Shown here: positions 1 through 64,000 of the stretch, in pieces
Numbering within the stretch: the first letter of the stretch is position 1
Layout: every line of letters starts with the position of its first letter
Source: Anadara kagoshimensis
Taxonomy: Eukaryota > Mollusca > Bivalvia > Arcoida > Arcidae
Reading direction: 5' to 3'
Assembly: GCA_021292105.1 (NCBI GenBank)
Contig: CM037864.1
Location: 44,733,816 to 44,797,815 of the forward strand
DNA: 64,000 bases
The notes under the pieces: generated by a model
Told to the model about the DNA's origin: nothing
Database searches by the model: none
What the model saw: the letters and a program-made list of their open reading frames with translations, nothing else
Translations under genes and position numbers: made by a program

Positions 1-39
1 TAAATGTTCAATGATTTTTTTATATGTACATATTATAAT

Positions 40-41
<2 letters not shown>

Positions 42-84
<43 letters not shown>
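42..84. repeat. (GT)n microsatellite
   Basis: Uninterrupted GT dinucleotides, about 21 repeats. Confidence 0.97.
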
Positions 85-86
<2 letters not shown>

Positions 87-1275
87 AGGCAAATATGATA
101 ACAATTTGTAGAGTCCAACCCTTCAAACACACAACAGATAGACTAATTTTACAGAATCACAACAATTTGGTTACTACTTCTCAACAAAACATGTTAGACT
201 TGTGGTAATTTAAGAAAAAACTGCCTCCAAATCAAGATGGAAACTCAAACTCAACTATTCCAAATCATTTATGTTTTAAACTGCATTTATAAGTGTATAA
301 AATTTTGTTTGTGAAGTTTATTTTTGACAAATCGCAAGTTTAATTTGACCAAAAATGGATGTTTGTGAAACAAAGGTGATTAAGTTACATGAATTCCATG
401 ATATGTTAAGTGTTTACTCCATAATGTTTGGGATAGAATTGAAAAAAGGTACTGGCTGCCCTTTTACCAACCACTCAGCATTTAGAACTGGAAGTAGCAC
501 CTTCCTATGGAGGAGTCCTTAAAACCCAAACCCCTGCGTCATGGTATGCATAGCAAACTGAAGAACCCTTTCTGCACATTTCCTGAGCCTACAATAAAAG
601 TAAAAATTTCTGCCACTTCAGCTTTAGCTGTTGATGCCTTAATATTAGTGAATCTAAAACCCCATTCAATCAAACTAATTTAGTCAAAGGTAATTTAAGG
701 AAGGTTTGAACAACCTAACATAGATAAACTATTATTGTCTGTGCATGGATCTCCTTAACAAAATACACACACACACACCTTTAGACCAGTGATCCCATTA
801 ACCAACAAATACACACTGAGGTTTAATTTTGTTTACTTATATTAAAGAAAGCCCTACAAGGAAGTAACCATACTCTTTCAAAAAAAATATTAAAAACTTC
901 CAAATATTTACAGCACAATTTTACTTAGGGTACTCTTATACTTCAACCTTTAGAAAAGTTAAATTCACTAGAGTATCCGTTTACTGTATTTTTGACAGTG
1001 AATTATTATAGAAAATATAATAGGCTTGAACAAGAGACCCATGTGCCTTTTTACTCACATGAGGCTGTCATGTGTCTCCTGTAGCAATAAATACAAAATT
1101 GAATTAATTACAAGGACCATAAAAGTGTTCTGTAGTGTTGACTTCAATGTCAAAATATTTGCAAAAAAATATTACTTGTCTCAGAGAATGTTTCATCAAA
1201 AATATCATTGTATATTTAGAAATAACAACCAGTATAACAGTAGCAAAAGTGCAAACATCAAAAAGGCCTATTTCA
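85..1275. other. AT-rich non-coding DNA
   Basis: Nothing coding recognised; a short CA run at 763-777. Open frames are short and featureless. Confidence 0.5.
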
Positions 1276-1520
1276 GTATTCTTTAGCATCTGTGACCTTG
1301 AACTTTAAACCTATGACCTTCATTTATATATGATAAAGATCATTATGCCAATACCTATAATACTTTTGTAGTCTACTCTACATGCCTATACAAAGGTTTA
1401 GGTTTCCAGATGATACAAAATCCTATACAAAATCAAAAAGGTTACAATTTTCTAGCTAAATAAATTAACAATTTCAGCATTCTTAGTACTTAGCGACCTT
1501 GACCTTTGACCATCTAGTAA
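1276..1520. repeat. TGACCTTGACCTTTGACC-type repeat modules
   Basis: GTGACCTTGAACTTTAAACC-TATGACCTT near 1290-1318 and CGACCTTGACCTTTGACC near 1494-1512, with similar flanks (CATTCT-TAG-ACTTAGC). A further GTCATGACCTTTG is at 2049. The core matches nuclear-receptor half sites in DR1 spacing. Confidence 0.5.
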
Positions 1521-1780
1521 TTATCTTTTTTCAACAAAATATAAGAAAAAGGTGATGAAAATTGAACTTGATCTATATTTTGTAGACTTAAACAACTAGG
1601 TAAAATTTGAAAAAATAATCCTTTGTTCCTAAGTTTAATAATCATCTTGAATCTGGAAACCACTGGGTGATACAATTAAAATCCAGGATATTACAATGTG
1701 TGGTGAGTATAAACTGGGACCATACGATGATAGTGAGGTATCATGTTATTTCATAAAATAAACAAATTTTTTAAAGCTTA

Positions 1781-1913
1781 ATCATCATCGTCACCATCGA
1801 CGTCGTCGTCATCGTCATCATCGTCTTCATCATCATCATAACAATAATCCATACCATCATCATCATCATCATCTTCATCACAATAATCCTTACCACCATC
1901 ATCATCATCATCC
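1781..1913. repeat. Imperfect (TCA)n microsatellite
   Basis: TCA/TCG triplets with CAATAATCC interruptions occurring twice, so part of the array is itself duplicated. Read in reverse it gives an Asp run that is not a gene. Confidence 0.9.
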
Positions 1914-2450
1914 TTTTTATATACATTAAAACATGTTTTATTGTCAAATGCATTGCCCATAAAAATGTACATTATTATAATTATAACAAAAATTCTATTA
2001 TAAAGAAGTATAACTTAATATAGAAACTATGCCAGCAATTTAATTATAACCTCAAGGGTCATGACCTTTGTCCTGTAGTCATGTGTCTATGTCGAATACC
2101 CAGGTATGTTCCTTCCTGTTTGGTCAGAATGTCAATAAACTTTAGATTCTTCATGTAATCCTTCTTCAATTTTTATTTCTAATGATGACTAATGTATCCC
2201 GATATTAAAGGAGAACATTTTTTTCTCTCTGGGCTTGTATTGGAACTGATAAAGTATTTAAGATCTATCATAGGTGGCTGAACCTACTTCACCCAGATTT
2301 CCATCAACATGTAAAAATATATCAATGAAATAACAATATGGGTAGAGTTTTTGTATTAATTCAATAGGAGTAACATATATACATGCATGTACTTGATATT
2401 TCAATAATCACAAACATTTAGCAGTCATTCTGCAGTTGTTGTATCCATTT
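1914..2450. other. AT-rich non-coding DNA
   Basis: No gene signal seen apart from the TGACC motif at 2049. Confidence 0.5.
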
Positions 2451-3260
2451 TAGTAATGGCTCAGAGCACAAGACATTAAGGTCCTTGAATGGGACAAATT
2501 CACTGCTGTGGCCCTTGAATGGGACCAATTCACTGCAAGTTTTTCTAGGGTAGTAATGGCTCAGAGCACAAGACATTGAGGTCCTTGAATGGGACCAATT
2601 CACGGCTGTGGCCCTTGAATGGGACCAATTCACTGCAAGTTTTTCTAGGGTAGTAATGGCTCAGAGCACAAGACATAGTGGTCCTTGAATGGGACCAATT
2701 CACTGCTGAGGCCAATCAATGGGACCAATTCACTGCAAGTTTTTCTAGGGTAGTTATGGCTCAGAGCACAAGACATTGAGGTCCTTGAATGGGACCAATT
2801 CACTGCTGAGGTCCTTGAATGGGACCAATTTACTGCTGAGGCCCTTGAATGGGACCAATTCACTGCAAGTTTTTCTAGGGTAGTAATGGCTTAGAACACA
2901 AGACATTGAGGTCCTTGAATGGGACCAATTCACTGTTGAGGCCATTCAATGGGACCAATTCACTGCAAGTTTTTCTAGGGTAGTAATGGCTCAGAGCACA
3001 AGACATTAAGGCCCTTGAATGGGACCAATTCACTGCTGAGGCCCTTGAATGGGACCAGTTCACTGCAAGGTTTTTCTAGGGTAGTTATGGCTCAGAGCAC
3101 AAGACATTGAGGTCCTTGAATGGGACTAATTCACTGCTGAGGCCCTTGAATGGGACCAATTCACTGCAAGTTTTTCTAGGGTAGTAATGGCTCAGAGCAC
3201 AAGACATTGAGGTCCTTGAATGGGACCAATTCACTGCTGAGGCCCTTGAATGGGACCAAT
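2451..3260. repeat. Compound minisatellite: 100-bp unit built on a 30-bp subunit
   Basis: The landmark TTTTCTAGGGTAGTAATGGC recurs at 2541, 2641, 2741, 2871, 2971, about 3072 and about 3172: period 100, with one 130-bp unit carrying an extra subunit. The 30-mer (CTTGAATGGGACCAATTCAC core) occurs two or three times per unit. Open frames on the - strand are by-products, since 100 is not a multiple of 3. Confidence 0.9.
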
Positions 3261-4904
3261 ACCAGACTTAACAGTAGAAATCGAAATTAGAATTATTAAT
3301 TCGATCTATTTGTAGAGTTTGTGTATTATTACATTTCATATGTCATTGCAAAACTATTTATACTTTAAACATTCATCAAAAAGTATTGTCAGTCACAGAA
3401 AAGAGATTGATATAGAGGGTGATTATAAGATTGTTTGGAGTCACATACAAAACTTGTAAATTCATGACATATATTCAGGATGCAATGTTGTAAAACCAGT
3501 TATATCAGAAAAAAAGAAATTTTAAAAATTCAAGAAAAGTAAAGGAGTGGAGTTGAACCAAGTAATGGGATTTTATATGTCAGTTAAATCTTTCAATTAC
3601 CAATATATCAAAGTGGTCAGTTTAGGGACGTTGATGGCAAAAAAGTGCTTGGGAAAAAACACTGACTTTTGTCAAGGAAACTGGCTTAAACTTTCTCACT
3701 TACTCCCAATTGGAATTCGAAACAAACTAGTAAGTGAGAGGCCAAAATATAGGACTGGCAAATTATATAAGAAACAATCACATAAAAGTGTTTGTTTGTT
3801 GCTATAAATAAAATCATAGTTCCATTTATTGATAGGTGAAACTGGAAATACAGTCTTTGTACTTATATCAACTGTGCCACATTAAAACATACTACTGTCC
3901 AAAACAATACAAGCATTAAAAATACTTAATACATTGTATTTAATTTTTTCAAAAACATAAACATGCTAAAAAAAATAACATTTTTCTTAAAACATAAGTT
4001 AAAACAAAATGCATGTCTATCTTTTCCAGAAAGATTAATTGAAAAATTAAGAAAGGTCATTTCTCAAAATGTTTCTTTTAGTTACAAGATGGCAGTTTTT
4101 TGTGTAATGTCTGGAAAATACCACTCAAAATAACTCAAAAGAGTTAATGTGCCAGAATAATAAACATTTCATTTTTAAAAAAACAACCATGTGAAGAATA
4201 TAATTTAGACAAAACAAATTCAAGTGCTATCAGTGTATAATATACAGGTTTAAATGTTACTGAGGTTCTGTTTACAGTTAAAATTTGGTTAACAGAGCAC
4301 TGTTGTATAAAATGGCTTTATAATTTTGATTTATATACCACAATCAGGAAGTGTTCTATCTAAAACCTACAACAAACAGCCACATTTAATTATAGCAACC
4401 ATTACACAGTGTAAGGCTAAATAATGTGTTTCTGGTGACATCTCGAAGAAATAGGGTAGTTGTCTTTTTTAAACTCTTTATTATTGTTTTATTTATTTTA
4501 CTTTGTTTTAATTTATGGTAGTCTCATAAGACAATATAATATATTTTAAACTGACAATAACAGTGATAATGTTGGCCATAAAATATGTTTTGATAGAGTT
4601 ATTGCATATGTAGAAAATAAACATTTAACTTTTTAGGCCTAAGTATATGTAATGCTAGTTAAAATGTTCTGTCTACAAATTATCCAAAAATATCTTAGAT
4701 GGATAATATACTCTATATATATTAGGTAACATCCATTTGCAATGAGCATCAACTCAAAGAATGCAAAATGCCCCATCAGGAGTTTTACTGAACTGATAAT
4801 AACCATAACTTTAGAACTTAAAGTTAAATATCATTATTTTAAAACACCTTTATTAAATCTAATGAAAATCACAAAAGATAAAACTTCAGTATGAGAACAG
4901 GCCA
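3261..4904. other. AT-rich non-coding DNA
   Basis: One 86-codon frame at 3547-3807 has no splice support or family resemblance. Otherwise nothing. Confidence 0.5.
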
Positions 4905-5100
4905 ATTGATGGATGGATGGATGGATGGATGGATGAATGAATGAATGAATGAATGAATGAATGAATGAATGAATGAATGAATGAATGAATGAATGAATGA
5001 ATGAATGAATGGATGGATGGATGGATGGATGGATGGATGGATGGATGGATGGGAGGATGGATGGATGGATGGATGGGTGGATGGATGGATGGATGGATGG
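4905..5100. repeat. Tetranucleotide array GGAT/GAAT
   Basis: Blocks of (GGAT)n, (GAAT)n, then (GGAT)n with one GGGAGGAT and one GGGT interruption, ~195 bp in all. Confidence 0.95.
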
Positions 5101-6087
5101 GCACATTGAGACTAGTTGGTAAGCAAGTGGAAATAAGGCATTAGCCAACTATTCTGCTTTATCAGGGTCATGTGTACATGTCCTTTCTTTGACCATTACT
5201 GAAACTCTGTGCTGCATCACTTTACCTTATGTATTTGATTTCCAGGAATTACTGTGACTTCACCCCTATGTGCAATGCTTTAAAACACACTTATCTTATC
5301 TAATTTAGTGTTTAGTATCTATCTTTACTCATAAAATTTCTAAGTCTCTATCACTGACCTTTTGTTACAACCTCGTTTAGATTATTTCATTCTCATAGAG
5401 GTGCAATGCTGGAGTAGTGGAAGATACTCAAAATTCTAATATTTTGTTGTCAAAAAGTTTCACTATAAATGCCTTAGATCTTAATTTTTTTTTTTATTTT
5501 TTTTAATTTAAAAAAGTTTTAAACTTGACCAGTATGCGTCAGTTCAATGATAAAAAATTTTCACAACAATTTTGACCTAGATATTCAAACATAGCTTAAA
5601 GGAATACTATAATGTTAACTATGGAACTCTTTACATTAAACATACTGAAACACTGAAAGAATGTTGTCCCAAATCTAACTTTATTAGAGATCAGATTATT
5701 TTTCCAATGTAACAGAAAAGATGGAAGAACATACAGGGTCAGATCAGGTTTAAAACTTGGTCCAACTTAATACGGAGTGATCGGCCAACTAAGCTAGCCA
5801 AACAACTGTTGATCTGTTTTTCTAACCCCACCCCCACCCCCATTGTAAAGTATGTGGGGAGTCTTGTATCAAAATTCTTTTGAATGGACCTTTACATGAC
5901 CATAAAACACCACTATTTTCTAAGGTTATACTTGTATAGTAGTATGGGTAACTCAGATTTCAGAGCACACAACTATAGCTTGGGAGATACCTGGTTATAT
6001 CCCCAGTCTGATTCTCCTTCCTTATGTAGCCATATAGCTACATGGTATAGTGTGTACTATGTACAGGTTCAGAGACGTTATTACCGT
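5101..6087. other. Non-coding DNA
   Basis: Poly-T near 5486-5510 and a C-rich CCCCACCCCCACCCCC near 5826. No gene seen. Confidence 0.5.
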
Positions 6088-6235
6088 CTCACCTTTGGGG
6101 TACCTTTTAGGCAAATCAGTAGAGCACTCACTTTACAAACCAGCGACCTGGGTTCGATTCCCAGTGTCAGGGAAAGGGAAATTTTTCGTGTAACTAGCAT
6201 TTACGTTACACTTTTAACAGTATGGTGACTATTGT
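6088..6235 (+). repeat. tRNA-derived SINE-like element
   Basis: 6104-6176 resembles a tRNA: A box-like ATCAGTAGAGCAC and a good B box GGTTCGATTCC at 6151-6161. Stem pairing at the ends is poor, so it is a retroposon head rather than a working tRNA. Confidence 0.6.
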
Positions 6236-6404
6236 GGCTCTAACGATGGTATATGGCAATTGCAACAATATAAAGTCTGCCACAGGGAATTTGGGTGATA
6301 AATCCCATGCGGGACAATGGCAATCTCAAGAATAGCATTAGGGGAAAATGTAGTTGTCTAGGTAGCTCAGTTGGTAGAGCAACCCTATACCTACATGAGC
6401 AGGT

Positions 6405-6480
6405 AAAATGCAGGGAATTGAACCTGTGACCTCCCACACTGTAAGAGACTATAGAGTGCTCTTCAAACTGAGCAACCCAA
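6405..6480 (-). repeat. tRNA-like module, antisense
   Basis: In reverse: GCTCAGTTTGAAGAGC (A box) and AGGTTCAATTCCC (B box, plus-strand 6413-6425). It sits beside another A-box-like GTAGCTCAGTTGGTAGAGCA on the plus strand at 6363-6382, giving two heads pointing at each other. Confidence 0.55.
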
Positions 6481-7912
6481 ACAAACAGATGCACAAAGCA
6501 CATGCACATTACCCATGTTGACCAAACAAAATATGAATAAACCTGACATTTGCAAAACAATTTGCTTCCTACTCTATAAAAGATCTATATCAAACAGAGT
6601 TCCTAAATTACCAATATATAATGAAGTTTGCAGTATCAGGGATTGAGATTAACAGTGGCCTAGTAGCCCATGGACACCAGAAATTTGTCTGGGCCACCAA
6701 AGTTATAAAGATTTTTGTTATGTTTTGCTATTGCAACTTCTCTTCAAATGTGGGTTGGGTCCCTAACTCAAAATATTTAGCTTCATCCCTGAGCTTTCAT
6801 ATTTAAAATCAAAAGTGAAAGTTGAAATCTTATATATAAACATATATATTTATACCTTAATGGCTGCAACCAAATATATACATGGTGTTATCTTCTGACA
6901 TGTGTTATGATAGTACATGTGGTATAATTCTACTAAACATGTTTTGTTCAAGGAACTTGATATCAGATCAACGACCAACTTCCTAGTATAATAACAAAAA
7001 CTTTGATTTAAAATGTAAACACTGAAATGTCAATGCTGTATAATAGGGAAACAACTTAAGGTGTCACAAAAACCAGTAAAGCATAAATTAATACAACATG
7101 GCATTTATTTATTTATTTGTGTTGGTTCAGAATTGCAAGTCTTTCTTCTAACTGTATGGGTAAAATGACAACAAACGGAATAGCTTTCAGGTTTTTTTAT
7201 ATTTAATAATGGGTGTGTTAAAGGCGTGAAAATTAGTCATGACATAAGTTTGTAGAGGGATTGTTTAAAGCGAAAAATAACCTTTGTGAGATCTTAATTA
7301 CCTCATATAAGGATCAAAAGATAAACCCAAATTCTAGTAATCGTCTGAAGATTCCGAGAAATTTATAAATTTACCTGGTTTCAGACTTCCTGTTCTGGTG
7401 TAAATCTCCTGATACGAAGAAGGAAGCAGCGTGTTGAATAACAACTTTTCAACTGAAGTATTAGTCTAATTATCTTCCCCTGTTTTTAGTGTCTTTGATT
7501 ATCTTTTTCTGAACACTTGTGTGAATGGTGGAGAGTTTTCGGGTTAATCTGGGGAATACCCAAAGATTACCAATAGGTACTCTGACCTTATTAATTTAGT
7601 ATTGCTCTTTTCATATGAATGAACAGGATTGGGAAACCAGTAAAATGTAACAGTAAGATAGGAAAAGGGATTGGTCTTGACACGAGTGCGAAAAATCAAG
7701 GCACGAGTACTGGATTATAAGTAAAATGTGTGAAAACGACATATTGAAGCCTAAACAGTATATTTTATCATGAAGTTTTACCAGAAATTATTTTCTGAAT
7801 CTACTTATTTAATTTTACATATATCTTATTTTCTAAATTGACGGATAGCCAGGATAATTACTTAAAATTAACACATAATTATAATAATATTCATATTAAA
7901 CTAGCAGGTAAA
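6481..7912. other. Non-coding DNA
   Basis: Short TATT run near 7105. No gene or element recognised. Confidence 0.5.
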
Positions 7913-7913
7913 A

Positions 7914-7944
<31 letters not shown>

Positions 7945-8058
7945 TTTATTTATTTATTTTTTTTTATTTATTTATTTATTATTTATTTATTTATTATTAT
8001 CATTAGTAGTAGTAGTAGTAGTAGAGACGTGTAAACCAAGAGACAGATGTCCCTGTTA

Positions 8059-8104
<46 letters not shown>

Positions 8105-8175
8105 TGATTATTATTATTATTATTATTCATGATTATTATTATTATTGTTGTTGTTGTTATTGTTGTTGCTGCTGC
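7913..8175. repeat. Cluster of microsatellites: (CT)n, (TATT)n, (TAG)n, (TTA)n, (TTG/TGC)n
   Basis: Five simple repeats follow one another with short gaps. The TTA run (8057-8155) is broken by CATGA twice. Confidence 0.93.
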
Positions 8176-10204
8176 TGTTGTAGTGTCGAGTCGATTGTTT
8201 ACCAAGATGTCAGTTGGGGAATCCGGGCAAATTTTAGTGCCTAAAATGTTCGTTAAAATTGAAGTCTTAGTAGTTTTGTTTTCTTTTTTAATGTTTGGGA
8301 GGTAAAACAAGATGACGTTTGGCCCGCTTTGCTTGAATAAAAATGGTACTCATTAGATCTTTAACAAGAGTGGTTTCTCGACTGAGGCATGTTCAAGACA
8401 CTTAAAATATAAGTAATGACTTGGTTTTCTTCTTTTTACTTTTAACGGGATTTTATATTGAAACTTTAAACCATCTAAAGAAGAAATTAATGAAACACGT
8501 GTAATTAATTAAATAAATATCCCAATTACGAAACATGAAATAATTCATTTGGTTTGGCCTTTTTCGGGAGTTCTTTAAATAGAAATTGGGGACTTTCCAT
8601 TCAGAAATCGTCTCTAAAATTAGATTTGATTGAAAGGATGTGCTTAATCGGCCATCTTGTAACGCAATCAAAATCACCAATAAACAAATCAAAAAGAGGC
8701 AACATGGTACAAAACTGTCGGGAACATTTTCGCATTCAAGTTTATTGCACGCGTAAGAGAATCAGAAACCTGATTTATAACATCTTCCGATGCAGTAAAA
8801 GCAGCATAAATATTTATTGAAACCTAAATCGATGCACTAGTTTTTCCAAACCATCTACAGAAAAACAGATTAAGTTTTTTGTTTGTTTGAAGTATACTGC
8901 CAGTTTTGTTAAAACAGGTTGATTGGTAGCATCTTACAAAATTGTTATGTTCTAATTTCATATTTTTCATGTAAAGTATTCAAAATTAGAACTTCAATTT
9001 TAAATGAACTTTCAAGACCGTCTTAGAGGTAACTTGAATACGAGAAGGTCGAGTCCAAGAACAACTTGAATGTATTATTTTTTTTCACTTTTTGAACAAT
9101 TCCTAAAACTTCCACATAACCAAATGTCATAAATGTTCGCCTTTTCCTTTTCCCAAAGTTTCATGTCTTTTGAAATATATATTTTTAAATTATCACTTTA
9201 CTGTAAATTAATGAATTTCAATAAGAATTTGCAATGGTCTTCAATCTATCACATATTCCATCTGAAAAGTATGGTTTTTATTTAATAAAAATATAATAAC
9301 TCGACTATATTTTGAAGTTGAATAATAGAAGAAAAACTTGAGAAAACTGAAACAAAAAACAGCAAATAACATGACAACACAACAAATCAATGGAATAAGA
9401 AACAAGACACAATATTAACACAGAAAACCCATCTTACAGATAACTTGATTAATCATAAAAATGTCAAAATCTGATAATTAAAAAGACTCATGAAATATTG
9501 ATGGTATTTACATTTAATTATTATTAGCCTGTAAGTTAAATAGTGTATGCTAAATGTTGATCTTTATAACACAACATATAAATTCATAAGAAACTAAACC
9601 TCCAAACAGTACAGAAATATAAGGAAAAAATTGAACGAGAAAAACACCCTTCCTGTTTTGCAACATACTGAAGAAACATTCAAGGTTTTACAAAATGGAT
9701 AAATGGATTCACCTTTTCAGAAAAACACACTACCTGTTTTGTAGCATACTGAAGAAATACATGTAACAACCTAGCTCAAGTACCACATTTTATTTTCAGA
9801 AATTCATAATTTTCTGAAACAGATATAATATACGAAAATTCACAATAAACAAAACCAAGTTTTAAATAATAATAATAATATAACCCTAAAGTTGATGATT
9901 GGCCTTACTTTACAATTATGAATTAAATTTATTCCAAACCTTGCTATCCCTTTATTTTTCCTTACAATTCTGTTGGTAAAGTTAATTTTGGTTATTAAAG
10001 ATAACAAAAACAAGCAAAACAATTTAAATCTGTTTGTGTTATAGATGTAATTTGTTTTACAGTTTGTTCTAATCCCTTTGACCTTTAGCGAAGCATTGAC
10101 CACTACATGTGGTTTTCATTTATCTAGTTTTTTTTTTATAAAATCTAACCTCAAGACGACTGACTAGATAAAGATCTATAATGAATCAGCTTAATGTTTG
10201 AGGC
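8176..10204. other. Non-coding DNA
   Basis: Two overlapping frames of 79-88 codons at 8453-8820 are unremarkable. AAAACAC-CTTCCTGTTTTG blocks occur twice (9645 and 9725), a small decayed duplication. Confidence 0.5.
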
Positions 10205-10800
10205 CACAGTTTGTTTGAACAGCATTTTCAACCCCCTGTCAATTGTTGTTTGACAGTTTGCAAGCCCATGTCAATTGTTGTTTTAGAATTTTCAACCCCT
10301 GTCAATTGTTTGAGAATTTGCAAGCCCCCTGTCAATTGTTGTTTGAGAATTTTGAAGCCCCCTGCCCCTGTCAATTGTTATTTGAGAATTTTCAAGCCCC
10401 ATTTCAATTGTTGTTTCAGAACTTTCAAACCGCCTGTTAATTGTTGTTTATGGAACATTTTCAAGCCCCTGTTAATTCTTGATTGATGAATATTTAAAAA
10501 AAACCTGTCAATTATTGTTTAGGGAAAATTTTCAAGCCCCCTGTCAATTATTGTTTGAGGAATATTTTCAAACCTCCTGTCAGTTGTTGTTTAGGGAACG
10601 GTTTCAAGCCCGCTATCAATTGTTGTTTGAGGGATGTTTTCATACCTGTCAATTGTTGTTTAGGGAACATTTTCAAGTCCCTATGAATTCTTGTTTGAGG
10701 AGCATTTTAAAGCCTACTGTCAATTCTTGTTTGAGAAATATTTTCAAACCTCCTGTGAATTGTGATTTTGAGGAACATTTTCAGAACAAAAACCTATCTA
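10205..10800. repeat. Degenerate ~37-bp minisatellite
   Basis: About 16 copies of a unit containing CCTGTCAATTGTTGTTTGAG followed by GAACATTTTCAAGCC, with frequent length changes. It causes the Cys/Pro-rich open frames seen here on the + strand. Confidence 0.8.
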
Positions 10801-11249
10801 GTTTAGTATTGAAAGACACAATTTGATGCTTTTGTGAATACACCCTACATTCATATAACTGCCTCTGTCAACTTAGATCTGTCTGGAGCCCAGATGACAT
10901 GGTTTTATCAAAGTACATTAAGCGAGTTCTTTCTGTTTTGTGTTATTCAGAATGAGTCTAATTGTTCACCTTCTATTTCAGCAGCAACCATTTTCTTTAC
11001 AGTCATATCGTGTACAGGTAGCCTTAGTGAGGATTTCCATTTCCTTTATATGTAGTCATCCTTAATACAAATTCTTCTTCCCTATCCTCAATTATGATTC
11101 TTCTTTTCTCTATGCTCAGATATCTTTACTGATAGTTCCTCTTTTTTGTATGCAGATAGCTTTATTACAATACAGATACATCCCTTTAGGCAGTAAAACA
11201 ATTGTTCTATTCTGTCTAGGTCATTGTGTTTATTCGTGAAAATTGAAAA
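10801..11249. other. Non-coding DNA
   Basis: A 73-codon frame at 10834-11055 lacks any recognisable motif. Nothing else seen. Confidence 0.45.
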
Positions 11250-12575
11250 CATTACTTAAACGCAATGTTTACTTTCGGCTAAATAATGTTAAATAATGGC
11301 TCATACCTACGAATCAATAAAATCCGTGTCAAAATCACAATTCGAAAGCATAATAAAAAAACTTTGAAACTAGCAAAATGGGTTAAACACGTGAACTTCC
11401 ACCACGTAAGACACCCCTAATTGACAACAGTACTTTGGTACTAATCTTTCAAAACAGGTTTCAAAATCAGCAGCTATACATACGATACTAACGGACTTTT
11501 AACTTTTTATCTAAGGTAACTGTCATATTATAATTCTTTAATATATCATTCAGAAAAATTAAAACATGACACAACTTTGGATAACAGGGGTCAGTTAGTT
11601 AGGGGAATTGGGGTCAACAAAGTCTATGAACTATTATAATAGACTTCTGGTGCCAATGGACATTGGGTCGTTTTAACTTCAGTTACTCTAACATGCATAC
11701 TATATACTAAGCAATAGTTAAATTTGCATCTCATACACATATTTGTGTTAAATGTTGGCGTATAGACACATAGAATGAATGTGACTTGTAACACGTTGGC
11801 GTACTGATTTATAAAAAAACAATTCTTTGTAAAATTATATCCGTAGTAGCATCCGCAAAAATAATGAACAAATATATTATATCAGTCGTATTGGTGTTTG
11901 GTTATAAACGGATGATGCAACATTGTAACTATATATGTGCATACTGGCTGTTAAAAACATCTTTTAAACGCAATGTTCAAATTTTCTAAACAATACTAAC
12001 ATAAGTCACCCTGATTGATAAAAGTTTTTAAGTACTTATCATTCAAAATAAGCTTCAAATTCACTAGTCAATACACGCGATACTTACGAACTATTAGTTT
12101 TACTATAGCTTAGAGAATTTCATACTTGTATTATACAGTTTGGAATATTTTGAATGAATTCAGAAAATCGAAATATTTGAAACATAACAGAACGTTGGAT
12201 AACGGGATCAGTTAGTTAGGAAATTAAGTGCCAACACAAGTCATTAACTAGTGCGTTGGATTCCTGGTACCAATGAACATGGGTTTGTTATAAGTTCAGT
12301 TACTGAAACATGCCTAATAATATCGAGGAGATTTTAAACTCCCTGAGACTCATCTTACATTTCATATCAATCTTGGCTTTAAGACAAATTTAATGTATAG
12401 GAAAAAATGAATGTGACTTGTAACACGTTCACAATCAGACTGTTTATAAAAAATATTTTTCTTGGTACGAGATACAGGATATTTAATCGTTAGTAGCATC
12501 CGTCAAAATAATATACAAATATCTTATATCCGTCGTATTGATGTTAGTTTATAAGGTGATGATGCAACAGTGTAA
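11250..12575. repeat. Diverged tandem duplication of ~600 bp
   Basis: 11250-11940 and 11950-12575 share ordered blocks: AAACGCAATGTT, GGATAACGGG-GTCAGTTAGTTAGG, GAATGTGACTTGTAACACGTT, TAGTAGCATCCG and GATGATGCAACA. Copy 1 has an extra ~115 bp that is the Penelope-like fragment. Confidence 0.65.
11322..11412 (-). mobile_element. Penelope-like 3'-UTR fragment
   Basis: About 90 bp matching the terminal part of the 16110-16300 UTR in reverse, ending in the GTGAACTTCCACCA block. It lies inside one copy of a local duplication and is absent from the other copy. Confidence 0.65.
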
Positions 12576-12729
12576 AGTACATACATCTTATGTAACTACA
12601 TTTTGTATGTGTGTAGTAGTAAAATGAAACAGAAACAGACAGGGTATTGGGTTAAACAGATTACTTCAAAATGTATATATAATTACGCCGTAGCTGAGAA
12701 GTTGAGACAATGTATTTTGCACAAAGTGA

Positions 12730-12835
12730 ATGAGACAGGAGATGTTTACCCTTATGGGGCCCTTTTTTAAATGTTTTAAGCTTTTTAGAATTTGATTTGG
12801 ACATGTACTGGTATGTTTGTTTGATTGTGCAATTA
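12730..12835 (+). mobile_element. Diverged Penelope-like 3'-UTR fragment
   Basis: Shares the ACAGGAG...TTTACCCTT start and the GATTTGGACATG...GTATGTTTGTTTGA end of the UTR, with losses in the middle. Confidence 0.5.
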
Positions 12836-13471
12836 CTAAATGTGATTAGCAACTAGAAAGTGAGTAAAATCCGTCAACAATGTTATATCAACACAACTGA
12901 ACATTTTACTCCAGTGACGAGCTAATTAAGGAGTTTTAATGACCAATGGTCCCAATTTAATGAATATGAAATTCGCTGTGTTCATGTTGCGTTGACTGTG
13001 GTTAAGTACGTTTTCCCGTTTTTTCTTATTTTTGAATGCGTAATATTAGCTGGCTTTGAACCAGGTCCCGAAAAAGATAAGCCAGTTTTGTATGACTCAA
13101 TGTAGCAAGTCTGTAAATGTCCAAACATAAACTTTAATTTCCTAAAAATAAACAAGCACAATAAGAATTAAAGTACAACATTTATAACACTTGAAAGGAA
13201 GTTTTCCTTATTAATATAGATAAAGGGAATTTGTTAGAAAACATCCGGAAATTTACGGAAAACACCGAAAAGTAAGTAAATACAGGGTAATTATTTGACA
13301 ACATCCGCAAAATAAATGAAAATCCCCCAAAAATTACTAACATTGAAGGAAATTATTCGTATTGTTAATGATTGGTGTATGTGAAGCTGATAAAAACCAT
13401 TTATCTAAAAATATAATATAATCACAGAACAACACGAATTCCAAAACGAGTGTAATACAATAATGTAATTA

Positions 13472-13476
<5 letters not shown>
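12836..13476. other. Non-coding DNA
   Basis: Repeated ACATCCG-AAA motifs at 13242 and 13300 hint at a small decayed duplication. No gene. Confidence 0.45.

Positions 13477-13522
<46 letters not shown>
13477..13522. repeat. (AG)n microsatellite
   Basis: About 23 uninterrupted AG units. Confidence 0.97.
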
Positions 13523-13524
<2 letters not shown>

Positions 13525-13640
13525 AAGTTCCCTAAATAAGTAATAAGAACTTTCGAATAACAATATATTAGACTATATAACGCTTCTTAAATGTTAATTT
13601 AAAGTGGATTGGGAGTTAATGTTCTTTGACCATCACGTAT

Positions 13641-13942
13641 ACAAACATACTGTTCCATGTCCAGATCCCAATCTAGAAGCAAAGTAAAAACTTTGAAAGT
13701 AACAAATTTTGTTAAGTGAAACACGTCAACTTCCAAGAGAGAAGTGAGGCCGGTTGCTCCGGAAGGATAAGCACCTCCTGTTTAGCAAGCTACAACCGCT
13801 GCGTGTGTTATCAAAATGTGAAATGAACATGGCACTATGGGACGTCAAATATATCCAGAGCAATCCCGGACACAGAGACATCATACTTATAAACAATACT
13901 CTGATGACGGCCATAAAACCCTTTGAGGCCCTGATAAGTTGT
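13641..13942 (-). mobile_element. Penelope-like 3'-end fragment
   Basis: Complete UTR plus the last RT codons (the reverse of KFYGRHH...DIFD), antisense. It is close to the 14830-16300 copy in sequence. Confidence 0.75.
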
Positions 13943-14210
13943 TAGTCTCGTAAACTACAGCTCTATCACTTATTCAGTCAAGGGTATCACGAATTTCTTT
14001 ATCTAGACACATGTGTATGTTAATTTTGTAATGAGATGAAATATTTTTGGTTATGTTTCACATTATTATTAAATCTGATAAAATAAAATAAGGTTTTATA
14101 GGACAACCGTTGAATCCAGATGATGCGTATTTCGTTGTATACGTAAATGCTTTAGCGTCAATAATTTTCTCTTCTGATTGAAACATCTGAACTCTGTTAA
14201 AATATATATA

Positions 14211-14369
14211 AATCCATGTACAAATCACAATTTCAAATCTAAAGTAAAAATTTCGAAGCTTGCAAATTAAATAAGACATGTGAACCGTGGAATAGAGTCT
14301 GGGTGCTCTGGAAGTGTAAGCACGTATTGTTCACTTAACTAGACCCGTCATGTGTGTAATCAAAACCAT
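14211..14369 (-). mobile_element. Penelope-like 3'-UTR fragment
   Basis: Antisense UTR only, recognised by CTGGGTGCTCTGGAAG and TAAGCAC blocks and TGTGTAATCAAAA. No RT sequence remains. Confidence 0.65.
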
Positions 14370-14829
14370 GTTTTTCCTCACTGAAAAAAGTGATCGGAGT
14401 ATAGAGAATACATGCGTACACACCACGTGGCGACACGTTAAATATCAAACATAATTGCCACTAACACACGTTTAAATGTTTACGCCAAAAGTTCCTTCCA
14501 GATTTTAGAGATTTTCGACTTCATATTGGATGGGCAACAGGAACTTGGAACTTAATCATGTACATAACAATGATCATTTCAACCAATAACGATAAATAAA
14601 CGGATGGAGTAAGAATACAGGATAGACATAACTTTATCATGAGAAAAATGGTTTTAACTCAATAAAATATACATGTCCATCTCCTTTCTATTGTTGTCCT
14701 AATACATTCTATGGAATGTAGATAAATCCATTCGTAGGTGAAAACTTTCTACCGGTACTCTGAAAGAAAACCTAAGAATACGAAACAAAATCTAAACTAA
14801 GTAAATAACAATACAAGATTATTTTACTG

Positions 14830-16300
14830 ATTATAATACTCCCAATTTGACCCAAGATGTCATAACCCTGCATATACTAGAACTAATTTTACGAAACATG
14901 AAGTTCTTTCCAACCATAGGGGAGTTCTCGAGTCTTTCGGTATCAATCTTAAAGAGGAAGATCTTGATCTTCCTTATTTGTATTGGATTCCTAAACTCCA
15001 TAAAAATCCATACAAGGAAAGATATATAGCAGGCTCATCTAAATGTGCTACTAAATCATTATCGGTAACTCTAACACAAATTTTGACAATCGTCAAAGAT
15101 GGTCTTCAGTCTTATTCAGAAAAAGTATATTCTACATTTGGAATCAACCAAATGTGGATTCTCAAAAATTCTAAAGAATTACTTTAACATCTTGCTTCTA
15201 ATACTTTATCTTAAGTCAAAAGTATAAAAACATTTGATTTTTCTACACTATACACCACTATCCCTCATTCTAAATTGAAAGAACGTCTTAAAGAAATTAT
15301 TCACTTGTCTTTCTTTTACAAAAACGGTAAGCCAAGATACAAATACCTGGTGCTGAACAGGGATTCTGGTTATTTTGTCAAGCATAATAGGGATTCCAAA
15401 CAAAAATATACTGAAGATACCATCAACAAAATGTTGGAGTTTTTGATACATAACATATTTGTTGTGTTTGGTAAAATAGTTTTTCAACAAACAATCGGTA
15501 TACCAATGGGTGAAAACTGTGCACCATTGCTTGCTGATTTGTTTTTTTATTCTTATGAAGCAGAATTTATGCAGAACCTTGTTAAATCTGGAGAAAAGAC
15601 TGTCGCCAAATCATTCAACTCAACATACAGATATATAGATGACGTTCTGTCCCTTAACAATCCTAATTGGATTAATTTGGAGACTATGTAAATGTCATCT
15701 ATCCTAGTGAGCTTGAAATAACAGACACGACTAATTCCTCAAGTCCTGCTTCATATTTAGACTTATACCTGAATTATGACGCACACGAAAGGCTACATTT
15801 GAAACTTCATGACAAACGTGACGACTTCAATTTTTCTAATGTCAACTTTCCTTTTTTATGCAGCAATATACCTGCTTCCCCTGCTTATGGTGTATTTGTT
15901 TCCCAATTAATACGCTATGGTAGAGCTTGTTTCCACTACGGGGACTTTGTACAACGAAATAGTCTGCTTGCAAATAAATTGTTGACTCAGGTGATTGCAA
16001 GGCTAGGCTTATCAAGGCCCTCAAAAAGTTTTATGGCCGTCATCACAGTATTGTTGATAAGTTTGATGTCTCTGTGTCCAGGATTGCCCTGGATATATTT
16101 GACGTTTCATAGTTCCATGTTCCTTTCACATAATTTTGATTGCAAACGTGGCGGATGTAGCTAGCTAAACAGGAGGTGCTTACCCTTTCGGAGCACCCGG
16201 CCTCACTTCCCTGGTGGAAGTTCACGTGTCTAACCTAACTTGTCAGTTCCAAAGTTTTTACTTTGCTTCTATATTGTGATTCGGACATGGATTAGTATGT
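14830..16300 (+). mobile_element. Penelope-like retroelement, best but broken copy (RT plus 3' UTR)
   Basis: Reading across frames gives reverse transcriptase motifs in order: YWIPKLHKNP (near 14980), DFSTLYTTIP (near 15236), QTIGIPMGENCAPLLADLF (15487-15544) and catalytic YRYIDDVLSL (15628-15657). Then come NFPFLCSNIPASPAYG and a C-terminal KFYGRHH...DIFD tract ending near 16110. The PKLHK block and the motif A to C pattern point to Penelope-like elements. There is a stop at about 15187, a frame break after 15688 and another near 15990, so it is dead. No GIY-YIG endonuclease is seen, and the 5' end is missing. The ~190-bp 3' UTR (from about 16110) is the part repeated throughout the window. 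Confidence 0.85.
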
Positions 16301-16329
16301 TTGTTTTTGATTATTAATTAGTAGGGTCA

Positions 16330-16595
16330 TTAAAAGATTAAAGGTAGTTATCACAGTATTTTTGATAAGTTTGATGCCTCTGTGCCCAGGATTGCCCTGG
16401 ATATATTTGACTTCCCAAAGTTCCATGTTCCTTTCAATTACACACGTGGCATGTGGAGCTATCTAAACAGAAGTGATTACCCTTCAGGAGCACCCGGCGT
16501 CACTTCCTTGGTTGAAGTTCACGTTATTTACCTGACTTGTCAGTTTCAAATTTTTTAATTTGTTCTGGATTGTGACTCGGGCATGGACTATATTT
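16330..16595 (+). mobile_element. Penelope-like 3'-end fragment
   Basis: Last RT codons (ATCACAGTATT...GATATATTTGACTTC) and full UTR, directly behind the main copy with a short gap. This is a second, more diverged tail in tandem. Confidence 0.75.
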
Positions 16596-16631
16596 TTTGA
16601 CAAATAAATTTTGTACAATGGTTACTTGTCT

Positions 16632-16910
16632 ATGTCCATATTAAAATCCAAAAACAAATCCCTCCACCAGGGAAGTGAGACCGGGTACTCTGGAAATTTA
16701 AGCATCTATTGTTTAGTTACCTATACCCATCAGGTGTGTATCCAAAATAAGAATGAAAACAAAACACGGAACTGAGGGACATGAAATATATCCAGGGTAT
16801 ATTTTGGATATAGAGATATCATGCTTATCAACAATATTGTAATGACGGTCATAAAACATTTTGAGGGTATTGATCGTAATACGATATAGCAACCCCAGGC
16901 TTATCAAGCC
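16632..16910 (-). mobile_element. Penelope-like 3'-end fragment, left arm of an inverted pair
   Basis: Antisense UTR and last RT codons. It meets the 16893-17162 plus-strand copy at its RT end, making an inverted repeat with almost no spacer. Confidence 0.7.
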
Positions 16911-17162
16911 TTATTAAAATGTTATGACCGTCATCATAATATTGTTGATAATTATGAAAAATACTAATTATATATTTGACTTTGTAATCTTGTAAAAGGT
17001 GTGGTCGATGTAGCTAGCTAAATAAGAGGTGCTTAACCTTCCAGAGCACCCAGCCTCACTTCCATGATGGAAGTTAACGTATTAACCTTACTTGTCAGTT
17101 TCAAAGTTTTTACTTCTCTCTTGGATTGTTAATTGTACATGGGTTAATATGTTTATTTTTGG
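16893..17162 (+). mobile_element. Penelope-like 3'-end fragment, right arm of an inverted pair
   Basis: Starts at CCAGGCTTATCAAG (RT C terminus), with a shortened coding remnant followed by the full UTR and terminal GTATGTTTATTTTTGG-like end. Confidence 0.7.
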
Positions 17163-17302
17163 TTGATACATTACATTGTTCACACAAATAAAACAGAAAG
17201 GTCTCATTGAGACTCAAAAACTTCAGCAAATCTAAATGTTTGACGATCAGCATATAGACTATGCTATTAACATCGGGTACAACATTTGCAAGACACACAG
17301 TA

Positions 17303-17511
17303 CAGACCTGTCGAAAGTTTAACAATGAATCAACGAAAAAAAACCGAAGCTCGGCTACTACGTGCCCGAGATACGGAAAACAAGCAACCGAACAAACCTT
17401 AATAGACCGATAGAACCTGCCGAGATGTTGAGACATAGGAGGGACCGAGATTAACTCCAATTCGGCACCACTATTCGTTAGCTTAGTGTTAAACTTTCGA
17501 CGGGCCTGTAC
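17303..17511. mobile_element. MITE-like element, mariner-type ends
   Basis: Inverted ends CAGACCTGTCGAAAGTTTAA (from 17305) and TTAAACTTTCGACGGGCCTG (to 17509) flanked by TA on both sides. About 205 bp, no transposase. The TA duplication suggests Tc1/mariner mobilisation. Confidence 0.6.
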
Positions 17512-17515
17512 TGTA

Positions 17516-20291
17516 GTATTTATATATCTACCTATGCTCACAGAATATGTGTTTGTAAACATAGCAGTTGTAAAACATGCATTTTAGCACTCAGCATCTT
17601 TACACATGGTATTTGACACAAAATCGATGTTAGTAATAAAGAGACCAGTAGGATACTTAACGCACGATATTACCCATTATAAATACATATAAAACAACCA
17701 TTCATATAGAACTGTTTTAAATTGATTCCAAGACCCTTGAATACAAAAGATGTGTAATTAAAGAGTTATTCAAAGGTATATCATAACAACTAAACAGTCA
17801 ATACGCTACTTGCGTTGTAGAACACATGATTACGACTCAATATATTTATTTAAAATCTCTTTTTGAAACGCAAAAATATTTTTGATATTATTACAATTTG
17901 CAATTGATCTTTAGAAATGTAACACAACACACTGCATGTACATGTATGTTCTTATTAACATCCATAGTTTTATTTCAAGGATTAATACATGTATATACAC
18001 ATGTTAATGTATTGCGTGAGTTTCCTTACATATGTTAATGTATTCCGTCAGTGATCCTTAAGTGATTCCTAATACATGTATATTTTTATTATTATAACTT
18101 TCTTTTATAAGCTCAATTATTATCACGAATATTGAATAGGGATTATAAATCCAAGTCAGTTATAACTACACTTAACCAGCATTATGCACTATATATTCAT
18201 GTGCAATGATATCTTAGCTATTAAATAAACGTAGGTTTCAAATATCTCGTTAGAAGAAACCGTATTTGAACATACGCAGAGCTGGACAAAAGTAATTTCA
18301 TTGTATGATCGGATTCTCCCAGGGTTTGATCACCCTGCACACAATCTACCACTTCAGGAGCGGAGATAATCGATGAATGATTGAATTCAAATGCATGTTA
18401 ATTGAAGTTTTAATAGTTTATTTGTTTTGTTTTGGTACATCTTTGAAATTCGACTCTTTTCCAGGATAATGCTTTTTGTTGTAAGGTACATCAACAGGAA
18501 ATAGTTCAAATTAAGTCTTATACAACGCCAAATATTTGTGTCACATGTTCGAACAGAAACATCAATTGGAAATCAAAATCTATGAAATTAATGCTGTAGA
18601 AATTAACAACTAACTAATTAATTTCATCAAGTGTGATGATATGAGCTATGTTAGAGTGTAGTCAATTGTTCTGTTTTTATCCATTTCATGGCTAAATTCT
18701 TACATCTTTTGAAACGTTTTTGTTGTGAGTTTTAATTTGAAATTAATTCGTATCATTTGAATGGCTGAAGCAATTGACAACTATTGCAAAATCTAATACA
18801 AAATCTATAAATAAGTCAGAATCACTGAATGGTTTGGGTTGAAAAGTTGTATCTTTTGTCAGATAAAAGTAGTGTTTTCATTGGCTGCTTAGGCATCTAC
18901 TCAACTTACATCAATACACATTTAGTCTTTAATATCCAATAACAAAAAGTAAACTTGAAATCAGCAAATATATATATTAACACATTGATATGAAGTGTGT
19001 TTATTAAGTGCTTCAATATAGATACCCAATACACACGGAGGGACTATAAAAAAATCTATATCTCAGCCAAACACGACAGTTCAAGGTTAATTAGAGCAGA
19101 TACAGCCTTACCTTAGTTCTAAAGCGGAATTACTTCAAATTAAAATCTCAGCATTTTGTGGTAAGTATTAAGTTTTCTTTATTCAAACGTAATTTTTTTT
19201 ATATTAAGATATTGGATGTGTTTTTGTCTTTTTGTCTTTGTCTTTTAAATTTAAATTCAGTAATATATTTTTAAATATACATAGAAGTTGGGAGTAAGAA
19301 GTAATTTGCTGCTCGGATGCTATATATTAATGTTTAACGATATTTTTATCTGTGGTTTTATATTTTCCTTTTTGTATTTGATAAATTGTTACAAATGGAC
19401 TGCCACACGGTTGTGTAAAAGTCTATTATTAAATTCATTTTTTTGGTAATTGATATGTTCCCTTGCAAAGTTCTCTTAAAACGGACTATTATTTCTGAGA
19501 CCTGACAGTTGGACCAAATAGAGAATTCCAGTTATTCGAAGCGTGATTAATTTAATCAGTGATTAAAACAAATTGAAAACACCAAGAAAAAGTAACATAT
19601 CTTTATTGATACAACAGTTATAAAACATTTTGTTTCAATTTGATGAAATTCTATTCGCTTTTGTGATTTCAACAAATATTCGCAAAATATTTGATATAAT
19701 GCAAAACTAAATTTTGACTAATCAATTGATTAACCTTATCAAGCTTCGAACAACTGGGTCCAGGAATTATCTAAGACATTTGTTAAAAACATCTTTCTTA
19801 ATTTGATACCTTGATTAACACGCGATAACACAAGATATAGGACAATATATTTACATAAAGTGAGACGTCCCGTGAAGATACTTATACATATACAATAGAT
19901 TTATATAAAGTGAGTTAAATGGGTTTATACGTCACTTACTATGAATATGTCACTTACTATGAAAACCAAGATGTATTTTATTTCTTGATGGTTTATTTCT
20001 TAAACGTAAATGGAATTGGGACAAACTGAGTGAGTGAGAGTATTCAATTAAACTAAACAAAAATTTCAATCTATTTGTACTCAGATTATAATTAGCATAC
20101 TAGTTTATTGCTTCAATCAAATTTCAATGACTCGAAAACATCCTTGCAAAATCAAACATATATACACATATTACAAAACCTGATTAAACTAAAATTGAAA
20201 GTGCATGTCAGTTTTTTTGTCAACAAAATGCAAGTGAAGCCACTTGCACGATAGAACGTGTAAAGAGCTTTTGATAGACAACATATTTGTA
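17516..20291. other. Mostly featureless AT-rich DNA with one promoter-like patch
   Basis: No coding signal. 18000-18060 repeats ACATATGTTAATGTATT twice. 19040-19165 has a TATA box and a strong donor, listed separately. Confidence 0.5.
19042..19166 (+). promoter_or_regulatory. Possible promoter and non-coding first exon
   Basis: ACTATAAAAAAAT at 19043-19055. About 110 bp further is TTTTGTG|GTAAGTATT (donor from about 19161), with less AT-rich sequence between. No downstream exon can be tied to it, so this is a weak call. Confidence 0.2.
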
Positions 20292-20890
20292 TGTACCAAT
20301 GCTCGCAGATCTGTTTCTTTATTCGTATGAAGTAGATTTGAATACAAATCATTCAACCCAAATACATAGATGGCGTTTGGTGACTTTGCATATGCCATCT
20401 TATCTTATCTTTTGATCGATAGTTCTTCGAATTGTCATAAACTACATTCAACAACCAGAAAGGTCAAAAACGTAGCTGCACGTAAATGATCTTCTCGACC
20501 GAATCACGAGTGACTTTGTTCCCACTATTCTGACTTTCGTGAATGATGTCTTTGTCTTAATATACATGTGTATTATGTAAAATATTTGAACAATATTAAT
20601 AAAAAAGAGCATCTTTCCACTACAGAAATTTTATACAACGAAACAAGCTGCCTACAAAAACTGTTGACTCAGGGATATTGCAAGCGTAGGTTTATCAGAG
20701 CTCAAGTTTTATGGCCGTCATTACAATTGTTGTTAAATATTATGTTTCTGTATCCAAAATTATCCTGGATATATTTTTGACGTCCCATATCTTCATGTTT
20801 CTTTCATTGTCAATTTGACTACACACGTGGCAAGTGAAGCTAACTAAACAGAATATGATTATCTCACTTCTATGATGATAGATCAAATGT
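20292..20890 (+). mobile_element. Penelope-like fragments (RT core piece and 3' end)
   Basis: 20297-20350 matches the LADLF-YSYE region after motif B. 20628-20880 matches the RT C terminus and part of the UTR. The sequence between is lost or too diverged. Confidence 0.6.
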
Positions 20891-21868
20891 GTAACTTAAT
20901 ATGAATACGTTTTTCGGTTTTGTAATGTTGATACAAACAATTTTATACGTGTAAGTACATTGTTTTTGCTGTCCGTCCGAAGTGGGTAGTTTGATGAAAA
21001 GACATAGTAGTATTACATGTAATTCATTTATACAACCATGATGGTGTGAATATGTGCAGTACAGATATGTCGTTTATATTGCTATGCAGGTATTGCTTAG
21101 TAAACAGACTTTATGTATACAAACTAACCAAAACAATCTTATTTCTCGTATAACAAATTGGTTAGATTTTAAAAAAATATATATGACCGGATACCTTTGT
21201 CAATTTTGTCCGCCCCCCCCCCCCAACTGCAAATTATTATCGGTGTTTAATTAATTATCAATCTCGTTAGCTGCTTTAACAGTTTATTGTGACGTCCTCT
21301 TGGTGTTTGGTTACACATTTTTGCAAAGACAAAATATGAGTGTATTTTCATGCAGTTTTACATACTCTGTAGAATAACCTGTTTTTTGAAATGCGAACGC
21401 ATTGAAATAAAAAAAGAAACTTATTTCACGCATGGAAATAAAAAACAAACTTCATTAATTCTTTTGACGATATATATTGCTGATTATTTGAAAATATGGA
21501 GACGTGAATATTTGATTCAATATATTAATATTCCAAAACATAAAATTCAATTCCGCAATTACTACATGTTATTAGTGTGATCCGATTACACGTGTTGCCG
21601 GAGAATTCAATCTTTTTATGGCATGATTACATCTCTATCCAATATATAAATAATTAATTTCTGGTTTTATTTCATAAACACATTATTTATTTGCTTCCTC
21701 TTAAATTGTCCATTAGTATATTAATACAAATTGATATGTGAGATGAAATCGCAACATGCACAAATGTAATGTAGTCAAAATGAAAAAAACTGGCATACAC
21801 GATATCTGATACACTTTGTTCTGCTTTCAGTCTACGAAATTTTTATTACTAAAACTGTTTACATTTTG
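20891..21868. other. Non-coding DNA
   Basis: C run at 21211-21223; otherwise no element or gene recognised. Confidence 0.5.
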
Positions 21869-22050
21869 CAGCACTAGACAGCCTTTTCGGAATTAAATTC
21901 CTTAACTGTAGTACTTGGACCCAAAATTGTGGAAATCTAAATATTTGAAGATAATTAAATGATAAAAATAGAGGTTCAAAAATGTACTTTACCAATTCCA
22001 CCAAAGTCAATACTATTTAGAACGATGGAACATGGTAAGGTTTAGAAGAA
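21869..22050 (+). repeat. Dispersed repeat 2, partial copy
   Basis: Starts CAGCACTAGACAGCC. It keeps the TAGTACTTGGACC block and loses the distal half. Confidence 0.6.
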
Positions 22051-24179
22051 TACTTTTAATAAAATTAAAGAAGCAGAAAGTTTTTATGAACAACTTGAGC
22101 AATCAAATACAAAGTATAAAACCAATATGACTTACAAAGTATCCTCTATATACATGTATAAAGACTGCTCTGTTACAAACAGATGTTAGCAGTGTAACGT
22201 GCTACTTTTGGCTTTGAATGAAAATATGCATTTAAAAAAATAGAATTTTCATGTGCTACTTTTGAATGCATTATTTCATAAAAATATGACAGTAGAATAG
22301 AAACAATACGATCGAAGCATAAATTATAAACAATGAAAGTTTAAATAATTTAAAAACAATAAAACCAATAATTTGATATGCGATATATTTTATATCCCAA
22401 TTTTTCAGCTGCCAGTATATTAAAACAAAGTAAAATATAATGAACAATACACTATCGATTTTAAATTGCCATTATTTTAGTTACTGTTGTGCTAAAGCAA
22501 TTGCTTCATTTATAATTGAAATTTAAATCAGATGGAATTGAAGAAACGAAAGGAAAAACAAAAATAATTAAAATGATAAATTATCCCATAATGGTTTTAT
22601 TATAAAAACTAAATGTTGTTGCTAAGAGATATTTTCATATATTATTTTACTTTATGGACATAAAGACGCAAAAATCCATATTAACAATTAAATTATAAAA
22701 TGTTTTCCTATTTTGATATTCCATAAAGTGATACAATGCGTCTGGCTTTACTTTTATTTCAAAAGACAATTCTTTGCGGAGCTCTAAAATAAAAAATAAA
22801 AAACAAATCTGAATATTTAATTTTATCGATGCAAAAACCAATCTGATTAATACCGATTTTAAAATGATTTTTCTTAGTAATAATAATAATAATATTAATA
22901 ATAATAATAATACACGTATATTTTTAAACTTTTAAGGATAGCATATACATTGAACATGTATGGATTTTTATCATTGTTTGGTAAAAAGCTTTTTTTAGTT
23001 GCTCTTACTGTGCTTATATTTTGTGCTATTATTTGTTTCACAATATTTTACTTTGTGCTATTATTTTTTCTTTGTGCTATACATTAAATGTATGTGTTGT
23101 CATATATTATATATGTATGTAAAATGTAATATATATTAATTGTACATTTTGTATTTATTATTTATATCATTTTAAAAGTTCAATAGAGCTTATGTTCCTT
23201 ATTGTAATCACTTCGAATTAAATAAAAATATTTGTAATTGTATACCGTGTTGTGTCCCTGACTGTGACTGTGTTTGTTGCTGCATGTTTTCAACTATACA
23301 CACTTTTTTCTGCTATATAATACTAAAGTTTAAAAAATGATTAAGGATTTCTGTCTTGTGACCAGTTTCTTTTATGGAGGGGGTTCAGAAAATCTTCAAA
23401 ACTTTTACTATAATTTTTTAATTCCCATTCCCTGTCAATGCTAATTGACTAACAGATCTAGGGACGTAGTTCTTTGCTCTAAAAGAACAATTACATGTAT
23501 TGAATACCAACCTACTAGATAAATAACATCCATCAATCAGTATTACCTTCTCCATAGTTTTGGTTCACCAAACATTTTTTATGTATATCCGTCATCCTTA
23601 TCGCATTATTTATTCCCAAAAAGTGTTTTTCACTAATATGTTTCTTCACTTCACTAGGGCATTGCTTTATTATATCCTGAAATTGCTGCATCAAGTTTTT
23701 ATTTGTGTAATAGGTTTTCTAGACGGATGTTTCCCACTAAGGCTTCAAGCTGAATAGATTACTTTATTTCAATCATTCATTTTTAATCTTCTATAGCTTG
23801 GTTATCAAAACTAATTAATAACAAAAAACACGTTAAGCCGCCTGCGTTTTACGTCAGGTGTATTAATATTTTTCTATGATCTTTGTAGAAACATGGTAGA
23901 AATTAGATTTATTGAGAATATTGTTGTTTGTGTTTTGTATTTTTCCTAAATACTGATATATACTAGGTATCAAACAGTCTGGTTAATTAAAAATACTTCG
24001 TAAGAGCCGTACACATGTGTCTGGGAAAGTGTAATATAACCTTTGATATTTTATGCTGACGTGCTAATATCAGTGATAGAGGCGAGATATGGCTAGATCT
24101 GCCGTGTAAGTCCATGATATCATAAACATCCCGGGATGATAATCCATATGTATTACATATTATATCAGTTTTAATTTTA
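22051..24179. other. Non-coding DNA
   Basis: Very AT-rich. The TTTGTGCTATTATTT motif is repeated at 23021 and 23054. No gene. Confidence 0.5.
22878..22912. repeat. (AAT)n microsatellite
   Basis: About 11 triplets with one AATATT change. Confidence 0.9.
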
Positions 24180-24425
24180 CAGCACTAGACGACCGTTTCG
24201 GAATACAATTCCTCATTAGTAGTGCTTGGACCAAAATTATGAATCAAAATTATTTTGAAGATGTTGAAAAGCTACCCAAAGGACCAAAATATATTTTACC
24301 AAATTTAGCTAAGAAAATACTTTGCATGAGGGAGTATACCTTAGTTTTTGAGAAATTTCAAATTTTAACTTGCAGGAAATTAAGACGATAATAGTATACC
24401 TCTGACAATAATACGAAACAATTGT
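24180..24425 (+). repeat. Dispersed repeat 2, long copy
   Basis: CAGCACTAGACGACCGTTTC, AGTAGTGCTTGGACC, TTTGCATGAGGGAGTATACC and TCTGACAATAATACG in one run. It serves as the second empty-site reference. A preceding TTTTACAG resembles a splice acceptor, so the repeat may have come from transcribed sequence. Confidence 0.7.
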
Positions 24426-24797
24426 AATAAATAGCTTAACACATGTCACTAGATAGTTTCAATGAAACCAAAACACAAATCTATGTTGAAGAACAAGGCA
24501 TTATATAGGCTAAACAAATTCTCTTTACCACACTTTAATAATTGTAACTGTCATATACAAGTAATTTCTAGAAATTACTTCATTTTGACTACACAAGTTT
24601 CCGTTGCACGTCGAGAGATAGAAAGAAGGCCATTGGAGTGGTAGGTTATGACTTTAATATTATATGAAATACTACATTTGAAGACTTACTAGACGGAAAC
24701 GAAGCAAGTTAACAATTTGATTGATCATTCTTGCTTTTCGATTGCAATAAGTCCAGTTGAATGCATTTAAGATTTAGTAAATAACTTATTACCCATA

Positions 24798-25070
24798 TAG
24801 AATGTCTTCTTATACTTTATATCGTGTAAAAGTATAAAGACATTTGATTTTTCTACACTCTACACCACTATCCCTCATTCTAAATCGAAAGAACGTCTTA
24901 GATAAATTATTCACTTGTCATTCTTTTACAAAAAAGTAAGCCACGATACAAATATCTGGTGCTGAACAGGGATTCTGATTATTTTGTCAAGCATCATACG
25001 GATTCCAAACAAAAATATACTGAAGATACGATCAACAAAATGTTGGCGTTTTTGATAGACACTAAATATA
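24798..25070 (+). mobile_element. Penelope-like RT fragment (motif A region)
   Basis: Encodes KTFDFSTLYTTIPHS and the YKYLVLNRDS...KYTEDTINKM region, with a stop after ERL and a one-base shift. It is the only fragment that is internal rather than 3'-terminal, apart from those near 29.7 kb and 38.6 kb. Confidence 0.75.
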
Positions 25071-25517
25071 GTATCAATAATTTTGGTTATTGCCATGTAC
25101 ATGGTTGTGTATTTATTCTGATTATCAGTGATGCTAAGATAAACAGATTTAAATTTTGATTACAAACGAAAACTCTATAGAACATATTGTTATGTTCCAT
25201 TCACAGCATCTGCTTGTTACGTAATTTGTTACGTTATTTAACGTATTTATTTGAAAGCTGTAAAGAGTTGTCATATTCCCAAGAGCATCTGCTTACAATT
25301 TGTACCCAGTAACTTTTTCCTTGAAAGGAATTAGCATTATAAATTTAAAATCAATTAAAAAAGTTAATTACAAGTAATGGTAATCCTTTATCCAAGTACC
25401 AGGCTTTACACAGGTAAAACTACAGTTATTTTGATGCTACAATTCAAGTCATAGAAGGTAATTTTGAAAACATAGCACGTCTGTTGTACTACTAAGTCAC
25501 AAAAGCAAATGATAAAA

Positions 25518-26010
25518 ATCAAACATACTAATCTATCCAGAAGCAAAATAAAACCTTAGACACACCAGGGAAGCGGGACCAGGTGCTCCGGAAGGGTAAG
25601 CACGTCCTGTTTAGCTAGCTACAACCGCCACGCGTGTAATCAAAATTGTGCGAAAGGAACATTGAATTATGGGACGTCAAATATATCCAGGGCAATTCTG
25701 GATAAGAGACATCAAACTTATCAACAATACTGTGATGACGACCATAAAATTTTTGAGAGCCTTGATAACCCTAGGCTTGCAATATCCCTGAGTCAACAAC
25801 TTAGTTGCAATTGGCCTGCTTCGTTGTACACAAAGTCCCTGTAGTGGAAACAAGCTCTACCATAGCGTATTAATTGGGATACAAATACACCATAAGCAGG
25901 ATAAGCAGGTATATTCCTGCATAAAAGGAAAGTTGACAATAGAAAAATTAAGTTAATCACTTTTGTCATAAATTTTCAAATGTAGCCTTTCTTATAAATT
26001 TTAAAGAGAG
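25518..26010 (-). mobile_element. Penelope-like 3' half-kilobase
   Basis: Antisense copy running from the UTR end through the RT C terminus to the ALHLK...DDFNFS region. It is one of the longer tails and carries small indels. Confidence 0.78.
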
Positions 26011-27364
26011 TCGATTTTGTGGGATAGTAGTACTACATACGTCATATAACACATCTATCAGTAACAATACCACTTTAGAAATCGACCTAGTAAATTTTAA
26101 AACATATAATTTGGACTTTCATCAATTTTGGATAAATACTATACAGTTAATAAATACGTAAAAATAATAACCATTGCATGTTCGATATCGCCAAGGCAAA
26201 GTACCAATAAAATTATAATGCTAAAAGTTTCTAAAACATTTTTCATGTACCGTAGCATAGAACCAATTATTACCTTGACGTAAAGAAAGGTAAATTAAAG
26301 TTTTAAGTCCGAAATAATCATTAGCAAGATTTGTTTAATTAAACTCTGTAAGTAAACTTTAGTAAGATAATTGGTAAATTGGATAAATGTAAATAAATAC
26401 AAATACTGTGTGGAAGGTCGCCAGGTTAAATACAGGTGACTACTACCATCCACGAGTTTCTCAACTTTTATAAGCTAGTAATTATCCAATTGATAATTCA
26501 ACAAATTACTAGAGACTATTGGCATTTTCACATGTAGTTTTACAAAACTATATAGTTTCATTTGAAATTTTTTGTTATTTGATAAAATATTGTAATTTTT
26601 ATGCTAATTTGGAACTTTTCCCTTTTTTGTAAAAATGTATAACTTTTTAAAGTAATCCGCAAAATGCGTTTTAAAATGAAGGCAAAACTTAAGTTTTACG
26701 AAATGCTAGTAAATGCTAGTATATGAGCCATCAAAATTATTTTTTTTAAATTAAACCCTTCACTTTTCTTGATACATTGGTTTGCCTTAACCTATTCTAA
26801 AATGATATGAAACTGATATACGTATTGGTATCATTGTATCTTGTATTTTACATGGTTTCATTTTGATCCATATGAACCACAATGGTTGCTAAATTCGAAT
26901 GCTTCTACATGAATATGCTAGGTAAACATTTTTCGAAAAGTAAAACAAATGGATCTGTAGCTTACAATACATCATTTTAAAGGGTTGTTACTGAATGACA
27001 TCATCTATCATGCTTCAAATAGACAATAAAGAATAAAGAAATCAGCTAATACATGTATACATGTTCTAGATAAACATCATACGTCTTCGATGGACGTTAT
27101 TTCATCGGCATGTAAACCTTCAGTATACTTGCCAATACACATGCATTTCACGGTTGGATAAACTAGATTGATGTGAAATTGACGCAGCATGAAATGTGAA
27201 ATTAGAAAACATTTTAAAATTGAAATTTAAAAAACCGCTTAATCCATTAAGGTGTGTTTAGTGAAAATATTTCAGTTATTTATTAATATTGTTATAGTTT
27301 TAATATAATTTACAGCATTACTCTATTTTAAACGCTTGGATATCAGCATGCTTTTAGAAATCAC
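26011..27364. other. Non-coding DNA
   Basis: Nothing recognised beyond short repeats such as AATGCTAGTA at 26702 and 26712. Confidence 0.5.
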
Positions 27365-27520
27365 CTTTAGAAACATGCACAGCATGTGCATTGATAAAGT
27401 ATATGGGACATGAGCCGTGACACCTTCTAATGACTCGATATTGCAGACAGGGAATACAAAACTCTGTAGCTGTGACAAAGCCATATTGTATGCATTACAT
27501 GTATCCAATGGCAGAATCTG
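27365..27520 (-). CDS. Candidate isolated coding exon, unknown family
   Basis: Antisense 52-codon block, phase 0 at both ends, with acceptor ATATCATAG and donor AAG|GTGATT. Composition is less AT-rich than its surroundings. The peptide contains DTCNAYNMALSQLQSF and ESLEGVTAHVP. Phase agrees with the 40012-40279 exon upstream on the same strand, but nothing else links them. Confidence 0.3.
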
Positions 27521-28961
27521 CTATGATATTACAGATTAATAACAAAGATAAGACGTTGATTATTTCTCTAGTATAATATAAAATACGTTGCACTCCCTAT
27601 ACACAGAACTATTGCTTGCATAAACGGCAGGATATCCCCATTACTATAGTAACTATTTCATTGTCTTTTTATCAAACATATCTAATTTATCTACGCCAAG
27701 ATTTTATTCCTGTAATATTAAAACCGACTTCTTGTTACTCAGCAAAATATTTACATAATGTACAGAGTTATTGTATTCTTTTTGATATTGAATCTTCAGA
27801 TGTTGGATAGAACAATTACTGATATGATAATTGGTATAAATATTCATACGCGTTTTCTTATACTTGTGCATATATTATTCTTTGAAACAAGTTTAAGCAC
27901 TATGTATATCAGTTGATTATATATTCATTTCTAGCATGTCATCAAATAAAATATAAAAAGGTTGTAATATAGTATTGTATTCCAGTAGAATATACAATTA
28001 TTCATGCGTTGAAAGGTTTCTGTACACCTCCATAAAATAAAGTGTAGTCAAGACAGACATGTTCTAAGACGAAATATGCTGACAATGGCTGTATGCAAAA
28101 AATGAAGAAAAAAATGATTATCAGACAAAAAGTGAATGGATTTGGATAACGCTTTTCAATTAAATAATTGAATAATTAATCTCTGATAACAGATTTACAA
28201 TATTTATATTCGTAACGACTGTATTATAGAAGAAAAAAACAGACTTTGAACGCTAAAACAACAAAAGATACGCTTTCATCACATCAGGTCTATAATGTTC
28301 TTACTATGCTTAAATATCCTATGTTCAAAATGTCTTTTCATGTTATTTCTTAGACCTTTTATCACTCAGGTACAAATACATTGTAATGATCTTCTCTTCT
28401 TTCACATTTTAATACAAAATGTATAGCAAACTGTTTTCTAGATTAATCACAAAGATAGAGACATTAAAAACTAAACATCTGATAACAAATCGCGTCACAA
28501 ACGAATTGGTTCTTTGGCATATCGAAGGAATTCGTTCTCTGACCTTAAATGCCGGGGAATACTTTCATACTCAAATATAAAACCAAACAAGACTTACGAA
28601 TCTTATTGCGTTTACATTTTTTTCAACAATGATCCATTGTAATGTTGTAGGGGACATCATGACACAAACAACTTATACCACAACCTAAACTAAACTGCTT
28701 TTCATTCTCTGTTCCCTTAGCTAACCATAAAGAATAGAAACATTCGAAGTAAAACGTCATAAGGATTAATTTTAAAATTAAAACATCACAGCTTTATTTG
28801 TGTAATTCTATAATTATGTTAGAATGTTTTCAATTTTCCTCCAGTTGTTCATTGGATAATCATATAGAAGACATTAATGAGGAACCCTTGCGGTTGCAGT
28901 TGGTCACCTGTTACATCTGTCTGACCGGTTACAAACAATAACTAAAACACAATGACAATAA
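27521..28961. other. Non-coding DNA
   Basis: 28835-28885 resembles 30305-30365 (TTATTGGATAATCA and ACATTAATGAGGAAC-type blocks), a small dispersed repeat. No gene. Confidence 0.45.
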
Positions 28962-29230
28962 CTGTATAAAAAGTTTTGTCACCCTTCAAAGACATTTCTC
29001 GCATAGTGATTGGTTAACTTGCCGGGGTACATAGAACTATGTTCGGAAATCTGCCGGGGTACATAAACGCACGCGACGTTTAGTGGTAAAAGGGAAGTAC
29101 ACGTACATTGCGGACGTATAATGACGGTAAACAAACATGGCGACAACATACTTAGCCACCTACAATACCACATCGTTGTTAAACAGACCAAACTATTACT
29201 GCTTTGAAGGGTGACAAAAACGTTATACAG
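28962..29230. mobile_element. MITE-like element with ~29-bp inverted ends
   Basis: Left end CTGTATA...GTTTTGTCACCCTTCAAAG (28962-28991) and right end CTTTGAAGGGTGACAAAAAC...TATACAG (29202-29230). Inside is a direct repeat GCCGGGGTACATA. No protein. It abuts and slightly overlaps the hairpin at 29224. Confidence 0.65.
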
Positions 29231-29333
29231 GGTTTTGGTAGGCTACACAGCCCCATGTATCCTGTCAAAGAACAATGTATCTAGATCTTTGACAGGATAC
29301 ATGGGGCCGTGTAGCCTACCAAAACCCTGTATA
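29224..29333. repeat. Near-perfect hairpin, 48-bp arms, 14-bp loop
   Basis: Arms 29224-29271 and 29286-29333 pair with a single mismatch (ACACAGCC against ACACGGCC). The extreme match implies a recent inverted duplication or a selected stem. It could be a MITE, a cruciform or a small-RNA precursor. Confidence 0.8.
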
Positions 29334-29376
29334 TCTTATAATATACATAAAAGAATCAATTGCAAACCTACTAATC

Positions 29377-29820
29377 AATGTTCCTATTACAATCCTAAAA
29401 CAAAGTAAAAACTTTGATAGCAAAATTGAGCTAAACACATAAATTTTCACAAGGTAATAATACGCATCTCCTGTTTAGCTAGCTACACCGGTCACATGTG
29501 TAATCAAAATTAGAAATAACAAGAAACAAGGAACTACATGTACTGGACGTCAAATATATCCAGGGTAATTTTGGATACTTTGCATGTTCAGGATTTGTAT
29601 CTTGGCTGATCGTTCTTTGTCATAGAATGCCATATGAATAATTTGTTTTAGACGGGTTTTTTAATTAAGTAGAACGTAGAATAGCATTGTAAAATGCAGA
29701 AAAATCAAAAGGTTTTGATATCTTTACACGCGATAAAGTATAAGAAGCAAGATGTTTAAATGATTCTTTAGATTCTATTAGAATACTCATTTGGTTGATG
29801 CCAAATGTGGTATAAACACA
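29377..29820 (-). mobile_element. Penelope-like fragments (UTR and RT upstream piece)
   Basis: 29377-29580 is antisense UTR with the last RT codons. 29735-29815 is antisense sequence matching the FGINQMWILKNSKE block of the main copy. The order is right for one element with a large internal deletion. Confidence 0.6.
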
Positions 29821-31056
29821 AATATACCTATCATATAAAAATATGCTTGTTTAATAAAACATAAATATCACTCAAATAGTTTTATCAAAGCTGTTGATAA
29901 AGCAATCAGGTAACTGTGACATTTTTCGTTAGTTTCAGCGCTGATCTAAAGTATTTAATCCACATATCAATCTTGTGTCTTATGTCTGCTGTCATATGTT
30001 TTTGGTTGATACAGCTATTGTCTAAGACATGTTAGCTAACTACAGCACATGTTTTTATACCAATCTAATTCTAACTCTAATGTATAATATGTTTAACATG
30101 TAGTTTGTTATTCAGTTACCGGTTATATATCATTTATTTTCATGTTAATTGGCATTAATGATTACCACTGAAAACCCGTTTTCCTACATTAATCACCAAT
30201 TCTACAATATTCAAAATTAACAAGCTAATTTTTATCAATTAAAATTAAGACATGTAAAATAAAACTGTGTTTGTGTAATACTGAATGTTTTAATGTTTCC
30301 CCGGTGGTTTATTGGATAATCAATTGGATAATCAATAGCTTATACAAGTCATTAATGAAGAACTCATGGTAGGTAGTCGTCAAGTAGATGTGTTTTATCT
30401 TGCTTACCTGTTTCAAAAAGTATGGAAGCGCTTCTATGCAAATTAAAAAATGATAAAGATCGATATATCGCGTATTACAGCCATACAAGACAGTTAATTT
30501 TAATTTAATGTCTTAGAATGAAAACCTAATGCCCCTGCTCTTCGGATTACTATTTCTGTGGAAGTGAAATATGCTTTATATCTATATAAATTGCAATAAA
30601 CTTCTATAAAGTTTGATATTGTCCACAATCCTAGTAGTGGTAACTTATACTCCGTGCAATAATACTCTAAGCTAATCGTGGATGCGCATGACAATTTCCT
30701 TTTACGAATAGGCCTCAGTACGTGAAAAATATCAATTTTTGTTCGGGCTTGTTGGAATTTACGATGGAAAACTGCATATTCACTGTAACAAAAATAGCTA
30801 TTTGGACAGCAAATGCAGCGAAGTCATTTTAGCTGGCTAGAAAGCTCTTCCGTACAGAATTCATAGTGAAGTACAGATATCCAATTATCATGAATACTTA
30901 TGCTTGCAGAGTTTAATTATACAAATCTGTTAATCGTTAATGCAGACCTAAAACTTTAATTTACTTGTCTCCGTTGACAACATTAGTTCTAGACCATGGT
31001 ACACAAATTAAGCTTAAGTTTTTTTTGATAAAAATCATCAAAAACAAATATACTTA
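29821..31056. other. Non-coding DNA
   Basis: Second copy of the small repeat at 30305-30365. No coding evidence in the 64-codon frame at 30500-30694. Confidence 0.45.
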
Positions 31057-31655
31057 CCCATGTCCGAATCATAATCCAGAAGTAAAGTAAATTCACTTAT
31101 CTGTGTAGATATTAAACGCAATGATAATTCATAGATAACCATTAAAGGCAAAAACTAACACAATTAAAGACACGACTAAATAAAGCCAAGTCAATCAACC
31201 ACAAACAAACAAATCCATGTTTAAATCACAATTCCAAAAGTAACTGACGCTTTAAGTATGCTTCACATAAGGTGATGACATCGGGTTCTCCAAAAGGGTA
31301 AGCGCATCATGTCTAGCTACCTACAACTGGTACGTGTGTAATGAAACGAACATGCGACGTCAAATATATCCAGAATAAAGTTTGATCATGAGAAAATGCA
31401 CTTGTTTTTTCGACGGGCATATTTCTTAGGGATTTAATAATTTCAATATCCCCGAGTCATCAATTTATTTGTAAGAAGCTTGATTCCTCTGATAAAACTG
31501 GATAAGTTTTTGTATTTGAGGACGGGCTCTTCAAATAATATTAACCGCGACACAAATACGCCATGAACAGGAGAAGGTATATTGCTCCGTAAAGTTGACA
31601 ATGAAAAATGGAAGTCATTATGTTTGTCATTAAGCTTCCAATGTTGTATTTGGTA
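31057..31655 (-). mobile_element. Decayed Penelope-like 3' part
   Basis: Antisense. 31213-31380 is UTR plus the last codons, and 31438-31650 is RT C-terminal sequence (CAGGAGAAGGTATATTG and a GTTGACAATG block). 31057-31100 repeats the UTR terminus, so two insertions may overlap. Confidence 0.6.
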
Positions 31656-33964
31656 GGCGTTTAAAATTAAAATATGAAGTAGGAATCTGTAGTATCTTTC
31701 ATTTCAAATTTTCAAGGACGACATTCAAAAAAATCTCCTAATAGGAGCACTAGCACTAGCTTGAACTTAAAAAAATGATGCATTCATTATTTATTATAAT
31801 CATTTTAGAAGGTAAATAGTAAACAAACAAAAATCATAAAAGTAAGAATTTTAATATCAAAGTTAATAGACCTCTAATAGAATTATAATTGAAATTTAAA
31901 TGACGAAGAAAGAAGTTTTTAAATGATACCTTGGCCGTTTTAACTTTACTTTTGAATTGCCAAAACATTCTTAAAAATAAATTCAAATGGCAATCAAGTA
32001 TTTTACAACAAAATTATTGCAAGAAGACAATTAATAAAAAAACTAGTATTGGTATACAATTTTAAAGATAGATAACATGTACTTATAGCCAAAATAGCCA
32101 ACATAAACATCCTTTATGAAACAAGAACAAAACATATACAAAGATTGTGATTACCGAACGCATTGGAAAGGCAAAAGATATTATGAAGAAATTGTATCCA
32201 ACGTTGTTGTTAAACTACATCTATAGGATCTTAACGGTCAATCTTATTTATAAGAAACAGTGATCCTTAGTACAATCACTTTTAGATTTAAAATCGGATA
32301 AATATTACAAATAATGCGTCTAAATATCCTTGATTTATCTCTTTATTGCTAACCATTCCCAGAATATTTGTTAAGTGTTTACAAAACGGAATCCTATTTC
32401 AGATTGTTACGTAGATATAATCTATATTGTTGAGTGTTTTGTGATTATAACTTAAATGTTAATCATCCTTTTATGACATTAAACAACTGATATTGATAAA
32501 TTGAGATAAAACAAAATTTACGACCATGAAAATTGACGTATCATCAATATATAAAGCTAAGCTTAATATTCAATAGAATTGTAAAATGTTAAGAGTGACA
32601 CATGTTTGTTATATATGTTGATATTTCAATCTCTTTTATGTTCTATGAAGTAATTACTTTAATGTATGCCGTTGTTATGTATTTTTGATTTTCTACAAAT
32701 ACCTAAATCGTTGAACATTTAGTGCATTTGACCTCTCTATGAACCCTTTAACCCTTGTTGGAATCAAATGTAACAGTAACGTTGATTGTTTGCTGTACAA
32801 TAATCGCTCATTTCATGGGTACCAAACATAAGACTTTATATGTGTCTTTGACCGTTTTATATTTTTGACAAACCAATATATCAAAGATCAACATCATATT
32901 ACTTAAATATTTTATTCCTTGAGTTTAAGAATATTACACAATCGTCAATTAGTCAAACTGATTTTTTACTTTTTAAATTATGTTAAGAAAGAAAGCGAGC
33001 CATTTACATGTATTTAGGGCCACAAGCTATCTACAGGGACACTGGCCCAGGATATCTATTGTATTTACTAACTGAAGTATAAATTCTTAAGGGTCAAATT
33101 TTCAATTTGGTAGAATTTAAGTCTACTTGTCAGATATATTTATAACAATATATAGAGTTGTTACTGTTTATTTTCAATGACCAGACAGGTTTGGCTCGTT
33201 TGATCTATTACCAACTTTTAAATTTTATCATTAATAATTTGATAAAAATGGCGTTGAATAATCAAAGTAAAATTATATTTGTTTTCAATTTTCAAGATAA
33301 TATGACAAATCCAATGCCTTTTGCACAACTCATACGTACATAAGGAGCAATCAAGTTTTATATTGCATGATCAAAGGCCTTTTAGATTAGAATTAAGCTA
33401 GTTAGTAAGTTGATGTTGAAAGCTATGTCAGTGTTGAAAGCTATGTCAGTATTTTTGCGTATCTTCTATTGAGTTGATTGAATTAATTTAACATCTCTGT
33501 CTGGTACATACCCGACCTAAGTTATTTGTATTAGAATTGTTTATATAGTTTATACATGCAGACTTTGATCAAATAGACAAAATAGGTTTATAATCAAAAG
33601 ATATTCGATAACTCCGATAGTATATTTGTTCTTCAAACATTTGATCGCTTACATTTCCTATAAGAGGTTAACAATGGAGTGAATACATTATTCTTTGTCT
33701 AAAATTTCGAAACTTTTCAATTTTTAATAGAGATGTGTCAGTTCTACATAAACTTGGATGTCAACTGTACAACATAACAAAAATCATTGTATTTAAACTC
33801 TGATTTTATTTCAGTAGATTATAAGAGTAACTTTCTGATGTAAAGTTCACAAACTGCCTAGCCTAACTAAAAAGAAATAATTTCTATTGCTAAAAGAACA
33901 AATTAAAATAGTTTAACATTTGTATCAGACGCCGCAGTCATTTGATGTAAAGTAAGTAAAGTAA
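31656..33964. other. Non-coding DNA
   Basis: A 20-bp tandem pair GTTGAAAGCTATGTCAGT at 33415-33450. Otherwise nothing. Confidence 0.5.
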
Positions 33965-34035
33965 GTGGTCAGTTGATTAAGCATTGGCTTTCAAATCAAA
34001 AGCGTTTGGGCTCAACTTTGGTCTGGACCATTTCA
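33965..34035 (+). repeat. Degenerate tRNA-like SINE head
   Basis: GGTCAGTTGATTAAGCATTGG followed after a tRNA-like interval by TGGGCTCAACTTTGG, a decayed B box. Weak. Confidence 0.35.
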
Positions 34036-34254
34036 GGAATGATAATTTCTATGTAGAAGACTTCGTAGTATCCATATTTCTGTAGTAAGATTAAAAATTA
34101 AAAGTTAATGTTCTGAAAAAGATTAAAAGATTCATGGGCAAAAAAGGTAATAGTGTACACCAATATAATGTTATAATATAATTTTACATGAGTGAACTTT
34201 GCTGTGGTATATAACAACTTAAAATTAAAACTGGTATTAACCCGTTCAATTTTG

Positions 34255-34400
34255 CAGCACTAGGCAACCGTATCGGAATAAAAGTCCTCATCAGTAGTGC
34301 TTGGAACAAATTTGTGGAAATCTAAATATTGATATATGTATAAATTAGAAAAATAGAGGGAACATAATGTATTTTATCAAATCCAAATAAGGCAATAAAA
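34255..34400 (+). repeat. Dispersed repeat 2, partial copy
   Basis: CAGCACTAGGCAACCGTATC and AGTAGTGCTTGGAAC. It resembles the 21869 copy downstream (GGAAATCTAAATATT in both). Confidence 0.6.
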
Positions 34401-35929
34401 AGTAAGAAGCAGATAATTTTGGAGTACAATTTTTTCTGATCTAATTTCTTGCCTCAATATGTACATAAGATGCATGTTATATCAGAAGTCCATACGTACT
34501 CGAACTATGAATTTCTGGTACAGAGATATATATTTACAATGAAATATTAGTGAAATATGTATGTGAAATGGAATGAAAATTTAACTTTCGGTGGAAAACC
34601 AGCAACATACAAACAATCTAAACCTAACAATGTATGTACACCAAATGTTTTCATGGCTGTGCATATTTGCCGAGACATACAAATAATTTAAACCTAAAAA
34701 CACAGCAGACATACCAAATGACTGTTCATATTAGTAGAGACTAAAGTTTGATATATAACACACGCGACAAGCCAATTTTAAACGAATACAAACATACTTA
34801 TTCATTTCAAAATCACAAGAGAAGACATAAAAAATAATTGAAACGCAAATCATACTGTAACGTTTTTAATCTAACACCTTTTTCGTGGAATATTTTGTTA
34901 TGTTTTTCTGTAAAGGTTATTATTATTATTATTATAAACAATATCGCTAAACAACTATCAGTGTTTTATGTTTGATTATCAGTTCGATATATAAATATTT
35001 AAACATGCATTAGGGTATAGATATATCATATTGTAGCCGATACAAGTCTGAAGATATACAAATGCTATCAGTTACCGATGTAGGCGAAACATTAGAAGTT
35101 CCCATTGGTAATTATCAATGTTTGATGATTTAAACAAGGAAATGAATAGAAAAGTGTTTAATAAGCTGTTTTATTTATTGTTATACATATAAAATATGTA
35201 TATTCATTTATGCCCATTTTTGCTTTTTTCCCTGCTTCTTCCCTGATTATACGAAAACATTCAATATTATTTAATGATAATACACTTGGAATCGCATGTA
35301 CAGAGTTAATTCATTGGTATTTTTATTTTTATTGTATTATTTTTCAGAAAAATTGCTATGATAAAATTGACTAGTTTAAAATATTGATAACGTGTAATTA
35401 TGTTTATGTATTATTTAATTCATGTTTTGTTTTAATTTTGCTCTGACAATAAACATTCTATTTCGATCCTTTGAGTGAAATTCTGAATAGATAAAATTGA
35501 ATATAATTTTGTTTTTAACTATCCAAGAATTCTCAAAGGAAATAATGAAATAAAAGTCGACGACTACACTAACACAACCAAAGTGTTACATAATAGAAAA
35601 CGCAAACATTCCCCAAAGAGAGTAGATTTTTTCAACCTCTCCCTACACTAGATCTGACTAACTTTTAACAGACTTGAATTGTTTACATTCTCTTGCAATT
35701 TTAATGCAAAAAGTCATGATGTGAGTTAACATACATTTGTATATATAAATACAAATAAAATTGATTTCGATATCGACATAACAAATATAGTGAAGTCTCT
35801 AGACCATAGTTCTATTTCTCTGTTTCTGTAATTTTACTCATACACAAAATCAACGACATATAAGACAGACATATAGATGCCATAATATTATTAGCTCAGT
35901 TCACTGGTCATTATTTATACTTTTTTCTC
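34401..35929. other. Non-coding DNA
   Basis: Short TTA run at 34918-34935 and AT-rich filler. No gene seen. Confidence 0.5.
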
Positions 35930-36245
35930 GTAGGCCGCGGTGTCCTAATAAATGAGACGTCAGTGTACAAATCCAAGATCACTCAATGCTGTGAGTTCGA
36001 GCCACGCTCAGACTACTTGTGGGAAAGTGAATCTTCCTTGGCATTGGCCTTTACTGGTTCACCTGGTATCAGTATAATGTGACTTGGCCGGAGTGGTATG
36101 CTTGTCTGCGACGTACTGACTGTGTGAGGTAGCACGGTAAAGTCGCTCTGAGTGCGTTAGTACAAGGCAGACCATAAAACACACTCGCACTTCACATGCA
36201 TACACGGACTTGTTCATAGATTAATCCATAGAGATTAAAAAAGTT
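35930..36245 (+). repeat. tRNA-derived SINE
   Basis: GGCCGCGGTGTCCTAATAAA head, B box GTGAGTTCGAGCC at 35991-36003, then a ~230-bp body (TGACTTGGCCGGAGTGGTAT, GGTAGCACGGTAAAGTCG). The overall shape is that of a molluscan tRNA-headed SINE. Family not assigned. Confidence 0.6.
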
Positions 36246-36477
36246 CTCATCGAGAAAAGCTAAAAATTGCTGATGCGATGTTCAGCAATATTCAACCAAC
36301 CAACTATACTTTTACTCAAAACTTAGTTATAATACATTTTTAATATAAATTTATGATATCGTTGTATGGAGGTCCAATCCAAAGCTTTAAGATTTGTCTT
36401 GTGTAGTTACTACTGTAATAATAATGAATAATTCATCTATATAATAAACGTCAATCATTGTAAATATAGTCAACATT

Positions 36478-36865
36478 CTATGCGGCATTATACATGCTTC
36501 TCCTACATATGGCGTATTTGTTTCACACTGTGGTAGAGCTTGTTCCCGGATAATTTATACAACGCAGCATACTTCTAACAAATAAATTGTTGACTCGGGG
36601 ATACTGCAAGCCTAGGATTATAAAAGTCTTTAAATAGTGTTATTGTCGTCATCACAACATTGTTAATAAGCGTGATGTCTTTTGTATCAATAATTTCCTT
36701 GAATATACTTGACTTCTCGAAGTTCCATGTTCCTTTCTCTCTCAATTTGGTTTCACATGTAATGGGTGTAGCTAGCTAGACAGAAGGTGCTTATATTACC
36801 CTTCCAGAGCAACCAATCTCACATTCCGAGCGGAAGTTCGCGTGATTCCTTAATTTTCCAGATTT
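36478..36865 (+). mobile_element. Penelope-like 3' part
   Basis: Starts in the SPAYGVFVS region, runs through the RT C terminus and into the UTR, ending in a fragmentary terminus before a poly-T run at 36888-36914. Confidence 0.7.
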
Positions 36866-36887
36866 TAATTGATTGTTGGTCTTTGTT

Positions 36888-36914
36888 TTTTTTTTTTTTT
36901 TTTTTTTTTTTTTT
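36888..36914. repeat. Poly-T run
   Basis: About 27 T behind the UTR of the 36478-36865 Penelope-like fragment. Confidence 0.9.
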
Positions 36915-37324
36915 GTACTTTGGATATCGACTGGGTTGTTTGTGTTTGATTTAAAATGCGTCTTTCACAACAACTCACATGACACTCCCAGTAGATAGCG
37001 GATGTTCATTGGTATCAAAAGAAAAAGAATTAAACATCACCAAACGCTGTATTCGCTTCATAATGAAATGACAAAACATGTAAATATTTAAACACTCGAT
37101 GACATAAAATGACGTCACAATAAAAATTCAAATGTCAAATAAAGGTATACATCTAATTAGTCAGTTGATTCAGATAGAAAACAATCTAATTTATTGATTC
37201 CAATTTAACAGTGATAGTCAAAGTACATGATGATATATTGTTACAATCTCACATTTAGCAGCAAATATTTATACAGTATGCATAGAAATCAATGATTTTA
37301 ATTTTCATTTTTGAGAACACATTT

Positions 37325-37812
37325 AAAATCTATGACAAACGTGGTGGCTTCAATTTTTCCATTGTCTACTTATACCTGCTTCTCCTACTTAAGGTGTATT
37401 TGTTTCACAATTAATACAATAGAGTCTGTTCCCATTACGGGAACTTTGTACAACGAAGCATGCTGCTTGCAAATAAATTGTTGACTTAGAGACATTGCAA
37501 GCCTAGGCTTATCAAGGCCCTCAAAACATTTTATGGCCGACATCACAGTATTGTTGATAAATTTCATGTCCCTTTGTCCAGGATTGCCCTGGATATATTT
37601 GACCTCCCATAGTTCCATGTTCCTTTCACTCAATTTTGATTACAATCGAGGCGGGTGTAGTTAGCTTAACAGGAAGTACTTACCCTTCTGAAGTACCCGG
37701 CCACACTTCCCTGGTAGAAGTTCACGTGTCTAACCTGACTTGTCAATTCCAAAGTTTTTATTTTGCTTCTGGATTGTGATTCGGACATGGATAAGTATGT
37801 TTGTTTTGATAG
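37325..37812 (+). mobile_element. Penelope-like 3' half-kilobase
   Basis: Begins at YDKRGGFNFS and includes the whole RT C terminus and UTR through GGACATGGATAAGTATGTTT. It is among the best-preserved tails, but frames are broken. Confidence 0.78.
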
Positions 37813-38561
37813 CTTATTGCTGAAAAACAATGTGAACCGCAAATAACGTTTGGCCATCCATACTTTGCCCTTTTATTTTTAATACTTTGGTCAACTATTT
37901 TTCCTTCTCAGCTGGATTTAAGAATGTTTTTATTATGCGTGCAAATATATATAGACCTTAAGGAGAAATTAATAATTATTAACATTATTTGAAAAACAAA
38001 GCAAAAAAGTTTGTTTTTTTTCAATCAAAAACATTCTTCAAACTAATTATGAGAAAATTAACAGCAACTACCAGAGCATGGTGTTCAACACGTCTAATGC
38101 TTTTATTGGGGATTTCTTTAATTTTTGTAAAGTTTTTTTTACTGTTTGGTCCATATTTAATGTTGGCATGTAAAAAGTGTATATTGTATTAGTATAGATT
38201 TGCTATTTGCTTATTTGTTTACATTGAAGTTCTCAATTAACTTCTCTCTCTTTATCAAAACATATGAATATAATTTTTAATAATGACTATTTTAAATAAC
38301 TAAATTGATTACATTTACTTTATTTAAAATAAAAATCAATTTGACAAAATTATTCCATAAATAAGACTACAGAAAAATAAAAATAGTAACGATTGTCTTA
38401 AACACAAACATATATTATTTGCAAGCATGCTGATATATTGTTCTTATTGTTTGTTGACGATCATGGATTTAATAATGTGAGTTTGTCATGATAAATATAC
38501 ATTGAAATTTTTTAACTTTTCAAACTCTCTTTATTGTCTGATATTTATTTTTGATAATTAT
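37813..38561. other. Non-coding DNA
   Basis: Between two Penelope-like fragments. No independent signal. Confidence 0.45.
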
Positions 38562-39180
38562 TTTTCCTCATTCTTAATTGAAAGATTGTCTTAAACAAAC
38601 CATTCGTTTGTCATTCTTTTTCACAAAACGTAAACCACATTATAAATATCTAATACTAAATAGGGATTCTGATTGTTTTATTAAGCATAGCATCATACGG
38701 ACTTCAAACAAATATATGTTGAAGAAACCATCAACAAAATGTTAGCGTTTTTGTTAGAAAACCTATTTGTTTTCGGTTTGTATTGTATTTCCTTACAAAC
38801 AATTGGTATTCCAATGGGTATAAATTTAGCACCATTGTTTGCTGACTTGTTATTTTTATTCGTATGAACCAAAATGTTAGCAGAATTGATTAAATCTGAT
38901 GAAACGACTGTCGCCAAATCATACATCTCCACATACAGATATATAGATGACGTTCTGTCTCTTATGGGCTTGAAATAAAAGATAAACTGATTCTTCCAGA
39001 TATGATTCATATTTGTTGACACAAGAATATTGCAAATCTAGGCCTTTTAAGGTCCTAAAAAGTTTTATGACTGCCATTAAATATTGTTGATAAGTATGCC
39101 TCTGTATTAAAAATTCCCCTCGATGTCTTATGTTCCTTTCATTCTCTTTTGTGTTTATCATGTGGCGGATGCCAGCATTC
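38562..39180 (+). mobile_element. Penelope-like RT fragment with YIDD
   Basis: Covers the region after motif A, motif B (QTIGIPMGINLAPLFADL), the TVAKSY-STYRYIDDVLSL catalytic block near 38930, then an internal deletion to the C terminus. Several stops and shifts. Confidence 0.78.
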
Positions 39181-40011
39181 TACAACTAACGAAATTACGA
39201 AATTATTGTTTAAGAATTACTTGATTTTCTTGGTACTTTTATCAATTTTACTGTTTTTACATTTATTGAGTTCTATATGTGACATGATTTATACATGTAT
39301 TGCATATAGTGTTTTTTTTGTCATCGATTATTATTCTTGTGGTGGATTAATACTTCTGTGTGTTTTATGAATGTGTTAGAGGTTCTAAAGTAGGTCGTAT
39401 GACGGGTATTGCTGATTGCTTATTCAGAAACAGAAGATTAGTTTCCATGTTTTCAATTTAATTTGAGTTCTTTTTAAACGAACCGATACATCGTAAGAAC
39501 CCGTACTATCAAAAGAGTCTAGAAGAATCATTTCTCGATAAAATATACTAAGTAATTATCAAATAATAAAAAAAAGACTCTACTATTTTAGAAGCTATCC
39601 AATCCTGTTATTTGCACTAAACATGGGATGTTATGAAAATATCGATTCAAGTAAATAAATAATATCAAATGATAAAGAAAAAATAATCCATGTCATAAGA
39701 TAATGAATTTTCTAACCAATAACCTTGAAACGTTGGGTTTTTTTCAATTTACCAGTCATATGTTCTCTTGAAGCTAAATATTTTTCCGATACGTGACAAG
39801 TCTTTTCATAGTTATTTAACTACGTAAATTTTGAAGATTTCAGTGACATTTGATGAACAATCAATAGAAGATGGTTTTGATTAATCATATTGCTTCTTCT
39901 TCTGGTTAATCAATTTTTCAGAAATTTAGATTTTCTGTGATTATTATTTTTATTATTTAATATCAATCACATTTGCAATATGCCTGACAATATTGAGTTA
40001 TATTCACTTAC
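39181..40011. other. Non-coding DNA
   Basis: Would be the intron after the candidate 40012-40279 exon. No following exon identified. Confidence 0.45.
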
Positions 40012-40279
40012 GACATTGTATCCTGTAAGCGGATCAAATAGTTTCCAATTACCAGTGGTCAGAATGACGCAATTTTGCAGACAATTTTTTGAGATCAAAG
40101 AGATGTCGAAATTTATCTTGATAGTAAATAAAGTGCTTAAAGAATAACCAGCACTGTTTCCTTTGTCCTTCCTTATAGATTTAAATGGTATCAAATCAAT
40201 TTGGTTGCCATCTGTGTCTGGTACCGAATTGAGTAAAGGTGTCTGATGTATTGTTAGCTCATGGTGTGTATAGCAAACT
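40012..40279 (-). CDS. Candidate isolated coding exon, unknown family
   Basis: Antisense block with acceptor TTTGATATACAG, donor GTC|GTAAGTG and an open frame of 88 codons in one phase only (phase 1 in, phase 0 out). The other two frames close within 25 bases or so. The peptide includes NSVPDTDGNQIDLIPF, a CLQNCVILTTGNW segment and FDPLTGYN, which look like folded extracellular protein with paired cysteines. I do not recognise the family and could not find partner exons with confidence. It may be a real exon of a minus-strand gene or a captured exon. Confidence 0.4.
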
Positions 40280-40447
40280 GTATATCAAACAGAAACAATT
40301 ATATTCGGTGTCTGACAATTCATTTGATCTTTTTTGCATTATAGAATTAATTATTGTACTAGCATAAGATATTTAACAATGGTGCAAGCACGTTGAATAT
40401 TTCATATGAAATTCGTTCTAATGTAAAAAAAAACTACATGTATTTTT

Positions 40448-40565
40448 CCTTGAAGCGCTTATCCTTCCGGGGGACTGTCTCAATTTTTAGTAGTAAGCTG
40501 GTTCGCCGGTGCTTTGGGATTTGTGATTTGGACCCTGGTAAATGCGTTTGGTTTTTATTTTAGTA
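40448..40565 (+). mobile_element. Strongly diverged Penelope-like 3'-UTR fragment
   Basis: Keeps GCGCTTATCCTTCCGG and GATTTGTGATTTGGAC...GTTTGGTTTTTATT in the right order. The middle is changed. Confidence 0.4.
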
Positions 40566-40689
40566 ATTTAAAGATCGTGTATATTCTTTAGCCCTGCCAA
40601 TCATTCAGAACTTTTTAATTCCATGATATATGGAAAATCAAATACTAGTAGTCATATTATACCTATGCTCGGGGATATGGTTAACGACA

Positions 40690-40815
40690 AGGTTCATTTT
40701 CAATCATCTTCAAGCAAACATTTTTTGTTTCATAATTTTGATTCAAGCACTACTGATAACGAATTGTATTCAACGGTCGTCTAGGGCTGTAAAATTAAAA
40801 GTGGTATATGTAATA
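40690..40815 (-). repeat. Dispersed repeat 2, partial copy
   Basis: In reverse reads CAGCCCTAGACGACCGTTG, AGTAGTGCTTGAATC and the following ATTATGAAAC block. Confidence 0.6.
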
Positions 40816-41831
40816 TGTAATTAGTATGTTTTTATGACTTTAAGCTTATATATGGTTTAAGTCCATCAAACATTTTTAGAACCTTTTAATTTCTATATAT
40901 CTATTTGGAAAATCAAGTAGCTCTGCTATATATACCTATGCTCTGAAATGTAGTTATTGACATTTAATATTTTATTGACTGAATGAAAATTTTTAATTTA
41001 GATCAAAACACTCGAAATATGGTTTCAATTGAATTACACTATATTTAAGTGGCGTTTTATATCCAAACCCCACCTTACTTTTGTTATAAAATATTGACTG
41101 GATAAAAAGCTTTTGCTTTCTAACTTTACTAAACACATACAAATGCATTGAAATGAAAATAAAACCTGTGGTGAAAACCAACAAAATCAATTAGTATATT
41201 TAATAAATAAGCCATACAAACAATCCAATATTCAACCACACGATGTAGCGTTCACGGCGGGTCCTTTTTGTCGAGGCCAAGTTCTATACATTTCATTGAC
41301 CCATAACTGATGGAACCCAGTAAATTATGAATGGGTTAATCAATTATATGTCGTCTTATACTGGTATCATTTATCTTGCAACTCAGCGCATGCTAAAACG
41401 CCAGTTTGGTAACATTTGTCATCGCTTATTTGAGCGGCGCCATAATTGAATCCGGCTGGTGATGGTAAGATTTTGAATTGCTTTTGTATCTGTGCTGCTA
41501 AATTCAAATGTTAAACGTATTCTTTTATTTTACATGGTCGATAAAAAGCTTTTTTTTTTGCTTTGTTATGGTTACATTTGCTACGGCAAATTGTTTTTTT
41601 CAGCAACACATTACATGAACATTGTTGCTATTTCTCCAAAAGATATGATGTACATGTGTGTAAACAAACACAAGAAACAGAGTTGCAATTCCATAGAGCT
41701 TTCATGTTAGAAGTAATATGATGATTTAGAATTGTATGACAAGTTTCGTTTCCCAGGAAAAAGCATGAGCGGTATAATAAGTATGGTTCAGGAAAAGAGA
41801 AATTCCAGGATATCTTCATGTATAATTTACA
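40816..41831. other. Non-coding DNA with a coding-like patch
   Basis: 41370-41470 in reverse reads an open SPAGFNYGAAQISDDKCYQT-type peptide but lacks a usable donor before a stop. Confidence 0.35.
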
Positions 41832-42182
41832 AACAAACATACTAATCCATGTCCGAATCACAATCCAGAAGCAAAGTAAAACTTTAGAACTGTCAAGATA
41901 GATTAATCACGTGAACTTCCAGCAGGGAAGTGAGACTGGGTGCTCTGGAAGGGTAAGCACTTCCTGTTTAGCTAACTACACCCGCCTCGTTTGTAATCAA
42001 AATTGCGTGGAAGGAACATGGAACTATGGGACGTCAAATATACCAGGGCAATCCTGGACACAGATACATCAAACTTATCAACAATATTTTATTTTTTAAG
42101 GTCTTGATAAGACTAAGCTTGCAAAATGGCTGAGTCAACAGTTTATTTGCAAGCAGCCTACTTCGTTGTAAACTTTTTTAAA
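41832..42182 (-). mobile_element. Penelope-like 3' part
   Basis: Antisense UTR and RT C terminus. It is nearly full in the UTR and ends where the TACTTCGTTGTA block is reached. Confidence 0.75.
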
Positions 42183-42272
42183 ATTTTAACTAATTACTTA
42201 ATTACTAGTATAGAAAACATAGCTCTGTAATCATTTTTGAAAATTGGTTGAAATCTGAAATATCTGAAATAT

Positions 42273-42273
<1 letters not shown>

Positions 42274-42310
<37 letters not shown>
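42274..42310. repeat. (GAT)n microsatellite
   Basis: About 12 perfect triplets. Confidence 0.95.
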
Positions 42311-42312
<2 letters not shown>

Positions 42313-43399
42313 GATACACGAATATATCATGTTGTAGTATCAAGCAAAATTGGGAGGCTGGCTTTATTGATAGAAAAATGCTTCATTTCAATAAAACAAT
42401 TAAATGTTTATCCATTAATGTAAATAGCAAAATTATCAGTGCTTGTGCCAACAAAAGTGACATCAAATTTATTTAAAAAAGAAATATTGAAATGCTTTTC
42501 ATGTCAATCCATTTAGATTTAGATTTATGTATCATGTTTTGTATTATCGGTATTGTTAGGTAAGGTTTTTGTTTTGTCCGGCTCCTATGATTTCAATGCT
42601 CTATTTGAAATTTATTCTATCAACTGTAAGTAAATTTGAGTTTATAACTCAACTGCTACGGTTGCTAACGCGGGTGGGCTACAGTAGAATGTAGTAAGGG
42701 TTAATACGCTCAAGTCAATATTTTTCACTTATATCGAAGCTGTCATTTCTACGAAGATGTAGAAAACAACGACCTTCGACAATCAAACTTTTTCGCATAA
42801 TGATCTACGCAAGTATTATTCGAACCTATCGACGAGAGACACTGTTTTATGTATGCTAGTGCTTTAGACTATACTCAGGAACCGAGGGTGAACTAAAACA
42901 ATCATTTAAAATTGGTGTACATCGGGAAATGCATTATAATAATTACTTGAATGGGCGTAACAGTAACTTACATGTAGTAAAATATAATTAATGAATTTTA
43001 AATGATGTTAACCAGAAATTGCATAGAAAAGTTGAATTGATATCTTGTACAGTAAGCATTTCCTGTATCATAAAGCTTAAATGATGCTGGAAAAGAGATA
43101 TAAAACGTCAAATTGATTGATTTATTGATTTAATTAATAATGACAGACTTAAATTACGCTTTTACATGAGAATTGTTAATTTTCTTATTATTTATTTAAA
43201 TCGTACACGTCAGTAATGTGGAAGTCGTAGGCACTTTGTTTTATCAAAGGCCGTTTATTGTTGAGCAATATTAATGTAAAAAGGTTCTGAAAATGTGTGA
43301 TGGACAAAAGCTATATACACGATAGAAAATTCAAAAAACTTATTCAGACAGTCAAATGAAATATCTAATACACGTGAGTACATTTTATAGTAAACATCC
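42311..43399. other. Non-coding DNA
   Basis: Nothing recognised; 42640-42900 is less AT-rich but closed in all frames. Confidence 0.45.
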
Positions 43400-43815
43400 A
43401 TTGTAACTAAACACAAACTGACAAATTAGGTTAAACACGTAAATTACCAGCCGGGAAGTGAATTCGCAGCGGGTGCTCCTTAAGGGTAAGAACCTTCTGC
43501 TTAGCTAGTTACACCCGCCATGTATGTAAACAAAATTGAGAGTGAAAGAAACATGAAACTATGGAACGTCAAATATATTCAGGGCAATCCTGGACACAGA
43601 GACATCGTAAATTATCATTAAGAATTTGGTGGCGGCAATAAAACTTTTCGGTTGTTGTTTTTGGTGATAAGCCTAGGATTGCAACATCTCGGTGTCAACA
43701 ATTGATTAATAAGCAGCTTGCTTTGTTGTATATAGTTCCTGTGTTGGGAACAAGCTCTACTATAGTGTATTAATTGTGAAACAAATACACAATAAGCAGA
43801 AGTGGGTTATAAATT
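43400..43815 (-). mobile_element. Penelope-like 3' part
   Basis: Antisense UTR and RT C terminus up to the SPAYG region (CAAATACACAATAAGCAG). Confidence 0.7.
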
Positions 43816-43990
43816 GCCATTTTCAAAGTTTTTACTTTCCTTTGGGATTTTGTTTTTGATGATATACTAGACAGAAGAGAGAAACTCTTCAAGAGGGAGC
43901 AAAACTTGTTGTTTTGTAGCATGTGGAATGTCTAACATAATAGAACGAAAAGGTTAATATTTTGTAACTGTTAACATATAAAAAAATATT

Positions 43991-44210
43991 TTATAAATTT
44001 GCTGCTAGTCAAAATCTGAAAATTCTCCAAAACTAAGGTATACTCCCTTATCCAGAGTGCTTTCTTAGCTAAATTTGGTTAAATATATTGTGTTCCTTTG
44101 GATATTTTTTCAGCCCCTTCATTAATTTTTGTTTCAAAACTATGATCCAAGCACTGTTGATGATGAATTGTATTCCTAAACGGCCTTCTATTGCTGTAAA
44201 ATTAAAACTG
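43991..44210 (-). repeat. Dispersed repeat 2, uninterrupted copy
   Basis: Reads, in reverse, CAGCAATAGAAGGCCG...GAGTATACCTTAGTTTTGGAG...TAGCAGCAAATTT. It gives an empty site for the large element. It faces the interrupted plus-strand copy about 160 bp away. Confidence 0.7.
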
Positions 44211-44370
44211 GTTTAATGTGTAATACTCATTTGGGAATCATATTAGCCATACATTTCTCATGGTATATTCTTATACATAGTGAAGTTACAGTGTAATAAT
44301 GAAATAACACTATTCAAAATAGCCATACATTTCTCATGGTATATTACATATTCTAACAATTTAATTTTTA

Positions 44371-44539
44371 CAGCACTAGACAGTCGTTTCGGAATACAAT
44401 TTCTCATTAGTGCTTGGGCCAAAATTATGAAACCAAAACTTTTTCCCCAAGATGTTGAAAAGAAACCCGAAGGACATAAATATAATATATCAAAATCAGC
44501 TAGGGAAATACTTTGCATGAGGGAGTATACCTTAGTTTT
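44371..44539 (+). repeat. Dispersed repeat 2, left part of interrupted copy
   Basis: CAGCACTAGACAGTCGTTTC to GAGTATACCTTAGTTTT, ending at the large element. Its continuation is 49327-49512. Confidence 0.7.
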
Positions 44540-45815
44540 TAGTCCAAGAGATCATGACTAAAACCGGGTGAACGAGGCCAAAAGGTTTGAAGGTTGATTC
44601 TTGTAGGAAAATGTCCCTAGTTACTGAAAACCAATTTCTTACGCGTCAAATCGTTTCCGATTTTTCAATCAGAAACAGTTTTTGAAAAAAAGTCTCTGCA
44701 AATGTTAAATTTTTGGAAAAACTAAAAAATTTTGAAGCATTCTGTGACAAAAACAACACAGAAGTGCTCATTCTATCTTTCATTGTGGATACATGATAGA
44801 TTAAAATGAAAAACATCCTGACAGTTTTCCGATTTTGTGTCAAAATTTTAAAATAAGCAATAAAATCAGTGCTGAAAAATGCGTTTTTATCATATCTACC
44901 GTCTTTCGAATCTTGTAAATTTGGTGCTAATGCATTAAATCTGACAAACTATATATTTTTATAAAGCATTGGTAGTCCTGTAGATAAAAATGTCACACAA
45001 ATTTGGAAATATGAAACCTTAATACCGTAGCAAATAAATATGCTTCCCCTACCCCCAAAATACGAAAATGTCAAAAATTCATTATTTTGGCCCATACTTG
45101 CCAATAAGTGTCTAAAACAAAACATAATTGTTTGTTACATTTTTCGTCTGTTCCCAACATATTTATAAAACAATAATATGTAGAGTGATTGGTGATCTAA
45201 TATGAAAATTTGCACTTTGCATAAAACAATAGTGTGGGAACCGCGTTTTCATGAAATCTCTTGTGCTCTACTTCTTGTAATTTTGTTATATAGGCATTAA
45301 ATCTCGAGATTTATATGTCGCTGTAATGCCATGGCATATTCAAGTCTGACAACATATAAAACTATTGGAAATACCGAAGTTTATAGATGAAACGGATAAA
45401 TTTATTTCCCCTACCCCAAAATTGAAAAGCATGTGAAAATCCATTTTTGTGCAATATATGCCGATTTGTGTAACTAATGAAGATTTCAAGCAAAAGTACC
45501 AGCAACAATGATAAAACATGCTTCAAGGATTTAAAATATTTGTAAAATGCTTTAGCTTAAGGACAAATAGGTCTAACTATCATAATAAAATTGCTTATTT
45601 TATTCATTTATATGTAAATTGCTATAAGAAAAAAGGAGCTTCGCCTCTTGTAATTTTGTTATTTAGGCATTGAATCTCGACTGTTATATATTGGCGTTAT
45701 TCCCCGACATATAAGTTTCTAATTACATCAAAAACTGTCGGAAATAGCAAAGCTTGTAGATGAGGCAAACGAATGTATTTCCCCTACCCCAAAGTTGAAA
45801 ACAATTGTGAAAACC
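44540..45815 (+). repeat. Left terminal inverted repeat with ~365-bp tandem units
   Basis: Shared unit features: CCCCTACCCC, a TTGTAATTTTGTTA...GGCATT...TCTCGA block and an ATTT(T)GTGCAATATATGCC-like block. A further diverged unit runs from 45781 to about 46090 beyond the inverted arm. Confidence 0.75.
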
Positions 45816-46621
45816 CTGTTTTTGCCAATGTGTGACAATTAGTATTTCTAATGGAAGTTTCAGGCAAATCTACCTGTAACAATGGTAAAAGAAGCATCAT
45901 GGATGTAAAATATTTTACAAAATGCATTATTTTAATTATTTTAATGACAGATTGGTCTAATTTTTCATAGCAAAATGCTTACTTTATTTATTTTCAATTC
46001 AATGTGCGATGGCAAAATAGAAGCTTCACTGTTTGTATTTTTGTTACATAGACATTGAATTTCGAATAACAGATATTGAGTCAATGCGCTTACTCTAAAA
46101 TCGCTAAAACATGAAAATATGTAACCATTAAAACAACAACTGGAACCTCAGGCAAACGACTAAAAGTCAACTGATAGAAATCCAAAATATTTGCAAATTA
46201 GACAATGTGCAAAAATACTTGTGTAATTGTTACACACTCTAAACATGTAAGACAATCAATATTTGGACATTTGTAAGGCAGTGTTAGTCAGTCTTGAGAC
46301 AGATCCTCAAAATCATCTTCAAAATAACAAACCATTTCCTTGGACATGCATATAAATTTACATTCTTCCTCTTAAACTTATTTAAGGTACATTGAGGCGA
46401 TAGAGTTCTGTTTGTCGAATAGTACATGTTGACAGAGAGTGGTTACTCTGATCATCTCTTCTTTGGTTTCTGTTAAAAAAGTAACTGAAATATGATTCAA
46501 CAATTTCTAGCAATAAATTGCTTAGATCTGGTTTAGTTTTGTTCAGTTTCCTTCAAAACTCTGAATTGAAATAAGTTTTTTTTTCTTGTTACTACTTTCA
46601 TTCTCAATTTTTATTTCACAA

Positions 46622-46720
46622 GTAGTGGCAGGAGGCGACTACCCTTCCCGAGCACCGACCCTTTTTCCCTACCAGATGTTTACGTGTTTAACTTTGTCAT
46701 TTTTTTTTAACTTTGCTTTT
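46622..46720 (+). mobile_element. Short Penelope-like UTR fragment inside the large inverted-repeat element
   Basis: Shows CAGGAGGCGACTACCCTTCC, GAGCACC and a TTTACGTGTTTAAC block. It lies in the loop of the 44540-49326 element. Confidence 0.5.
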
Positions 46721-47117
46721 GTTATTGTGATAATATCATAATGTTTGTGTTTATATTTGACGATTTACATAACGTATTTTATCAGTACTCTATTGCTTCA
46801 ATTCAACATGTTTTAATAAAATTTATCTCCTTCCATTGTCAGTTGAACACTTTACTCATTGTTTCATCGACCTTTGCCACTCTGGTAATGTTAGCAATTT
46901 CACTTTTTCTAACCGAGCTTTGCTGTCCATATCTAGCTTATTTTAGCTTAAACATAAGTATCTACAGGTTCTATATTCTTTAGTAAAACATCTAAATCTT
47001 AAAGCATTTCTAATATCCGTGATTCTCCTTTTTGCTTTTTCTGTTTTTCTATGACCACGATTATATTTCGTAGTGGCGTTTACCTATTATTCGTGATTAT
47101 ATGGTAAAAGAAGTTTA

Positions 47118-47592
47118 CTAAACCATATTTATTATTACTAAACCCCGTTTATCAAAGATTGTGGCCACATTTTACAAAACTTTGCATTTTCACTAGTGGC
47201 ATCATTTTATTAGGAAGTGACCTAATGTACAGTGTTCAAAATAGAACGTGGCACAAGGAACCTGGTCACAGGCTTAAGGTTGAAATGTGTCCAATACCAC
47301 TTTTTGTCATTATAATATGACCAGGCAATTTGTGATGTAATTGCTATCAATCATTCCTTTAAAGGATACAAAGGTGGAGTTGTTGGACACAGAAATTTTG
47401 TCAGTTAGAAGTGAAATTGAAAACTTTACGGAGTTTGCAGACTTTTTAAAATAAGATTATTAGTGGATACTGAAATTATACATTAGGTCACTTCTTAATG
47501 AAATGATTCCACAAGAATAAATTGCAAAGTTTTATAAAAACAAGGCTACAATCTTTGATAAACGGGTTTTAGTAATAATGAATATGGTTTAG
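47118..47592. mobile_element. Foldback nested in the loop of the large element
   Basis: Arms 47118-47230 and 47479-47592 are inverted copies (CTAAACCATATT...GACCTAATGTA), with roughly 80-85% match by eye and a ~250-bp centre. MITE-sized. No clear target duplication is visible. Confidence 0.65.
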
Positions 47593-47789
47593 AAAGCTAA
47601 TGGATCTGATTAAACTTTATCTAATGGAGATACATGCATGTCTGATAAAACCCAATAGTTTTATATCAAACCATAACCAGAAATGCCTTACATTCAGTCT
47701 TACCATTGACTAGAAATGAACTTATTTGCATTTATTATTTCATAATATCAGGTTGTTCGTAAAATTGTGCGTCTTTCTATTTTTTCAAA

Positions 47790-47937
47790 CGTGGCGGTTG
47801 TAATTGCTATAAACATGAGGTGTTTATGCTTCAGGAGCACCCGGTCCAATTTGCTAGTTTCAAGTTTTGTTTTTTTTTTTTGGGGGGGGGGATTATGATT
47901 TGGAAAAGGATTGATATGTTTGTTTTTGATTTTCAAT
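47790..47937 (+). mobile_element. Short Penelope-like UTR fragment inside the large inverted-repeat element
   Basis: From AAACGTGGCGGTTGTA through GGAGCACCCGG to GATATGTTTGTTTTTGAT, with a T/G homopolymer replacing the middle. Confidence 0.6.
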
Positions 47938-48056
47938 TTTAAATATGAATGTTTCCTAAATACATTTTGCTATTACTTTGAATCATAAAAAATAATTGTT
48001 TCATAGACATCTGGTTAAAACTTTCATTAAAAGCATAAATATGCATACATGTGCTA

Positions 48057-49326
48057 AAAAGGGTTTTTCATTATTTTGGGGTAGGGGAAATAAATCTATT
48101 CGTCTCATCTACAAGCTTAGCTATTTCTGACAGTTTTTGGTGTATTAGAAACTTATATGTCGGGGAATAACGCCAATATATAACAGTCGAGATTCAATGC
48201 CTAAATAACAAAATTACAAGAGGCGAGGCTCCTTTTTTCTTATAGCAATTTACATATAAATGAATAAAATAAGCAATTTTATCATGATAGTTAGACCTAT
48301 TTGTCCTTAAGCTAAAGCATTTTACAAATATTTTAAATCCTTGAAGCATGTTTTGTCATTGTTGCTGGTACTTTTGCTTGAAATCTTCATTAGTTACACA
48401 AATCGGCATATATTGCACAAAATGGATTTTCACATGCTTTTCAATTTTGGGGTAGGGGAAATAAATTTATACGTTTCACCTATAAACTTCGATTTTTCCA
48501 ATAGTTTTATATGTTGTCAGATTTGAATATGCCATGGCATTACAGCGACATATAAATCTCGAGATTTAATGCCTATATAACAAAATTACAAGAAGTAGAG
48601 CACAAGAGATTTCATGAAAACGCGGTTCCCACACTATTGTTTTATGCAAAGTGCAAATTTTCATATTAGATCACCAATCACTCTACATATTATTGTTTTA
48701 TAAATATGTTGGGAACAGACGAAAGATGTAACAAACAATTATGTTTTGTTTTAGACCCTTATTGGCAAGTATGGGCCAAAATAATGAATTTTTGACATTT
48801 TCGTATTTTGGGGGTAGGGGAAGCATATTTATTTGCTACGGTATTAAGGTTTCATTTCCAAATTTGTGTGACATTTTTATCTACAGGACTACCAAGGCTT
48901 TATAAAAATATATAGTTTGTCAGATTTAATGCATTAGCAACAAATTTACAAGATTCGAAAGACGGTAGATATGATAAAAACGCATTTTTCAGCACTGATT
49001 TTATTGCTTATTTTAAAATTTTGACACAAAATCGGAAAACTGTCAGGATGTTTTGCATTTTAATCTATCATTGTCCACAATGAAAGATAGAATGAGCACT
49101 TTTGTGTTGTTTTTGTCACAGAATGCTTCAAAATCTGAAATTTTAGTTTTTCCAAAAATTTAACATTTGCAGAGACTTTTTTCAAAAACTTTCTGATTGA
49201 AAAATCGGAAACGATTTGACGCGTAAGAAATTGGTTTTCAGTAACTAGGGACATTTTCCTACAAGAATCAACCTTCAAACCTTTTGGCCTCGTTCACCCG
49301 GTTTTTAGTCATGATCTCTTGGACTA
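48057..49326 (-). repeat. Right terminal inverted repeat
   Basis: Reverse complement of 44540-45815, differing by scattered substitutions and small indels. It ends in CTCTTGGACTA. Confidence 0.8.
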
Positions 49327-49512
49327 TTTTGGGGGGATTTGACATTTTAACTAGCAGCAAATTTAGGCAATGGTATATTTCTGACAATAATACACAGTTA
49401 TTGCCTACTGAGTTTGTGATATCCTCGGGGCACCAGCCACCAGCAGAGATACCGACACATTTTATAGATAATGTATTTAAAGTGTAATAATATAATAACA
49501 CTACTCAAAATA
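49327..49512 (+). repeat. Dispersed repeat 2, right part of interrupted copy
   Basis: Continues from TTTTGGGGGG through ATTTTAACTAGCAGCAAATT and TCTGACAATAATAC. Its end (GTGTAATAATATAATAACAC) is also present at 44291-44312. Confidence 0.65.
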
Positions 49513-51617
49513 GAACTTTCCTTTTCTATCAGTCATTCATACGTCTTAAAGTTTTGTCGATAAGTTGTAGGTGGGTAGAAGACAAAAAGAAAAACTAAGT
49601 TACTACTTTATTTATTTATATATAATGATATACAATAAGATACCGTCAAAAGCAATAGGATTATTACTTTACATAAGGTCCCCGTAGAGATGCCGACAAT
49701 TCTACAATTAATTCTCAATCCAACCCCCAAGATAGTAAAAAAAAACAATTAAAGTCTTCGGTCTTTTTTACTTTTATTCCATTAACGTTTGAATAAAAAT
49801 GTCGTGCATGGTGTCGCAAGTTTCCATAATAAACCGATTGTCTGTTCAAAACTTATCATAGTCTGGACATGTTAGACTTCTACGTGAAATTATACAAAAG
49901 GCTGCAGGTAAATCAAATATACCTGCCCTAAAACCAAGAATTACAAAGAGCACACGGAAACAAAAAAACAGAACTTTGTTGTTTTCTACGATTTACTCGG
50001 CTTCAATTGTGTCAAAATTCAACAATACATGCATTTAGAGTTTTGCGGTATTTAAAAACTTAAACGGAAAATTCTACATTAAATGATTTATGTTTTTATT
50101 ACTGATAAACTTATTAATCCCTTTTAATGTCACTGTAATTTTTTTTTCTTTTAACAGGAAAAAGAATGAAACGTAAATACTTTAAACAATAAATGCCATT
50201 TAAATGACGTCAAAAATTTAAATGCCGGTTGATAATCAAGCGCAAACAAACAAATTGTTAACAATCCCCTTTCGTTTTGTTTTTCAGACAGCACATTATT
50301 AACTTTATTTATTGATTACAATTTTTAGTGTTACTTAAAGTTGATTTAGGCATGTAATCTGATAGTACCAATATTTTAAATGGAATCGTCTTTGAAATAC
50401 ACTACGAAATCAAACAACAAATTTCAATTTTGTTAAAACCCTCTTACTTAGAAAAACCATTGTATTGTCTTCAGTATCAGTATTATGTGGGATAGGTAAA
50501 GAGAGATGTCTGTTAGTTGTTAAACAAGTGTTCGATGATCGATTATTTCAAAAGCTTAAAGTTGAGATTAAATGTCATGAACTACTTTAGCTCAAAACTG
50601 CATCGTCTCCATATGCTATTTTTGTTAATTTTACTATTTTAGTCACTTCGATTTTCCACCCTTTTGTATTCTGCAGTTGATTGAACTTTTTGTCAATTTG
50701 TCATTACATGCACAACAGAAAAGTCCCGATTTCGGTGTAAGAAAAATGTAAACGCATAACAAATATGAAAGACAGTGAATGACTGGGAAATAATCCATAG
50801 TGAACAATCACTAAAACGTTTCTAATTCTTAATAGATAACGCTTTTTAGAAATTTGTCAGTTACGCAATCTAGATTTAGACACTTAATATGCCAATGTCT
50901 CTAGAAATAATGACATTTAGACTTTTTCAAATATTTTTGATTAACAATGACAACAATTTATTCTCACATTGACTAAAAAATATTGCTGTCTTGTTGCGAA
51001 GATCGATATCGTATAATTAATCTTCAGAAGTTATCTATATATCTGTTAAAAACCAATTACAAGATTACCATATTGACAAAAAGGAAGCAATTTGTAGCTG
51101 CAAAAAATGTCAAAAGTCAATACAACTAACGTATTTGAGTCTTATTTACTCCTATTAGTATTGGTTTGTTCAACTGTTAGAGATATTTACCATACTCACA
51201 CTACACGTGCTTTTAATCATCTGAGTAACATTGCTGGTAACTAAATATCCATGTTAACACTAAATAGCAATATTTAGAAAGTCACGGTTGGTTAGATAAA
51301 ACATTTAATTTTAGTAAACCAAATAAACTGGAGAATGTTAACTATTCCGTAATTACGTTCTAAGAGAAAGGATCAATATAAACTAATAAAAGTGTAAGCT
51401 TATCTTAATGATATACTAGTACTCACAGATTGTCTAGCAGTTCCGAAAAATGTTATATTAATTTTATATTCAGGAACAAAATTGTTTGTTATATGTAATG
51501 TAAGTATTGTGCTCCTATAACAAAATAGGAGTATCTTGTTATAAAACCATTATAATTATTTGTGTTTTTGTAATGCTCAAATGCTCAAGATATTTCAATG
51601 TTTGTTACAAATCGAAA
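49513..51617. other. Non-coding DNA upstream of the lectin receptor
   Basis: May hold the receptor promoter and a 5' UTR exon, but I cannot place them. No other element seen. Confidence 0.45.
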
Positions 51618-51808
51618 ACAAACATACTAATCCATTTCCGAATCACAATCCAGAAGCAAAGTAAAAACTTTGGAACTGACAAGTTAGGTTAGACACGTGA
51701 ACTTCCACCAGGGAAGTGAGGCCGGGTGCTCCGGAAGAGTAAGCACCTCCTGTTTAGCTAGGTACACCCGCCACGTGTGTAATCAAAATTGTGTGAAAGG
51801 AAAGTATT
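51618..51808 (-). mobile_element. Penelope-like 3' UTR, well preserved
   Basis: Antisense UTR of about 190 bp, close to the consensus that can be read from the other copies. It ends about 120 bp upstream of the lectin receptor start. Confidence 0.75.
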
Positions 51809-51931
51809 GTACGCATTGTAAATAGCAAACGATTATGGTATCGTAATAAAATAAGGGAAAATAGGAGGTTTTAGCAAAAGTCCTTAGAACTACTTTGTAC
51901 CTTTGTATTATACGATTTTATATTTCAGATT

Positions 51932-52013
51932 ATGTGCATCAATATCATCAGTATTATATTGTTATTAAAAATAGTTCCTACAGTTCCTAACCCACCTTTA
52001 CAGTTAATAACAG
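51932..52013 (+). CDS. Receptor coding exon 1: signal peptide
   Basis: Starts MCINIISIILLL and stays hydrophobic, as a secretory signal should. It ends in phase 1 at a good donor (GTATGT). The ATG is three bases after an acceptor-like TTTCAG at 51926-51928, so the first transcribed exon may be further upstream and non-coding. A Penelope-like tail fragment at 51618-51808 lies just upstream, in or near the promoter. Confidence 0.7.
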
Positions 52014-55000
52014 GTATGTATAAAATGAGAATTACAGTAAGATATCTTTAGTATAAAGGTTTAATAGTTTAGTTTATTAACGTGTCACATATTATAAACA
52101 TTTTATATACAATTAAAATGTACAAAATTAAAAAGATTACAACGTCCAACCAAGAAAGCTAATAAACATCATGATTATAAAAAAGTGAAATGTATCAAAG
52201 CAATTACGTAATGCGTTCGAGAAATAAGTGTCATAAATACGTCAGATTAATATTCAAATGCATTCTCCGCTCTTATGGTTTTGTATCGATGCGAGTGAAA
52301 TATTTGATACTAGATTAATTAACTTGCACCAATGATTGCTGGTCTTTACCTAATTAGTGCCCGATTTCGTGCAATAATTGCACTGCACAGTACACATTCT
52401 ATTTAATAATAATAATAAATTTTCCCTTTTTAATGAATCCTTTTTTTTTCTTCTATCCGTTCTTATCGTTGATCTTATTTTCTCTTTCACTGAAAATTTG
52501 TTATCGATTTAAAACAAACCGTAAATTAATTCTTGCCTAATATCTACATATTTCATAACAATGGAAACAATCCTACGTTTCATGTTGCTTCGATGGGATA
52601 GGCAGATGTTTTTACCAATGTGGCCAAAACTTAGCTTACATACTACATATGTACTAATTTATATATTTCAGACACAGCAGATTGGTGTAGGTATAAGTTT
52701 TATGTTTCCTCGATAGGATGGGCAGAAGCCTTTAACCAATGTGAACAAAATAATCAAAGCTTGGCTAGAATTACAGGTGCAAGTGAACATAACCTAGTAG
52801 CCAGTCTTGTGGCTTCCAGTATGTCAGAAATGGCCGGAATGTATACTGTGCAGTAGGTATTCATTAGTTATAAGCTTGCTAATTTCAGAATTCAAGCGTT
52901 GTCTTTCTCTGAATTCTCTGAATTCAAGCTATATTTTGCTGTACCAAACAACACCAAGAGCACATACTCGGATAACTTCTCATTCATTCCTATTCACTGT
53001 TTGTGCTGTTTAAGCTTACTTCAGCTTGAAATTATGGTATATCGGTGTTTAGATATATTGCTTAAAACCAGACCATACAATAGACTAGCTTTTTTTATAC
53101 AATTCTTCATTGTGAGTTTTCTCTGATAATTATTGGCTGTGTTGGATATCGCAGATAAGGACTTTATTAGAGGCTACCGGTAGTTATGGTTGTCCGTCCC
53201 GTCCTGCAATTACACACTTATAGGAAGAATATATTCAATAGCTCTTTGCATAATAATAGGTCAAAGAACAATACGAGTAATATCAAATATACCATAACTC
53301 TCCATTCTTTATATGTGAAAGGTGTAATACAATTTAAAGAAATAGGTGACAGTTTAACCGTCAGTGCCAATACAATGTTGAACACATCACGGATACTGCT
53401 GTACAAAAACTTTGATTTTGTTTCTAGGGATACGTTTTGGATTGGTTTACATGCAGCCGGTTCTGCGTCTAATTCTCTGTACCGTTGGGATAACTGTGAG
53501 ACGTATTCTGTAGATTCAAGTCAGTGGGATGATACGGGTGGAGGCAGTGGAAACTGCGTGGTGTATAACACAACCTCTCAGAAATACCAGGCGGCTCCGT
53601 GTGGTGGCAGTAAACAATTTCTATGTGAAAATACTGACACAGGTAAAATATACGAGCTGTAAGTTACGTTTTCACGAGATTCTTTTAATTGCCAAAAGCA
53701 AGTAAGAAATAAATTATTGGTTAGTGTAGGTAAGACATCACCATTGTATCTTACATCAGATCAAAAATCTTTATAACAAAGCTTAGTTTGGCGGTCTAAA
53801 GCGCAAGCATGTGGATGACACCTCCTGTCACGCCTACGTTCGATGTCGCACAAATCATATTTTACTTGGAACATTGTTCAGAACGAACTTCTGAAAAATA
53901 ACCTAAGGTTTTGCAAAATCAAAATTGTGTGACACTCCAAGTGAGGGGGTTAACAATGTTTTTTTAAACAAATCCTTATCCCAAATCGACAGAAACAATG
54001 CTGCATTTTAACAAAACCTCATATTTTGTTGACCTTGGTGACCACATGAGGTTTCAAAACCAAATTTTATCTATATACAAAACAGAAATTAACCACACAT
54101 ATTTTCATTAAGGTAATGCGCGTGTAAGCGTATATATATCTGAATATTTGATTTAGGTCAATAAACTTGGTACAGGCCAGGTTAGTCGGGTTACAAACTA
54201 ATCTAAATATTTGTCATTATTCCAAGCGTTGGACCAAAAGTTAATTCTAAGGATCCCAGTTAATCGTGTGATTTGTGTTTCATATTCTGTGCGTTTTGAT
54301 ACAGCGTTCATTGTGTAAATGGCAAGTGTTCTTGCTTCAACTTTATATATTCATATTATGTTTGGCTTACTGTTATAGCTACAGATTTTGTCATACAGTC
54401 TTGATATGCCATTTTGAATGGTTGAAAGCCAACGGATCAAAAACCTGTTGGTTGCTTTTGTAAGTTAAATGTAACTTCATGTAATCGGTTTCATCTATTG
54501 TTCATCTTTAATGTTTAGAGACAGTTGTTTTCATAAATAATTTTTATACCTTTTAAATTTTTGAAACCTAACAATCATATTCTGTTTTTGAAACAAAAAG
54601 CGCATCTAGAAATATTTTTAGTTTTATCTTTACTTTTTCCGTTATTCTTCTACATAGAGAAAATTTTACATTTTTCACTAAAATTAAGCTGTAGTATGCT
54701 CCTTAAGTTACCCTATATGCATACATTAAAAGGTTTAACTAAGGTCAACAATTACAATGTAAATTACTTATATATCACAATTATTATTGGCATCAGTTTT
54801 GACAAAATCATGGAGAAGAAATATTTCAGATGAGTGAAGTATGTAGTTTTGAAGTGTTTTTTATTTGTAAAAAAGCATTAGGATCACATTATTTGAAAGT
54901 GGGCAAACTGATTAAGTTTATGACACAGGCGTGATTCAGGCGTGATTATCAATGGTTTAGAACATGGGGTCCATAACGGGTGTTTTAGTTCTTCTGCTAA

Positions 55001-56672
55001 TCGAGATATTTGTAAATTTGCTGATTTTTTCTCTATATACAGAAATAAATGTAATGATATAAATTTTTCGTGTATTTTTCCTTGTTAGTATTTTTGTTTT
55101 CAAACACGTATATTGTGGTTATTTTATGAGACACCAAATGGTAATACAGCAATTTTAATTAAGGTCTGTCTCTAAGTATAAAAGACGCACAATAGTAACT
55201 TTATGTGTTAATTTGACTTCTTTAGTAACAATATATGTAAATGCTTGCCTTTTGTTTCTAGGTTTGGCGTCCTGTTACACATATGTCAGTTCAGTATTAC
55301 CGAGCTACTTTGCACAGTTAACAATCAATACACCATTTACCAACTGTTATCAATCATGTTCTAGTAAGTGTATAGCCGTACAATGGAAAGATAACTCAGA
55401 TTGTGTACAGATGGAACGAACAAACGCTGGAGGAACACTCGGTAGAACCGGAATGTACACAAAAGGTAATAAAGCGTGAATCAAACCATTATAATCACAG
55501 GAAGGGTAAGAAAGGAGCAGCGCTATCTAGACTATCCTGCTTCATCCCTAACACACTGGCAAACAAGCTTATTGTGTTTTCGAGCCGAACCAGACATATT
55601 TTAGCCGTGCTTACTGCCAAACATACTCATGATGTTTGCAAGCTGGACCAGATTTACTGTTACATCCTTTAATCTGAATAGTTTTAAGTTTGACCAATAA
55701 GTTCCCAATGTCCCAAACATCCACCTTTAGTCCAGTTACATTCTGTTTGTCTACACTTGCTTCCTTTTCACTTAAATCTACGACTCTGTTTTTTTTTTCC
55801 TTTCTCGCTCCCTTGTACTTACGCCCTTGCCTTCATGAAATTGTGAAATAAGTAACTTATTTAATAAGCTAAACATATATCGATGTCATAACTTATAAAA
55901 CTCCTTACATTAATTGGGTATTATTTTAATAAAATACTCGAATCAACTTATGTATGTGTGGTATACATGATTACTTACTGGTTTAACTTTCTTTGTAGGT
56001 GTTATTGATTTCCAGGATTTAGCTACGGTGTCCGTTAATTTTTCACCTGGGGACATCTGTTCTGCGACACTGGTTGAAACCACGATTTCACCAACATCTA
56101 CGATAGAAGTAATGTCCACAGCATACATGGAGGAACCTTCGTACACAACGGAGACTATGTTTGACGAGACGACTTTTACGTGGACACCGTCATTGCCCTA
56201 CTCCAGTAATGTCATTAATACGTCACCGACTGAACTACAATATCCATCAGTTACAGTGATAGACATGACAGCATCAACAGCAGTGCTATCATCGTCGTCA
56301 TCGATACCAATAACTACAGCACTGACAACAACGACAACGACGTCGTCGCCGATATGTTATTGCCCATGTGAGACAGCTGTGTCTAACATTACTCTTACAC
56401 AAGAACAGCTCTTACAAGTTATAGAAGAATTAAAATCAGCGTTATCTGTCGATAAAAAAGAACTCTCCTCATACAAAAGGAAACTAACTAGTGCTTCAGA
56501 TGAACGAACTTCCGCTAAAAGTATCGGTTACGTTGGGGCAGCTATTCTTATATGTGTCTTCGGAACTTTGGTCATATTCGATGCCCCTCGGATTTTGGTT
56601 GATACAAAAAGGTTTTTCAGAAGTTTTTGTTCGTGTATTCATAAAAAATATCCTATTCAGCCCAACCGTTGA
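51932..56672 (+). CDS. C-type lectin-like, PAN-like, single-pass membrane receptor (5 coding exons)
   Basis: Exons 51932-52013, 52672-52852, 53428-53642, 55262-55465 and 55999-56672 join with matching phases (1, 2, 1, 1) and GT/AG borders to give 451 residues. Residues 1 to about 22 are a hydrophobic signal peptide. Residues 28-159 are a C-type lectin-like domain with the WIGL motif (92-95), an internal Trp at 108 and likely disulfides C51-C154 and C131-C146. The usual EPN/QPD and WND calcium and sugar motifs are not visible, so classical sugar binding is doubtful. Residues 160-228 hold five cysteines (164, 188, 192, 196, 207) in a PAN/apple-like pattern. Residues 249-345 are Ser/Thr-rich, a likely O-glycosylated stalk. 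CYCPC lies at 347-351, followed by a charged helix. A transmembrane segment is at about 403-422, then a basic, Cys-containing tail. It probably sits at the cell surface and binds ligand outside. From memory, similar tails recur in molluscan membrane proteins. Ligand and signalling are unknown. A 5' UTR exon may lie upstream, because an acceptor-like site ends at 51928. Confidence 0.82.
52575..52645 (+). pseudogene. Degenerate duplicate of the lectin exon 2 start
   Basis: This intronic stretch matches the first ~70 bases of exon 2 closely (shared blocks TTTCATGTT, GGCAGA, ACCAATGTG, CTTAGCT). It reads as a decayed tandem copy lying just upstream of the true exon. It lacks the acceptor and has indels, so it is unlikely to be used. 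Confidence 0.55.
52672..52852 (+). CDS. Receptor exon 2: N-terminal half of lectin-like domain
   Basis: Acceptor ATATTTCAG at 52663-52671. Encodes the first half of the domain, including WC near the start, the GWAEAF stretch of helix 1 and C51. The donor is CA|GTAGGT, one base before an in-frame TAG; splicing here leaves phase 2, which exon 3 completes exactly to Gln. Confidence 0.78.
53428..53642 (+). CDS. Receptor exon 3: C-terminal half of lectin-like domain
   Basis: Acceptor TTTGTTTCTAG at 53417-53427. Encodes DTFWIGL through FLCEN, with the three last conserved cysteines (131, 146, 154). The loop where an EPN or QPD tripeptide would lie is Gly-rich (residues 124-130). Donor G|GTAAAA. 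The open frame extends upstream to 53186, but that part is intron. Confidence 0.82.
55262..55465 (+). CDS. Receptor exon 4: Cys-rich PAN/apple-like module
   Basis: Acceptor TTTGTTTCTAG, donor G|GTAATA, phases 1 and 1, so the module is a shuffling-competent cassette. It encodes CYQSCSSKCIAVQW with two further cysteines. The pattern suggests a PAN/apple fold, but the domain is shorter than usual (about 68 residues) and the assignment is tentative. Confidence 0.72.
55999..56672 (+). CDS. Receptor exon 5: Ser/Thr-rich stalk, transmembrane helix, cytoplasmic tail
   Basis: Acceptor CTTTGTAG at 55991-55998, phase 1. Encodes about 97 residues rich in Ser, Thr and Pro, a CYCPC cluster, a Gln/Glu/Lys-rich helix, a 20-residue hydrophobic span beginning IGYVGAA and about 29 tail residues, ending in TGA. 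Possible polyadenylation signals (AATAAA) are only seen from about 57505, beyond a GT repeat. Confidence 0.8.
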
Positions 56673-56726
56673 AACGAGGTTTTGTACGTAACAATTTTCA
56701 AGTTTCTATTTGGTGTATATTCGGTG

Positions 56727-56751
56727 TGTGTGTGTGTGTGTGTGTGTGTGT
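56727..56751. repeat. (GT)n microsatellite
   Basis: About 12 dinucleotides, probably in the receptor 3' UTR or just beyond. Confidence 0.93.
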
Positions 56752-58476
56752 TCTGATGAAGAGAAAGAATTGTTTGGTGCATGGCAGACTTTTGCGACTG
56801 TGTATATGGCAAGGTCGAGTCTTATGGCGGTCAAGTCAAAGTGGTTGAGTGCAGTATTCATTCCATATTATCTAGGTAGAATAATCATAATGCTATACAA
56901 TTAGCAATGCACTGTGAACGTGACTTAAAATTACATGTAACTTCTACATGGCCACTTACAAAGACGTATTCAAATGTGCATATAAATGCCATCTGAGCAT
57001 AAACGTTAATATTCATGTAACCTTTGAATAACCTTGATCGACAAATTATCCTGAAAGTATCGTATATATTGAAATTTATTTGTTATGTTGAGAAGTATTT
57101 GACATGTTGAGATGTGTTTGTTATTTGACTGTTTTATATGTTGATATGAAATTGATGTGTTGAGATACACATTTGTTTGATATGTTGAGATGAATTTGAT
57201 GAGTTGAGATGTACATGTATTTGATATGTTGAGTTGTATGTGTTTTTACGGATGTATTTGTTATGTTGAGATGTAATATGTTATGTTGAGATGTATCTAA
57301 TATGTTGAGGTTTATTTGCGGATGAATATTTTACTAAAGTAAAATCATTTGATATCATGATTAAAAAAAAGTTACCATTTGCTGGCACGGTGATATTTCG
57401 TCACATATACATTCAGACTTGTTCTAATGGTGGCCTTTATTTACAAGTCCAAACAATTAACTGTGTAGTTTTTCTTGGAATCAGCAATATTTTACACATT
57501 GCTGTAAATAAAAGGGCACGTGTAATTAAATAAAATGGATTTGATGTGGCATTCATTTGCAAATAACATTATAAACAAAGGGAAATTAAAATAGCAGTAC
57601 ACGGAAGATGGGTAGCATGTATATGTCTTTGATCGCTGTAAAATCGCTACACGTACATCTTTTATTTTTGTGATTTTATGATAATAATTATATCAAAAAA
57701 GATATTCACAGTCACAATTTCAGTCACGTTTTCGGATTCTCGGGCCTCGTGATGCTGGCATTGGATCAAAACGTTAAACACATTGGGTTTTTTTTTTCAT
57801 TCCCAATATGAAAATTGATTGTATGATTTTTAAGTTTAAATTTTACATTCACGAATGCATGTCGAGGGTTGGAGCGTGAATATAAGATCTGTATGTTCTA
57901 AAACTGATACTTGCGTATCCTGTCATTTGTATGTTACCATCATGCCTTCATCAAACTAACTTTCAATAATCGAGAGTAGTCACCTTAAATATTCATATTG
58001 TAAACACATCCGATGCGAAAATTATTTGAAAGCTCGCGAAAGTTTTATGCATTTTCTCGCTTATAATAATTTAATTCATAAAAAAACATCGTAAGTTGCA
58101 TCATTTCATACTAAGTTAACGGAGAGCCTTGATTTTTAAGCACATTACATGGTACACAGTCTCATTACACATAAGGAATTTTGCGAAACCTTTATAGGCA
58201 CCGGTCACTAAAATCCACGATTTCCATTCATCGCTTGCATTTCGTAAATGCACAAATTCAATGCGTCACTCACATTGTATGATTTATTTCATTCGTAAAC
58301 AATACAAAGCTCCATCGTCGCATTATAATCCGTTTGTGCATTATTCATTACAAACGTTGAAAAACCAAGAGATTCGCGGTGCTTGTACAACGTACACTAC
58401 AAGATCCATTTTACAAAAATATATGAACTCCGGATTTGCTTATATCGGGTCGATATGAAAATATACCGGGAATCGC

Positions 58477-58480
<4 letters not shown>
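56752..58480. other. Receptor downstream region, no further gene
   Basis: AATAAA-type signals near 57506 and 57526 follow the minisatellite. Sequence to the poly-T at 58481 shows no gene. Confidence 0.45.
57075..57320. repeat. Degenerate ~20-25-bp minisatellite
   Basis: TTTGATATGTTGAGATG and variants repeat about ten times with irregular spacing, downstream of the lectin receptor stop. Confidence 0.65.

Positions 58481-58519
<39 letters not shown>
58481..58519. repeat. Poly-T run of ~39
   Basis: Uninterrupted T; may mark the tail of an antisense retroposed copy. Confidence 0.93.
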
Positions 58520-58520
<1 letters not shown>

Positions 58521-58714
58521 ATGCATTTGTCACATTACATTGTTATTCAGTTTTTAGATAAAAATACGAAAATGAGTTTAAACATTGTTATACAGTTCAT
58601 GATCATAATACATCTGTGATACTAGTTATTACTATAGTTATAGCATTATTAAACATTGTTTTAACAACAACAATGAGTATTGTAGTTCATTACCATTCAT
58701 TCGTGTGAAATAAA

Positions 58715-58925
58715 CCACTGCGGTAGATCAGTTGGTAGAGTGCTCGCTCCGTAAGTGGCCCGGAGATCGTGGGTTCGAACACCAACCAGGTCTGACCAAA
58801 GGCATGAAAGTGGAAAGTGGGTAGTGACTGTTCTTTCGCCAAGCACTCGGCATTACGAAAATGAAAGTCATGGTTCTTAAAACTTAAAATAAACGAGGTC
58901 CCATGTCCTAGCACGATAAAGAACA
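58715..58925 (+). repeat. tRNA-derived SINE, well preserved
   Basis: 58727-58785 has A box GTAGATCAGTTGGTAGAG and B box GGGTTCGAACACC. The body ends in GTCCCATGTCCTAGCACGAT followed by AAAGAAC. It resembles the V-SINE type reported from bivalves, an assignment made from memory. Confidence 0.65.
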
Positions 58926-59035
58926 CTGTTTTATAATGTCATCAGAGCAACACACATGCAAATTTTCTGCACCTTCACTTATAGTTGGCGACGTCTCGAT
59001 ATAAGTGAATACATACATACATATATATATATATA

Positions 59036-59105
59036 TCCAGCAGGAATTGAGCACTATGTTGTTATTCCACACGAATTGAGTAATGGTGTTTAACGTCCAA
59101 GTCAA

Positions 59106-59195
<90 letters not shown>

Positions 59196-59260
59196 GACTT
59201 GGACGTTAAACGCCATTACTCAACTCGTGTGGAATAACAAAGTGCTCAATTCCTGCTGGA
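59036..59260. repeat. Palindrome around a TA/poly-T core
   Basis: Arms 59036-59105 and 59195-59260 (CCAGCAGGAATTGAGCAC... and complement) are almost identical. The core is a ~60-bp TA run and a ~29-bp T run. It may be two copies of one element tail head to head. Confidence 0.75.
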
Positions 59261-60730
59261 AAACATGTTCATGAAATAAAAGAACATTACAACTCATACT
59301 CCTCATATAATGCTTGATGTAACAGACTTCATAGCATCAGGATTTGTCAGCAACTCTTTTTATAGGTCTAACTTTGCTGATAGTTGATGGCGCACCAATA
59401 GAAGTGAAATAATCGTGTCGCATCTAATCATACCGTGTAACACTTTGCATTGCTCGGTAAGCCTTACTAAGAACATGTCCAATTATCTCAGTTAAGATTC
59501 TGTACACACAAATCCAAATATCACGTCAGATTTCTTTTCAAATCACAGTCGGTTACTCAGAAGGTTTTTGACTCTCCGCAACCAAGTGTTCTAGTTTTGT
59601 GAACAAACATTAAAGACCTTGTCGTAAGGATGATTCCTTTCAAATTCCAGTTATATAAACCATAGGTTTTAGAGAAAGGGTTGTTTACATGAACCTTTAC
59701 GCATTTTATATTTACATACGACTAAAGCCAATTTCATAAATAATGACATAAAGCCATGACCAGGCATCCTGCCAGCTTACTTCAACTAACACCATCCATA
59801 ATGAACCACGGCAGTACAAAACCAAAACATTCATTCCAAACCCGTGGATTAATACCAGAAACATTAGAAATACCATGATCAGTCAGAAACACAAATCCAA
59901 ACTAGGCAAGAAAGACAAGAGTTGTCAGAACATTAGCTTGCAGCCCAATATACAATTAGTTCAAGATGATGGTATCCTAGAAGTCTGGCGTTCTGATTGG
60001 CTAAATCAATCTTCTTTCGATTGTTTGAATCTTTTACCCCCTATGCACTTTCACTTTTAGCCAATCAGAACGTTTACCGAAATTCGGTACAGGATGACTG
60101 TGGCAATGTCAGAATGTGCAATGGTCAAATAAAGTTTAGGCCCCGTAATTATAACACGGTTTAGAGACGACAATGACAGACATTTTATACGTCATTCTTT
60201 TGCGGAATGCATGTGAAAAGAATGGTATACGTTGCGTTTTGAATTCCCCAGCATTAAGTCAAAAAAAAATCGAGGGGGTCAACGTTTTGGATGGTGTGAA
60301 GATGGATACCTTGTGTTATGTTTAAGTGTTATTGACAAGTGTCTGTGCGTCAAAACGGGAAAAATTCATCATTACAATGGATGAGAAGGAAGAACACTGA
60401 AAAATTTTGTTTTATTACCTACAGGTCTTTTTTATTATGTTTTTATAATGCAAGAAATTTTGTTTTGGCTATTAATCATGACATTTGTTTAGTACTCTTT
60501 CCCGGTCAGGTCATTTTCCGTTTTCTATTTTCTCTTTATTATTTTTTGTATTTTCGATATGTCTCGTATCAGTCCTATATTGTTTATGATAATATCCGAG
60601 GTATCGCAAACAGAATACTTAACTCCCTTGATTCAACCTTTTTCACGAAAGTGTTGTGAATGAAACAGACTGGGTTATTCGGGTTAAGAGTACCTTACTT
60701 ATTTCACAATATTTTGGCTTTTAGTCTCTA
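59261..60730. other. Intergenic region and TMEM183 upstream
   Basis: Contains the CCAAT foldback. No TATA box is obvious near 60700, which would suit a housekeeping promoter. A 106-codon frame at 60339-60659 is hydrophobic but without motifs or splice support. Confidence 0.45.
59987..60076. repeat. Small foldback with CCAAT-box arms
   Basis: GCGTTCTGATTGGCTAAA and TTTAGCCAATCAGAACG about 50 bp apart. Each arm holds an NF-Y-type CCAAT site. It is 655 bp upstream of the TMEM183 ATG, so a promoter role is possible but unproven. Confidence 0.5.
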
Positions 60731-60809
60731 ATGTCTACATTTTCTGCCAGTCGTCCACACCGCAAACACAGAAGTAAACACTTAAATGCCGGATTTGTTG
60801 CACATAATG
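60731..60809 (+). CDS. TMEM183: TMEM183 exon 1
   Basis: Begins MSTFSASRPHRKHRSK, a basic leader like that of vertebrate TMEM183, and ends at donor G|GTATGT. The ATG was chosen because the frame joins exon 2 without a shift and no earlier in-frame ATG is evident in the short upstream leader. Confidence 0.75.
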
Positions 60810-63610
60810 GTATGTATTTCTGTAGGTTTTGATGCGGAGTTGTTATGCAGATCACGAGAAAAGTTCTACAGTAGCATAAGCAGATAAACGCCTGTCTGGT
60901 GGTAAAAGGGAAAACTTTTTATCAATAGTGTCTTCATATTCTAAATCTAATCACGTTTAAACAATCATTTGTCAATAGACACCAGATCTAAGGTTTATGT
61001 GTTCTGACTTTGTATCCTATGAGACATATCGACAGCTTATCAAGATATTCATTAACTTTCACAAATGTAGCCCAGATACCCCTTAACACTCATCTTGAGT
61101 GCTATCTGGTCAAGGCAGGCACTAGACAGAATATATTCTGTAGTCAACAACCCCGAGGTGACCAACCTGAAAAACCTTAATACCTAGGATGGGGATTGAA
61201 CCTGCGACATTCTGCTCCAAAGTCAAATGCTCTACCACTGAGCTACCCAAGTATACAGCTCTAAGGAGTGTAAATTACACTAAACTCCCCTCCTTTATCC
61301 TTTAAGGAGCCAGGCATCAATTGTTCCTACAGCCATACAACAAGGTATAGCCATAATCATACATAATCTGTATGCTCCTTTAACCTTAAGTGTATCCTCG
61401 TTGCCATTGAAGTGACCAGAGCTGAAAAAACTTTTATACCCCTGATGGAGATCGAACCCGCAACATTCTGTTCTGGAGTCAGATGCTCTACCACTGAGCT
61501 ACCCGGCCTACAGCTCTATAGTGTAAATTACACTACAACCCTTTTTATTGATAATATGGGGACATGAGACGTCAGGCAGGAACATTCTTCAAATACTGCA
61601 GTACTAATTAGTTGCTAGAAGATGGTGCACCACAACATAACAAAACAAATTCCAAGAATATTGAACCTGTAATTTCTTGTTTTTGTAGGCAGACTGCTTT
61701 ATAACAATCTGGAATCTAGCTACAATGCTACACTGTAATTTGAAACTTTTCGCAACATAAAAAAGTTTTTGTTGTGCATGAATAATCCCTGTAACTAAAT
61801 TCTAAATTATTCCACCCAAGTATTCATTTGGAAAGAAATTATTGATGAACAATTTTATTCTTCTGTTCAATAATTCTAAATGTTTATGTTACTTTTTTTT
61901 TTTTTTTTTTTTTGGTTGTTTTTTTTTTTTTTTTTGCTGTTCAATAATTCTTAATGTTTTTTTCTTGAATTTTTACAGATGTAACTATACATGAGTTTGC
62001 TGATTCATCAAAACAAGTAAATGGTAACAGATTGAAGAAAGGATTCTCCAGTATTCACTCAGTCAAACAACAAGGTGACATTTAAATAGCAGTACATGAA
62101 CAACTTTTACACACCTCTTTGTTTCCTAAAGTTTTGTAAAGGGTTTTCTGAGGCCAAGTGGTCTAAAGCACCTGTTTACAGATCACAATGCCTTGGTGCT
62201 GATAATAATAACATGAGGTCTATCAGTTTCTGCTGAAATTTCCATATTTTTCTACAGGAGTTACAGTTTCCTTCCCCATGCCAGATGCCAAAATGAGTGA
62301 AATAATCTTATAATGGCACTTCACCAAGCAATTAACTGTTACCATATTGCTACTTGTAATTATGGGATCCTTATGATGTTCTTTCTCATATTCTATAACC
62401 CACCACATGTACCCTGATGGAGTTTGAACTCCTGAGTAAATAAAAGGGATAGACTTCTTATTCAGTGCAAGGCAAAGTCCTAATTTCAGAAAAATAGAAA
62501 TTTTAAAAGTTTGTTTTATTATTTCTGAACAAAATATTCTTTTGATATTCGTGATAAAATTTGATGCTGAAATTTCTGTTTACTGGTATATAAAAAACTT
62601 ACAAATTCAAATCCTCTTTTTTCTTCTATAAACAGCTAAAACAGTTCCTGAGATGGCAACCAGTAACCTCGGTCAGCCAGAGGAACTAAGTTGGTTTGAT
62701 AAAGATTTAGATGATTTTGATACACAAATTGAATGTGACAATTCAGATGATGATGACCAAGAGCAGTTAATAGGTTTGTATTTCATGATCCAGGTCCAAG
62801 TTTCACAAGCATTTCTTAACTAAGATTTTTCCCTATCTTAAATATGGCAAATTTAGTACTGTAATAATTTTGTTACCGGTAATTTTTCAAGAATTTAAGG
62901 TGTCATTTTGACTGTTTTTCCAGTCAAGTTTTTTACAACTACATTTCAATTTTATTGAAACTTTTTATTTGAAATATCATAAAATGTAGCCAAAATTTGC
63001 TAGATTTAAGATAAGGAAAATCTAAGGTAAAGAATGAATATGAAACTTGGGCCTGAACTGTAATTACCATAAAAAGATTGACATTTTTGTTTCTGAATTT
63101 TTTAATCTATAAAGTAGAAAGGAGTAGATTCTAAACAACTGAGTGACATACTACAACATTTTGCCTGGAGGTATTTTTTTGATAAAAAAATGCAAGAGTT
63201 ATTCTTCTTTCTATGTGTAAATTTCATTCTACATCTTGAGTAGATCATAAACAATTTCACTGGTCAATACCTATTGTAATATTGTAAGGAAATGAAACAA
63301 TCACCGATGTCTGACTCTGAACAAATTAACTTAATATAATTTAAGAGTTACGAGTGCTGTTAAACATGTTTTCAGTATCTTCATGATAATAATTTTCTTC
63401 AATCTTTTTAGAATCAAAAAGTTTGAAGCATGTTGGTTCCAGTGTAAAAGACAACAGTGGTAAATGTATCCAGCATATGTACCCAGTAGACCTGTGGCTG
63501 GCATTGTCTTTTCATATTGATCCTGAAGATATTGGTAGATTTGCCGGGATATGTCGCTATGCCAACATGGCAGTACATACAGTACAGTTCTGGAAACATT
63601 TATATCAAAC
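60731..63610 (+). CDS. TMEM183: Transmembrane protein 183 orthologue, 5' part (4 exons, continues past window)
   Basis: Exons 60731-60809, 61979-62074, 62636-62773 and 63412-63610 splice in phases 1, 1, 1 and 2, giving 144 residues plus two bases. Recognition rests on exon 4: YPVDLWLALSFHIDPEDI followed by an ICR and FWKHLY pattern matches vertebrate TMEM183 (YPMDIWLLLASYIRPEDI, then IC and FW-LY). Exon 2, starting DVTIHEFADSS and ending with VKQQ, matches the vertebrate VTVADYANSD to VQQE segment. The N terminus is basic, as in vertebrates, and exon 3 is acidic (residues 54-75). From memory, the vertebrate protein is roughly 375 residues with the membrane segment near the C terminus, so that part lies beyond the window. 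The F-box-like look of residues 102-143 is an inference. Cellular role is poorly known. Confidence 0.82.
61150..61295 (-). repeat. tRNA-derived element copy 1, antisense in TMEM183 intron 1
   Basis: In reverse: GGGTAGCTCAGTGGTAGAGC, then CGCAGGTTCAATCCCC. Flanks (CAGCTCTA, GTGTAAATTACACTA on one side; GAGGTGACCAACCTGAAAAA on the other) are shared with copy 2, so the repeat unit is longer than the tRNA head. Confidence 0.65.
61405..61540 (-). repeat. tRNA(Trp)-derived element copy 2, antisense in TMEM183 intron 1
   Basis: In reverse: GGGTAGCTCAGTGGTAGAGC, an anticodon loop CTCCAGA (CCA, Trp) and GCGGGTTCGATCTCC. The GCATCTGACTCCAGA tract is close to eukaryotic tRNA-Trp. The acceptor stem does not close, so it is not a functional tRNA. 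Confidence 0.65.
61892..61936. repeat. Two poly-T runs before TMEM183 exon 2
   Basis: T runs split by GGTTG. TTCTGTTCAATAATTCT flanks the left side and GCTGTTCAATAATTCTTAA the right, so a ~60-bp segment is duplicated. Confidence 0.85.
61979..62074 (+). CDS. TMEM183: TMEM183 exon 2
   Basis: Acceptor TTTTTACAG after a long poly-T tract; donor G|GTGACA. Encodes the conserved VTIHEFADSS segment and a basic helix ending VKQQ. Confidence 0.78.
62636..62773 (+). CDS. TMEM183: TMEM183 exon 3 (acidic linker)
   Basis: Acceptor TATAAACAG, donor G|GTTTGT. Encodes 46 residues with a strongly acidic second half (WFDKDLDDFD and NSDDDDQEQ). This matches the position of the acidic linker in vertebrate TMEM183. 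Confidence 0.75.
63412..63610 (+). CDS. TMEM183: TMEM183 exon 4 (conserved F-box-like segment)
   Basis: Acceptor CTTTTTAG, donor AC|GTAAGT (strong). Contains the diagnostic YPVDLW and PEDI motifs. The rest of the gene is to the right; the sequence to 64000 is intron. Confidence 0.85.
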
Positions 63611-64000
63611 GTAAGTTACATCAATATACCAATATGTAAATCAATTTTATTTACCAGTAGATTCAGCAAGGCCTCTATAACTAAGAGGTCTTTAGTGTTT
63701 ACTTACCAAATAGTCTATAAATGTCTAGGCTTGGTTCCCAATTGATATCTTTATAAAAAATTTTCAAAAAATGTCAATGTAGTGTACTGATCTCCTGATT
63801 TTCAAGAAAATATGTCATTTCATTGAAGAGTATTATACGCTAACGAGGTATATAGGAATTACCCTGCCCATCTGTCTGTCCTTCTATCCATCTGGATATC
63901 ATGTCTGTACTATATTTTATGTCTATTGATGGATTTTGATTAAACTTGACTTGTAAATCCACATGAAACAATGTGTCACATGCCAAATGTACTGTCCGTT

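Follow-up and report, generated by a model that had tools for sequence, protein, structure and literature searches.

A family of foldback-shaped, probably non-autonomous DNA transposons with 3-bp target duplications in Anadara kagoshimensis

The 64,000-nucleotide stretch of DNA analyzed here (the window) contains a 4,787-bp element that, with a probability that we put at roughly 0.85, belongs to a family of non-autonomous, foldback-shaped DNA transposons, which would be moved in trans by a transposase making 3-bp target duplications. Members of the family have fixed tips, varied 3-bp duplications, a shared middle and a variable number of tandem units in their arms, and hundreds of their tips are dispersed over the genome. 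Additionally, the two arms have changed in concert while two subfamilies split, and the copy in the window holds no long reading frame. The family unites, in one assembly, a foldback shape with 3-bp duplications; its copies strongly favor one length, and its dispersed tips number in the hundreds.

Structure of the element and its insertion site

The borders assigned to the element in the first-pass annotation (44540 to 49326, with tips TAGTCC...GGACTA) were upheld, as were its two inverted arms of approximately 1.3 kb each. Self-alignment of the window placed these arms at 44540 to 45883 and 47995 to 49326, with 94.4% identity over 1,350 columns after inversion. Each arm consists of a unique tip of about 204 bp, followed by diverged units of about 365 bp. 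In line with the repeat structure noted earlier, the marker motif of these units, CCCCTACCCC, is present three times in the left arm (starting at 45046, 45408 and 45781) and, mirrored, three times in the right arm (48078, 48449 and 48811), and the direct repeat of the left arm was recovered by blastn with an E-value of 2.6e-86. We based the relatedness of units on such blastn E-values; unit-to-unit identities are inflated by free end gaps and, since a random control gave a mean of 69.1%, the 63 to 76% found between different units carries no meaning. The arms enclose a middle of approximately 2.1 kb, which includes a 487-bp palindrome at 47112 to 47598. The features of the element are as follows.

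44537..44539, no strand: left target duplication, TTT (the fourth T, at 44536, belongs to a T run)
44540..49326, no strand: whole element, 4,787 bp (8 of 20 fetched loci align end to end, 92.9 to 98.5%)
44540..45883, + strand: left arm (self-alignment)
44540..44743, + strand: left unique tip, not part of the tandem array (the direct repeat starts at 44744)
44744..46159, + strand: left array of about 3.9 diverged units of about 365 bp (direct repeats), its end extending past the inverted arm (to about 46159)
45046..45055, + strand: left unit motif CCCCTACCCC, one of three (the others start at 45408 and 45781)
45884..47994, no strand: middle, common to copies, without a long frame
47112..47598, no strand: internal palindrome of the middle, 65.6% self-inverted
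47978..49113, - strand: right array of about 3.1 units (direct repeats)
47995..49326, - strand: right arm (self-alignment)
48811..48820, - strand: right unit motif, one of three (the others start at 48449 and 48078)
49123..49326, - strand: right unique tip, mirrored counterpart of the left tip (inverted alignment)
49327..49329, no strand: right target duplication, TTT

That no transposase is visible in the element was confirmed: it contains no stop-to-stop frame of more than 100 amino acids, the longest measuring exactly 100. Five of the six frames of at least 70 amino acids had no match in Pfam (the sixth, of 71 amino acids, was outside the scan), and a search of Rfam yielded 0 matches. Similarly, the left arm was without a match in a phage collection, and viral contigs contained 0 exact matches to the tip. 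A literature text search for the letters of the tip returned nothing, which says little about prior description. With long inverted arms, internal tandem repeats and no coding capacity, the architecture of the element is foldback-like.

As described in the first-pass annotation, the outer flanks of the element rejoin into a dispersed repeat, of which uninterrupted copies are located at approximately 24.2 to 24.4 kb and 43.96 to 44.14 kb of the window. The 4-bp target duplication proposed on that basis did not hold. Three base pairs match in 21 out of 21 two-ended copies, and the match extends to 4 bp in only one of these 21, the window copy, whose insertion site is a run of T; since one of the empty copies has five T and the other four, TTTT/TTTT is indistinguishable from a 3-bp TTT at this site. 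The 20 other two-ended copies all have a duplication of exactly 3 bp. The duplicated triplets vary (AAT, TTT, ATA, CTA, ATT, TTA, CAT, GTA, AAA, CAA, GAG and TTG), with A or T as the central base in all 21 copies; a 22.3-kb copy, discussed below, differs in this respect (ACG).

Two of the counted copies, L032 and L033, have flanks that are 99% alike and are one insertion, duplicated; because of these shared flanks, the 21 copies represent 20 independent events. Eight of the 20 first-fetched loci (L037, L038, L043 and L045 to L049), in which one or both tips are missing or altered, fell outside the count, L033 was counted despite a deletion near the end of its left tip, and eight further copies were chosen by spacing rather than by duplication. 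Assembly collapse at the arms is unlikely, since the structure recurs at other loci and since L032 and L033 are the only ones among 13 copies that share long flanks.

A dispersed family with common tips

The genome searched comprises 1.115 Gb in 36 contigs, of which C1 to C19 contained matches. When the initial 200 bp of the arm were used as a query, as suggested in the first-pass annotation, many copies with the same tips were retrieved; 40 of 1,010 candidates were scored, and all 40 were matches. With the 20-bp tip and up to three mismatches, 781 matches were found, versus 41 for a reversed-pattern control, and the commonest exact tip variant accounted for 416 matches, versus 0 in the control. 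The initial characterization of the element as foldback-shaped, dispersed and devoid of a visible transposase was correct.

Approximately 160 of the 781 tips were seen by position, in two overlapping lists of 100, and a smaller number were opened. Among the 100 listed tips of the commonest variant (contigs C1 to C5), 76 form 38 facing pairs less than 30 kb apart; the other 24 are unpaired, and none has a divergent neighbor. The lengths of the facing pairs among the listed tips peak at 5.0 to 5.3 kb, with 23 of the 38 measuring 5,060 to 5,247 bp. In having terminal inverted repeats whose tips are the same at numerous loci, and a target duplication of fixed length (3 bp), the family shows features of a TIR DNA transposon.

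Eight of 20 fetched loci align with the window copy from end to end, middle included, at 92.9 to 98.5% identity. A ninth (L037) is without its first 10 bp, and the remaining loci are rearranged, interrupted or one-ended. The copies fall into a group of about 4.77 kb, which includes the window copy and mostly has the tip ...ATCATGACT, and a group of about 5.2 kb, which mostly has the tip ...ATCATGGCT; arms differ by approximately 8 to 11% between the groups. Since one copy of 4,981 bp (L059) combines the tip of the shorter group with the arms of the longer one, the tip base is not a strict group marker. Finally, short derivatives of 545, 829, 881 and 1,570 bp have kept these tips, apart from a single change among the six terminal bases in one case, and are flanked by 3-bp duplications.

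Copies of more than 5.3 kb

Nine of the facing pairs among the listed tips exceed 5.3 kb; three of these were opened fully and four partly, and those of 5,498 and 5,638 bp were left unopened. In the seven opened copies, no transposase or autonomous relative was found. The 10.6-kb copy was ruled out as an autonomous partner on account of its LINE-like frames (Exo_endo_phos, which at an E-value of 1e-4 narrowly misses the cut-off of Pfam, and UPF0029, with an E-value of 1e-12), and the 7.0-kb copy on account of the reverse transcriptase inside it (RVT_1, E-value of 3e-9). Inspection by eye revealed no transposase-like frame of at least 100 amino acids in the 6.7-kb copy (L053) and none of at least 80 amino acids in the 2.5 and 2.3 kb of middle read from the 9.0- and 8.5-kb copies (L061 and L062). 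An 84-amino-acid frame in the 13.5-kb copy (L060), nuclease-like in what we presume to be its character, was rejected as well: it has no match in Pfam and is part of a separate high-copy repeat; among the 150 scored out of 1,147 candidates for this repeat, the one in L060 is, by eye, the only one located between listed tips. At L049, integrase-like and YqaJ frames, which we take to be Crypton-like, were set aside on the grounds that no second tip was present within the 10 kb read.

The longest pair of tips to be considered, 22.3 kb apart (C3:3281949-3304261), is flanked by ACG/ACG, and because of this 3-bp duplication, it most likely represents one inserted unit. Its interior contains a C2H2-finger frame and a 582-amino-acid frame containing NSAYGSL and DTDSLY, which we assume to be motifs of a protein-primed DNA polymerase B. 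This led us to consider whether the ~5-kb copies arose by internal deletion from a ~22-kb element with a DNA polymerase B-like protein, a descent suggested by the common tips, the ACG duplication around the whole unit and the presence of both frames between the tips. However, the 582-amino-acid frame had no match in Pfam at an E-value of 0.01 and, among solved structures, none to a polymerase up to an E-value of 1 (the best being a mismatch endonuclease, with an E-value of 0.16); in PHROGs, it gave a weak endonuclease-like match at its N terminus (E-value of 4e-5). A probe located 2.4 kb inside the left tip matched the middle of regular copies where it is usually found; the mirror probe on the right was without a match. 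This pattern fits a foreign insertion of approximately 17 kb in a 5.2-kb copy and would also fit the 5.2-kb form as a deletion product, since a deletion derivative would give the same result with the probes. Nevertheless, with its left probe in the usual position and some 17 kb of extra DNA, the unit resembles a regular 5.2-kb copy that has received a separate large element, and in the two further long copies with identifiable extra DNA, this DNA contains unrelated reverse-transcriptase or endonuclease frames. Taken together, we consider deletion from a ~22-kb ancestor improbable. We would hold it highly improbable that the parent is a 22-kb transposon with a polymerase B-like gene and 3-bp duplications, in which foldback arms would serve replication as well as arm homogenization. 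If such a polymerase-bearing transposon were real, its 3-bp duplication would set it apart from Maverick/Polinton elements, which make 6-bp duplications.

Affiliation and mode of transposition

We infer that the family is mobilized by cut and paste in trans, as other non-autonomous TIR transposons are: a transposase, most likely a DDD/E enzyme, would recognize the shared tip and make a staggered target cut of 3 bp. This enzyme might, although we consider it less likely than not, come from one of the superfamilies known for 3-bp duplications, with Zator, EnSpm/CACTA and PIF/Harbinger as candidates. EnSpm/CACTA elements have CACTA-type termini, whereas those found here read TAG...CTA, and PIF/Harbinger has TWA as its target triplet, whereas the duplications here go beyond TWA, including CAT, GAG, TTG and CAA; by termini and target triplets, both are disfavored. 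Likewise, piggyBac, which duplicates TTAA, was ruled out, that duplication being absent and the 3-bp duplications being varied. For Zator, the cited parts of a survey give a duplication of 3 bp, as observed here, and for the Harbinger group, none or 1 to 4 bp (PMC10045372); Zator is likened to the present family by duplication length only. Alternatively, the family might be a non-autonomous branch of AcademX, moved by the AcademX transposase, a placement to which we give about the same credence. The cited parts of the same survey describe AcademX duplications of 3 or 4 bp, a likeness in duplication length (PMC10045372), and Academ is described as amplified in bivalves in the portion cited of another study (PMC10294476). 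However, AcademX is defined in that survey, as far as cited, by a transposase and a nuclease, neither of which was seen here (PMC10045372). An affiliation with AcademX or Zator is possible by duplication length. Under the Repbase rule, a family is placed when its tip agrees with that of a known element at positions 1 to 11, with 1 mismatch allowed, and the two have duplications of equal length (PMC4455052).

On the basis of shape, one would rather think of the canonical foldback elements of Mutator or P type (FB, Tetris and Galileo), with which the family has in common long inverted arms with tandem units, a variable unit number and the lack of a visible transposase. FB of Drosophila melanogaster, for example, has snap-back arms of tandem repeats, but its duplications are approximately 9 bp long and its middle is often absent or variable; a middle varying as freely as that was ruled out here, the middle being common to full copies. 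Tetris of Drosophila virilis, as portrayed in the sections cited, resembles the present family in being apparently non-autonomous, with no transposase found, and in having long inverted ends with internal tandem repeats (TIR-220), which also form satellite-like arrays; unlike the present family, with its 3-bp duplications and hundreds of tips, it has duplications of 8 to 10 bp and three structurally complete copies (PMC4079207). Galileo, a member of the P superfamily, also has long TIRs, which are able to grow by tandem repeats and by uptake of internal sequence, but the parts cited report duplications of 7 to 8 bp with the consensus GTATTAC, as well as known transposase-encoding segments (PMC4168063). 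Compared with the 7 to 10 bp of Tetris and Galileo, a duplication of 3 bp in 21 out of 21 copies is too short, and we give this placement next to no credence.

Concerted evolution of the arms and changes in unit number

Over the first 1.2 kb of the arms, the two arms within a copy are on average 97.8% alike in a set of 13 copies (which leaves out L038, L043 and L045 to L050), versus 95.65% for the same arm and 95.56% for the opposite arm between copies. Not a single position is fixed for different bases on the left and on the right. Such differences would be expected to have accumulated had the two arms gone separate ways before the groups split. The sole member of the ~5.2-kb group in this set, L042, which is 10% away from the window copy, has 58 variants that are present in both of its arms and absent from all other copies; of the private variants of the window copy, 0 are common to both arms and 13 are confined to one arm.

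In a second set, of seven copies, arms are 88.6 to 91.8% alike across groups, versus 94.8 to 99.0% within copies. In L058, L059 and L054, each arm has its closest counterpart in the opposite arm of its own copy; for the remaining four (L053, L042, the window copy and L034), the copy's own arms are not the closest. The arms thus evolve in concert, as seen between subfamilies and not always among close copies, and because the effect within groups is weak, homogenization is evident for lineages rather than for each inserted copy. Similarity between the arms drops at the arm end: of the 100-column blocks compared, the last but one is 90% alike and the last 68%. Between L042 and the window copy, the middle, 86.4% alike, is more diverged than the arms (90.5 and 88.6%). 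Presumably, the arms stay alike because they are able to pair with each other, either as snap-back single strands or during gap repair after excision, and to convert one another, a conversion that we infer from patterns of divergence rather than from mapped tracts. If its combination of foldback shape, 3-bp duplications, preferred length and many dispersed tips holds, the family offers many replicate arm pairs for testing how long inverted repeats stay alike.

Finally, the number of units can differ strongly between the arms of a copy. In L038, one arm has eight exact motifs and the other has three, and its first six units, 98 to 100% alike, are six near-identical copies of unit 1, which indicates that unit 1 recently multiplied in tandem. 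Presumably, unit number is altered by unequal exchange within the tandem array. Provided that the combination of features named above holds, the family would also lend itself to tests of how satellite-like arrays originate from the arm of a transposon. A comparable expansion of arms into satellite-like arrays is described for Tetris of D. virilis in the sections cited above (PMC4079207).

Reading frames and tandem repeats at family loci

Several loci fetched from the same assembly carry frames or tandem repeats, as follows.

L060:491-742, minus strand, 84-aa frame, member of a high-copy repeat family
L049:2240-4728, adjoining integrase-like and YqaJ frames
C3:3286500-3289500 and 3293500-3296300 (L063 and L064), between two family tips, within a stretch of ~17 kb
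L045:7000-9477, open frame of 826 aa, built of 69-bp tandem repeats
Window 2451-3260, tandem array of ~100-bp units
Window 10223-10783, tandem array of ~36-bp units

The assignment of the 84-aa frame, which lies in a 13.5-kb copy, came from a genome-wide search in which 150 of 1,147 candidates were scored; a Pfam search with this frame returned no match, and by eye we take it to resemble a nuclease of mollusc transposons. At L049, the integrase-like frame matched Phage_integrase with an E value of 5.8e-5, below the Pfam cut-off, next to the YqaJ frame (E value, 3.1e-7), and the pair is presumably Crypton-like. The ~17-kb stretch on contig C3, read piecewise, holds two frames of note: one is of the C2H2-finger type, and the other, 582 aa long, has letters that we read as DNA polymerase B-like.

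Paired, duplicated, and mixed copies

At L043 (C16:11578500-11588000), two family copies lie in mirror orientation with their tips adjacent and 565 bp between them (98.4% identity across 4.4 kb). L032 (C8:14.29 Mb) and L033 (C8:13.51 Mb), 98.2% identical across 5.5 kb, share one insertion together with its flanks, representing either a locus duplication or an assembly duplicate. Finally, the 4,981-bp copy (L059) combines the arms of one family group with the tip of the other.
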